DNA of 41,226 bases from an uncultured Sphingomonas sp. (GTDB lineage Bacteria; Pseudomonadota; Alphaproteobacteria; Sphingomonadales; Sphingomonadaceae), in assembly GCF_937859915.1 (NCBI RefSeq), contig NZ_CALMAW010000111.1, forward strand, positions 1,697 to 42,922. The letters are read 5' to 3'. This document shows positions 1-41,226 of the stretch, one piece after another (within the stretch, counting starts at the first letter, position 1; every line of letters starts with the position of its first letter). Under the pieces are notes generated by a model, which was not told the DNA's origin, did not search any database, and worked only from the letters and a program-made list of their open reading frames with translations. The position numbers and the translations under genes are program-made.

Positions 1-705
1 GCCTATCGTGCCGGCGTGATCCAGACCAAGCGCACGACGTTTGCCCCTGCCAGCCTCGAGACGATGTTCTCGGCGCTGCGCGAGAAGCAGGCGCAGCAGT
101 TCCCGGTGGTCGTCAAGGCGGACACGCAGGGCTCCGTCGAGGCGATCGTCGGCTCGCTCAACAAGATCTCGACCGATCTCATCCAGGTGCGCATCCTGCA
201 CTCGGGTGTCGGCGGGATCACCGAGAGCGACGTCAGCCTGGCGGCGGCCTCGAAGGCGCCGATCATCGGCTTCAACGTCCGCGCCAACGCCAAGGCGCGT
301 CAGTTCGCCACCCGCGATGGCGTCGCGCTCAAATATTACGACGTGATCTATGCGCTGCTCGACGAGATCCGCGCCGCGATGGCGGGGCAGCTCGGGCCGG
401 AGGCGATCGAGCATGTTGTCGGCCGCGCCGAGGTCCGCGAGGTCTTCTCGGCTGGCAAGCATGGCAAGGCGGCGGGTCTGCTCGTCACCGAGGGCTTCAT
501 CCGCAAGGCACTGCGCGCGCGCATCACCCGCGAGGACGTCATCGTCTACAATGGCGCGATCGCCTCGCTCAGGCGCTTCAAGGACGATGTCGCGGAGGTC
601 CGCGCGGGGCTCGAATGCGGCGTCACCTTCGAGAGTCACACCGACATCAAGCCGGGCGACTTCCTCGAGACGTTCGAAGTCGAGATGCGCGAACGGACGC
701 TGTAA
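1..705 (+). CDS. infB: Translation initiation factor IF-2, C-terminal part (5' end outside window)
   Basis: This is the C-terminal 234 residues of IF-2, the GTPase that places fMet-tRNA on the 30S subunit and promotes subunit joining. The frame is open from base 1, so the gene begins upstream; the internal GTG at 16 is not a start. The visible part corresponds to the region after the G domain: the core/domain III containing the VVVKADTQGSVEAI stretch, then the C2 domain that binds fMet-tRNA, with the conserved segments AEVREVF, GKAAGLLVTEG and SHTDIKPGDFLE before the end at RERTL. rbfA follows after a 168-bp repeat-rich spacer, the usual infB-rbfA order. Identification is firm; the GTPase domain cannot be inspected. 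Confidence 0.97.
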   Translation, partial: AYRAGVIQTKRTTFAPASLETMFSALREKQAQQFPVVVKADTQGSVEAIVGSLNKISTDLIQVRILHSGVGGITESDVSLAAASKAPIIGFNVRANAKARQFATRDGVALKYYDVIYALLDEIRAAMAGQLGPEAIEHVVGRAEVREVFSAGKHGKAAGLLVTEGFIRKALRARITREDVIVYNGAIASLRRFKDDVAEVRAGLECGVTFESHTDIKPGDFLETFEVEMRERTL

Positions 706-713
706 TCCCCAAG

Positions 714-867
714 CCCTCTCCCTTCGGGGAGAGGATACGCAGACTTGGCGGCATCGCCGTCTAGTCGGAGTTGGGTGAGGGCCTGACGCGCAGGCCGGAT
801 GCCCTCACCCGCCCACCGTCCTCGCGGACGGTGGACCCCTCCCTTTCCCGCAGGGAGAGGGGAAGGA
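714..867. repeat. Composite palindromic intergenic element between infB and rbfA
   Basis: The whole infB-rbfA spacer is made of nested inverted repeats. An 8-bp stem CCTCTCCC/GGGAGAGG with a TTCG loop lies at 715-734. Further pairs are GTGAGGGC (about 775-782) with GCCCTCAC (about 800-808), CCACCGTCC with GGACGGTGG (about 815-835), and CCCTTTCCC with GGGAGAGGGG (about 842-862). The last arm merges with the GGGAGAGGGGAAGGAG run that serves as the rbfA ribosome-binding site. It resembles a REP/BIME-type element; a role in transcript stability or attenuation is only inference. Confidence 0.6.
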
Positions 868-873
868 GCAGAT

Positions 874-1266
874 ATGCGCCAGACCGAATCCGCCGAAGGC
901 AAGACCGTCCGCCTGCTCCGCGTGGGTGAACAGGTACGCCACATTCTCTCCGAGGTGCTGACCCGCGGCGACGTCCACGACGAGACGCTCGCCAAGCATA
1001 CCGTGTCGGTCACCGAGGTGCGGATGTCGCCCGATCTCAAACATGCGGTCGTCTTCATCAAGTCGCTGCTCGGCGAGAATGAGGAGGCGGTGCTCAAGGC
1101 GCTGCGCACCAACACCGCCTATCTGCAGCGCGCGGTCGCTGGACGGGTGCAGCTCAAATATGCCGCTAAGCTCAAATTCCGCGCCGACGAGAGCTTCGAC
1201 GAGGGCAGCCATATCGACAGGCTGCTGCGCGACCCCAAGGTCGCGCAGGACCTGACCGACGATTGA
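874..1266 (+). CDS. rbfA: 30S ribosome-binding factor RbfA
   Basis: A 130-residue KH-fold protein that binds the 30S subunit and helps mature the 5' end of 16S rRNA. The sequence has the family pattern: an N-terminal helix ([17 protein letters not shown]), the central [17 protein letters not shown] strand region, and the C-terminal [19 protein letters not shown] motif. The ATG at 874 was chosen because it follows a GGAAGGAG Shine-Dalgarno and gives the usual alphaproteobacterial length. The open frame extends upstream to 799 but only through the repeat. It is linked to infB upstream; the usual partner truB is displaced about 1.9 kb downstream by a toxin-antitoxin/tdk/GNAT block. Confidence 0.95.
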
Positions 1267-1294
1267 CAGTTTTCCGGGTAAGACGCATCTTACC
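1263..1294 (+). promoter_or_regulatory. Candidate vapBC promoter and operator
   Basis: A perfect TTGACA hexamer lies at 1263-1268, overlapping the rbfA stop. A perfect inverted repeat GGTAAGA-CGCA-TCTTACC occupies 1277-1294, covering the place where a -10 would sit (CATCTT at 1286-1291, 17-bp spacing). The antitoxin ATG is at 1298, with no Shine-Dalgarno between. The arrangement suggests a promoter overlapped by an autoregulatory VapBC operator and a transcript that starts at or very near the ATG (leaderless). Sequence symmetry is seen; function is inferred from how VapB/MazE-type systems autoregulate. Confidence 0.55.
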
Positions 1295-1297
1295 GAG

Positions 1298-1591
1298 ATG
1301 AGCGCGCGCACCACCCTATCCGCCAAGGGTCAGGTCGTCATCCCCAAGGACGTTCGCGACCGGCTGGGACTCAGGCCTGGTCAGAAACTCGACGTCAGCG
1401 AAAGCGCCGGCGCGATCGTGTTGCGGCCGGCACAGACGAGGCCGACATTGACGATGGAGGAGGCCGTCGCCCGCCTCCGCGAGATCATCAAATATGACGG
1501 GCCGCCTGTCTCGATCGAGGAGATGAACGCGACCATCGACGAAGAATGGGCGAAGAGCGCCATCCGCCGCGATGAACGCAGTCGACACTAA
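1298..1591 (+). CDS. AbrB/MazE-family antitoxin (VapB type)
   Basis: A 97-residue antitoxin with an N-terminal SpoVT/AbrB swapped-hairpin DNA-binding domain, residues about 2-47: TTLSAKGQVVIPKDVRDRLG, then GQKLDVSES and AIVLRPA. The C-terminal half (MEEAVARLREII..., then an acidic/helical stretch about residues 72-90) is the part that normally wraps the toxin. It overlaps the downstream PIN toxin by 20 bp, the classic antitoxin-first organisation with translational coupling. A TTGACA and a perfect inverted repeat lie directly upstream and are likely its own operator. The start at 1298 keeps the full AbrB domain; no Shine-Dalgarno is visible, which fits a leaderless message. Family is clear; the exact subtype is not. 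Confidence 0.9.
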   Translation: MSARTTLSAKGQVVIPKDVRDRLGLRPGQKLDVSESAGAIVLRPAQTRPTLTMEEAVARLREIIKYDGPPVSIEEMNATIDEEWAKSAIRRDERSRH

Positions 1592-1961
1592 CATCCTCGC
1601 GCGGTTTCTGCTGCGTGACGATGCCGAGCAGTATCGCCTTGCCGTGAGCGTGTTGACGGGCGGCGCATTCGTCCCGCTCTCTGTGCTGATGGAAACGGCA
1701 TGGCTGCTCGGGTCGCGCTACCGCCAACCGCGCGACGCCGTGGTGGCAGCGCTACGCACGGTGATGTCGATCTCTGGGGTCGTCATCGAGGCGGCACCCC
1801 ATATCAATTGGGCGCTCGCCCGCTTCGAAGCCGGGGCCGACATCGCCGACGTCATCCGCCTCGTCGCAGCGCGCGACATGCCGGCGTTCGTCACCTTCGA
1901 TCGTGCACTCGTCCGCCTCGCCGGTCCCGACAGCCCGGTGCCGATCGAGACGCTCGGCTGA
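1572..1961 (+). CDS. PIN-domain ribonuclease toxin (VapC type)
   Basis: A 129-residue PIN-domain protein, presumed Mg2+-dependent RNase toxin of the upstream AbrB-type antitoxin. The acidic catalytic set is present: D5 in VDTNIL, E41 in SVLMETAW, D90/D93 in [10 protein letters not shown], and D110 in VTFDRAL. Length is typical of VapC. It starts inside the antitoxin gene (20-bp overlap) and its TGA overlaps the ATG of thymidine kinase by one base, so toxin and tdk may be cotranscribed. VapC toxins usually cut initiator tRNA or rRNA; the target here cannot be read from sequence. Confidence 0.92.
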
Positions 1962-2539
1962 TGGCCAAGCTCTATTTCTACTATGCCTCGATGAACGCGG
2001 GCAAATCGACGCAGCTGCTGCAATCGAGCTTCAACTATGCCGAGCGCGGGCTGCGCACGCTGCTGTTCACCGCCGCGATCGACGACCGCGATGCGCCGGG
2101 CTCGATCCGCTCACGGATCGGCCTGCAGACGGAGGCGATCGCGTTCGAGGCGGACACCGATCTGTTCGCGCTGGTCGCCGAGGCGCTGGAGGACGGGCGG
2201 ATCGGCTGCGTGCTGGTCGACGAGGCGCAGTTTCTCAGCAAGGCCCAGGTGTTCCAGCTCGCCGCCGTGTGCGACCGGCTCGACGTGCCCGTGCTTTGCT
2301 ACGGGCTGCGCACCGACTTCCGCGCCGAATTGTTCGAGGGCTCCGCGACTCTGCTCGGGCTCGCCGACACGCTGCAGGAGATCAAGACGATCTGCGCCTG
2401 CGGGCGCAAGGCGACGATGAACCTGCGAGTCGACGAATACGGCCACGCCGTCACCGACGGCGCGCAGACCGAGATCGGCGGCAACGATCGCTATGTCGCG
2501 CTGTGCCGCCGGCATTATATGGAGCAGGTCGCGCGATGA
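1961..2539 (+). CDS. tdk: Thymidine kinase (type II)
   Basis: A 192-residue type II thymidine kinase that phosphorylates thymidine to dTMP in the salvage pathway. Seen in sequence: the P-loop MNAGKST near residues 11-17; DEAQF, carrying the catalytic/Walker B acid, near residues 88-92; the YGLRTDF segment; and a structural zinc site formed by a Cys pair (CACG) and a C-terminal CRRH. The nucleotide-binding lasso segment (TMNLR...) follows the first Cys pair. The ATG at 1961 overlaps the vapC stop (TGATG) and the 3' end overlaps the next gene by 4 bp (ATGA), indicating translational coupling along this block. Confidence 0.95.
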
Positions 2540-3087
2540 CGGCGGACCGGGCACCGTTGGCCGCACCGCTGGTCGACGGCGACGTGCGGCTCGAGCCGCT
2601 CGTCGAGGCGGATCGCGAGGCGCTGCGCTACGCCTGCGCGGCCGATCGAGATATCTGGGATATCTATCCTATCAGCTTTCTCGACGACGCGTTCGATCGC
2701 AACATGACCACGATTCTTGCCGACCCGGCGCGAACGATGGTGGCGATCCGGCACGGTGACGCGCTCGTCGGCATGAGCGGCTTCCTCAATATCGCGCCTC
2801 AACATCGTCGGCTCGAGATCGGCAGCAGCTACATTATGCCGGCGGTCCGCGGCACCGGCCTCAACACCCGCGTCAAGCGACTGATGATCGACCGCGCCTT
2901 CGGCTGCGGGTTTGCGCGGATCGAATTCAAGGTCGATGCCCGCAACGCGCGCAGCCTTGCCGCCGTCGCCAAGCTCGGCGCGGTCCGCGAGGGGCAGTTG
3001 CGTCGCGATCGGGTGACGTGGACAGGCCATGTCCGCGATACCGCGCTCTTTTCGATCCTGCGCGACGAGTGGCCCCCGGCGCGTTGA
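2536..3087 (+). CDS. GNAT-family N-acetyltransferase (RimJ/RimL-like)
   Basis: A 183-residue GNAT acetyltransferase. N-terminal [15 protein letters not shown] is typical of the RimJ/RimL/Acetyltransf_3 group. The acetyl-CoA site is represented by [21 protein letters not shown] (the R/Q-x-x-G-x-G/A loop is RGTGLN), followed by the conserved [21 protein letters not shown] segment and REGQLRRDR. The substrate, whether a protein N-terminus or a small molecule, cannot be told. It overlaps tdk by 4 bp and precedes truB by about 39 bp, so it is probably the last gene of the vapBC-tdk-GNAT block inserted in the rbfA-truB interval. Confidence 0.88.
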
Positions 3088-3126
3088 GACTTGCCGTGGC
3101 GTCGCCCCGCCCCTAGCGCCCCGCCC

Positions 3127-4125
3127 ATGGCAACTCCCGACAGAAACGGCCCCGCGCTCCACGGCTGGCTGGTCATCGACAAGCCGGTGGGGCCGGGCTC
3201 GACCGACATCGTCTCGGCGGTCAAGCGGGCGCTGCGCGCGGGCGGCTATGCCAAGGTCAAGGTCGGCCATGGCGGGACGCTCGATCCGCTCGCCTCGGGC
3301 GTGCTGCCGATTGCGCTCGGCGAGGCGACCAAGCTGTCGGGGCGGATGCTCGATGCCGACAAGGCCTATGCGTTCACGATCGGATTCGGCGAGCAGACCG
3401 ATACGCTCGATCTCGAAGGTGCCGTGATCGCGACGTCTGAGAAGCGCCCGACGGCGGCGACGCTTGAGGCGGTGCTGGCGCAGTTTACCGGCCCGATTGA
3501 GCAGGTGCCGCCGGCGTACTCGGCGCTCAAAGTGGATGGGCGGCGCGCCTATGATCTGGCGCGGGCGGGCGAAGAGGTGGTGCTGGCGTCGCGCAGCGTC
3601 ACCATCCATGCCCTCACCGTCGTCCCGACGGAAGTCGGGACCCATGGACACGATGCGGCCGCTGGCGATGCGCTGCCGTCTATGGGTCCCGGCCTTCGCC
3701 GGGACGACGGAGAAATGGCGTTGCAGGAGGCCACCCTCCTCGCCACCGTCTCCAAGGGCACCTACATCCGCAGCCTCGCGCGCGACATCGCGGTCGCGCT
3801 CGACACCGTCGGCCACGTCACCATGCTTCGCCGCACCAAGGCCGGGCCGTTCACGCTCGAACCCGCGATTTCACTGGACACCCTGGCCGATCTGGGGCAA
3901 GGGCGCGCGCTTGAACAGGCACTCTTGCCGCTGACGGCGGGGCTGGACGACATCCCGGCCCTACCCGTCACCCCCGATCAGGCACAGGCGCTCCGTCAGG
4001 GTCGCCCGGTGATCGGGATCGCTGCAACACCGGGCTCCTATCTTGCGACCGACTCGTCTGTTCCGGTCGCGCTCGTCTTATCCGACGGGATAGAGCTCAA
4101 AGTGGTGCGCGGTTTCAACCTTTAG
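3127..4125 (+). CDS. truB: tRNA pseudouridine(55) synthase TruB, with an in-frame repeat insertion
   Basis: Pseudouridine synthase that makes psi55 in the T-loop of tRNAs. The 332-residue product has the TruB hallmarks: [14 protein letters not shown] near the start, the catalytic motif [16 protein letters not shown] with the nucleophilic Asp, the [16 protein letters not shown] strand, [21 protein letters not shown], and [13 protein letters not shown]. The start at ATG 3127 matches family N-termini; the frame extends to 3091 without good support. Residues about 164-195 are not TruB sequence but the translation of a 94-bp palindromic repeat (3617-3710) that keeps the reading frame, in the loop before the SKGTYIR strand. 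Catalytic parts are intact on both sides, so the enzyme is probably active. rpsO and pnp follow, the usual order. Confidence 0.96.
3617..3710. repeat. Palindromic repeat element inserted in frame inside truB
   Basis: Two 29-bp inverted arms (3617-3645 and 3682-3710) match at about 25 positions and flank 36 bp. Each arm is itself a hairpin: TCCCGA-6-TCGGGA and TCCCGG-6-CCGGGA. The same kind of arm recurs at 4444-4524 and, in a related version, at 34207-34302. Inside truB it is translated as an extra peptide containing PTEVGTH and GPGLRRDD. Such elements are normally intergenic (REP-like); an insertion kept in frame inside a housekeeping gene recalls the Rickettsia palindromic elements. Confidence 0.85.
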
Positions 4126-4141
4126 AGATAGGAGTAACCCG

Positions 4142-4411
4142 ATGTCGATTACTGCAGAGCGCAAGACCGCGGTCATCAAGGACCATGCCCGCGGCGCCGA
4201 GGACACCGGTTCGCCCGAGATCCAGGTCTCGATCCTGACCGAGCGGATCCGCAACCTCACCGAGCATTTCAAGACGCATGCGAAGGACAATCATTCGCGC
4301 CGCGGCCTGCTGATGATGGTCAACAAGCGGCGTTCGCTGCTCGACTATCTCAAGCGCAAGGACGTGCAGCGGTATGCCGACCTGATCGTCAAGCTCGGCC
4401 TTCGCAAGTAA
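4142..4411 (+). CDS. rpsO: 30S ribosomal protein S15
   Basis: An 89-residue S15, a primary 16S rRNA-binding protein of the platform that also forms bridge B4. The full family signature is present: [35 protein letters not shown], and the C-terminal [21 protein letters not shown] strong AGGAG lies 7 bp before the ATG at 4142, 16 bp after the truB stop. It is followed at once by a rho-independent terminator. The order truB-rpsO-pnp is the widespread bacterial arrangement. Confidence 0.98.
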
Positions 4412-4415
4412 CACC

Positions 4416-4443
4416 AGGGGCGCCCCGCAAGGGCGCCCCTTTT
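4416..4443 (+). terminator. Rho-independent terminator of rpsO
   Basis: A perfect 10-bp stem AGGGGCGCCC/GGGCGCCCCT (4416-4425 with 4431-4440), loop CGCAA, followed by TTT. It lies 5 bp after the rpsO stop and separates rpsO from pnp. Confidence 0.9.
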
Positions 4444-4524
4444 GTCATCCCGGGCTCGACCCGGGATCCAGGGCGGCAAACGTCACGCCTCTGGCTCTGG
4501 ACCCCGGATCAAGTCCGGGGTGAC
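4444..4524. repeat. Palindromic repeat in the rpsO-pnp interval
   Basis: Inverted arms GTCATCCCGGG...ATCCAG and CTGGACCCCGG...GGTGAC enclose about 25 bp, starting directly after the T-run of the rpsO terminator. It is the same REP-like family as the copy inside truB: GTC-A/G-TCCCGG arm starts, GGATCCAG/GGACCCAT arm ends. The remaining 4525-4651 is the pnp leader; beyond the GGAAG ribosome-binding site, no clear structure was recognised in it. Confidence 0.75.
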
Positions 4525-4651
4525 GTTTAGAGATTAGTCAGCGCGCAATCCGGCACGCTGGCGGGAGCAGAAACTGCTCCACACCGACGCGGGCCGGTTA
4601 GCCCGCAGATAGGCCCCGCCGGCATCGGGTCGGCGGAGTGAAGGAAGCAAA

Positions 4652-6997
<2,346 letters not shown>

Positions 6998-7022
6998 TCG
7001 TCTCGATCACGATCGATAGGGG

Positions 7023-7049
7023 AAGGGGTCCGTTCGCGGGCCCCTTTTT
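7023..7049 (+). terminator. Rho-independent terminator of pnp
   Basis: Stem GGGGTCCG/CGGGCCCC with a TTCG loop (7025-7044, one G-U pair), followed by TTTTT. It lies about 27 bp after the pnp stop. Confidence 0.9.
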
Positions 7050-7118
7050 CGTTTGGGCGAGACGAGGCCGCCGCCGCTCCTGCCTACACCGGAGCGCATC
7101 TACTGGATGCCGCTCCGC

Positions 7119-7421
7119 TTATTGCGCGGCATTGCCTTCCGCGACGCCGAGATTCGCCTCGACGTTCGACATGCGCGGCACTTCGCTACCTACGTTCGAG
7201 GCGCGCAGACCCTTCTCGCGGTCGCGGCCCTCCTCGCGCAATGCCTTGGCGCGATTGTGGTAGATTTGTTTAGCGAGCGGCGTCGGTTGCTGCTCGGCGA
7301 GCGCGTCCATCGCGTCGGCCTTGTTGTCGAAATAGCCGCCGACCTTGTCGGCCGCGGTGCGCGGGCCGCATCCGACGAGCGCCAGCGCGACGAGACAGCT
7401 GGACAGGGCGATCATACGCAT
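7119..7421 (-). CDS. Small lipoprotein, function unknown
   Basis: A 100-residue protein with a short lipoprotein signal: MRMIALSSCLVALALVGC, with the lipobox LVGC placing the lipidated Cys at residue 18. The mature part is polar and helical (KVGGYFDNKADAMDALAEQQP..., a KQIYHNRAKALREEGRDREKGL stretch), with no enzyme motif recognised. The start at 7421 was chosen because AGGAG lies about 9 bp upstream and the signal peptide then begins at once; the longer frame to 7469 adds an Arg-rich stretch that would spoil the signal. It is transcribed toward pnp (tail to tail) and lies downstream of ssrA on the same strand. Probably an envelope lipoprotein; no function is proposed. Confidence 0.72.
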   Translation of the reverse strand: MRMIALSSCLVALALVGCGPRTAADKVGGYFDNKADAMDALAEQQPTPLAKQIYHNRAKALREEGRDREKGLRASNVGSEVPRMSNVEANLGVAEGNAAQ

Positions 7422-7544
7422 TGGAAAGGCTCCTCGCCGCAAACGCCGGGACCTTGGCCGCAAGCCCAAAGCGACGCAACGAAAAGCACGCGCGCAACCG
7501 ATCGAGAGGAAAGTGGGGAGCTTCTGTTGCTCGGTGCCCCCCGT

Positions 7545-7866
7545 ACCGCCGGTGTCCGATTCTGTTGCCCGGTTCGGCCCGAACCGCGTTCAAGCCTTGT
7601 AATCTAAGCCGTTAGGCCTTGATTACGCGGCAATCGCGAGTGCCTCGTTATCGTTAGCACTTGTGGTTTTGATCGGTTTTACGGCTCAATCAGGCCGGGC
7701 AAAAACATCGCGCTCGTACACACGTCGATCCTAGTTCGACCCCGTCAGAAACCCATGTCGACCCGGTGGGTCTTGGGGGCTTGTGGTGGAGTCGCCGGGT
7801 ACTGCCCCCGGGTCCGCTGCGCCTCACCCGATATCATTTATCACCATAGCCGACCCGAAGGACGGC
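7545..7866 (-). ncRNA. ssrA: Transfer-messenger RNA, circularly permuted two-piece form (SsrA)
   Basis: On the minus strand the acceptor half comes first. It ends at 7784 with an encoded CCA (CGACTCCACCA) preceded by the T-arm CCGGG-GGCAGTA-CCCGG. A 40-nt spacer follows. The coding half begins at 7743 with GGGGTCGAACTAGGATCGAC, the tmRNA 5' consensus. The halves form a 7-bp acceptor stem, GGGGTCG with CGACTCC (one G-U). The tag reading frame at 7658-7623 encodes ANDNEALAIAA then TAA, so the finished tag is presumably AANDNEALAIAA. Permuted tmRNA is characteristic of Alphaproteobacteria; precursor processing removes the spacer. The 5' end is set from the promoter at 7873-7901. The 3' end near 7545 is approximate. 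tmRNA rescues stalled ribosomes and tags nascent proteins for proteolysis. Confidence 0.95.
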
Positions 7867-7872
7867 AAGGCG

Positions 7873-7901
7873 GATATAGGCTGCAGTGACCGGAGTCGCA
7901 A
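7873..7901 (-). promoter_or_regulatory. ssrA promoter
   Basis: On the minus strand TTGCGA (7901-7896), a 17-bp spacer and TATATC (7878-7873) make a good sigma70-type promoter. It would start transcription near 7866, just upstream of the tmRNA acceptor half and directly after the mscL stop codon. Confidence 0.7.
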
Positions 7902-7916
7902 CCGTCGTCGCGACCG

Positions 7917-8369
7917 TCAGGGCCGCGTACGCAGCGAATCCCGGATTTCGCGCAACAGGATCACCTCGGCGGAATCGGGAGCGGGCGTGGCCGCGCTCTC
8001 CGCCTGCTGCCGTGCGGTCAGCGCCATCGCCTTGTTCACCAGCCGCAGGATGAGGAAGATGATGAAGGCGACGATCAGGAAGTTGACGAGCTGGGTGATG
8101 AACGCGCCATAGCCGAGCAGCGGCACGCCGGCCTTCTTCAGCGCCGCATAGTCGGTCGACCCGACCAGGGCTGCGGGCACCTTGTCGCGCGCGAGGATCA
8201 GAAAATAGCCCGAGAAATCGAGCCCGCCGAAGATCCGGCCGATGATCGGCATCAACACGTCCTCGGTCAGCGAGGTAACGATCTTGCTGAACGCCGCGCC
8301 GATAATCACCGCGACCGCAAGATCGAGCACGTTACCGCGCATCACGAACGCCTTGAACTCCTTGAGCAT
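7917..8369 (-). CDS. mscL: Large-conductance mechanosensitive channel MscL
   Basis: A 150-residue MscL, an inner-membrane homopentameric channel that opens under membrane tension to release solutes on hypo-osmotic shock. Seen: the N-terminal amphipathic helix MLKEFKAFVMRGNVLDLAVAVIIGAAFSKIVTSL, which continues into TM1 with the pore-lining pattern; the periplasmic loop; TM2 (YGAFITQLVNFLIVAFIIFLILRLVNKA); and a short cytoplasmic helix at the C-terminus. The start at 8369 matches family N-termini; the longer frame to 8597 is non-homologous and crosses the divergent promoter region. It is divergent from lemA, and the ssrA promoter begins right after its stop. Confidence 0.97.
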   Translation of the reverse strand: MLKEFKAFVMRGNVLDLAVAVIIGAAFSKIVTSLTEDVLMPIIGRIFGGLDFSGYFLILARDKVPAALVGSTDYAALKKAGVPLLGYGAFITQLVNFLIVAFIIFLILRLVNKAMALTARQQAESAATPAPDSAEVILLREIRDSLRTRP

Positions 8370-8436
8370 CGCGCTTCCTTTTCCGATCTGCTTCGTGCCG
8401 ACAGGGTTAACGTATGTTTCGGGCACGGCAAGCCCG

Positions 8437-8465
8437 TTGCCGCTCCGCAACGCGAAGTGTATTAG
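8437..8465 (+). promoter_or_regulatory. Promoter of the lemA-TPM-NUDIX operon
   Basis: TTGCCG (8437-8442), a 17-bp spacer and TATTAG (8460-8465) lie 28 bp before the lemA ATG, with ACGGAG as ribosome-binding site at 8482-8487. This would give a leader of about 20 nt. Confidence 0.6.
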
Positions 8466-8493
8466 GCAAGCGAAACGCCTCACGGAGCAACAC

Positions 8494-9081
8494 ATGACCG
8501 TCCGCCGCCTAGCGCTCTTTGCCCCGCTCGCCGCCGTCTCGCTCTCGGCCTGCGGCGTGAACCAGATCCCGGCGTCGGAAGAGAATGCCAAGGCCAAATG
8601 GGCGGACGTCGAAAACCAGTATCAGCGCCGTGCCGACCTGATCCCCAATCTGGTGGCGACCGTGAAGGGCTATGCGACGCACGAGCAGTCGACGCTCGAA
8701 GGCGTCGTCCAGGCGCGCGCCAAGGCGACGTCGATCACGATCTCGGGCGACGACCTCAAGGATCCGGCCAAGATGCAGCGATATCAGCAGGCGCAGAGCC
8801 AGCTCGGCGCCTCGCTCGGCCGCCTGCTGGCAGTCAAGGAAGCCTATCCCGATCTCAAGGCGGACCAGAATTTCCTCGCGCTGCAGTCGCAGCTCGAAGG
8901 CACCGAGAACCGCATCGCGGTCTCGCGCAGCGACTATAACGCCGCGGTCCAGCAATATAACACGATGATCCGCACCTTTCCCGACATGATCACCGCGAAG
9001 GTGATCTACGGCGCCAAGCCGATCACCCCCTTCACCGCGACCGCGCCCGATGCACAGGATGCCCCCAAGGTCGCGTTCTGA
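8494..9081 (+). CDS. LemA family lipoprotein
   Basis: A 195-residue LemA-family protein. The N-terminus is a signal peptide with a lipobox-like LSACG (Cys about residue 20), so it is probably anchored to the outer face of the inner membrane or to the outer membrane. The mature part has the characteristic four-helix LemA pattern: WADVENQYQRRADLIPNLVATVKGYATHE, then LKDPAKMQRYQQAQSQLGASLGRLL, DLKADQNFLALQSQLEGTENRIAVSRSDYNAAVQQYNTMIRTFP. Bacterial LemA function is unknown. It very often precedes TPM-domain proteins, as here (14 bp to the next gene), suggesting an envelope complex. The longer open frame to 8242 runs through mscL and is not used. Confidence 0.93.
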   Translation: MTVRRLALFAPLAAVSLSACGVNQIPASEENAKAKWADVENQYQRRADLIPNLVATVKGYATHEQSTLEGVVQARAKATSITISGDDLKDPAKMQRYQQAQSQLGASLGRLLAVKEAYPDLKADQNFLALQSQLEGTENRIAVSRSDYNAAVQQYNTMIRTFPDMITAKVIYGAKPITPFTATAPDAQDAPKVAF

Positions 9082-9095
9082 CGATCGCGGCGGTG

Positions 9096-10022
9096 ATGCC
9101 GATCACCATCCAAGCTCTGGCAGAGGCAGGCGTTCAGGAACGGCGGACGTGGCGCCCGAACTATTGGGCCAGGATCATCGCAGGCGCATTGCTGGCAATT
9201 CTGGCGCTGCTCCCGACACCTGTCCTCGCGCAGAGCTTTCCGCCCTTCACGGGGCTTGTCACCGACGCCGCCAATGTGCTGCCGCCAGATCGCAAGGCAA
9301 CGCTGGAAGCCAAGCTCGAGGCCTTCCAGAAACAGTCGGCCGCGCAGGGCCAAGGCCGACAGCTCGTCGTCGCGACGGTCCCCAGCCTCGGTGGCGACGA
9401 CATTCAAGACTATGGCTACAAGCTTGGCCGCGCTTGGGGAGTCGGGCTCAAGGGCGCCAACAATGGCACGATCCTGCTGATCGCGCCGGCCGAGCACAAA
9501 ATCGGCATCGAGACCGGCCAGGGCGTCGAGGGCGCGCTGACCGACGCCTATTCCAGCGTCATCATCAATTCGAAGATCACGCCCGCGTTCAAGGCCGGAG
9601 ACATGGCCGGCGGGATCGATGCCGGGGCGCAGGCGATCATCGACCAGCTCTCGCTGCCCGACGATGAGGCGCAAGCCAAGGCAAAGGCAGCGATCGCGGC
9701 CTATGATGCGCAGCACAAGCGCGCGCAGAGCGGCGGCGTACCGATCGCACTGATTTTCTGGGTGATCGTGATCGGCTGGGTGTTCGTCGGCGGACTGATC
9801 CGCCGGCGGGGGCACGGCACCGCCTATGGCGGCAGCGCGTGGCCGGTCTTTCTGTGGGGCCTGGGCAGCGGCGGCTGGGGCGGTGGTGGATCGGGCGGTA
9901 GCAGCTTCGGTGGCGGTTCCGGTGGCGGCAGTGGAGGGAGCGACGGCGGCTGGGGCGGCGGCGGCTTCACCGGCGGCGGCGGCGGGTCGTTCGGCGGCGG
10001 CGGCGCGTCGGGGGGATGGTGA
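9096..10022 (+). CDS. TPM-domain protein with glycine-rich C-terminus (YgcG-like)
   Basis: About 308 residues. A long N-terminal segment leads to a hydrophobic signal/anchor (IIAGALLAILALLPTPVLAQS, about residues 29-49), then the periplasmic TPM domain (about 55-195) with FTGLVTDAANVLPPDRKATLEAKL, GYKLGRAWGVGLKGANNGTILLIAP and IGIETGQGVEGALTDAYSSVII. Next is one transmembrane helix (PIALIFWVIVIGWVFVGGLI), and a tail of about 65 residues made almost only of Gly, Ser, Phe and Trp. This is the usual YgcG layout. TPM domains have been linked to membrane-protein quality control (Psb32/TLP18.3), but the bacterial role is unsettled. GTG 9093 and ATG 9096 are both possible starts. Confidence 0.9.
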   Translation: MPITIQALAEAGVQERRTWRPNYWARIIAGALLAILALLPTPVLAQSFPPFTGLVTDAANVLPPDRKATLEAKLEAFQKQSAAQGQGRQLVVATVPSLGGDDIQDYGYKLGRAWGVGLKGANNGTILLIAPAEHKIGIETGQGVEGALTDAYSSVIINSKITPAFKAGDMAGGIDAGAQAIIDQLSLPDDEAQAKAKAAIAAYDAQHKRAQSGGVPIALIFWVIVIGWVFVGGLIRRRGHGTAYGGSAWPVFLWGLGSGGWGGGGSGGSSFGGGSGGGSGGSDGGWGGGGFTGGGGGSFGGGGASGGW

Positions 10023-10023
10023 C

Positions 10024-10689
10024 ATGCTGAGCGAGCAGGACCGCTTCCGCGTCGGCGAAGCGGTAACGCGCGCCGAGGCGCTAAGCGATGGCGAGATCGT
10101 CACCATCATCGCACCCGAATCCGATTCCTATCACGATGTCGTGCTGCACTGGGTGGTGCTCGCGATGTTCTTCGCGCTCGCACTAGTCGCGGCGGCACCG
10201 GCCCTGTTCGTCTATACGCTGGACCGTGCGGTCGGCGGCTGGACGGCGTGGACCGCGGGCGAACTTCTCTCGATCCTGCTGTTCGGGCTCGCCGCGACCT
10301 TCCTGGTCGCGCGCTATCTGTTCGGGCTGCGGCCGGTGCGTCTCGCGCTGACGCCTGGCGCGACGCGCGCGCGGCGCGTGCGGAGGCGCGCGATCCTGCT
10401 CTTCCGGCTCTCCGCCGAGAACCGCACGCGCGCCAAAACCGGCGTGTTGCTGTACCTCTCGCTTGCCGAGCGGCGCGCGGAAATCGTCGCAGACGAATCG
10501 ATCGCGGCGAAGGTCGTGCCCGAAACGTGGGGCGAGGCGATGGCGGTGCTGATAGAAGCCGTGCGCCAGGGTCGCGCAGGCGACGGCATGGTGGCCGCGG
10601 TCGAGCGCATCGGCCAGGTGCTTGCCGAGCATTTCCCGCGCTCGGCCGACGATACCAACGAACTCCCGGACAGGCCGATCTTGCTATGA
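10024..10689 (+). CDS. Membrane TPM-domain protein (second TPM protein of the operon)
   Basis: A 221-residue protein. The N-terminus ([38 protein letters not shown]) resembles the start of TPM domains. It is followed by two hydrophobic segments (about residues 41-65 and 76-100), then a C-terminal segment with [44 protein letters not shown], typical of the TPM group often annotated as putative membrane proteins. It begins 1 bp after the stop of the first TPM gene and overlaps the NUDIX gene by 4 bp, so LemA, two TPM proteins and NUDIX form one operon. Function unknown; probably works with LemA at the envelope. Confidence 0.85.
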
Positions 10690-11222
10690 GCGCTACCGAT
10701 CTCGACACGCCCGAAGAGACGCGCTGGACGGGCAAGTTCATCGTCACCAAGACGCGGGGCAAATGGGAATATGTCGGGCGGACGCGCGGCGTGCGCGCCG
10801 CGGTGATCGTCGCGGTCGACGACGGCCATGTCATTCTCGTCGAGCAATATCGCGTGCCGCTCGGGCGGTCCTGCCTGGAACTGCCCGCCGGGCTCGTCGG
10901 CGACGAGACGGAAGGCGAGGCGATCGCCGATGCCGCCGCGCGCGAACTGGAAGAAGAGACCGGCTACCGCGCCGCGCGGATCGACCCGATCGGCGAATTC
11001 GCCTCCTCGCCGGGAATGGTCACCGAGACGTTCACACTGATGCGCGCGAGCGGGCTGACCAAGGTCTCCGACGGCGGCGGGGTGGACGACGAGAATATCA
11101 TCGTGCACCGCGTGCCGCTGGCCGAAGTGGCGGATTTCCTCGAGATACGGCGCGCGGCGGGCACGGTCGCCGACGTTAAGCTACTGCTGCTGCTCGGCGC
11201 AGGAATTTTGGCAGGCCGCTAG
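10686..11222 (+). CDS. NUDIX hydrolase (ADP-ribose pyrophosphatase-like)
   Basis: A 178-residue NUDIX hydrolase. The NUDIX box is complete: [18 protein letters not shown] followed by ELEEETGY, carrying the metal-binding Glu residues. Upstream [25 protein letters not shown] and downstream [16 protein letters not shown] are typical of the ADP-ribose/ADP-sugar pyrophosphatase (NudF-like) branch: QYR before the box, SSPGMVTE after it. It presumably cleaves ADP-ribose or related diphosphates to AMP and sugar phosphate. It overlaps the preceding TPM gene by 4 bp (ATGA). Substrate is inferred from branch features only. Confidence 0.9.
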
Positions 11223-11292
11223 GCCGGCAGGCGCTAGGTGGTTGCCGCGGCGCATCTCTCTAGGGCGTGCGCGTCGTGCGAAGCCGCCGCGC

Positions 11293-11598
11293 TCAATCGC
11301 CCGCGGGTACGATCGGGCCGACCGCAAAGTTCTCGGCATAGGTCTGCAGCTTGAGCGAACGCTCGTTGAGCGGCACCACCGTGAAGGCGAGACCATTCTG
11401 CTCGCAATAGGCCTGCGCGGCCTCGAGGCTCGGGAAGGTCAGCCGCAACTGTTCGCGCGTATCGCCGGACCCCGCCCAGCCGGTCAGCGGATCGGGGGTC
11501 TTGGCGTGCGCGGGCTCATATTCGAGCGTCCACTCGCCGACCTTGGCGCGGCCGGACTGCATCGTGCTCTTGATCCGCTGGTAGAGTCGCGCGGCCAT
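11293..11598 (-). CDS. ETC complex I accessory subunit (NDUFS4-like)
   Basis: A 101-residue protein of the NDUFS4 (18-kDa subunit) family, an accessory subunit of NADH:ubiquinone oxidoreductase kept in Alphaproteobacteria and mitochondria. Family features: ARLYQRIKSTMQSGRAKVGEWTLEYEP near the start, DPLTGWAGSGDTREQLRLTFPSLEAAQAYCEQNGLAFTVV in the middle, and NFAVGP near the end. Start ATG 11598 matches this pattern; the longer open frame (to 12141) is antisense noise from hrpB. It is convergent with the NUDIX gene and downstream of hrpB. Core nuo genes are not in the window. Confidence 0.93.
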   Translation of the reverse strand: MAARLYQRIKSTMQSGRAKVGEWTLEYEPAHAKTPDPLTGWAGSGDTREQLRLTFPSLEAAQAYCEQNGLAFTVVPLNERSLKLQTYAENFAVGPIVPAGD

Positions 11599-11690
11599 TT
11601 CGTCGTTCCTCGATATGCGATGCCGACGCGATGCCGCAGCGCGGCGTCGCGCGTCAAGGGCGTTGGCAGGGACGCCAGGGGCGCTGGGGT

Positions 11691-14210
11691 TCAGCCGCGT
11701 CGCGCCGCATTCTTGGTGCGGAGCGTGGGATCGGCCCGCGCGGGGTCGTCGGGCCAGGGATGACGCGGATAGCGGCCCCGCATCTCCTTGGCGACCGCCG
11801 CCCAGCTTCCGGCCCAGAAGCCCGGCAGATCGCGCGTGGTCTGGATCGGACGACCGGCAGGCGAGGTCAGCGACAACACCAGCGGCATGCGGCCGTCGCC
11901 GACGCTGGGGTGGATGCCGAGCCCGAACAGCGCCTGCGGACGCAATTCGACCGTCGGGCCCGCCTCGGCGGCATAATCGATCGGATGCGAACTGCCGGCA
12001 GGCGTCGCCAGCCGATCGGGTGCGAGGCGGTCGACCGCGCGGCGCCCGTCCCAGCCGAGCATCGTCTCGAGTGCGCCCGCCAGATCGGCGGCCGGGATCG
12101 CATCGAGCCGGCGCCGGCCTTCGACCAGCGGCACCAGCCATTCGTCGAGCGACGCGTGCAGCGCGTCGTCCGAGAGATCGGGGAGCGTCGGGTCGAACGC
12201 CCGCGCGAAACGGGCGCGCTCGCGCAGGCGTGCGCCGCCCTCGGGCCAGGGCAGGATGTCGATGCCGCCGCTCCGGACACCCTCGATGAGCGCCGCTGTG
12301 ACTGCTGCCGGATCGGGCTTGTCATCCGGTCCGCCCCCTAGCCGCAAGGCGCCAAGCCGCTTCTCGCGGGTCGCCGCCACGCCCCCCGTCGCGGGATCGA
12401 AGCGGACCTCGCGTAGCTCGAGGATGCGGGCGCCATAGAGTTGCTCGATCGTTGCCCGATCGATCGCGGCGGCGGCGAGGATGCGCGCACCGGCAGCGAT
12501 CCCTTGCGTCTCGGCGACGGCCAGCCAGTCCTCGCGGGCCAGCGGTGATGCGGGATCGAGCTTGTAGCCGCGGCCTCCGACACTGGCCCAGGTCTCGCCC
12601 GAGGCGTCGCGACGCCGTGCGATCCGATCGGGATAGGCGAGCGCGATGCAGAGCGCGACATCGTCGCCTTCGGATCCGCGACGCAGGCCAGCCCACGCAG
12701 CCGGCGTTTCGTCAACTGCTGCGCGTGAGGCGCTGGCTCCTGGGCTCCGGCGATCGCCGGCGAGCAGCGAGGACCAGCGTCGTGCCAGCCCGCGTGCGGC
12801 CTCCGCACGTCGACCGCGTTCACCGCGCCAACGCTGGAGGCGCTGCGCGAGATCGTTCGTATCGCCGCCCAGCCCGCGTTCCGACAGCAAGACAGCGACC
12901 TCCGCCGCGATCCGCTTGTCGGGCGCCGCAACCAACATGTGCCCCAGGCGCGGGGGCAGCGGCAGCGCCGCGATCGCATGGCCATGCGCGGTCGGCCGGC
13001 CATCGCGGTCGATCGCGCCCAATGCCGCCAGACGCATCCGCGCCTCGGCGACGGCGGCGACCGGCGGCGGATCGAGCCAGCGCAGCGTCCCGGGATCGGT
13101 CACGCCCCACAGCGCACAGTCGAGCAGCAGCGCCGACAGGTCCGCCTCGAGGATTTCGGGCGGATCGAAGCGCGGCAGACCGGCGGTCGCCGCCGCCTCC
13201 CATAGCCGGTAGACCACCCCCGGCGCCTGCCGTCCGGCTCGGCCCGCCCGCTGCGTTGCCGCCGCCTGGCTGACCCGCTCGGTCGACAGCCGGGTCACGC
13301 CTGCGGCGCGATCATAGCGGGCGCGGCGTGCGAGTCCCGAGTCGACGACGATACGCACCCCGTCGAGCGTCAGGCTGGTCTCGGCGATCGCGGTGGCGAG
13401 CACCAGCTTGCGGCGGCCTGCGGGTGCGGTGGCGATCGCGGCGCGTTGTTCGGCGGGATCGAGGCTGCCGTGAAGCCGGTGCAGGTCGACGTCCGGGGGC
13501 AGTCGGTCGAGCCGTTCGGCGGTACGCTCGATCTCGGCGACGCCCGGGAGAAAAGCCAGCACACCGCCCTCGGATTGCTCGGCGAGCGCGCGCCGGCACG
13601 CCGCCGCCACCGCATCCTCGATACGACCGCCGGCCTCGCGACCGAGATGGTGCAGCGCGATCGGATAGCCGCGCCCCGCACTTTCGATCAGCGGCGTCCC
13701 CTCGCCCAGCAGCGTCGCGAAACGCGCCCCGTCCAGCGTCGCCGACATCGCCACCAGCCGCAGATCGGGGCGCAGCGCAGCCTGCGCATCGAGTGCAAGC
13801 GCGAGACCGAAATCGCTGTCGAGACTACGCTCATGGACCTCGTCGAACAGCACCGCCGATATGCCTGCGAGTTCGGGATCGGCCTGGATGCGGTTGCGGA
13901 AGATGCCCTCGGTCAACACCGTGACGCGGGTCGCCGCCGACCGCTTGCTGTCGAGCCGCGTCGCATAGCCGAAGGTCTGGCCGACCGGTTCGCCCGCCAC
14001 CGCCGCCATTCGCTCCGCCGCCGCGCGCGCCGCCAGCCGACGCGGCGAGAGCAGCAGGATTTCGCCCTGACACCACGCCTCCGCGAGCAGCGCAGGGGCA
14101 ATTGCGGTCGTCTTGCCCGCACCCGGCGGCGCGACCAGCACCGCGCCGGATCCGGTTCGCAGCGCTGCGAGCAGGTCCGGAAGGACGGCATGGATGGGAA
14201 GCGCGCTCAC
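11691..14210 (-). CDS. hrpB: ATP-dependent helicase HrpB
   Basis: An 839-residue DEAH-box helicase of the HrpB family. Motifs: Walker A APPGAGKTT (about residues 27-35), motif Ia LSPRRLAARAAAERMA, motif II DEVHERSLDSDFGLAL, motif III MSATLDG, helicase C motifs ATAIAETSLTLDGVRIVVDSG and QRAGRAGR with Arg fingers. Then come the HA2-like/winged-helix region and the HrpB-specific C-terminal domain, including HPIDYAAEAGPTVELRPQALFGL and PLVLSLTSPAGRPIQTTRDLPGFW. Length is normal for HrpB. RNA or RNA/DNA substrates are presumed; the physiological role is not well known. Start ATG at 14210 gives the family N-terminus LPIHAVLPDLLAAL. Confidence 0.97.
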   Translation of the reverse strand: MSALPIHAVLPDLLAALRTGSGAVLVAPPGAGKTTAIAPALLAEAWCQGEILLLSPRRLAARAAAERMAAVAGEPVGQTFGYATRLDSKRSAATRVTVLTEGIFRNRIQADPELAGISAVLFDEVHERSLDSDFGLALALDAQAALRPDLRLVAMSATLDGARFATLLGEGTPLIESAGRGYPIALHHLGREAGGRIEDAVAAACRRALAEQSEGGVLAFLPGVAEIERTAERLDRLPPDVDLHRLHGSLDPAEQRAAIATAPAGRRKLVLATAIAETSLTLDGVRIVVDSGLARRARYDRAAGVTRLSTERVSQAAATQRAGRAGRQAPGVVYRLWEAAATAGLPRFDPPEILEADLSALLLDCALWGVTDPGTLRWLDPPPVAAVAEARMRLAALGAIDRDGRPTAHGHAIAALPLPPRLGHMLVAAPDKRIAAEVAVLLSERGLGGDTNDLAQRLQRWRGERGRRAEAARGLARRWSSLLAGDRRSPGASASRAAVDETPAAWAGLRRGSEGDDVALCIALAYPDRIARRRDASGETWASVGGRGYKLDPASPLAREDWLAVAETQGIAAGARILAAAAIDRATIEQLYGARILELREVRFDPATGGVAATREKRLGALRLGGGPDDKPDPAAVTAALIEGVRSGGIDILPWPEGGARLRERARFARAFDPTLPDLSDDALHASLDEWLVPLVEGRRRLDAIPAADLAGALETMLGWDGRRAVDRLAPDRLATPAGSSHPIDYAAEAGPTVELRPQALFGLGIHPSVGDGRMPLVLSLTSPAGRPIQTTRDLPGFWAGSWAAVAKEMRGRYPRHPWPDDPARADPTLRTKNAARRG

Positions 14211-14319
14211 CGGCGGGGCTTAGGCGCGGCTGGCGCGGGCTGTCCACCGCCGGCGCCGCCATCCTGGCGAGTCGGAATACAGGCACGCTGCTCCGCGAGG
14301 CGCAACCCGGCAGGTCTGA

Positions 14320-14340
14320 ATCCCGAACCACCTTCGGGAT
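14320..14340. repeat. Short palindrome between ispB and hrpB
   Basis: A perfect 8-bp stem ATCCCGAA/TTCGGGAT with a CCACC loop, followed on the plus strand by GACGG. It resembles half of the ATCCCG-type repeat seen near rpsO and could end ispB transcription on the minus strand, but no T-run follows. The rest of 14211-14366 shows nothing recognisable. Confidence 0.5.
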
Positions 14341-14366
14341 GACGGAAAATCAGCGGACGGTTTGGC

Positions 14367-15392
14367 TCAGTAGGCCCGCGACACGGCGAATTCGGCGGCC
14401 TCGATCAGCGCGCTCTTCGCACGCCCGTCAGGAAAGCGCCCCAGGGCTGCGACCGCGCGCTGGCCATAATGGCGCGCCCGCGCGAGCGTGTCGGCGACGG
14501 CGCCGCAGCCGGCCAGCAGATCGATAGCATGGGCCAGGTCCGCGTCCGACACGCGGCGGCCCTCGATCGCGTCCTTCCAGAAGCGGCGCTGTTCGGCGTC
14601 GCCGCGCGCATAGGCGAGGATCACGGGCAACGTCACCTTTCCATCGCGGAAATCGTCGCCGGCGTCCTTGCCCATGGTGGCCCCATCGGACGCATAGTCG
14701 ATCGCGTCGTCGACCAACTGGAAGGCGATGCCGAGATTGCGGCCATAGGCGTCGAGCGCGTCCTCATCGCCCTCGTCACGCTCGGCGACGACGGCCGCGA
14801 TGCGGCAGGCGGCAGCGAACAGGGCCGCGGTCTTGGCGCCGATGATCGCGAGGTAGCGGTCCTCGTCGGTCTCGATCCGGCGCTGCGCGGTGAGCTGGTT
14901 GACCTCGCCCTCGGCGATGATCGCGGACGCGCCCGAGAGGATGCGCAGCACGCGCAAGGATCCGTCCTCGACCATCAGCTCGAACGAGCGCGAGAACAGG
15001 AAGTCTCCAACCAGCACGCTGGCAGGGTTGCCCCAGATGATGTTGGCGGTGCGCTTGCCGCGGCGCATCCCCGATCCGTCGACGACGTCGTCGTGGAGCA
15101 GAGTCGAGGTGTGAATGAACTCGACGATCGCGGCCAGCTTGTGGTGGCGCGTGCCGCCATACCCGAGCAGCCGTGCGCAGGCGAGTGTCAGCATCGGCCG
15201 CATCCGCTTGCCGCCGCCCGCGATCAGGTGCCCCGCGAGTTCGGGGATCAGCGGCACCTCGCTCTTCATCCGCTCGAGGATGACCGCGTTGACCTGGTTC
15301 ATGTCGGCCGCGGTAAGCGCGAGCAGCGGATCCAGCGACGGCGCGGGCTCGCCGGGGACGGCAGTGCGGAAGGGATGCACGGTGGCTGTCAT
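14367..15392 (-). CDS. ispB: Long-chain polyprenyl diphosphate synthase (octaprenyl/decaprenyl type)
   Basis: A 341-residue trans-prenyltransferase that extends farnesyl diphosphate with isopentenyl diphosphate to make the ubiquinone side chain. The two Asp-rich motifs are LLHDDVVD (D101, D102, D105) and QLVDDAIDY (D228, D229, D232). Other conserved parts are GGGKRMRPMLTLACARL, GNPASVLVGDFLFSRSFELM and GKDAGDDFRDGKVTLP. Small residues (not large aromatics) just before the first Asp motif fit a long product. Chain length (C40 or C50) cannot be decided; sphingomonads typically use Q-10. It lies about 24 kb from the hpn operon but competes for the same farnesyl diphosphate. Confidence 0.93.
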   Translation of the reverse strand: MTATVHPFRTAVPGEPAPSLDPLLALTAADMNQVNAVILERMKSEVPLIPELAGHLIAGGGKRMRPMLTLACARLLGYGGTRHHKLAAIVEFIHTSTLLHDDVVDGSGMRRGKRTANIIWGNPASVLVGDFLFSRSFELMVEDGSLRVLRILSGASAIIAEGEVNQLTAQRRIETDEDRYLAIIGAKTAALFAAACRIAAVVAERDEGDEDALDAYGRNLGIAFQLVDDAIDYASDGATMGKDAGDDFRDGKVTLPVILAYARGDAEQRRFWKDAIEGRRVSDADLAHAIDLLAGCGAVADTLARARHYGQRAVAALGRFPDGRAKSALIEAAEFAVSRAY

Positions 15393-15487
15393 GGCGCGAA
15401 CCTCTGGCGGGTGGGCGCAGCAAAGGCAAGGCTTGCATGACGCGCCCGCGCCCGCGAAGAGGGCGGCTTACCGAGGGGAGCGCACGC

Positions 15488-15772
15488 ATGATGGCCGACG
15501 AGACGCTGCAACGCTTTCGCGAGAGCATCGACAATATCGACGCCGCGCTGGTCTTCCTGCTCGCCGAACGCTTCAAGGTGACGCAGGCGGTCGGCCGCTA
15601 CAAGGCGGAGGCGAAGCTGCCGGCCGCCGATCCCGGTCGCGAAGACGAGCAGATCGCGCGGCTGCGGGGTCTCGCCGAGGCGGCGCATCTTGACCCCGAC
15701 TTCTCCGAGAAATTCCTGCGCTTCATCATCGACGAGGTCATCCGCCACCACGAGCGGGTCCGGACCAGCTAG
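15488..15772 (+). CDS. Chorismate mutase, AroQ type
   Basis: A 94-residue all-helical chorismate mutase (type II), converting chorismate to prephenate for Phe and Tyr synthesis. Helix 1 has LQRFRESIDNIDAALVFLLAERFKVTQAVGRYKAE, with the Arg and Lys that bind the substrate carboxylates; DPGREDEQIARLRGLA and FSEKFLRFIIDEVIRHH follow. ATG 15488 was chosen because GAGGGGAG lies 7-8 bp upstream; the longer frame to 15437 is Arg-rich and non-homologous. No fusion partner, so a monofunctional enzyme. Its stop overlaps, tail to tail, the last 4 bp of the receiver gene on the other strand (shared CTAG). Confidence 0.93.
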   Translation: MMADETLQRFRESIDNIDAALVFLLAERFKVTQAVGRYKAEAKLPAADPGREDEQIARLRGLAEAAHLDPDFSEKFLRFIIDEVIRHHERVRTS

Positions 15773-16188
15773 ATCGGCGCGGCGCGGTCTTCGATCAGCG
15801 CACGGACGTCGTCGGCCAGATGCAGCGGGTCGAACGGCTTGACGATCACGCCGTCGATACCGAGTGCCGCATAGCCTTCGAGATCGGGCTTGCGCGCGCG
15901 CGCGGTCATGAAGACGATCGGGACGTCGGCATAGCCATCGAGCGCGCGGATCGCGGCGAGCGTCGCCGGTCCGTCCATCTCCGGCATCATCACGTCGAGC
16001 AGGATCACATTGGGTCGCCAGCCGTCCGCGGCGGCGCGGAGCATAGCGAGCGCCTCGGCGCCCGACCCGACCGCGCGCACCGCGATCGCCGAATCGAGCC
16101 GCAGCGCCATCGCGGCGATCGTCCGGATGTCGGGATCGTCGTCGACGCAGAGGATCGCGAGCGGTCGGGTCGATCGAATCCGGATCAT
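15769..16188 (-). CDS. Single-domain response regulator (receiver only)
   Basis: A 139-residue stand-alone receiver domain, CheY/DivK-like. The acidic pocket is D16-D17-D18 in CVDDDPDIR, the phosphoacceptor is D65 in ILLDVMMPEMDGP, the conserved Thr is in VFMTAR and the Lys in VIVKPFDP. No output domain follows. It is the last gene of a three-gene minus-strand operon; its ATG overlaps the end of the hybrid kinase by 4 bp, so it is probably a phosphorelay intermediate or a phosphate sink for that kinase. Partner specificity is inferred from context. Confidence 0.92.
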   Translation of the reverse strand: MIRIRSTRPLAILCVDDDPDIRTIAAMALRLDSAIAVRAVGSGAEALAMLRAAADGWRPNVILLDVMMPEMDGPATLAAIRALDGYADVPIVFMTARARKPDLEGYAALGIDGVIVKPFDPLHLADDVRALIEDRAAPI

Positions 16189-18713
16189 GACACCACCGCC
16201 GCGTCCTGCGGCTGGCTGGCGAGGATCCGCTGGATCGCCCCCGCAAGGCTGTCGAGCGAGCGGCGCGATTTGATCAGCACCGCGTCCACCTTTCGCTCAA
16301 GGTCGGCGGGCACATCGAGCGCCGAATAGAGGATGGTCGGTATCGGACGGCCGTCGGTCCGCAGCAGGTCGGGCAACAAGGCCGATCCCGAACCGTCCGA
16401 CAGATGCAGGTCGAGGATGACGACATCGGGCGTCTGTCTGGCCAGCACCGCGCGTGCGGACGCGATGCTGGTCGCGTGGACGACTCGACCGTGTTCGGCG
16501 AGCACGCCGGCCGTAACCTCAAGAATGTCGAGGTCGTCGTCAACGTGCAGAAGCGTCGGCCGCGACTCGATCGAATGCGCCATCGCCCGCCGTACCGACG
16601 CGATCAGCCGCGCCTGATCGACCGGCTTGGCAATCCAATCGACCGGTTCGAGCAGTGGATCGTCGCTATCGGCGATCTTTGCGAACGCCGCATCCGCCAC
16701 AAGGATCACGGGCAATAGCCGGGTCTCGGCCCGGGTGCGCAACGCGCGCAGCGTCTCTAACCCGCCCGCCTCGGGCAGTGCGACGTCGATCAGCAACGCA
16801 TCATAGCGCCCGGACACCACGGCGGATTGCACCGCGTGATCGGTCGCGACGCAATCGGCCGCGCAATCTTCCGCCTCGAGCATGGCGCTGAGCCGACGGG
16901 CGACGACCGGATCGGGTTCGCAGACCAGGATGCAGGGCTGGCTGCCGCGGAGCGGCTCGTCGAACCGTGACAGCGGCAGCGTGAAGCTGAACCGCGCACC
17001 GCCGGCGGGCGAGCGGCCGAACGAGATGCGCCCGTCATGGGCGGTCACGATGTCGCGCGAAATCGCCAGGCCCAAACCCGACCCCCCGTCGGCACCGTTG
17101 GACGCCTGCGCGAATCGCTCGAAGATGCGGCCGTTGAATTCTTCGGGGATGCCCGGCCCCGCGTCGTCGACGGTGACCACCACCTGGGCATCGCGCTGCG
17201 CGACCTCGACCGACACCAGTCCACCGGCCGGCGAGACGCGAACCGCGTTGGAAAGCAGGTTGGCGAGGACCTGGAGCAGCCGGTCGTGATCGCCTTGCAC
17301 GATCAGCGGCGGGTGCTGCGCGATCCGCTCGATCCGGACCATGCGCGCGTCTGCGACGCCGCGGACGCCATCGATCGCGGCGTCGGCCACAGCGACCAGA
17401 TCGAGCGGCGCCCGCTCGAACCGCATCCGTCCCGACCCGATTTTCTCGATGTCGAGCAGATCGTTGACCAGCCGGATCAGGCGGCGCGAGTTGTTCTCGG
17501 CGATCTCGATCAGGCGGCTCGCCGAATCGGGCAGCGTATCCGCCGACGCCTTGCGCAGCAGCCCGAGCGCGCCGACCACCGACGTCAACGGGGTGCGCAG
17601 CTCGTGGCTGATCGTGGCGAGGAAATCGTCCTTGAGCCGCTCGACCGATTTGCGTTCGGCGATGTCCCGCATCATCATCAGCACGTGCTGGCCATCCGGC
17701 AGGTTCATCACGCCGAGCGCGATGTCGACGGCCACGGCGTGGCCCGCATAGTGCCTTACCGAACGGTCGGGCCAATAGGGTTTGGGCACCTTGTCGTCGA
17801 CGAGTTCGATGCACGCGGGAAAGTCCGTGTCATTCTGGCCATCGAACAAATCGGCGATGTCGCGACCGGCAAGTTCCCCGGGGCCGTAGCCCAGCAACTG
17901 CTTGGCGGCCGCGTTCGCCGCCTCGATACGGCCCCTGCCATCGATCATCAGCGTCGCGTCCGCATTCCCCGCGAACAAGGCAAGCAGCCGCATCGAGGTG
18001 TCGTGCGCGTTGCGCTCGAGCGCGAAGCGATGCGCACGCGCACGCCACAGCGCCCACAGTCCCGTGAACAGCAGCAAGCCGACCAACAGCATCAGGCCGA
18101 TCAGCGCCTGTCTGAAGGCGACATAGCGGGCCTGCAGCACCGCGATCCGCCCGCGCACGAGTTCGGCCTCGTCTTGGTCGAGCCGGGCGACCTCGTCACG
18201 CGTGGAGGACATCAGCCCCACGCCCCGCCCTTCGGCGATCCGCGCCACCGCCGCGTCCAGCCCTTGGTGTCGGCGCAGGCCGATGACCGTCGCCATCTCG
18301 CCGAACCGATCGTCGATGAGCCGCCGAAGTACCGCGAGGCGACGACCGTGATCCCCGATCGTCGTATCGGTGCCGCTCGCCCGGATCAGATCGCTATTGG
18401 CGCGGCGTCGAGCGGCATCGAATTCGCCGAGAAACCGCACGTCGGCCGTGATCACATAGCCGCGTTGCGCCGACTCGGCCTCGGTGATCGCCATCATCAG
18501 CTCGTTGGTGTTCATCCGTCGCTCGTAGGCTTCGCGCACGAGTTGCCGGCGATCCCCCGCCTCGTGGACCTGCTGGCCGATCCAGAGCGGCAGAAGGGTA
18601 ACCGCCAGCGTGCCGAGGATCGCGGCGAGCAGATAGGCGATCATCGACGGCGGACGTGGGACCGATCGCGGCGACGGGAGCAAACCGCCCATCATCGGCA
18701 TATCCGACATCAT
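16185..18713 (-). CDS. CHASE3/PAS hybrid histidine kinase with two receiver domains
   Basis: An 842-residue membrane hybrid kinase. TM1 about 25-46; a periplasmic CHASE3 domain about 50-190 with the signature ELMMAITEAESAQRGYVITAD; TM2 about 203-224; PAS about 240-350; HisKA with H370 in FLATISHELRTPL; HATPase about 475-585 with N-box NLLSNAVRVSPAGG, DDAGPGIPEEF and GGSGLGLAISRD; REC1 about 594-710 (phosphoacceptor D643 in LLIDVALP, Lys in AKPVDQ); REC2 about 718-835 (D768 in VILDLHLSDGSG). It overlaps the genes on both sides by 4 bp. CHASE3 senses an unknown extracytoplasmic signal. Two C-terminal RECs imply a multistep relay, likely through the Hpt protein encoded divergently at 19521. Confidence 0.95.
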   Translation of the reverse strand: MMSDMPMMGGLLPSPRSVPRPPSMIAYLLAAILGTLAVTLLPLWIGQQVHEAGDRRQLVREAYERRMNTNELMMAITEAESAQRGYVITADVRFLGEFDAARRRANSDLIRASGTDTTIGDHGRRLAVLRRLIDDRFGEMATVIGLRRHQGLDAAVARIAEGRGVGLMSSTRDEVARLDQDEAELVRGRIAVLQARYVAFRQALIGLMLLVGLLLFTGLWALWRARAHRFALERNAHDTSMRLLALFAGNADATLMIDGRGRIEAANAAAKQLLGYGPGELAGRDIADLFDGQNDTDFPACIELVDDKVPKPYWPDRSVRHYAGHAVAVDIALGVMNLPDGQHVLMMMRDIAERKSVERLKDDFLATISHELRTPLTSVVGALGLLRKASADTLPDSASRLIEIAENNSRRLIRLVNDLLDIEKIGSGRMRFERAPLDLVAVADAAIDGVRGVADARMVRIERIAQHPPLIVQGDHDRLLQVLANLLSNAVRVSPAGGLVSVEVAQRDAQVVVTVDDAGPGIPEEFNGRIFERFAQASNGADGGSGLGLAISRDIVTAHDGRISFGRSPAGGARFSFTLPLSRFDEPLRGSQPCILVCEPDPVVARRLSAMLEAEDCAADCVATDHAVQSAVVSGRYDALLIDVALPEAGGLETLRALRTRAETRLLPVILVADAAFAKIADSDDPLLEPVDWIAKPVDQARLIASVRRAMAHSIESRPTLLHVDDDLDILEVTAGVLAEHGRVVHATSIASARAVLARQTPDVVILDLHLSDGSGSALLPDLLRTDGRPIPTILYSALDVPADLERKVDAVLIKSRRSLDSLAGAIQRILASQPQDAAVVS

Positions 18714-19357
18714 GGACCGTCGGCCGCCGGCTCCCCGAGCAGCGGCTGCATGGCAAGGATCGCCTGCGTCCGATTGTTGACCCCAAGCTTACGGAAGATC
18801 GCGGTGAGATGCGCCTTGATCGTCGCCTCGGTGACGCCCAGTTCGCCCGCGATCTGTTTGTTGAGCCGCCCGTCGGCGAGCGCCATCAGCACGCGCAGCT
18901 GCGCACTCGACAGGTCGGCGATGCGCGCACGCGCCGCGCCGACATCCGCATTGCTGGTCTGCCGGATCGTCGGGAATACGGTTCCCCCGGCGAGAACGGT
19001 GCGCAGCGACGCGAGCGTTTCGTCGAGCGGCTGCGTCTTGGAGAGGTAGCCCGCCGCGCCCAGCACACGCGCCGCCTCGATCAGCTCCGGCTGCTGGCGC
19101 GCCGAGACGATCACGATCGGCACCGTGCCAAGCAGATGCTGCAAGCGCAGGAAGCCCGAAAAGCCGTGCGCATCAGGCAAAACCAGGTCGAGCAGCGCGA
19201 GGCGATAGCCGCGGTGACGACTGATCGCAGCCTCGGCGTCGGCGATCGTGCCGACGCTATCGATGGTCAGCTCGGGCATGGCCACGCGCGCGGCAAGCGC
19301 AAGGCCTTCCCGAATCAGCGGGTGATCGTCCGCCAGCAGCAATCTCGACCCAGACAA
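18710..19357 (-). CDS. NarL/FixJ-type response regulator with LuxR HTH
   Basis: A 215-residue regulator. N-terminal receiver (about 1-120) with D10-D11 in LLADDHPLIREGL, phosphoacceptor D57 in ALLDLVLPDAHG, and a Lys in AGYLSKTQPLDE. C-terminal LuxR helix-turn-helix (about 148-205): LSSAQLRVLMALADGRLNKQIAGELGVTEATIKAHLTAIFRKLGVNNRTQAI. It is the first gene of the operon RR-hybrid kinase-REC (4-bp overlap with the kinase) and probably the transcriptional output of the cassette. The 163-bp divergent region to the REC-Hpt gene is AT-richer than its surroundings and contains an inverted repeat that could be its binding site. Confidence 0.95.
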   Translation of the reverse strand: MSGSRLLLADDHPLIREGLALAARVAMPELTIDSVGTIADAEAAISRHRGYRLALLDLVLPDAHGFSGFLRLQHLLGTVPIVIVSARQQPELIEAARVLGAAGYLSKTQPLDETLASLRTVLAGGTVFPTIRQTSNADVGAARARIADLSSAQLRVLMALADGRLNKQIAGELGVTEATIKAHLTAIFRKLGVNNRTQAILAMQPLLGEPAADGP

Positions 19358-19443
19358 CGATACGCCTCCCGGACAAAGGCGAAGCTATCCTCGCTTCGAC
19401 CTGTTGTCTGCTCTATGACATAGGGTTTGCAGAAACATTGATC

Positions 19444-19486
19444 ATATTCAATTGCTCATTTCCTATTCGACGGGGCTATTGAATAT
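19444..19486. promoter_or_regulatory. Inverted repeat in the divergent regulator promoter region
   Basis: Perfect 9-bp arms ATATTCAAT (19444-19452) and ATTGAATAT (19478-19486) separated by 25 bp, in the AT-richer intergenic region between the LuxR-type regulator and the REC-Hpt gene (ATG 19521). Arm centres are about 34 bp apart, near three helical turns, as for a cooperatively bound dimer pair. Candidate operator for the adjacent LuxR-type regulator; binding is inference. Confidence 0.5.
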
Positions 19487-19520
19487 TCGCTCGCGCTTCC
19501 TTAGCACAGTTTGGCACCCG

Positions 19521-20225
19521 ATGGCGGATGATCCTTTCCTTCTTCTTATAGACGATGAGCCGGCTCATCATACCCTTGCCGACGCCGTACTGACCGCCGG
19601 CGGATGGCGCGTGGACCATGCTGACGACGGCGAGACGGGTGTCGGGATCGCGGCATGCCGGCGCTATGCCCTCGTCCTGATCGATATCCAGATGCCGGGC
19701 ATGACCGGTTTCGAGGCGAGCTGCGCCATCCGCAACGGGCCGGGCGCCAGCGCCAGCGCGCCGATCCTCGCCTTCACGGCACAGCGGGGCGCCGATCTGC
19801 AGGCCGGCATCCGCGCCGCCGGCATGGACGGGCTCGTCACCAAGCCCTTTACCGCGGAAACGCTGCGCGAAGCGGCTTTGCGCTGGTGGCCGACCGACCT
19901 GCCAGCCCCGGTCCGCCGGCTCGCGGCAACATTCGGTATCGCAGAAATCGCAGGTCTGATCGACCGCTTCCGCGCGCAGCTCGAACAGACGCTGGCGTGT
20001 GAGGATAATGCCGGCGACATCGCGCACGCGCACAAGCTGGCGGGCGTCGCCGGCACGCTGGGATTTCCCGACGTCCATCGCCCCTGGCTTGCGGTGTCGG
20101 AGGGAGATGCCTCCGCTTATGCCGAGGCGCGGACCAGCGCGCGACAGGCGCTGGCCCAGATCGCGGCGGCCGGAATCGGTGCGCCCCGCGCCGATGGCGA
20201 CCGGCGATCGATCGACGAATATTAG
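19521..20225 (+). CDS. Receiver-Hpt protein (REC plus histidine phosphotransfer domain)
   Basis: A 234-residue protein. Receiver domain about 5-122: LLLIDDEPAHH, phosphoacceptor D55 in LVLIDIQMPGMTGF, TAQRG, and Lys in LVTKPFTAETL. The C-terminal part about 130-215 contains IAHAHKLAGVAGTLGF, the Hpt signature with the phospho-His at H171. REC and Hpt in one chain, with no kinase core, fit a phosphorelay shuttle. ATG 19521 was chosen because it starts right before the receiver; the frame runs back to 19452 through the promoter region. It is divergent from the LuxR regulator/hybrid kinase/REC operon, whose kinase lacks an Hpt domain, so this is the probable missing relay member. Confidence 0.88.
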   Translation: MADDPFLLLIDDEPAHHTLADAVLTAGGWRVDHADDGETGVGIAACRRYALVLIDIQMPGMTGFEASCAIRNGPGASASAPILAFTAQRGADLQAGIRAAGMDGLVTKPFTAETLREAALRWWPTDLPAPVRRLAATFGIAEIAGLIDRFRAQLEQTLACEDNAGDIAHAHKLAGVAGTLGFPDVHRPWLAVSEGDASAYAEARTSARQALAQIAAAGIGAPRADGDRRSIDEY

Positions 20226-20237
20226 ACTTTGGTCTAA
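20222..20237. promoter_or_regulatory. TTAGAC inverted repeat after the REC-Hpt gene
   Basis: A perfect palindrome TTAGAC-TTTG-GTCTAA spans the REC-Hpt stop codon, and a further TTTAGAC lies near 20261, followed by about 70 bp before the DUF2141 gene. With only 6-bp AT-containing arms it is a poor terminator; it could be an operator for the DUF2141-hpnN unit. The rest of 20238-20333 shows only the GAGG ribosome-binding site. Confidence 0.35.
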
Positions 20238-20333
20238 CAATACTTGGTCGTTCAAAAATTTAGACGCTGTCGCCGCGAGGCGAAATTGGCGCCGTGCCTC
20301 GACAGACGGATCGATCTGTGGTGAGGCGCGGCG

Positions 20334-20774
20334 ATGACGATGCGACCGGCGGCCTGTGCCCTTCCGATGTTCCTGCCGCTGCTCCTCGCCGCTTCCGCCC
20401 CGACCGGAGCGCCGGTGGAGGTCGAGGTCGGCAACGTCACCAGCACCCAAGGCGGCGTCCATGTCGACATCTGCCCCCAGGCGCAGTTCCTGACCAGCGA
20501 CTGCCCCTATTTCACGACGGTGCCCGCCAAGCTCGGCACGACGGTCGTCGTGATCGCCAACGTGCCGCCTGGCCGCTATGCCGCGCAGGTGTTCCACGAC
20601 CGCAACAGCAACGGCAAGATCGATCGTGGCCTGTTCGGCATTCCCAAGGAGCCGGTCGGCTTCTCGAATGATGCGCCGATCCACATGGCGCCGCCGCGAT
20701 GGGATGCCGCCATGTTCGTCCATGGCACTGCGCCTCAGCGCATCGCGCTGAAGTTGCGCACTAGCTTCCTCTAG
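20334..20774 (+). CDS. DUF2141 exported protein next to hpnN
   Basis: A 146-residue secreted protein with an N-terminal signal peptide (about 1-26, LPMFLPLLLAASAPTGA) and one DUF2141 domain: VEVEVGNVTSTQGGVHVDIC, then VVVIANVPPGRYAAQVFHDRNSNGKIDRGLFGIPKEPVGFSNDA. The DRNSNGKID stretch resembles a Ca-binding loop and is typical of the family. Two Cys (CPQAQFLTSDC) could form a disulfide. Function of DUF2141 is not established. It lies 11 bp before hpnN on the same strand, so a periplasmic role connected with that hopanoid transporter is a reasonable inference. Confidence 0.85.
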   Translation: MTMRPAACALPMFLPLLLAASAPTGAPVEVEVGNVTSTQGGVHVDICPQAQFLTSDCPYFTTVPAKLGTTVVVIANVPPGRYAAQVFHDRNSNGKIDRGLFGIPKEPVGFSNDAPIHMAPPRWDAAMFVHGTAPQRIALKLRTSFL

Positions 20775-20785
20775 GCGTCGTCCGC

Positions 20786-23380
20786 ATGTCGCATCCGCTC
20801 GTCCGCCTGGTCGCGCTTGCTTGCCGCCGACCCTATGCGACCGTCTCGACCGCGCTGCTGCTGACCGCCCTGGCGCTGGTCTATGCCGGCGCGCATTTCT
20901 CGATGACGACCGATGCGAGCGCGCTGATATCGCCGAGCGTGCCCTGGCGGATGGCCGAACATCGCATGGACCGCGCCTTCCCGCAGAATGGCGATACGAT
21001 CCTTGTTGTGATCGACGGCGCCACGCCTGAACTCGCCGAGCGCGCCGCCGCCGGCCTTGCCGCCAAGATGCGCGCCGATCCGCGTCACTTCCGCCACGTC
21101 ACCCGCCCCGATGGCGGCGACTATTTCGCGCGCGAAGGCCTGTTGTTCGGCAGCGAGGATGACGTTCGCGCCGCGACCGGACAGATGATCGCCGCGCAGC
21201 CGTTCCTCGGGCCGCTCGCCGCCGATCCATCGCTGCGCGGGATCGCCGGCGCGCTCGACACGATGCTGACCGGAGTCGCAAGAGGCGACGCGCCGCTTGC
21301 GCGCATTGATAGGCCCATGGCCGCGCTTGCCGACGCACTCGACCGGCAGGCGGCGGGCAAGCCGAGCTTCTTCTCCTGGCAAGCGTTGTTCGGAGGCGAG
21401 ACAGCGGCGACGGCGGCGCCCAAGCGCCGGCTGGTGCTCGCCACCCCGATCCTCGATTTCGGGGCATTGATGCCCGGCGTTCCTGCGACCGACGCGGTGC
21501 GCGCCGATGCCGCGGCGCTCCAACTCGACGCAGCGCACGGCGTCCATTTCGGCATCACCGGCTCGGTACCGCTGTCGGACGAGGAGTTCGCGAGCCTCGC
21601 CGATCATGCCTGGCTGGTCGGCGGGACGATGCTGCTCGCGATGCTGGTGACGCTGCGGCTGGCGGTGCGGTCATGGCGGATCGTCGCAGCGATCCTCGGC
21701 ACCACGATCGCCGGCTTGGTCATCACCGCCGCGGTCGGACTGGCGGCGGTCGGCCAATTCAACCTGATTTCGGTTGCGTTCATCCCGTTGTTCGTGGGCC
21801 TCGGCGTCGATTTCGGGATCCAGATCGGCGTCCGCTTTCAGGCCGAGCGGCTCGTTCACGCAACGCCCGCAGAGGCGATGGCCGCCGCGGCCGCCGCGCT
21901 GGGCGCACCCTTGCTGCTAGCGGCCGGCGCGGTCTGCCTGGGCTTCCTCGCCTTCCTGCCGACCGACTATGTCGGGATCGCGCAGCTTGGCGTCATCGCC
22001 GGGTTGGGCATGGTCATCGCGTTGCTGCTCGCGGTGACGCTGCTGCCGGCGCTGCTGATGCTGGTCGGCGGCGGACGGCCGCAGGCTGAGCTCGGCAATC
22101 CGCGCCTCGCCGCCGCCGATGCCTTCCTAATCCGTCGGCGTGGCCTCGTCCTGGCCGCCTTCGGGGTCGCGATGGTCCTCGGCGTCGCCAGCCTGGCGCT
22201 GGTGCGCTTCGACTTCAATCCGCTCCATCTGCGCAATGCCAAGGGCGAAGCGATGGCGACGCTCGCGGATCTGATGCAAGACCCGACCCGCGACCCGAAT
22301 ACGATCGACATATTGGCGCCCAATCTCGGCGCGGGACAGGCGCTCGCCGCACGGCTCGCCCGACTTCCCGAGGTTGGCCAGGCGCTGACCGCGGCAAGTC
22401 TCGTCCCAGACGACCAGGCGCCCAAGCTCGCGATGATCGCCAACGCGCAGGCCTTGCTCGATTTTACCCTCAATCCGTTCGCGCCGGCCGCCGCGGCGAG
22501 CGATGCCGAGACGATTGCTGCACTGCACGCCACGGCCAAAAGCCTGCGCGGTGCGGCAACCGGATCGGATCGCGCGAGCGTCGACGCGCGCCGCCTGGCG
22601 GCGGCGTTCGATCGACTGAGCGGAGGCTCCGTACACGAGCGTCAGGCGGCGACCGCGATGCTCGTGCCACCACTCGAGACCATGCTCGACCAGATGCGCG
22701 CCGCGCTCGCCGCGCAACCCACGTCGGTGGCGACACTGCCGTCCGACCTGCGCCAGGACTGGATCGCCCCCGACGGCAGCGCCAAGGTTCAGCTCACCGC
22801 CGCCGGCACCGATCGCAGCGACGCCGCGCTGGCCCGCTTCGTCGCCGCGGTACAAAAGGTGGCGCCGCAGGCAATCGGCCCCGCGGTCTCCGAGCAATCC
22901 GCGGCGCACACCGTCGCCATGGCCTTCGTCGAGGCGGGCATCCTGGCGCTCGCGGCGGTCAGCCTGCTGCTGCTGCTGGTGTTACGCAATGTGCGCGAGG
23001 TGGCGTTCACCCTGGCGCCCGTCGTGCTGTCGGGCTTTCTCACGCTCGGGACGTGCGTGCTGATCGGGCAGCCGATCAACTTCGCCAACATCATCGCCTT
23101 TCCGCTGCTCTTCGGCGTCGGCGTCGCCTTCCACATCTATTTCGTGATGGCGTGGCGTCGGGGCGCGACCGACCTGCTTCAGTCGCCGCTGGCGCGCGCC
23201 GTGTTCTTTTCCGCGCTGGCGACGGGGTCGGCGTTCGGCTCGCTGTGGCTGTCGCGCCATCCCGGCACCGCGAGCATGGGCAAGATCCTGATGATCTCGC
23301 TCGCCTGGACGCTGGTCTGCGCGCTGATCTTCGAGCCGGCGCTGCTCGGGCCGCAGCGCAAGGACTCCCCTCCCGCATAG
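20786..23380 (+). CDS. hpnN: RND-family hopanoid transporter HpnN
   Basis: An 864-residue MMPL/RND membrane protein. Layout: TM1 (about 15-35), a large periplasmic domain (about 36-270), a TM bundle about 272-440 (HAWLVGGTMLLAMLVTLRL, FIPLFVGLGVDFGIQIGVRF, YVGIAQLGVIAGLGMVIALLLAVTLLPALLML), TM7 near 455-475, a second periplasmic domain, and a C-terminal bundle about 710-855 (MAFVEAGILALAAVSLLLLLVL, IAFPLLFGVGVAFHIYFVMAWRR). The Asp in GVDFGI is the usual RND position. HpnN exports or moves hopanoids to the outer membrane in Alphaproteobacteria (shown in Rhodopseudomonas). It faces hpnM tail to tail across 12 bp containing a hairpin. Confidence 0.93.
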   Translation: MSHPLVRLVALACRRPYATVSTALLLTALALVYAGAHFSMTTDASALISPSVPWRMAEHRMDRAFPQNGDTILVVIDGATPELAERAAAGLAAKMRADPRHFRHVTRPDGGDYFAREGLLFGSEDDVRAATGQMIAAQPFLGPLAADPSLRGIAGALDTMLTGVARGDAPLARIDRPMAALADALDRQAAGKPSFFSWQALFGGETAATAAPKRRLVLATPILDFGALMPGVPATDAVRADAAALQLDAAHGVHFGITGSVPLSDEEFASLADHAWLVGGTMLLAMLVTLRLAVRSWRIVAAILGTTIAGLVITAAVGLAAVGQFNLISVAFIPLFVGLGVDFGIQIGVRFQAERLVHATPAEAMAAAAAALGAPLLLAAGAVCLGFLAFLPTDYVGIAQLGVIAGLGMVIALLLAVTLLPALLMLVGGGRPQAELGNPRLAAADAFLIRRRGLVLAAFGVAMVLGVASLALVRFDFNPLHLRNAKGEAMATLADLMQDPTRDPNTIDILAPNLGAGQALAARLARLPEVGQALTAASLVPDDQAPKLAMIANAQALLDFTLNPFAPAAAASDAETIAALHATAKSLRGAATGSDRASVDARRLAAAFDRLSGGSVHERQAATAMLVPPLETMLDQMRAALAAQPTSVATLPSDLRQDWIAPDGSAKVQLTAAGTDRSDAALARFVAAVQKVAPQAIGPAVSEQSAAHTVAMAFVEAGILALAAVSLLLLLVLRNVREVAFTLAPVVLSGFLTLGTCVLIGQPINFANIIAFPLLFGVGVAFHIYFVMAWRRGATDLLQSPLARAVFFSALATGSAFGSLWLSRHPGTASMGKILMISLAWTLVCALIFEPALLGPQRKDSPPA

Positions 23381-23388
23381 GAGGGGAG
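23365..23388. terminator. Hairpin between convergent hpnN and hpnM
   Basis: A perfect 9-bp stem CTCCCCTCC/GGAGGGGAG with a 6-nt loop overlaps the hpnN stop codon. There is no T-run, so it is at best a weak bidirectional terminator or an mRNA 3'-end stabiliser. Confidence 0.5.
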
Positions 23389-23392
23389 CGCG

Positions 23393-23980
23393 TCACTTCA
23401 CCGTGTCGAGCTGCGCCAGCTTCTTGACCAGCGCGGCGATCCCGCCGCTCTGCACCGTGCTCGCCAGATCCGCGCGCTGGAGCGCGAGGTTGCTCACCCC
23501 GCCCGAGATCACGTCGACGACCTTCCACGTCCCGCCGGCCTGCCGCATCCGGTAGAACAGCGTGTCGCTATTGATCGTCACCTTGACGACCTTCTCCGCG
23601 CCATGTGCGATCGGCTGCGGCGCGACGGCGAAGCGTTCGCCCGAAAATTCCTTGAAGTTGCGCGCCAGCGACACGGCCGAATGGCGCGTCAGCGCAGCGA
23701 TCGCCGCCGCCTTGTCGCTTGCCGAGGCGCTGCTCCACGCAGGGCCGACGACCAGCGCCGCGATGCCCGGCATGTCGTAATAGCTTTTCACCAGCGGCTC
23801 GAAGCGATCCGTCCGCGCCGATGCGCCGAGCTTGGCCTTCATGATCGCGATCACGCCGTCGTCATAGCTGCCGATCCGCGCCACCGCGGGGTCGCCCGCC
23901 TGCGCCTGCACGGCGGCAGGTGCCGCAAGCGCGACAAGCAGGGCGGCAAGACTGTGGGTTCGAAGTGTCAACGTCGTCAT
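23393..23980 (-). CDS. hpnM: HpnM, MlaC/Ttg2D-like periplasmic protein
   Basis: A 195-residue periplasmic protein of the MlaC (Ttg2D) phospholipid/lipid carrier family, HpnM branch. N-terminal signal peptide (about 1-27, LAALLVALAAPAAVQAQA); mature part with RFEPLVKSYYDMPGIAALVVG, FTxxLARH-like ALTRHSAVSLARNFKEFSGERF, and the strands VVKVTINSDTLFYRMRQAGGTWKVVDVISGGVSNLALQRADLASTVQSGGIAALV, typical of MlaC. It probably carries a hopanoid or related lipid across the periplasm together with HpnN. At ATG 23980 the GGAGG lies directly against the start codon, so the TTG three codons later (9-bp spacing) may be the true start; the signal peptide is intact either way. Confidence 0.88.
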   Translation of the reverse strand: MTTLTLRTHSLAALLVALAAPAAVQAQAGDPAVARIGSYDDGVIAIMKAKLGASARTDRFEPLVKSYYDMPGIAALVVGPAWSSASASDKAAAIAALTRHSAVSLARNFKEFSGERFAVAPQPIAHGAEKVVKVTINSDTLFYRMRQAGGTWKVVDVISGGVSNLALQRADLASTVQSGGIAALVKKLAQLDTVK

Positions 23981-24061
23981 CCTCCGGTCAGGCGAACGCC
24001 ATGGGGTGTGGCGCAATAACCCCTGCTGAACACCGCCGTGCGCTCAAGGGTTGCGGCTCTC

Positions 24062-24090
24062 TTTCGCATCCGTGACGGAACGACTATGTG
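24062..24090 (+). promoter_or_regulatory. Possible ispH-hpnH promoter
   Basis: TTTCGC (24062-24067), 17 bp, TATGTG (24085-24090), 24 bp before the ispH ATG. The -35 is weak. It is the best pairing in the 134-bp hpnM-ispH divergent interval, in which nothing else was recognised. Confidence 0.35.
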
Positions 24091-24114
24091 GGGCGCGCGC
24101 CTCGGGAGACATTG

Positions 24115-25065
24115 ATGGTCAAGGTATTGCTAGCTCAACCCCGTGGTTTCTGCGCGGGCGTCATCCGCGCGATCGACATCGTCGATCAGGCGCTCGACCG
24201 CACTGGTGAGCCCGTCTACGTCCGTCACGAGATCGTCCATAATCGCCATGTCGTCGATACGCTCAAGGCCAAGGGCGCGGTGTTCGTCGAGGAGTTGAGC
24301 GAGGTGCCCGCGGGCGCCGTCACGATTTTTTCCGCGCACGGCGTCAGCCGCGCGGTGCAGCTAGACGCCGAGGCCAAGGGCCTGCCGGTGATCGACGCCA
24401 CCTGTCCGCTGGTCAGCAAGGTGCACGCGCAGGGGCGCCGCTATGTGGCGACCGGGCGGACGCTGGTGCTGATCGGCCATGCCGGCCATCCCGAGGTCGA
24501 GGGCACGCTCGGCCAGATCGACGGCGAGGTCCATCTCGTCGGCTCGCCGCAGGAGGTGGCAACGCTCGCCCTGCCGCTCGATCGCCCGATCGCCTATATC
24601 ACGCAGACGACTCTGTCGGTCGACGACACGCGCGCGATCATCGCGGCGCTCAAGGCGCGCTTTTCGGACGTCACCGGCCCCGACACGTCGGACATCTGCT
24701 ATGCCACGCAGAATCGCCAGTCGGCCGTGCGCGCGCTGTGCGAGCAGGCCGACATGCTGATCGTCGTCGGTTCGACCAACAGCTCCAATTCCAACCGGCT
24801 GCGCGAGATCGGCGAGGAGATGGGCAAGCCCGCCTTCCTCGTCGCCGACGGCTCGGAGCTCGATCCCGCCTGGCTCGACGGCATCGAGACGATCGGGCTC
24901 ACCGCCGGCGCCTCGGCGCCCGAGGAACTCGTCCAGAGCGTGATCGCCGCGATCGAGCGGATCACCCCCGCCACCGTCTCGCCCCTCGACGGACTCGAGG
25001 AAAATGTGCAATTCCGCCTGCCGCCCGCGCTTGCGCGGCTGCAGCCGCGTGCCCGCGTAGCCTGA
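24115..25065 (+). CDS. ispH: 4-hydroxy-3-methylbut-2-enyl diphosphate reductase
   Basis: The last enzyme of the MEP pathway, a [4Fe-4S] reductase giving IPP and DMAPP, 316 residues. The three cluster cysteines are C13 (RGFCAGV), C97 (DATCPLV) and C195 ([10 protein letters not shown]). Active-site residues H42 (HEIVHN), H75 (SAHGV), H125 and E127 ([10 protein letters not shown]) and the SNSNRLREI phosphate-binding stretch are present. ATG 24115 follows GGGAGAC and fits family N-termini. It lies 10 bp upstream of hpnH; placing the isoprenoid precursor enzyme in the hopanoid locus makes sense for flux. The frame could start slightly earlier (24088) but without support. Confidence 0.97.
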
Positions 25066-25075
25066 GGACCCCAGC

Positions 25076-26221
25076 ATGACCCTACCCCTCGCCGTCGTCG
25101 CACGGATCGGCGCCTATACCGTCGGCCAGGAGCTGCGCGGTCGCAAATATCCGATGGTGCTGATGCTCGAGCCGCTGCTGCGCTGCAACCTCGCCTGCCC
25201 CGGCTGCGGCAAGATCGACTATCCCGATCCGATCCTCAACCAGCGTCTGTCGTACCAGCAGTGCATGGACGCGATCGACGAATGCGGCGCGCCGGCCGTC
25301 TCGATCGCGGGCGGCGAACCGCTGCTCCACCGCGAGATGCCCAAGATCGTCCAGGGTTATCTCGCGAAGAAGAAGTTCGTCATCCTGTGCACCAATGCGT
25401 TGCTGCTCAAGAAGAAGATCGACGACTACAAGCCGCACAAATATTTCACCTGGTCGATCCATCTCGATGGCGACCAGGCGATGCACGACCATGCCGTCGA
25501 CCAGACCGGCACCTATACCGTCGCGGTCGAGGCGATCGAGCTGGCCAAGGCCAAGGGTTTCCGCGTCCAGGTCAATTGCACCGTGTTCGACGGCGCCGAT
25601 CCGGCCCGGCTGGCGGCGTTCTTCGACGAGATGAAGCGGCTCGACGTCGAGATCACAATCTCGCCCGGCTATGCCTATGAGCGCGCGTCGGACAAGGAGC
25701 ATTTCCTCAGCCGCACCAAGACCAAGACCTTCTTCCGCGACGTCTTCTCGCGTGGCGACAACGGCAAGGCCTGGACCTTCACCAACTCGCCGCTGTTCCT
25801 CGATTTCCTCGCGGGCAACCAGAGCTACGAATGCACGCCCTGGTCGATGCCGCTGCGCACCGTCTTCGGCTGGCAGAAGCCCTGCTACCTTGTCGGCGAA
25901 GGCTATGTGGAGACCTTCTCGGAGCTGATGGAAGGCACCGAGTGGGACGAATATGGCGTCGGCAAGTACGAGAAATGCTCGGACTGCATGGTGCATTGCG
26001 GATTCGAGGGTACGGCCGCGGCCGACGGCATCCGCCATCCGCTCAAATTCATGAACGTTGGTCGCAAGGGCATCCGCACGACGGGCCCGATGGCCGAGGA
26101 CATCGACATCAGCAAGGCGCGCCCTGCCGAGGACGTGTTCTCAACCCATGTCGAGCGGGAGCTCGCGCTGATCGCCAAGACCAAACCCGGCTCGGCAAAG
26201 CACGTCGTAGCCACGACTTAG
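25076..26221 (+). CDS. hpnH: HpnH, adenosyl-hopene synthase (radical SAM)
   Basis: A 381-residue radical SAM enzyme that joins the 5'-deoxyadenosyl group to diploptene, giving adenosylhopane, the first step of C35 hopanoid side-chain formation. The cluster motif is C37-NLA-C41-PG-C44; the SAM-binding GGEPLLHREM follows near residues 80-90, then WSIHLDGDQAMHD. Near the C-terminus is a further Cys group, YEKCSDCMVHCGFEG. Length and sequence pattern fit HpnH closely. A TGAGGA ribosome-binding site lies just before the ATG. The last 81 bp overlap the 3' end of hpnG on the other strand. Confidence 0.96.
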   Translation: MTLPLAVVARIGAYTVGQELRGRKYPMVLMLEPLLRCNLACPGCGKIDYPDPILNQRLSYQQCMDAIDECGAPAVSIAGGEPLLHREMPKIVQGYLAKKKFVILCTNALLLKKKIDDYKPHKYFTWSIHLDGDQAMHDHAVDQTGTYTVAVEAIELAKAKGFRVQVNCTVFDGADPARLAAFFDEMKRLDVEITISPGYAYERASDKEHFLSRTKTKTFFRDVFSRGDNGKAWTFTNSPLFLDFLAGNQSYECTPWSMPLRTVFGWQKPCYLVGEGYVETFSELMEGTEWDEYGVGKYEKCSDCMVHCGFEGTAAADGIRHPLKFMNVGRKGIRTTGPMAEDIDISKARPAEDVFSTHVERELALIAKTKPGSAKHVVATT

Positions 26222-26896
26222 CCGCTTCATCGCGCGGCCGGCGTCCATCCCGACGCCGACCAGCGCGGGAATCTGCCACGGCCGGATCAGGATCGCGAGC
26301 AGTAGCGCGCCGATCCTAATCCCGCCGTCGGGCGCCATCGCGACCTGGACGGCGCGGGGCATCGATCGGTCGGCGGCGTCCGACACCACGCGCGCCACGG
26401 CAAAGGGCAACGCATGCCGCTGTGCGACGCGCGCGGCGATGTGGCTCTCCATGTCGCAGGCCAGCGCGCGCGTCGAAAAGTGCAGCGACTCCTTCTGCGC
26501 GGCGGTGACGATCATCGTGCCGTCGGCATGGATGCGGCCGACCACGGCGCCGGGCAGCAGCGCCGCGATGCGGCTGATCCAGCCCGTCGACGCATCCTTG
26601 CGCGCGGTCGGTTCGGTCACCGGTCGGACGTCGCGCGGCCTGCTCGCGCCGACGCTCCATTCGCGCCGCTCCATGGCGGTCGGCGAGAGCGTGCCGACCA
26701 CCCAGTCGCCGACCGCCAGCCGCGGCGCGAGCGCGCCCGCCAGCCCAACGCTCAGGATCGCCGTGGCACCGGCGGCCACGCCCGCCTCGAGTTCCGCTTC
26801 AAAGCGATCATGATCGGTGCCGGCGACGATGACGGTGACGCCATCCCGCGCAAGCGCCTTGGCCTCGCGCTTCATGCCCGTCGCGACGAGGATCAT
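26141..26896 (-). CDS. hpnG: HpnG, adenosylhopane nucleosidase/phosphorylase
   Basis: A 251-residue member of the nucleoside phosphorylase/MTAN fold. HpnG removes adenine from adenosylhopane to give ribosylhopane (or its phosphate). Seen: the N-terminal LVATGMKREAKAL, AILSVGLAGALAPRLAVGDWVV (phosphate/ribose loop), IHADGTMIV, and CDMESHIAARVAQRHALPFAVARVVSDAAD, which carries the ribose-binding Glu and the base-binding Asp. It is transcribed after shc in the minus-strand hpn operon, 118 bp away. The final 26 codons are antisense to the end of hpnH, so both proteins' C-termini are encoded by the same 81 bp. Confidence 0.9.
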   Translation of the reverse strand: MILVATGMKREAKALARDGVTVIVAGTDHDRFEAELEAGVAAGATAILSVGLAGALAPRLAVGDWVVGTLSPTAMERREWSVGASRPRDVRPVTEPTARKDASTGWISRIAALLPGAVVGRIHADGTMIVTAAQKESLHFSTRALACDMESHIAARVAQRHALPFAVARVVSDAADRSMPRAVQVAMAPDGGIRIGALLLAILIRPWQIPALVGVGMDAGRAMKRLSRGYDVLCRAGFGLGDQRELPLDMG

Positions 26897-26917
26897 GCGG
26901 CGACTGCCACACCGCTA

Positions 26918-26997
26918 CCGTTCGTCCTCAGCGAAGAGAGACATGCGGCAGGCGCCGCGTTTGGGTCACGCACTTCGACTGCGCTTGGTGCGAACGG
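26918..26997. repeat. Diverged palindromic repeat between shc and hpnG
   Basis: Arm CCGTTCGTCCTCAGCGAA (from 26918) and arm TTCGACTGCGCTTGGTGCGAACGG (to 26997) pair imperfectly. It is a worn copy of the element at 39701-39783 (CCGTTCG...GCGCAGTCGAAG). It fills most of the shc-hpnG spacer inside the operon. Confidence 0.6.
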
Positions 26998-27014
26998 ATG
27001 AGGGACGTTCATCC

Positions 27015-28967
27015 TCACATCCCGAACGCGACGCGCCGCACGTTGCCGCGCTTGAGGTTGCGGTAGCGGGCGAGCGCCCACAGCGGGAAATATTTGGGGT
27101 AGCCGTGGTAGCGCAGGTAGAAGACGCGCGGGAAGCCACCGCCGGTATAATGCTCCTGCCCCCACAGCCCGTCGTCCGCCTGATGGCGCTCGAGCCACGC
27201 GACGCCGCGCGCAACGACCGGATGATCGACCTCGCCCGCCGCCATCAGCCCGAGCAGCGCCCAGGCGGTCTGCGAGGCCGTCGACGACGCCGGCTCGTGC
27301 CCGCGCCGATCGAGCGCATAGCTGTCGGCGCTCTCGCCCCAGCCGCCGTCGGCATTCTGGATCTGCACCAGCCAGCGCACCGCGCGGCGCACCATCGCCG
27401 AGGCCGGATCCACGCCGGCGACGTTGAGCGCGCACAGCACCGACCAAGTGCCGTAGATGTAATTCACCCCCCAGCGGCCCCACCAGCTGCCTTCGGCATG
27501 CTGGTCACGGCGCAGCCACTCGATCGCCTCCGCCATGCGCGGGCTGTCGGCAGCCTCGCCGAGCTGCGCGAGCATCGAGACGACGCGCGCGGTAACGTCG
27601 GCGGTCGGCGGATCGAGCAGCGCGCCATGATCGGCGAACGGGATGTCGTTGAGGTAAAAGGCCATGTTGTCGGCATCGAACGCGGCATAGCCGCCGTCCT
27701 TGCTCTGCAGGCCCGCGGTCCATTCGACGCCGCGGTCGATCCCCGCATCGAAACGGGGCCCAAGCTTCGGCCGTGCGCGGTCCATCGCCATCACCACCAC
27801 CGCGGTGTCGTCGAGGTCGGGATAATGGTCGTTGCCATATTGGAACGCCCAGCCGCCGGGGCGGACATCGGGACGCTGCACCGCCCAATCGCCCTTGACG
27901 TCGAGGATCTGGCGCGGTGTCAGCCAGTCGAGCCCGCGCGTGGCCGAGTCCTCGTCGCCCGCCTCGAGCATCGCATGCGCGGCGAGCGCGGTATCCCACA
28001 CCGGCGAGACGCAGGGCTGGCAATAGACCTCGCCGTCCTCGCGCCGCACCAGCAGCTTCTCGACCGAGCTCCGCGCGATCGCCCGGTGGGAATGCTCGGG
28101 GGCGTAGCCGAGCGCATCGAACATCATCACGCTGTTGGCCATCGCCGGATAGATTGCGCCAAGCCCGTCCTCGCCGTTCAGCCGCTCGACGACGAAGTCG
28201 ACGCACGCCTGGATCGCCTGGCGCCGCCAACGCCGCGGCCACAGCCGGCGGCCGCGCTTGAGCACGACGTCGAGCGCGGCGAAGCCCTTCTCCCACGCCC
28301 ATTTGCCTGGCAGCGCGCGCTTGAGCGGTAGTTTGCCGGAGAGGAAAAGCTCATCGACGCGCACCCCGCGCGGATTGCGCGCGACCGGACGCAGCGCGCA
28401 CAGCACGAGCAGCGGCACGATCACGGTGCGCGCCCAATAGGACATTTTCGAGAGGTGGACCGGGAACCAGCGCGGCGCGAGGATCAGCTCGGGCGGGATC
28501 TCGGGTATCACGGCCCAGGATCCGCAGCCGAACAGCGCCAGCTGGATCCGCGTGAACACATTGACCGCGCCCGCGCCGCCGCGCTTGAGGATTTCCGCCC
28601 GCGCCCGGGCCATATGCGGCGCGTCGATGTCGTCGCCGATCATCTTGAGCGCGAAATAGGCTTTCACGGTCGCCGAGATGTCGAAGCCGCCATCCTGATA
28701 GAGCGGCCAGCCGCCATGCGCCGCCTGGATGCGGCGCAGATACCGGCCGATCGCCGCCTCGAGCTCGAGATCGTCGGGCTCGCCGAGAAACTGCCTCAGC
28801 AGGATATATTCGGACGGGATGGTGGCATCGGCCTCGAGCTCGAACACCCAATGGCCATCGGGCCGCTGCGCATCGGCGAGCGCGACGCGCGCGCGGGCGA
28901 TCGCGACATCGATTCCCTCGAGTGGATCGGGGATAAACCCCTCGGCCTGATCTTCAACGCGCAACAC
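27015..28967 (-). CDS. shc: Squalene-hopene cyclase (HpnF)
   Basis: A 650-residue monotopic-membrane triterpene cyclase turning squalene into hopene and hopanol. The catalytic acid motif is D384-L-D386-D387-T in HYPDLDDTAVV. QW-type repeats are visible: QAAHGGWPLY, QSKDGGYAAFD, QNADGGWGES, QADDGLWGQ. Other family segments are PEIPPELILAPRWFPVHLSKMSYWART and GGFPRVFYLRYHGYPKYFPLWALARYR. The open frame continues far upstream through hpnE; GTG 28967 was chosen because GGAGG lies 6 bp upstream and the protein then begins LRVEDQAEGF, as in relatives (TTG 28964 is an alternative). It overlaps the hpnE end by 14 bp, implying coupled translation. Confidence 0.95.
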   Translation of the reverse strand: MLRVEDQAEGFIPDPLEGIDVAIARARVALADAQRPDGHWVFELEADATIPSEYILLRQFLGEPDDLELEAAIGRYLRRIQAAHGGWPLYQDGGFDISATVKAYFALKMIGDDIDAPHMARARAEILKRGGAGAVNVFTRIQLALFGCGSWAVIPEIPPELILAPRWFPVHLSKMSYWARTVIVPLLVLCALRPVARNPRGVRVDELFLSGKLPLKRALPGKWAWEKGFAALDVVLKRGRRLWPRRWRRQAIQACVDFVVERLNGEDGLGAIYPAMANSVMMFDALGYAPEHSHRAIARSSVEKLLVRREDGEVYCQPCVSPVWDTALAAHAMLEAGDEDSATRGLDWLTPRQILDVKGDWAVQRPDVRPGGWAFQYGNDHYPDLDDTAVVVMAMDRARPKLGPRFDAGIDRGVEWTAGLQSKDGGYAAFDADNMAFYLNDIPFADHGALLDPPTADVTARVVSMLAQLGEAADSPRMAEAIEWLRRDQHAEGSWWGRWGVNYIYGTWSVLCALNVAGVDPASAMVRRAVRWLVQIQNADGGWGESADSYALDRRGHEPASSTASQTAWALLGLMAAGEVDHPVVARGVAWLERHQADDGLWGQEHYTGGGFPRVFYLRYHGYPKYFPLWALARYRNLKRGNVRRVAFGM

Positions 28968-30222
28968 GCTTTGCCTCCAACGCGCACGCCGCCGCCGCCC
29001 GCCCCGACCGCAACGCACCTTCGATGGTGGCGGGTAGCCCGGTTTTCGTCCAGTCGCCAGCCAGGAACAGGTCGTCCCATCGCGTTTTGGCGCAAGGCCT
29101 GCGCAGATCCTGTTCGGGCGTCGCCGCAAAGGTCGCGCGCTTCTCGATGACGAGCTGCCAGACGGGCAACGTCTTCGGGCCGCCATGGACCGCGACGACA
29201 TCCGCCCACAGCCGTGTCGCGAGCGCCTCGCGGTCGTCGGCCAGCAGCGCATCGGCGGCGCTGGTGGTGGTCGAGCGGCGATCGGGAAAGGCGAAGACCC
29301 ATTCGGCCGTGCCGCCGATGATGCCGGTAACCGGCGCGGCGCCAGCCGGCGGCGGTGACAGGAAATGCGCGTTGACGATCGCATGGTGCTGATCAGGCAC
29401 GACCAGATCGGGCACGAGATCGACGGCGACCCAGGCGGGCACCGCGAGGATCGTGGGGACGCCTGGCGCGATCTCCTCGCGACCATCGGCGAAGTCGAGC
29501 GATACGATCCGCGTGTCGCTGAGCGCCAGCGCGCGCAATCGGCGCCCGAGGCGGATCGTCGCGCCGTGCGCCTCGAGCCAGGCCAGCGCGGGATCGACGA
29601 AGGCGGCGGCGAGCGTCGGCTCGGCGATCATCGGGCGACACGCGCGCCCACCCTTCGCCAGCGTCTCGCGCACGATCGCACCGGCGAGCTGCGCCGATCC
29701 TTCGGCAGCCGGCGTGTTCAACGCCGAGACGAAGAAATTGTCGAGCAGCCGATCCCACAGCGGCCCGCGCGTCGGAATCACATCGCCGATCGTCCGCCCC
29801 GCGGTCGCGCGCAGCAGCCGCGCCAAGCCGAGATAATCGGACGGCGTCGTCCCCGGCACGCGGCGCGTCTTCGCGAACAACCACCAGGGCAGTGGCCCGG
29901 CGTTGGGATGCAGCACCCAGCGGGCGCCGTCGCGCACGTCGACATAGGGAAAGCGCGCCTCGCTCGATCCCGCCAGTCGGTCGCTCGCGCCGATCGTCTC
30001 GAGATAGGCGTGGACCGCGCGGTTGCCCGACAGGACGAGATGATTGCCATTGTCGATCGTCATCCCGAGCTTGGGATCGTGATAGGATCGACAGCGCCCG
30101 CCCGCCTGCCGCGCCGCCTCGCTGAGCGTTACCCGATAGCCGGCCTCGGTGAGCGCGATCGCCGCCGACAACCCGGCCAATCCTGCCCCGACGACATGCG
30201 CCGGGCCCCTGCCGCCGGTCAC
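28954..30222 (-). CDS. hpnE: HpnE, hydroxysqualene dehydroxylase (FAD-dependent)
   Basis: A 422-residue flavoprotein of the amine oxidase/phytoene desaturase superfamily. HpnE reduces hydroxysqualene to squalene, the third step of the HpnCDE route. N-terminal dinucleotide-binding motif VVGAGLAGLSAAIALTEAGYRVTLSEA followed by AGGRCRSY; C-terminal FAD motif LFLAGDWTKTGLPATIEGALRSGRAAA. Middle segments such as TIDNGNHLVLSGN and WDRLLDNFFVSALNTPA are typical of the family. Its ATG overlaps the hpnD end by 4 bp and its end overlaps the shc start. Confidence 0.95.
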   Translation of the reverse strand: MTGGRGPAHVVGAGLAGLSAAIALTEAGYRVTLSEAARQAGGRCRSYHDPKLGMTIDNGNHLVLSGNRAVHAYLETIGASDRLAGSSEARFPYVDVRDGARWVLHPNAGPLPWWLFAKTRRVPGTTPSDYLGLARLLRATAGRTIGDVIPTRGPLWDRLLDNFFVSALNTPAAEGSAQLAGAIVRETLAKGGRACRPMIAEPTLAAAFVDPALAWLEAHGATIRLGRRLRALALSDTRIVSLDFADGREEIAPGVPTILAVPAWVAVDLVPDLVVPDQHHAIVNAHFLSPPPAGAAPVTGIIGGTAEWVFAFPDRRSTTTSAADALLADDREALATRLWADVVAVHGGPKTLPVWQLVIEKRATFAATPEQDLRRPCAKTRWDDLFLAGDWTKTGLPATIEGALRSGRAAAACALEAKRVAR

Positions 30223-31034
30223 CGGCCGAGCCGCAGCCTGACCAGCGTCCAGGCCAACGCCAGCCGGTTGTGGCGCACACGGACGCGCGGCGGCTGCCAG
30301 CCCGCCTTGCGCATCCGGCGCAGCAGCTCGGAATAGGCGGCCGCCATCAGCCGCGGCGCAATCAGATGGCCCTTGGGACCAGCATCGAGGATTTTCTGCG
30401 CCGCCCGGAAATGCGTGTCCGCCTCAGCCGCCACGATCCGCGCGGCACCGTCGATACGCGGATCGCCCACCACGCTGGCGATGTCGCCAATCGCGATGCC
30501 CTGCGCCTGGATCGCCTCGCGCGGCAAATAGAGGCGGCCGATTGCGGCATCCTCATCGATATCGCGCAATATGTTGGTCAGTTGCAGCGCGCGGCCGAGA
30601 TGGTGCGCCAGATCCAGCCCTGCGGCCTCCTCCATTCCGAAGATCCGCACCGACAGCCGGCCGACGGCACTGGCAACGCGGTCGCAATAGAGATCGAGCG
30701 TGGCGGCGGGCGGCCAGCGAATGTCGCCTGCGACGTCCATCGCCATACCGTCGATCACCGCCTCGAAGTCGGCTTGGACGAGTCCGAAGGCCCGAATGTG
30801 GGGGACGAGGAATTCGGCAACCCCCGGTGACCGGCCTGCATAGAGGCTAGTGAGGTCGCCCCGCCATTGATCGAGCTGCGCCGCGCGCGTCGCGGGATCG
30901 CCCTGCTGGTCGTCTGCGATGTCATCGACGATGCGGCAGAATTCATAGACGGCGTACATCGCGTGCCGCTCGGGCTTGGGCAGCACCTTCATGCCCGCGT
31001 AAAAGGATGAGCCCGCGGCGGATGGCTGACTCAC
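30219..31034 (-). CDS. hpnD: HpnD, presqualene diphosphate synthase
   Basis: A 271-residue trans-prenyltransferase of the squalene/phytoene synthase family, condensing two farnesyl diphosphates into presqualene diphosphate. First Asp motif D37-D38-IA-D41-D42 in FCRIVDDIADD, second motif LTNILRDIDED (D158, D162), with YCDRVASAVGRL between. The N-terminus SFYAGMKVLPKPERHAMYAVYEFCR is the typical substrate-binding start. Overlaps of 4 bp with both hpnC and hpnE show a strictly coupled operon. HpnD is told from HpnC by its position and by the intact DxxDD and NxLRDxxxD motifs. Confidence 0.95.
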   Translation of the reverse strand: MSQPSAAGSSFYAGMKVLPKPERHAMYAVYEFCRIVDDIADDQQGDPATRAAQLDQWRGDLTSLYAGRSPGVAEFLVPHIRAFGLVQADFEAVIDGMAMDVAGDIRWPPAATLDLYCDRVASAVGRLSVRIFGMEEAAGLDLAHHLGRALQLTNILRDIDEDAAIGRLYLPREAIQAQGIAIGDIASVVGDPRIDGAARIVAAEADTHFRAAQKILDAGPKGHLIAPRLMAAAYSELLRRMRKAGWQPPRVRVRHNRLALAWTLVRLRLGR

Positions 31035-31885
31035 CGCGCGACCAATCGACCGAGCGCGGCACCGGATGCAAGCAGCAGCGCCTCACTTTTGCGATGATGG
31101 ACGCGCTCCGCGAGCGGATCGCGCCGCCGCAGCCGCGTCGCGAGGCTGACCGCGAGCCGCTGGATCACCGCGACCTCGATCCCGAGCCGGCGGTCGGCTA
31201 TACCCCGCGCAAAGGGCGCCGCCTCGGCGAGCAATTGCTGGCAGCGCTCGGCGCAGGCCGCGATCACCTGGCGCAGCGCGGGCGGCGCACCGGGTCGCGC
31301 AAGATCCTCGGTCCGCGCACCGGTCGCAGCGAGCAGATCCTGCGGCAGGTAGACACGGTCGATCTCGCGATAATCCTTGGCGCAATCCTGAAGGTGGTTG
31401 ATCACCTGGAGCGCCGCGCACAGCGCGTCATTGGCTGGCCACAGCGCGCGATCCTCGCCATGCACGTCGAGCACGAAGCGCCCGACCGGCATCGCCGAAT
31501 AGCGGCAATAGTCGATCAGATCGTCCCAGTGCGCATAGCGGTTCACGGTGCAGTCGCGCCGAAACGCCTCGAGCAGATCGAGCGCATGGACCGGATCGAG
31601 GTTGCGTTCCGCCATCACGATGCGAAGCGCCACGGCGCTCGGTTCGGCATCGCTGGTCCCGACGATTCCGGCGCGCATCGCCTCGAGCCGCGCGAGCTTC
31701 TGGTCGGCGCTCGCGGTGACATGGTCGGCGATGTCGTCGGCGAGGCGCGCGAAGCTGTAGAAGGCCATGATCGGCGCCCGATAGCGCGCCGCGACCAGCC
31801 TCGAGGCGACCGGGAAATTCTCGTCGGTATGGCCCTTGCCCGAGGCAAAGTCGGCGGCGGTTCCGGCGATCGTGATGGCACTCAT
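31031..31885 (-). CDS. hpnC: HpnC, hydroxysqualene synthase
   Basis: A 284-residue squalene/phytoene-synthase homologue. HpnC turns presqualene diphosphate into hydroxysqualene. Motifs: HTDENFPVASRLVAARYRAPIMAFYSFARLADDIADH (Asp motif D50, D51, D54), YCRYSAMPVGRFVLDVHGE, and INHLQDCAKDYREIDRVYLPQDLL, where the second Asp motif is the shortened LQDCAKDY form typical of HpnC. ATG 31885 overlaps the hpnB end by 4 bp; the much longer open frame to 32320 is not used. Confidence 0.94.
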   Translation of the reverse strand: MSAITIAGTAADFASGKGHTDENFPVASRLVAARYRAPIMAFYSFARLADDIADHVTASADQKLARLEAMRAGIVGTSDAEPSAVALRIVMAERNLDPVHALDLLEAFRRDCTVNRYAHWDDLIDYCRYSAMPVGRFVLDVHGEDRALWPANDALCAALQVINHLQDCAKDYREIDRVYLPQDLLAATGARTEDLARPGAPPALRQVIAACAERCQQLLAEAAPFARGIADRRLGIEVAVIQRLAVSLATRLRRRDPLAERVHHRKSEALLLASGAALGRLVAR

Positions 31886-33012
31886 CGCTGCATCCGAGCC
31901 TGCGCCCGCCCCTTCCACATTCCGCCGCGCCCCCGACCATGCTGCCATGCCGACAGCGCCGTCGCCGCGCCGTACACCACGCCGATCGCCGGGAGCGCAA
32001 CCCCCCATAGCGGCGAGCGGCGATAGAAGCGCAGCATCGGCTGGAAACAGATCGCCATCGCGAGCCAGGCAAGGGCACCGGCAAGCTGCGCGCCGCCGTG
32101 TCCGAACAGGGCAAGCGCCGGCGGCACGATGTAGAGCAGCGCCAGTCCGGCCAGCGTACCCGCCAGCAGCAAGGGGGCATAATCGAGCTGCGCATAAGCC
32201 GAGCGCGAGATCATCGCGATAATCTCGGACCAGCCGCCATAGGGCCTGAGGCTCACCGAACGGCGCGTCAGCGACAGGCGGATCGGGCCCTGCGCCTTCA
32301 TCGCCGCGCCCATCGCGCAATCGTCGATGATCGCGTCCGCGATCGCGGCAAGACCGCCGGCACGCGCGAGCGCGTCGCGGCGCACCAGCATGCAGCCGCC
32401 GGCCGCCGCTGCCATCTCGGCACCGGGTCGATTCACGCGGGCGAAGGGATAGAGCATCTGGAAGAAGAAGACGAAGGCGGGGATCAGCGCCTTTTCCGCA
32501 ACACTGTCGCAGCGCAGCTCGGCCATCAGCGAATCGAGCACCAGCCCGCGCTGCTCGGAGCGCGCGACCAGCGAACGCAGCGTGTCCGGCGCATGCGCGA
32601 TGTCGGCGTCGGTGAACCAGAGATAGGCCGGTGCGTCGCCCGCCTGCGCGACACCGCCCCGCATCGCCCAGAGCTTGCCCGTCCAGCCGGCGGGCGGAGC
32701 GGCGCCGTCGATCACGGTGAGCCGGTCCGACGCTCCGGCCGCGCGGCGGGCTATCGCCCCGGTGCCGTCGCGGCTGCCGTCGTCGACGAGGATGATGCGG
32801 AAAGCGCCGGGATAATCCTGCGCGATCAGCGACGCCATCGCGCGGCCGATCACGTCGGCCTCGTCGCGGGCCGGCACGATCGCGGTCACCGCGGGCCAGA
32901 CGGCGAGCGTTGGCGCCACGCCTCCGTCCGTGTCACGCGCCAGCCAGAAGCCGTCGCGGAACAGCAGCAGCCCGATCCAGATCGCCAGCGGGAGCAGCGC
33001 GAGGACGATCAA
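31882..33012 (-). CDS. hpnB: HpnB, hopanoid-associated glycosyltransferase-like membrane protein
   Basis: A 376-residue GT2-type glycosyltransferase. N-terminal TM (LIVLALLPLAIWIGLLL), then the GT-A domain: VTAIVPARDEADVIGRAMASLIAQDYPG, IILVDDGSRDGT, WFTDADIAHAPDTL (metal-binding D-x-D), GGCMLVRRDALARAGGLAAIADAIIDDCAMG; C-terminal TMs about 280-350. The likely start is TTG 33012, whose codon overlaps the hpnA TGA (TTGA), since the frame has no ATG or GTG nearby and the upstream extension to 33069 is antisense-like. An AGGGG lies about 10 bp upstream. HpnB is universal in such clusters but its product is not firmly assigned. Confidence 0.9.
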   Translation of the reverse strand: MIVLALLPLAIWIGLLLFRDGFWLARDTDGGVAPTLAVWPAVTAIVPARDEADVIGRAMASLIAQDYPGAFRIILVDDGSRDGTGAIARRAAGASDRLTVIDGAAPPAGWTGKLWAMRGGVAQAGDAPAYLWFTDADIAHAPDTLRSLVARSEQRGLVLDSLMAELRCDSVAEKALIPAFVFFFQMLYPFARVNRPGAEMAAAAGGCMLVRRDALARAGGLAAIADAIIDDCAMGAAMKAQGPIRLSLTRRSVSLRPYGGWSEIIAMISRSAYAQLDYAPLLLAGTLAGLALLYIVPPALALFGHGGAQLAGALAWLAMAICFQPMLRFYRRSPLWGVALPAIGVVYGAATALSAWQHGRGRGGMWKGRAQARMQR

Positions 33013-34007
33013 CGGATCATCCCCTGGCCTCGGAACCAGGCAAGCGCGTCGCCGACCGCCTGCTGCCACGGCCGCGCGCCGTAGCCGAGTTCGGTCGCGG
33101 CGCGATCCGAAGCGAAGAACATGCGGTAGTGCGACATGCGGAGCGCATCGCGCGTCAGCATCGGCTCCCGACCCTTAAGTTTGGCCCAAGCCTCGGACAC
33201 ATAGGCGAGCGGCATCAGCGGCCCGCGGGGCAGCGATACGGTCGGCGGCTTGCGCCCGACGTGGCGCGCAACCTCGCCGAGCAAGGTCTCCAGCATGACA
33301 TCTTCACCGCCGAGAATGTACTGACGGCCGATCTCGCCCTTCGCCAGCGCCAGCACATGGCCGCGCGCGACGTCGTCGACATGCACGAGGTTGAGCCCGG
33401 TATCGACGAAGGCGGGCATCTTGCCATTGGCGGCCTCGACGAGGATGCGGCCGGTCGGCGTCGGTCGGACGTCGCGCGGCCCGATCGGCGTCGAGGGATT
33501 GACGATGACGGCCTGCAGGCCGCGCTCCTTCACCATCTGCTCGACCAGCCGCTCGGCGACCACCTTCGAGCGCTTGTAGGCACCGATCGCGGTCGCTTCG
33601 GTAAGCGGACGGGTCTCGTCCGCCGCACCGCCCGCCAGCGGCGCTATCGTCGCGACGCTGCTGGTGTAGACGATACGCCGCGTGCCCGCAGCGAGCGCCG
33701 CCTCCATGACGGTGCGCGTACCCTCGCGATTGTGCCGGACGATGTCCTCAGGGTCGGGCGCCCACAGTCGATAGTCGGCAGCGACGTGCGCGAGCGCGTC
33801 GCACCCGGCCAGCGCCGCGCGCATCGAGGCGGCGTCGAGCATGTCGCCGCGCACGATCGTGCCGGGGAAGTCTTCGAGGTTGGTGGCAGGCGACGTCGTG
33901 CGCGCAAGGCCGCGGACCTGCCAGCCGTCGGCCGCGAACGCGCGTGCGACCGCCGCGCCGACGAAGCCCGACACGCCGGTCACCAGGATCGTTTCACCAT
34001 TTGCCAT
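33009..34007 (-). CDS. hpnA: HpnA, hopanoid-associated NAD-dependent sugar epimerase/dehydratase-like protein
   Basis: A 332-residue extended SDR protein. Rossmann motif ILVTGVSGFVGAAVARAF (G11, G14, G17), catalytic-type YxxxK in AYKRSKVVAE, the upstream Ser/Thr in YTSSVATIAPLAG, and VNPSTPIGPRDVRPTPTGR and VDTGLNLVHVDDVARGHVLAL further on, all matching HpnA. It is first in the minus-strand hpn operon. ATG 34007 was chosen over GTG 34028: the only promoter-like pair nearby would start transcription between them, giving a very short leader. The substrate is not established; a role in side-chain sugar modification is presumed. Confidence 0.92.
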   Translation of the reverse strand: MANGETILVTGVSGFVGAAVARAFAADGWQVRGLARTTSPATNLEDFPGTIVRGDMLDAASMRAALAGCDALAHVAADYRLWAPDPEDIVRHNREGTRTVMEAALAAGTRRIVYTSSVATIAPLAGGAADETRPLTEATAIGAYKRSKVVAERLVEQMVKERGLQAVIVNPSTPIGPRDVRPTPTGRILVEAANGKMPAFVDTGLNLVHVDDVARGHVLALAKGEIGRQYILGGEDVMLETLLGEVARHVGRKPPTVSLPRGPLMPLAYVSEAWAKLKGREPMLTRDALRMSHYRMFFASDRAATELGYGARPWQQAVGDALAWFRGQGMIR

Positions 34008-34017
34008 GCCGGACAGG

Positions 34018-34046
34018 CTATTAAGCACGCCGATGCCAAATGGGAA
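34018..34046 (-). promoter_or_regulatory. Possible hpnA operon promoter
   Basis: Minus-strand TTCCCA (34046-34041), 17 bp, TAATAG (34023-34018). The start would fall only a few bases before ATG 34007, i.e. a leaderless or near-leaderless message. It lies in the 78-bp divergent interval with hpnI, so the two hopanoid operons may be co-regulated from here. The -35 is weak. Confidence 0.35.
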
Positions 34047-34085
34047 GGAAGTGCGCGCCGCATGACACGCTGTTAAGGAGCCGGC

Positions 34086-35300
34086 ATGCTCGCCGTTCTC
34101 TCGTTCGTCCTAACGCTGCTCGCGATGACCGGCACCGCCTATACGCTCGCCGCCGTGGCGCTCGCCGGGCGATGGCGCACGCCATTGCGGGAGCGGGCGC
34201 TCACCACGCCCCCGCGCAGGCGCGGGCCCAGGCCCGTACGTGGAGATGGCGCGGCGCCTGCTGCCGGCGTCGGGCCTGGGCCCCGGCTTTCGCCGGGGAA
34301 CGCCGATTGGCCATCGATCACCATGCTCAAGCCGCTGCACGGACCTGAGCCGATGCTCGAGGCCAAGCTCGCGAGCTTCCTCGAGCAGGACTATGCCGGG
34401 CCTATCGACATGGTGTGCGGCGTCGCCGACCCGGCCGATCCGGCATTGGAGGCGGCGCGGGCCGTCGATGCCGCTATAGTCTGGAGCAGCGTGCGGCACG
34501 GCTCGAACGGCAAGATCTCCAATCTCATCAACATGGAACCCGCCGCAGCCGGCGACATCCTGATCCTCAGCGACAGCGACATGGTCGTCGGCCCCGATTA
34601 TGCGACGCTCGTGACCGAAGCGCTCGCCCGTCCCGGTGTCGGCGCGGTCACCCTGCCCTATGCCGGGATCGGCGAGACCAACGGCTGGTCGCGGATGGCG
34701 GCGGCGGGGGTCAGCTGGGGGTTTCTGCCCTCGGTGATGATCGGCGTCGCGACCGGCTTGGCGCACCCCTGCATGGGTTCGACGATCGCGCTGCGCCGCG
34801 AGACGCTCGAGTCGATCGGCGGCTTCACGCCGTTCGCTGACCTGCTCGCGGACGATCACGCGATTGGCGCCGCGGTGCGCGGGTTCGGGCTCACCGTCGC
34901 GGTCGCCCCGCCGATCGTGCTCCATGGCTGCAGCGAATCGAGCCTCGCCGCGCTGTGGCGCCACGAGCTGCGCTGGAACGCGACGGTGCGGATGCTCGAC
35001 CCCGCGGGCTATGCCGGCAGCGCGGTGACCCACGCCTTCGCCTGGTCGCTGCTCGCGGTCGCGAGCGGCGCAGGCGGCTGGGTGATCGGCGTGGCGCTGC
35101 TCGCCCGGCTCGCGCTGGCGGCGCGGATCGATGCGCTGGTCGGTCGCCAGACTGCGCCCTTGTGGTGGCTGCCCGCGCGCGACCTGTTGTCTTTCGGCCT
35201 CTATTGGTCGGCCTTCTTCACGCGCTCGGTTGATTGGCGCGGGAGCCGGCTTCATATGACACCCAACGGCCGCATGTCGGCCGAACCGGAGATACATTAG
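34086..35300 (+). CDS. hpnI: HpnI, hopanoid glycosyltransferase, with an in-frame repeat insertion
   Basis: A 404-residue GT21 ceramide-glucosyltransferase-like enzyme that adds N-acetylglucosamine to bacteriohopanetetrol. N-terminal TM (about 3-27), then the GT domain: ITMLKPLHGPEPMLEAKLASFLEQDYAG, SNLINMEPAAAGDILILSDSDMVVGPDY (D-x-D), PCMGSTIALRRETLESIGGF, LLADDHAIGAAVRGFG, and a QxxRW-like HELRWNATVRML; C-terminal hydrophobic segments about 315-345 and 370-385. Residues about 41-73 (RGPRP...GPGPRLSPG) are the translation of a palindromic repeat at 34207-34302, placed between the TM and the catalytic domain. AAGGAG precedes the ATG. hpnJ starts on the base after its stop. Confidence 0.94.
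   Translation: MLAVLSFVLTLLAMTGTAYTLAAVALAGRWRTPLRERALTTPPRRRGPRPVRGDGAAPAAGVGPGPRLSPGNADWPSITMLKPLHGPEPMLEAKLASFLEQDYAGPIDMVCGVADPADPALEAARAVDAAIVWSSVRHGSNGKISNLINMEPAAAGDILILSDSDMVVGPDYATLVTEALARPGVGAVTLPYAGIGETNGWSRMAAAGVSWGFLPSVMIGVATGLAHPCMGSTIALRRETLESIGGFTPFADLLADDHAIGAAVRGFGLTVAVAPPIVLHGCSESSLAALWRHELRWNATVRMLDPAGYAGSAVTHAFAWSLLAVASGAGGWVIGVALLARLALAARIDALVGRQTAPLWWLPARDLLSFGLYWSAFFTRSVDWRGSRLHMTPNGRMSAEPEIH
34207..34302. repeat. Palindromic repeat element inserted in frame inside hpnI
   Basis: Arms at 34207-34235 and 34272-34302 share CCCC-GC...GGGCCCAGGCCC in inverted orientation with a few mismatches. Each arm is itself a hairpin: CCCGCGC-AG-GCGCGGG and CCCCGGC-TTTC-GCCGGGG. It is related in design, and partly in sequence (CCGGC-TTTCGCCGGG core), to the truB copy at 3617-3710. 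The reading frame stays open, adding about 32 residues. Confidence 0.82.
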
Positions 35301-36749
35301 ATGACGCTTCGCACGCTCTTCATGCAGGGCCCCTCGTTCGACGGCTATGACGGCGGCGCCGGCGCGCGCTACCAGATGAAGCGCGAGGTGAAGAGCTTCT
35401 GGTATCCGACCTGGCTGGCGCAGCCCGCCGCGATGATCGAAGGCTCGCGCCTGATCGACGCGCCCGCGCACGATCAGAGCTGGGACGACATCAAGCATGA
35501 GGTCGACAATCGCGACCTGATCATCCTCCACACCTCGACGCCGAGTTTTCGTCAGGACGTGCAGACCGCCGAGCTGGTCAAGCAGCGCAACCCCACGGCG
35601 CTGGTCGGCATGGTCGGTGCCAAGGTGATGATCGAGGACGAGAAAGCGCTCGCCGCCACCACCGCGCTCGATTTCGTCTGCCGCGAGGAATATGACTTCA
35701 CCTGCGTCGAGCTGGCCGCGGGCCGCCCGCTCGCCGAAATCGACGGCATCACGTATCGCGCCCCCGACGGCACGATCGTGCGCAACCGGGACCGCGCGCA
35801 GATCGAGGACATGGACGTCCTGCCGATGGTCTCACCGATCTACCGGCGCGACCTCGACCTGAACAAATATTATGGCGGCTACCAGCGCCACCCCTATGTC
35901 AGCTTCTACACCGGGCGCGGCTGCAAGAGCCGCTGCACCTTCTGCCTGTGGCCGCAGACGATCAGCGGCCACCGCTATCGGCACCGCACCGTCGGCAAGG
36001 TGATCGAGGAGGTCCAGTACATCCTCAAGGAAATGCCCGAGATCAAGGAGATCTTCTTCGACGACGACACGCTGGCCGATGCGCACGCCTTCGTTGTCGA
36101 ACTGTCGGGCGAGCTCCGGAAGCTCGGCTTCGGCACGCCTGGTTTCCCCGTCACCTGGGGCTGCAACGCCAAGGCCAACGTGCCCCAGCCGGTGCTGAAG
36201 GCGATGAAGGAAGGCGGCTGTCGCGTGCTGCTGGTCGGCTACGAAAGCGGCAACCAGCAGATCCTGCACAACATCAAGAAGGGCCTGCGCGTCGACGTCG
36301 CACGCCAGTTCACCAAGGACGCGCACGCGCTGGGTCTCACGATCCACGGCACCTTCATCCTCGGCCTCCCCGGCGAAACGCTGGAGACGATCGAGGAGAC
36401 GATCAAATATGCGCAGGAGATCAACCCGCACACCATCCAGGTGTCGCTCGCGGCGCCCTATCCGGGCACCTTCCTGTACAAGCAGGCGGTCGAGAATGGC
36501 TGGTTCGACGACAGCAACGACCTGCTCACCGACGACGGTACGCAGATCGCGCAGCTGAGCTACCCGCATCTCCATGCGAGCGTGATCTTCGACAAGGTCG
36601 AGGAATTTTACAAACGCTTCTACTTCCGCCCCCGCAAGATGGGCGCGATGGTAGGCGAGATGGTGCGCGACTGGGACATGATGAAGCGCCGTCTCCGCGA
36701 AGGCGTCGAGTTCTTCTCGTTCCTGCACAATCGCAAGAAGGCGGCGTAA
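35301..36749 (+). CDS. hpnJ: HpnJ, hopanoid B12-binding-type radical SAM enzyme
   Basis: A 482-residue radical SAM protein with an N-terminal cobalamin-binding-like domain (about 1-165: TLFMQGPSFDGYDGG, DLIILHTSTPSFRQDV, ALVGMVGAKVMIED). The [4Fe-4S]/SAM core has C208-KSR-C212-TF-C215 in YTGRGCKSRCTFCLWPQ, EIFFDDDTLADAHAF, LLVGYESGNQQIL and GTFILGLPGETLETIEETI. HpnJ is required for the cyclitol-ether head group (ring contraction of the glucosamine). It begins one base after the hpnI stop, with GGAGATAC inside hpnI as ribosome-binding site. Of normal length; all cluster cysteines present. Confidence 0.95.
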   Translation: MTLRTLFMQGPSFDGYDGGAGARYQMKREVKSFWYPTWLAQPAAMIEGSRLIDAPAHDQSWDDIKHEVDNRDLIILHTSTPSFRQDVQTAELVKQRNPTALVGMVGAKVMIEDEKALAATTALDFVCREEYDFTCVELAAGRPLAEIDGITYRAPDGTIVRNRDRAQIEDMDVLPMVSPIYRRDLDLNKYYGGYQRHPYVSFYTGRGCKSRCTFCLWPQTISGHRYRHRTVGKVIEEVQYILKEMPEIKEIFFDDDTLADAHAFVVELSGELRKLGFGTPGFPVTWGCNAKANVPQPVLKAMKEGGCRVLLVGYESGNQQILHNIKKGLRVDVARQFTKDAHALGLTIHGTFILGLPGETLETIEETIKYAQEINPHTIQVSLAAPYPGTFLYKQAVENGWFDDSNDLLTDDGTQIAQLSYPHLHASVIFDKVEEFYKRFYFRPRKMGAMVGEMVRDWDMMKRRLREGVEFFSFLHNRKKAA

Positions 36750-36760
36750 GCGTGCCAACA

Positions 36761-36783
36761 CCTCCCCGTCGCGGGGAGGCGCG
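36761..36783 (+). promoter_or_regulatory. Hairpin sequestering the hpnK ribosome-binding site
   Basis: Stem CCTCCCC/GGGGAGG (36761-36767 with 36773-36779) with a 5-nt loop. The 3' arm contains the GGAGG that lies 4 bp before the hpnK ATG at 36784. Folding would hide this ribosome-binding site. Confidence 0.65.
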
Positions 36784-37635
36784 ATGTTGATCGTCACCGC
36801 CGATGATTTCGGCGCCTCGATCGCGGTCAATGCGGCGGTCGAGCAGGCGCATACGCACGGCATCCTCACCGCCGCCAGCCTGATGGTCGCGGGCGACGCC
36901 GCCGGCGATGCGGTCGAGCGCGCCAAAAGACTGCCGAGCCTGGGGGTGGGCCTGCATCTCGTGCTCGTCGAGGGGCGCCCGGTGCTGCCCCCCGCGCGCA
37001 TCCCCGATCTGGTCGACGCCACCGGGCAATTCCGCACCAACATGGCGCTCGCCGGCGTAAATTTCTTCTTCCGGCGGGCGGTGCGCGCGCAGCTCGCCGC
37101 CGAGATCGAGGCGCAGTTCGCCGCCTTCCATGCGACCGGACTGCCGCTCGATCACGTCAACGCGCACAAGCATTTCCACCTCCACCCGACGATCGCCGCG
37201 CTGATCCTGACGATCGGCCGCCGCTACGGGCTGGCCGCCGCCCGTGCGCCGGTCGAGCCGGTCGACCTGCTCGCCAGGCTCGAGCCGGTACCGCGCACGC
37301 TCGCCGGTCGCCTTGCGGCGCCCTATGCGCGCGCGGTTGCGCGTCGTTTCCGCGAGGCCGGGCTCGTCGTTCCCGATCGCGTGCTCGGCCTCGCCTGGAG
37401 CGGCCACATGACCCGAGCGCGGGTCGCCGGCCTGATCGCGCACCTGCCCGACGGCGTCACCGAACTCTATTGCCATCCCGCCACCGAGGACGCCTATCCG
37501 GGCTCGGCGCCGGGTTACGCCTATCGCGCCGAACTCGCGGCGCTGACCGATGAATCCATCAAAGACAACATCTTGCAACGCGGTATCCGCTTAGTAAATT
37601 TTGCGGATCTTGGCGCGAAGGAGGTGGCGGCATGA
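36784..37635 (+). CDS. hpnK: HpnK, hopanoid-associated YdjC-like deacetylase
   Basis: A 283-residue YdjC/ChbG-family carbohydrate deacetylase. HpnK removes the acetyl group from GlcNAc-bacteriohopanetetrol to give the glucosamine form. Metal and catalytic residues: DDFG in LIVTADDFGASIAVN, HLVLVEGRPVLP, the HVNAHKHFHLHP motif (metal-binding His), and ELYCHPATED near the C-terminus. The N-terminus AAVEQAHTHGILTAASLMVAGDAA is typical. It follows hpnJ after 34 bp and overlaps the next gene by 4 bp. Its ribosome-binding site is in a hairpin. Confidence 0.94.
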   Translation: MLIVTADDFGASIAVNAAVEQAHTHGILTAASLMVAGDAAGDAVERAKRLPSLGVGLHLVLVEGRPVLPPARIPDLVDATGQFRTNMALAGVNFFFRRAVRAQLAAEIEAQFAAFHATGLPLDHVNAHKHFHLHPTIAALILTIGRRYGLAAARAPVEPVDLLARLEPVPRTLAGRLAAPYARAVARRFREAGLVVPDRVLGLAWSGHMTRARVAGLIAHLPDGVTELYCHPATEDAYPGSAPGYAYRAELAALTDESIKDNILQRGIRLVNFADLGAKEVAA

Positions 37636-38537
37636 GCATGATGGAGAAGATCGAGGCGCCCGCGCCTCCGCCCGGCGAGGCGATCAAGCACGGTAGCGAG
37701 GCGCATCTGCGGCTGTTCTGCCGGATGCTGCTCGACACGCACGATCCCTATCGTCCCGCGCTGATCCAATGGCCCACGCTCGACGAGAAGACCCGCCGGC
37801 GGATCGTGTCGCTGCCGGTATGGGACATGGCGGTCGCCGCCGAGGGCCGCACGGGCCTCTATGTCCGCCTGTTCGGCGAGACCGTCGCCGATCCGCTGCT
37901 CAAGGCCGCGGTCGAGATGGACGCGTTCGAGGAGAGCCGGCACAAGGTCGTGCTGTCCGATCTCGTCGCCGCCTATGACATCGCGCTCGCGCCCGAGCCC
38001 GCGATCCGACGCCCCCGGGACGCCGAATGGGCGTTCATGCGCGCGGGCTATTCGGAATGTATCGACAGTTTCTTCGGATTCGGGCTGTTCAAGCTTGCCA
38101 AGGACACCGGTTTCTTCCCGCCTGCGCTGATCGACACGTTCGAGCCGGTGATGCGCGAGGAGGGGCGGCACATCCTGTTCTTCGTCAACTGGGTCGCCTG
38201 GTGGCGGCGGACGATGCCCTGGTGGCGGCGCCCGCTGTTCGAGGCCAAGGTGATTGCGGTATGGTGCGCGCTCGTCTGGGAGCGGATCGACATGGCCAAG
38301 GGAATGGGCGACAGCAGCAAGGCGCAGGAGAACAACTTCACGCTCAACGGATCCAAGGAACTGGGCGTCGAAGTGACATTCCCGCAGCTCGCCCGCATCT
38401 GCCTCGTCGAGAATGACCGACGGCTCGCGCCTTACGATCAACGGCTGCTGCGCCCGCGCTTCGTGCCCGGGATGATTCGCCTGGCGCTGCGCTTCGCGGG
38501 CAAGCCGCCCCGGTCGACGGAGCCGGTCGCGACATGA
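37632..38537 (+). CDS. Ferritin-like di-iron protein of unknown function in the hopanoid operon
   Basis: A 301-residue protein that I cannot name. It carries a complete ferritin-like di-iron ligand set in the expected order: E71 (AAEGRT), E101-SR-H104 (FEESRHK), E142 (YSECID) and E177-GR-H180 (REEGRHIL), i.e. Glu, ExxH, Glu, ExxH on four predicted helices about 60-190. Around 185-220 is a Trp-rich hydrophobic stretch (NWVAWWRRTMPWWRR, then VIAVWCALVWERID), suggesting membrane contact. No signal peptide, so cytoplasmic or peripheral. Start ATG 37632 overlaps the hpnK stop by 4 bp and its own end overlaps hpnL by 4 bp, so it is made together with them. An oxygenase, oxidase or desaturase acting on hopanoids is a plausible but untested idea. 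Confidence 0.85.
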   Translation: MSMMEKIEAPAPPPGEAIKHGSEAHLRLFCRMLLDTHDPYRPALIQWPTLDEKTRRRIVSLPVWDMAVAAEGRTGLYVRLFGETVADPLLKAAVEMDAFEESRHKVVLSDLVAAYDIALAPEPAIRRPRDAEWAFMRAGYSECIDSFFGFGLFKLAKDTGFFPPALIDTFEPVMREEGRHILFFVNWVAWWRRTMPWWRRPLFEAKVIAVWCALVWERIDMAKGMGDSSKAQENNFTLNGSKELGVEVTFPQLARICLVENDRRLAPYDQRLLRPRFVPGMIRLALRFAGKPPRSTEPVAT

Positions 38538-39511
38538 CCGCCCGCCTGCGCTGGCCGATCGCGCTGGCTACGCTGCTCGGCCTGGGAGCGGCGGTGTGGG
38601 CGATGGGATCGGTGGGATTTTCCGCGCTCGCCGATGCTGCGTTGCACATTGGCGTGGGCGGATTTCTCGCCTTCTGCGCGGCGAGCGTACTCCTCTCCGC
38701 GATCCTCGGCGCGGCCTGGTGGGCCTCGATGCCTGGCGAGCCGCTGCGCCTGCTCCCGCTGTTCGGCTGGGCGCGCATGGTGCGCGAGGGCGCGAACGAC
38801 CTGCTCCCGTTCAGCCAGATCGGCGGGCTCGTCGTCGGTGGCCGCACGCTGACCGCAGCGGGGCTGGCGGCGCCGCGCGTCTATGCCGCGATGGTGGTCG
38901 ATCTCACCACCGAAATGGCCTCGCAGGTCGCGTTCACGCTGTTCGGCGTGGCGACGTTGGGATCGCTGCTCGTCGACGGAGGACGGCATGGCGTCGCCCC
39001 GCTGGCGTGGATCGGGGTCGGCGTGTCGATCGCGGTGACCGCGGCGTTCATCCTGCTCCAGCGGCCGATGCTGCGACTGGCGGGGACGCTCGCCACCAAG
39101 CTGCTGCCCGACAGCGCGCTGTCGATGGACCGACTGCATGCCGAACTCGCCGGAATCTATGCGCGCAAGGGCGCGGTCGCCTTGTCCTTTGCGCTCAATC
39201 TTGCGGGCTGGCTCTATGCCGCAGCCTTGGCCGCGATGGTGCTGGCGATGATCGGATCGCCGATTGCGCTGTGGCGGATCGCCGCGCTCGAGAGCCTCAT
39301 CTTCGCGCTGCGCGGCGCGGCGTTCGTGATCCCCGGGGCGATCGGCGTGCAGGAGGCGGGCTATGTGCTGCTCGGGCCCTTGATCGGGCTCGACCCCGAG
39401 GCCGCCGTCGCGCTGTCGCTGATCAAGCGCGCGCGCGATGTCGCGATCGGGCTGCCCGCGCTGCTGGTCTGGCAGGCACGCGAGCTTGGTATACGGCGCG
39501 TAACCGTTTGA
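38534..39511 (+). CDS. hpnL: HpnL, hopanoid-associated multi-pass membrane protein
   Basis: A 325-residue integral membrane protein of the lysylphosphatidylglycerol-synthase TM/UPF0104-like superfamily, HpnL branch. About seven or eight hydrophobic helices, for example WPIALATLLGLGAAVWAMGSV, VGGFLAFCAASVLLSAILGAAWW, PLAWIGVGVSIAVTAAFILL, FALNLAGWLYAAALAAMVLAMI and the C-terminal DVAIGLPALLVWQARE. The family motif region REGANDLLPFSQIGGLVVGGR and the late FALRGAAFVIPGAIGVQEAGYVLLG are conserved features. No catalytic LPG-synthase domain is present. It lies at the end of the hpnI-J-K-ferritin-like-hpnL operon; a lipid flipping or head-group role is inferred only. Confidence 0.9.
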   Translation: MTARLRWPIALATLLGLGAAVWAMGSVGFSALADAALHIGVGGFLAFCAASVLLSAILGAAWWASMPGEPLRLLPLFGWARMVREGANDLLPFSQIGGLVVGGRTLTAAGLAAPRVYAAMVVDLTTEMASQVAFTLFGVATLGSLLVDGGRHGVAPLAWIGVGVSIAVTAAFILLQRPMLRLAGTLATKLLPDSALSMDRLHAELAGIYARKGAVALSFALNLAGWLYAAALAAMVLAMIGSPIALWRIAALESLIFALRGAAFVIPGAIGVQEAGYVLLGPLIGLDPEAAVALSLIKRARDVAIGLPALLVWQARELGIRRVTV

Positions 39512-39584
39512 TGTTCACCGTCCCGTCATGATTGCGCGATAGGCCGCGGACGCGGTCGGGGGACCGCGCAGGGGGGAAATGATC

Positions 39585-39686
39585 ATGTCGAACGCGCCAC
39601 ATCGGCTGCCGCGCTTGGGCGCACCCAGCTATTCGCGCTTCTGCGCCAGCGTGCTCATCTGGGCGACGCGGCGCTGCCGGGGGTGA
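39585..39686 (+). CDS. Possible 33-residue small protein
   Basis: A short frame (MSNAPHRLPRLGAP...) with an unusually strong purine run AGGGGGGAAA ending 6-8 bp before ATG 39585; an earlier ATG at 39579 is in the same frame. The product is basic, with one short hydrophobic patch (FCASVLIWA). It lies in the 291-bp gap between hpnL and the convergent acyl-CoA dehydrogenase. Nothing is recognised; the good ribosome-binding site is the only support. Confidence 0.3.
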   Translation: MSNAPHRLPRLGAPSYSRFCASVLIWATRRCRG

Positions 39687-39700
39687 AGCCCGCTACCGTC

Positions 39701-39783
39701 CCATTCCGTTCGCGCTGAGCGCAGTCGAAGCGCAGCCACCGCCGCGCGTAGCCTTCGACTGCGCTCAGGCCGAACGGGGATGG
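39701..39783. repeat. Palindromic repeat between hpnL and the acyl-CoA dehydrogenase gene
   Basis: Arms CCATTCCGTTCG...GCGCAGTCGAAG (39701-39730) and CTTCGACTGCGC...CGAACGGGGATGG (39753-39783) are near-perfect inverted copies around 22 bp. It lies between convergent genes and may act as a bidirectional transcript end. A diverged copy is at 26918-26997. Confidence 0.8.
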
Positions 39784-39802
39784 GCGCCCGAACGGCCGTC
39801 AA

Positions 39803-41226
39803 TCAGAACGCCGCCTCGTCGAGCGCCATCAGCGAGCGCTTGCCCGACTTGATCGCGAGGAACATCGCGGTCGCCTGCGGCAGGATGCGGTCGAAGAAGA
39901 AGCCGGCGGTGAGGATCTTGGCCTTGTAGAAGCCCTCGTCGTCGCCCGCGCCTTCGGCCAGCTTGGCATAAGCGATCTTCGACGCCTTGAGGAAGCAATA
40001 GCCGATCCCGACCAACCCCATCAGGCGGAGGTAATCGGTCGCCGCGGCCCCCGCTTCCTCGGGGTCCTTCATGCCCTTCTGCGCGATCGTCGCGGTCGAC
40101 AGCTGGAGCGCGCCGAACGCCTGCTGCATCCCGCCGACATAGGCCTTCAGCGCCTTGTCCTCGACGCCCGCCATCTCCTCGAGCAGGTTCGAGACCGCGT
40201 GGAAGAAGGGGCGCAGGTTGCGGCCCATGTTGGCGGGCAGCTTGCGGCCGACCAAGTCGAGCGCCTGCACCCCGTTGGTGCCCTCGTAGATCATCGCGAT
40301 CCGCGCATCGCGCGCGAACTGCTCGACGCCATGCTCGCGGATATAACCGTGCCCGCCATAGGTCTGGACCGCGAGATTGGCGGCATCGAAGCCGAGATCG
40401 GTGAACAGCGCCTTCACGACAGGCGTCATCAGCGCGACGAAGTCGGTCGCGCGCTGCTTCACCTCGGGGTCGTCGCTATGCTTCTCGGCGTCGAGCGCGC
40501 GCGCGCACCACTGGCCGAGCGCACGGCAGCCCTCGGCATAGGCGCGCATCGTCATCAGCATGCGGCGCACGTCGGGGTGGACGATGATCGGGTCGGCGGC
40601 GAGATCGGGCCGCTTGGCGCCCGACAGCGAGCGCCCCTGCAGCCGCTCCTTCGCATAGGCGACCGCCGACTGATAGGCGATCTCGTTGATCCCGAGCCCC
40701 TGGACGCCGACCGAGACGCGCTCGGTGTTCATCATCGTGAACATCGCGGCCATGCCCTTGTGCGGCTGGCCGACCAGCCAGCCGGTGGCGTCGTCGAAAT
40801 TGATCTGGCAGGTCGCCGAGGCCTTGAGCCCCATTTTGTGCTCGATGCCCGCGACCGAGACGCCATTGCGCGCGCCGACGCTGCCGTCGTCATGGGGCAG
40901 GAATTTGGGGACGAGGAACAGGCTAATGCCCTTCACCCCCGCCGGCGCATCGGCGATCCGCGCGAGCACGAGGTGGACGACATTGTCGGTGAGGTCATGG
41001 TCGCCGGCGGAGATGAAGATCTTCGAGCCGGTGAGCTTGAAGCTGCCGTCGGCCTGCGGATCGGCCTTAGTGCGCAGCAGCCCGAGATCGGTGCCGCAAT
41101 GCGATTCGGTGAGGCACATCGTCCCCGACCATTCGCCCGACGCCATCTTGGGCAGATAGGCCTGCTTCAGCTCGTCCTAGGCATGACCCTCGATCGCGGT
41201 GGTCGCGCCGTGGGTGAGGCCGGGAT
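39803..41226 (-). pseudogene. Acyl-CoA dehydrogenase, interrupted by an in-frame TAG and cut by the window end
   Basis: Large acyl-CoA dehydrogenase (FadE-like, family with an extra C-terminal domain). The frame from 41146 down to 39803 encodes MASGEWSGTMCLTESHCGTDLG (FAD/substrate region), GSKIFISAGDHDLTDNVVHLVLARI, NDERVS-type NTERVSVGVQGLGINEIAYQSA, QTYGGHGYIREHGVEQFARDARIAMIYEGTNGVQALDL, and the acyl-CoA dehydrogenase C-terminal domain to the end. Upstream in the same frame, 41226-41180 reads PGLTHGATTAIEGHA, then TAG at 41177-41179, then DELKQAYLPK. Relatives read HASDELK or similar here, so one base change (TCG to TAG) explains it. Either a recent nonsense mutation or a sequence error. 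The N-terminal half lies outside the window. Confidence 0.85.

Follow-up and report, generated by a model that had tools for sequence, protein, structure and literature searches.

A ferritin-like di-iron-type protein of the hopanoid operon as a strong candidate for bacteriohopanepolyol side-chain hydroxylation

Hopanoid polyols are membrane lipids used as biomarkers in the study of soils and ancient sediments. In 2025, a survey of 54 alphaproteobacterial strains (PMC12583986; this paper, PMC10867098 and PMC8560942 are cited here from excerpts) found 63 hopanoid structures, several of them without known genes. According to the excerpts, the genes for bacteriohopanepentol and bacteriohopanehexol were unknown, and a search in the vicinity of hpn clusters yielded no candidate. 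In a 41,226-nucleotide stretch of DNA from an uncultured Sphingomonas sp. (contig NZ_CALMAW010000111.1; the whole stretch is called the window below), a gene that bears no hpn name lies between hpnK and hpnL. What does its product contribute to hopanoid metabolism? Here, we refer to this 301-aa protein as FDI. It lies within hpn clusters, and because no domain model matches it, it may have been overlooked.

FDI is encoded in the hpnI-J-K-L operon

The gene of this candidate hopanoid side-chain hydroxylase is the open reading frame at 37632-38537 of the forward strand, on which all features of the window described here are located. Its start lies 4 bp upstream of the end of hpnK (36784-37635; TIGR03473, 374 bits against a cut-off of 232.6) and its end lies 4 bp inside hpnL (38534-39511; TIGR03476, 272 bits against 195.65); both overlaps claimed in the earlier note are real by the ORF coordinates. 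The same operon includes hpnI, encoding a glycosyltransferase (34086-35300; TIGR03472, 371.5 bits against 310), and hpnJ, encoding a radical SAM protein (35301-36749; TIGR03471, 730 bits against 577.6). Farther away in the window, hpnH, hpnN, hpnC and the squalene-hopene cyclase gene score above their curated thresholds, and hpnG and hpnM just below theirs. Among these, hpnH (adenosyl-hopene transferase, 25076-26221; TIGR03470, 495 bits against 225) was used as the marker of hopanoid-polyol producers. None of the hpn families identified in the window is a di-iron protein.

The proposed metal ligands are invariant and lie on four long helices

The sequence had been read as carrying the ligand pattern Glu71, Glu101-x-x-His104, Glu142, Glu177-x-x-His180, and this residue numbering was confirmed. 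The E71 codon (37842-37844) and the E101-x-x-H104 motif (37932-37943) are identical in all 87 homologous rows that have a letter there, and the E142 codon (38055-38057) and E177-x-x-H180 (38160-38171) in 88/88. All six residues are thus invariant across 88 rows wherever a letter is present; these rows reach down to about 32-37% identity with the window protein (the second-domain rows described below) and are non-independent, as many come from close sphingomonads and some genomes occur in two collections. Judged from this alignment, the conservation of the ligands exceeds chance. The Trp-rich stretch, residues 187-198 (38190-38225), was also found as described, with W187, W190, W191, W197 and W198; in the alignment of 25 homologues W187 and W190 are invariant and W198 almost so.

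The AlphaFold model of FDI is a confident helical bundle (mean pLDDT 86.3, pTM 0.85), in which helices 64-82, 88-114, 131-159 and 164-194 bear E71, E101/H104, E142 and E177/H180, respectively. FDI therefore has the four-helix bundle with E, ExxH, E and ExxH by which the ferritin-like di-iron carboxylate superfamily is recognised, in agreement with the fold proposed earlier, and the positions of the helices, together with the structural alignment, predict that the six residues meet at one site. In structural comparison the model is closest to R2-like ligand-binding oxidases (R2lox) and to ribonucleotide-reductase R2 proteins. The Z scores of R2 proteins and R2lox, however, differ by no more than one unit, and the best Foldseek E-value is 1.2e-3, with none below 0.001; both points count against the hydroxylase reading.

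FDI differs from the known families of this fold

Neither Pfam nor NCBIfam gave a match to the window protein at E<=1, Pfam gave none even at E<=10, and no solved structure similar to it was found by sequence. It shares about 16% identity with R2lox and matches neither an R2lox nor a Pfam model. R2lox proteins form their cross-link between a Val three residues after the first Glu (+3) and a Tyr five residues before the third Glu (-5); the FDI family has A/T and V/R/M at the positions in register with these. The spacing between the first His and the third Glu is 24 residues less than in R2lox. FDI also matches no ribonucleotide reductase R2 model and was sampled only alongside hpnH (25/25 FDI-positive genomes). 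Distant profile similarity to rubrerythrin (PF02915) was seen in 15/39 FDI relatives (best E 3.2e-6) and to AurF (PF11583) in 10/39 (best E 0.0069); these are values from a search at E<=10 and not curated cut-off calls, and the window protein itself matches neither family at E<=10. A 39-row profile of FDI finds a chain resembling the MiaE-type hydroxylases at E 0.27, with the two ExxH motifs aligned.

In the excerpts of the literature considered, R2lox co-purifies with a bound fatty acid, GkR2loxI is reported as an alkane hydroxylase, and proteins of the R2lox fold are able to insert oxygen directly (PMC10867098). C-H hydroxylation by this fold is therefore plausible; the R2loxI ligand mutation E202A/H205A, however, lowered alkane activity only slightly (PMC10867098), which weakens the analogy. 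Among the matches listed for open-licence PubMed Central, no paper names a hopanoid di-iron hydroxylase or a pentol/hexol hydroxylase.

In the sampled genomes, FDI occurs only in hopanoid-polyol producers

A single scan of named genome contigs, with peptide seeds that favour near relatives, returned 59 FDI loci: 39 from Sphingomonadales, four from Caulobacterales, two each from Rhodospirillales and Acetobacterales, and 12 without an order label; no locus from Hyphomicrobiales was among them. In 46/59 loci the stretch also contains a core hpn gene, and HpnK is directly upstream of FDI in 43 of the 55 loci with room for it. Plasmid records gave 13 further matches, all from Burkholderia, Caballeronia, Cupriavidus and Paraburkholderia. 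The neighbourhood of FDI in Cupriavidus metallidurans CH34 contains hpnB, hpnA, ispH, hpnH and hpnN; in the record of B. cenocepacia no hpn gene was recognised near FDI on that stretch.

A 3.2 kb contig labelled Actinobacteria bacterium 21-64-8 (L001:1-3190) carries FDI and HpnL that are 97-100% identical to those of the window, and is most likely a mis-binned sphingomonad contig rather than a case of transfer between phyla.

We then considered whole genomes. Of 289 genomes sampled at class level, 18 had FDI (two marginal matches dropped) and 77 had HpnH above cut-off. All 18 FDI-positive genomes have hpnH, and FDI is present in 0/212 genomes without HpnH above cut-off (p 9e-12 by genome; by family, p about 3e-7 to 5e-7 with the total number of families assumed to be 157 or 150). 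The phylum sample of 398 genomes contained FDI in 14 (five marginal matches dropped), seven of which were outside the class sample, and these all have HpnH. In the Sphingomonadales sample, hpnH was present in 25/257 genomes and FDI in 7/25 of these: 7/15 hpnH-positive genomes of one family and 0/10 of other families. Genome G184, in which FDI is split in two pieces on two contigs, was counted as positive and is, by score, not a carrier of the second domain. Weak profile matches with E 1.7e-4 to 9.5e-4 (G042, G183, G487, G522, G525) were excluded from every count; two of these genomes, G042 and G183, lack HpnH above cut-off. The match in G183 was rejected as FDI, the protein scoring above the AurF Pfam threshold.

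For placing the genomes, 16S rRNA was found in 16/78 and 30/77 of them, often as fragments; the order of G218 is represented by a single genome, and G559, one of the genomes looked up in this way, lies closest to Burkholderiales. At L123:1060-2175, in a genome without HpnH above cut-off, a 371-aa AurF-family di-iron protein is encoded just downstream of a gene read by eye as IspH-like, and is possibly another isoprenoid-linked di-iron enzyme. In the 1.8 Mb genome G076 (L111), FDI adjoins the gene for the acetyl-CoA carboxylase alpha subunit, and hpnH is on a different contig.

Some FDI copies thus lie outside hpn clusters, yet in genomes with hpnH. Several genomes have FDI at a distance from hpnH, and the neighbouring genes that were scanned mostly belong, recognisably, to other pathways; physical linkage alone therefore does not explain the association. 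In these samples the homologues follow hopanoid genes and do not spread independently of them, a point left to be checked by the earlier note, as all 25 sampled FDI-positive genomes have hpnH. We conclude that FDI belongs to hopanoid metabolism, even where it is unlinked to hpn genes. It could have been an essential step on the way to bacteriohopanetetrol; we rejected this, since 59 of the 77 hpnH genomes of the class sample are without FDI, and FDI therefore takes part in an optional modification.

HpnL is a frequent neighbour, and FDI is independent of HpnJ

An HpnL homologue lies directly downstream of FDI in 47 of the 57 named loci with room for it. Across genomes the link is partial: HpnL scores above cut-off in 24/30 FDI-positive genomes vs 22/50 hpnH genomes without FDI (50 of the 77 such genomes then known were searched), so HpnL is only in part an obligate partner of FDI. 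In L031, L032 and L034 (Sphingomonas), FDI and HpnL are separated by a gap of about 1.5-1.8 kb; in most other loci they are adjacent. The HpnL homologue also directly follows FDI where no core hpn gene is in view, in L045, L050 and L053 (about 10 kb on both sides) and, with less flanking sequence, in L046, L052 and L057; FDI, single or as a fused double protein, and then HpnL were mapped at L045:9950-12713, L046:3462-6253, L050:9938-11842 and L053:9881-11845. This arrangement suggests that HpnL works with FDI or its product.

HpnJ scored above cut-off in 14/25 FDI-positive genomes and in 14/55 hpnH genomes without FDI (p 0.01; the search covered 55 of the 59 such class-sample genomes, the four omitted being less than 80% complete). 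The difference is genuine, though no strict rule. The remaining 11/25 FDI-positive genomes have no HpnJ above cut-off, and seven of them (G037, G066, G115, G165, G263, G515, G521) are listed as 99-100% complete. Conversely, the Sphingomonadaceae genomes G824 and G833 (L194, L195) carry hpnA-E and hpnH-K arranged as usual, with no FDI on the hpn stretch or anywhere in the genome and no HpnL above cut-off. As genomes with FDI and no HpnJ, and with HpnJ and no FDI, both exist, FDI is neither needed for the cyclitol ether nor dependent on it, and its substrate is probably something other than the cyclitol-ether head group.

The earlier note proposed, among other things, an enzyme acting on the cyclitol-ether head group. 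The overlap with hpnK, the frequent position of HpnK directly upstream and the higher frequency of HpnJ in FDI-positive genomes speak for such a role, or for one on the glucosamine head group, e.g., as a ring hydroxylase or oxidase; the last of these also counts against hydroxylation of the side chain. The FDI-positive genomes without HpnJ, most of them nearly complete, weaken this explanation, and we regard it as unlikely. Of the earlier proposal, the strict tie to hopanoid producers stands in our samples, and the head-group role as worded is not supported; similarly, of the genes that homologues were expected to track, HpnK and HpnL are mostly adjacent, whereas HpnJ is frequently missing. 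Side-chain hydroxylation, giving pentol or hexol, fits better than a role in the head group.

FDI is present in measured producers of bacteriohopanepentol

Pentol and hexol together make up 90% in S. mali, 41% in Sphingobium estronivorans AXB, 23% in S. formosensis CC-Nfb-2 and 15% in N. nitrogenifigens DSM 19370 in the tabulated part of PMC12583986. All four strains have FDI in the hpn cluster (4/4 of the measured producers that the named-contig scan returned as the same strain), in a comparison that covers four measured producers and no named non-producer. The survey excerpts give N. rosa (DSM 7285) and S. changbaiensis (DSM 25652), both at 0% pentol, and Hyphomicrobiales species as non-producers; Enhydrobacter aerosaccus and Nitrospirillum amazonense are among the strong producers. 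Since 6/8 Sphingomonadales polyol producers in Table 3 make pentol, a result of 4/4 has a probability of about 0.2 by chance (calculated by hand), i.e., about one in five within Sphingomonadales, and the sample is small; the weight therefore rests on the combined evidence. Two further measured producers, S. haloaromaticamans (51%) and Stakelama sediminis (20%), are not among the 59 named loci, which may count against FDI as the pentol hydroxylase.

At the level of genus or species, FDI also agrees with Acidocella, of which A. aminolytica has 21% pentol and hexol (PMC12583986), and with Burkholderia cenocepacia, in which a pentol cyclitol ether was annotated from MS2 (PMC8560942). The FDI gene of B. 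cenocepacia, however, is from a different strain than those profiled, and it is the copy with no recognised hpn gene nearby.

A paralogous second domain accompanies FDI

Three loci, L045, L046 and L052, encode fusions in which the first domain is followed by another FDI-like domain, about 36% identical to the window protein and with all six ligands kept. This second domain also occurs as a separate copy, in tandem or within about 15 kb, in G066, G114, G140, G239 and G605, and is found always with FDI (8/8 genomes or loci). These eight rows form one clade (SH-aLRT 100) in a tree of 63/88 rows, from which 25 rows of close sphingomonad loci had been omitted beforehand; a long branch (L119) joins near this clade, and the rooting is unsure. 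The second domain is present in none of the 39 Sphingomonadales loci, and the seven FDI-positive Sphingomonadales genomes have one FDI match each.

According to the survey excerpts, hexol is rarer than pentol and absent from Sphingomonadales; within the survey it occurs only in Rhodospirillales, and neither compound was found in its Hyphomicrobiales (PMC12583986). A second domain that is seen only with FDI and is absent from Sphingomonadales is the pattern expected of a two-step pathway in which pentol is made before hexol. The distribution is thus as expected if the second domain makes the rarer hexol. It is quite possible, though we would stop short of calling it probable, that FDI (pentol, C-31) and the second domain (hexol, C-30) are the two missing side-chain hydroxylases, fused in some bacteria into a two-step di-iron enzyme, and that they form a new lipid-hydroxylating branch of R2/R2lox.

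A proposed reaction and its alternatives

On balance, we think that FDI probably hydroxylates the side chain of bacteriohopanepolyols as an O2-dependent di-iron (or Mn/Fe) enzyme and so makes bacteriohopanepentol from bacteriohopanetetrol. A single oxygen atom would most likely enter at C-31, the CH2 that adjoins the tetrol, with bacteriohopanetetrol itself or an early derivative of it as the substrate. The hopane skeleton would be held next to the four-helix bundle, in the Trp-rich hydrophobic part of the protein; O2 activated at the predicted metal site of Glu and His residues would abstract the C-H hydrogen, and rebound would give the hydroxyl group, with electrons presumably supplied by a general ferredoxin or flavoprotein. 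HpnI, HpnK and HpnJ, where present, would then add the head group, leading to the pentol cyclitol ether.

The authors of PMC12583986 themselves prefer another chemistry, oxidation to a 32-oxo hopanoid followed by hydration, and cite such a hopanoid in Zymomonas. FDI could then be the oxidase giving the 32-oxo compound (or another ketone or enol), with a separate hydratase or general chemistry adding the C-31 hydroxyl; a di-iron oxidase could carry out this first step, and the co-occurrence data fit equally well. No second gene, however, stands out among the scanned neighbours of the unlinked FDI copies, and direct insertion of oxygen is within the reported abilities of the fold, so that we give this route little probability. 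We also consider it rather unlikely that FDI performs some other hopanoid modification that Table 3 does not resolve, or is a hopanoid-binding protein with a metal site that has an accessory, oxygen-sensing or carrier role. The several surveyed structures that lack known genes, the fatty acid bound by R2lox and the adjacency of HpnL in loci where no core hpn gene is in view would suit such a function; the agreement of FDI presence with pentol and hexol in the four comparable strains, and the nesting of the second domain inside FDI as hexol nests in pentol, argue against it.

Acyl-ACP desaturases have the same ligand pattern as FDI, which could point to a ring desaturase that forms delta-6 or delta-11 hopanoids. 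Most tabulated Acetobacteraceae and B. cenocepacia indeed make both unsaturated and pentol hopanoids in the excerpted data. The four FDI-positive sphingomonads, however, have 0, 0, 0 and 1% unsaturated hopanoids, and unsaturation reaches 43% in Afipia broomeae, a member of Hyphomicrobiales, the order without a named FDI locus (PMC12583986). Ring desaturation is thus disfavoured, and we hold it to be very improbable.

An enzyme that attaches additional hydroxyl groups to hopanoids was reported as unknown in 2025, and FDI is a strong candidate for it. If this is true, the production of pentol and hexol would be predictable from genomes, these lipids would be tied to molecular oxygen in these lineages, and a branch of lipid hydroxylases would be added to the R2/R2lox fold.
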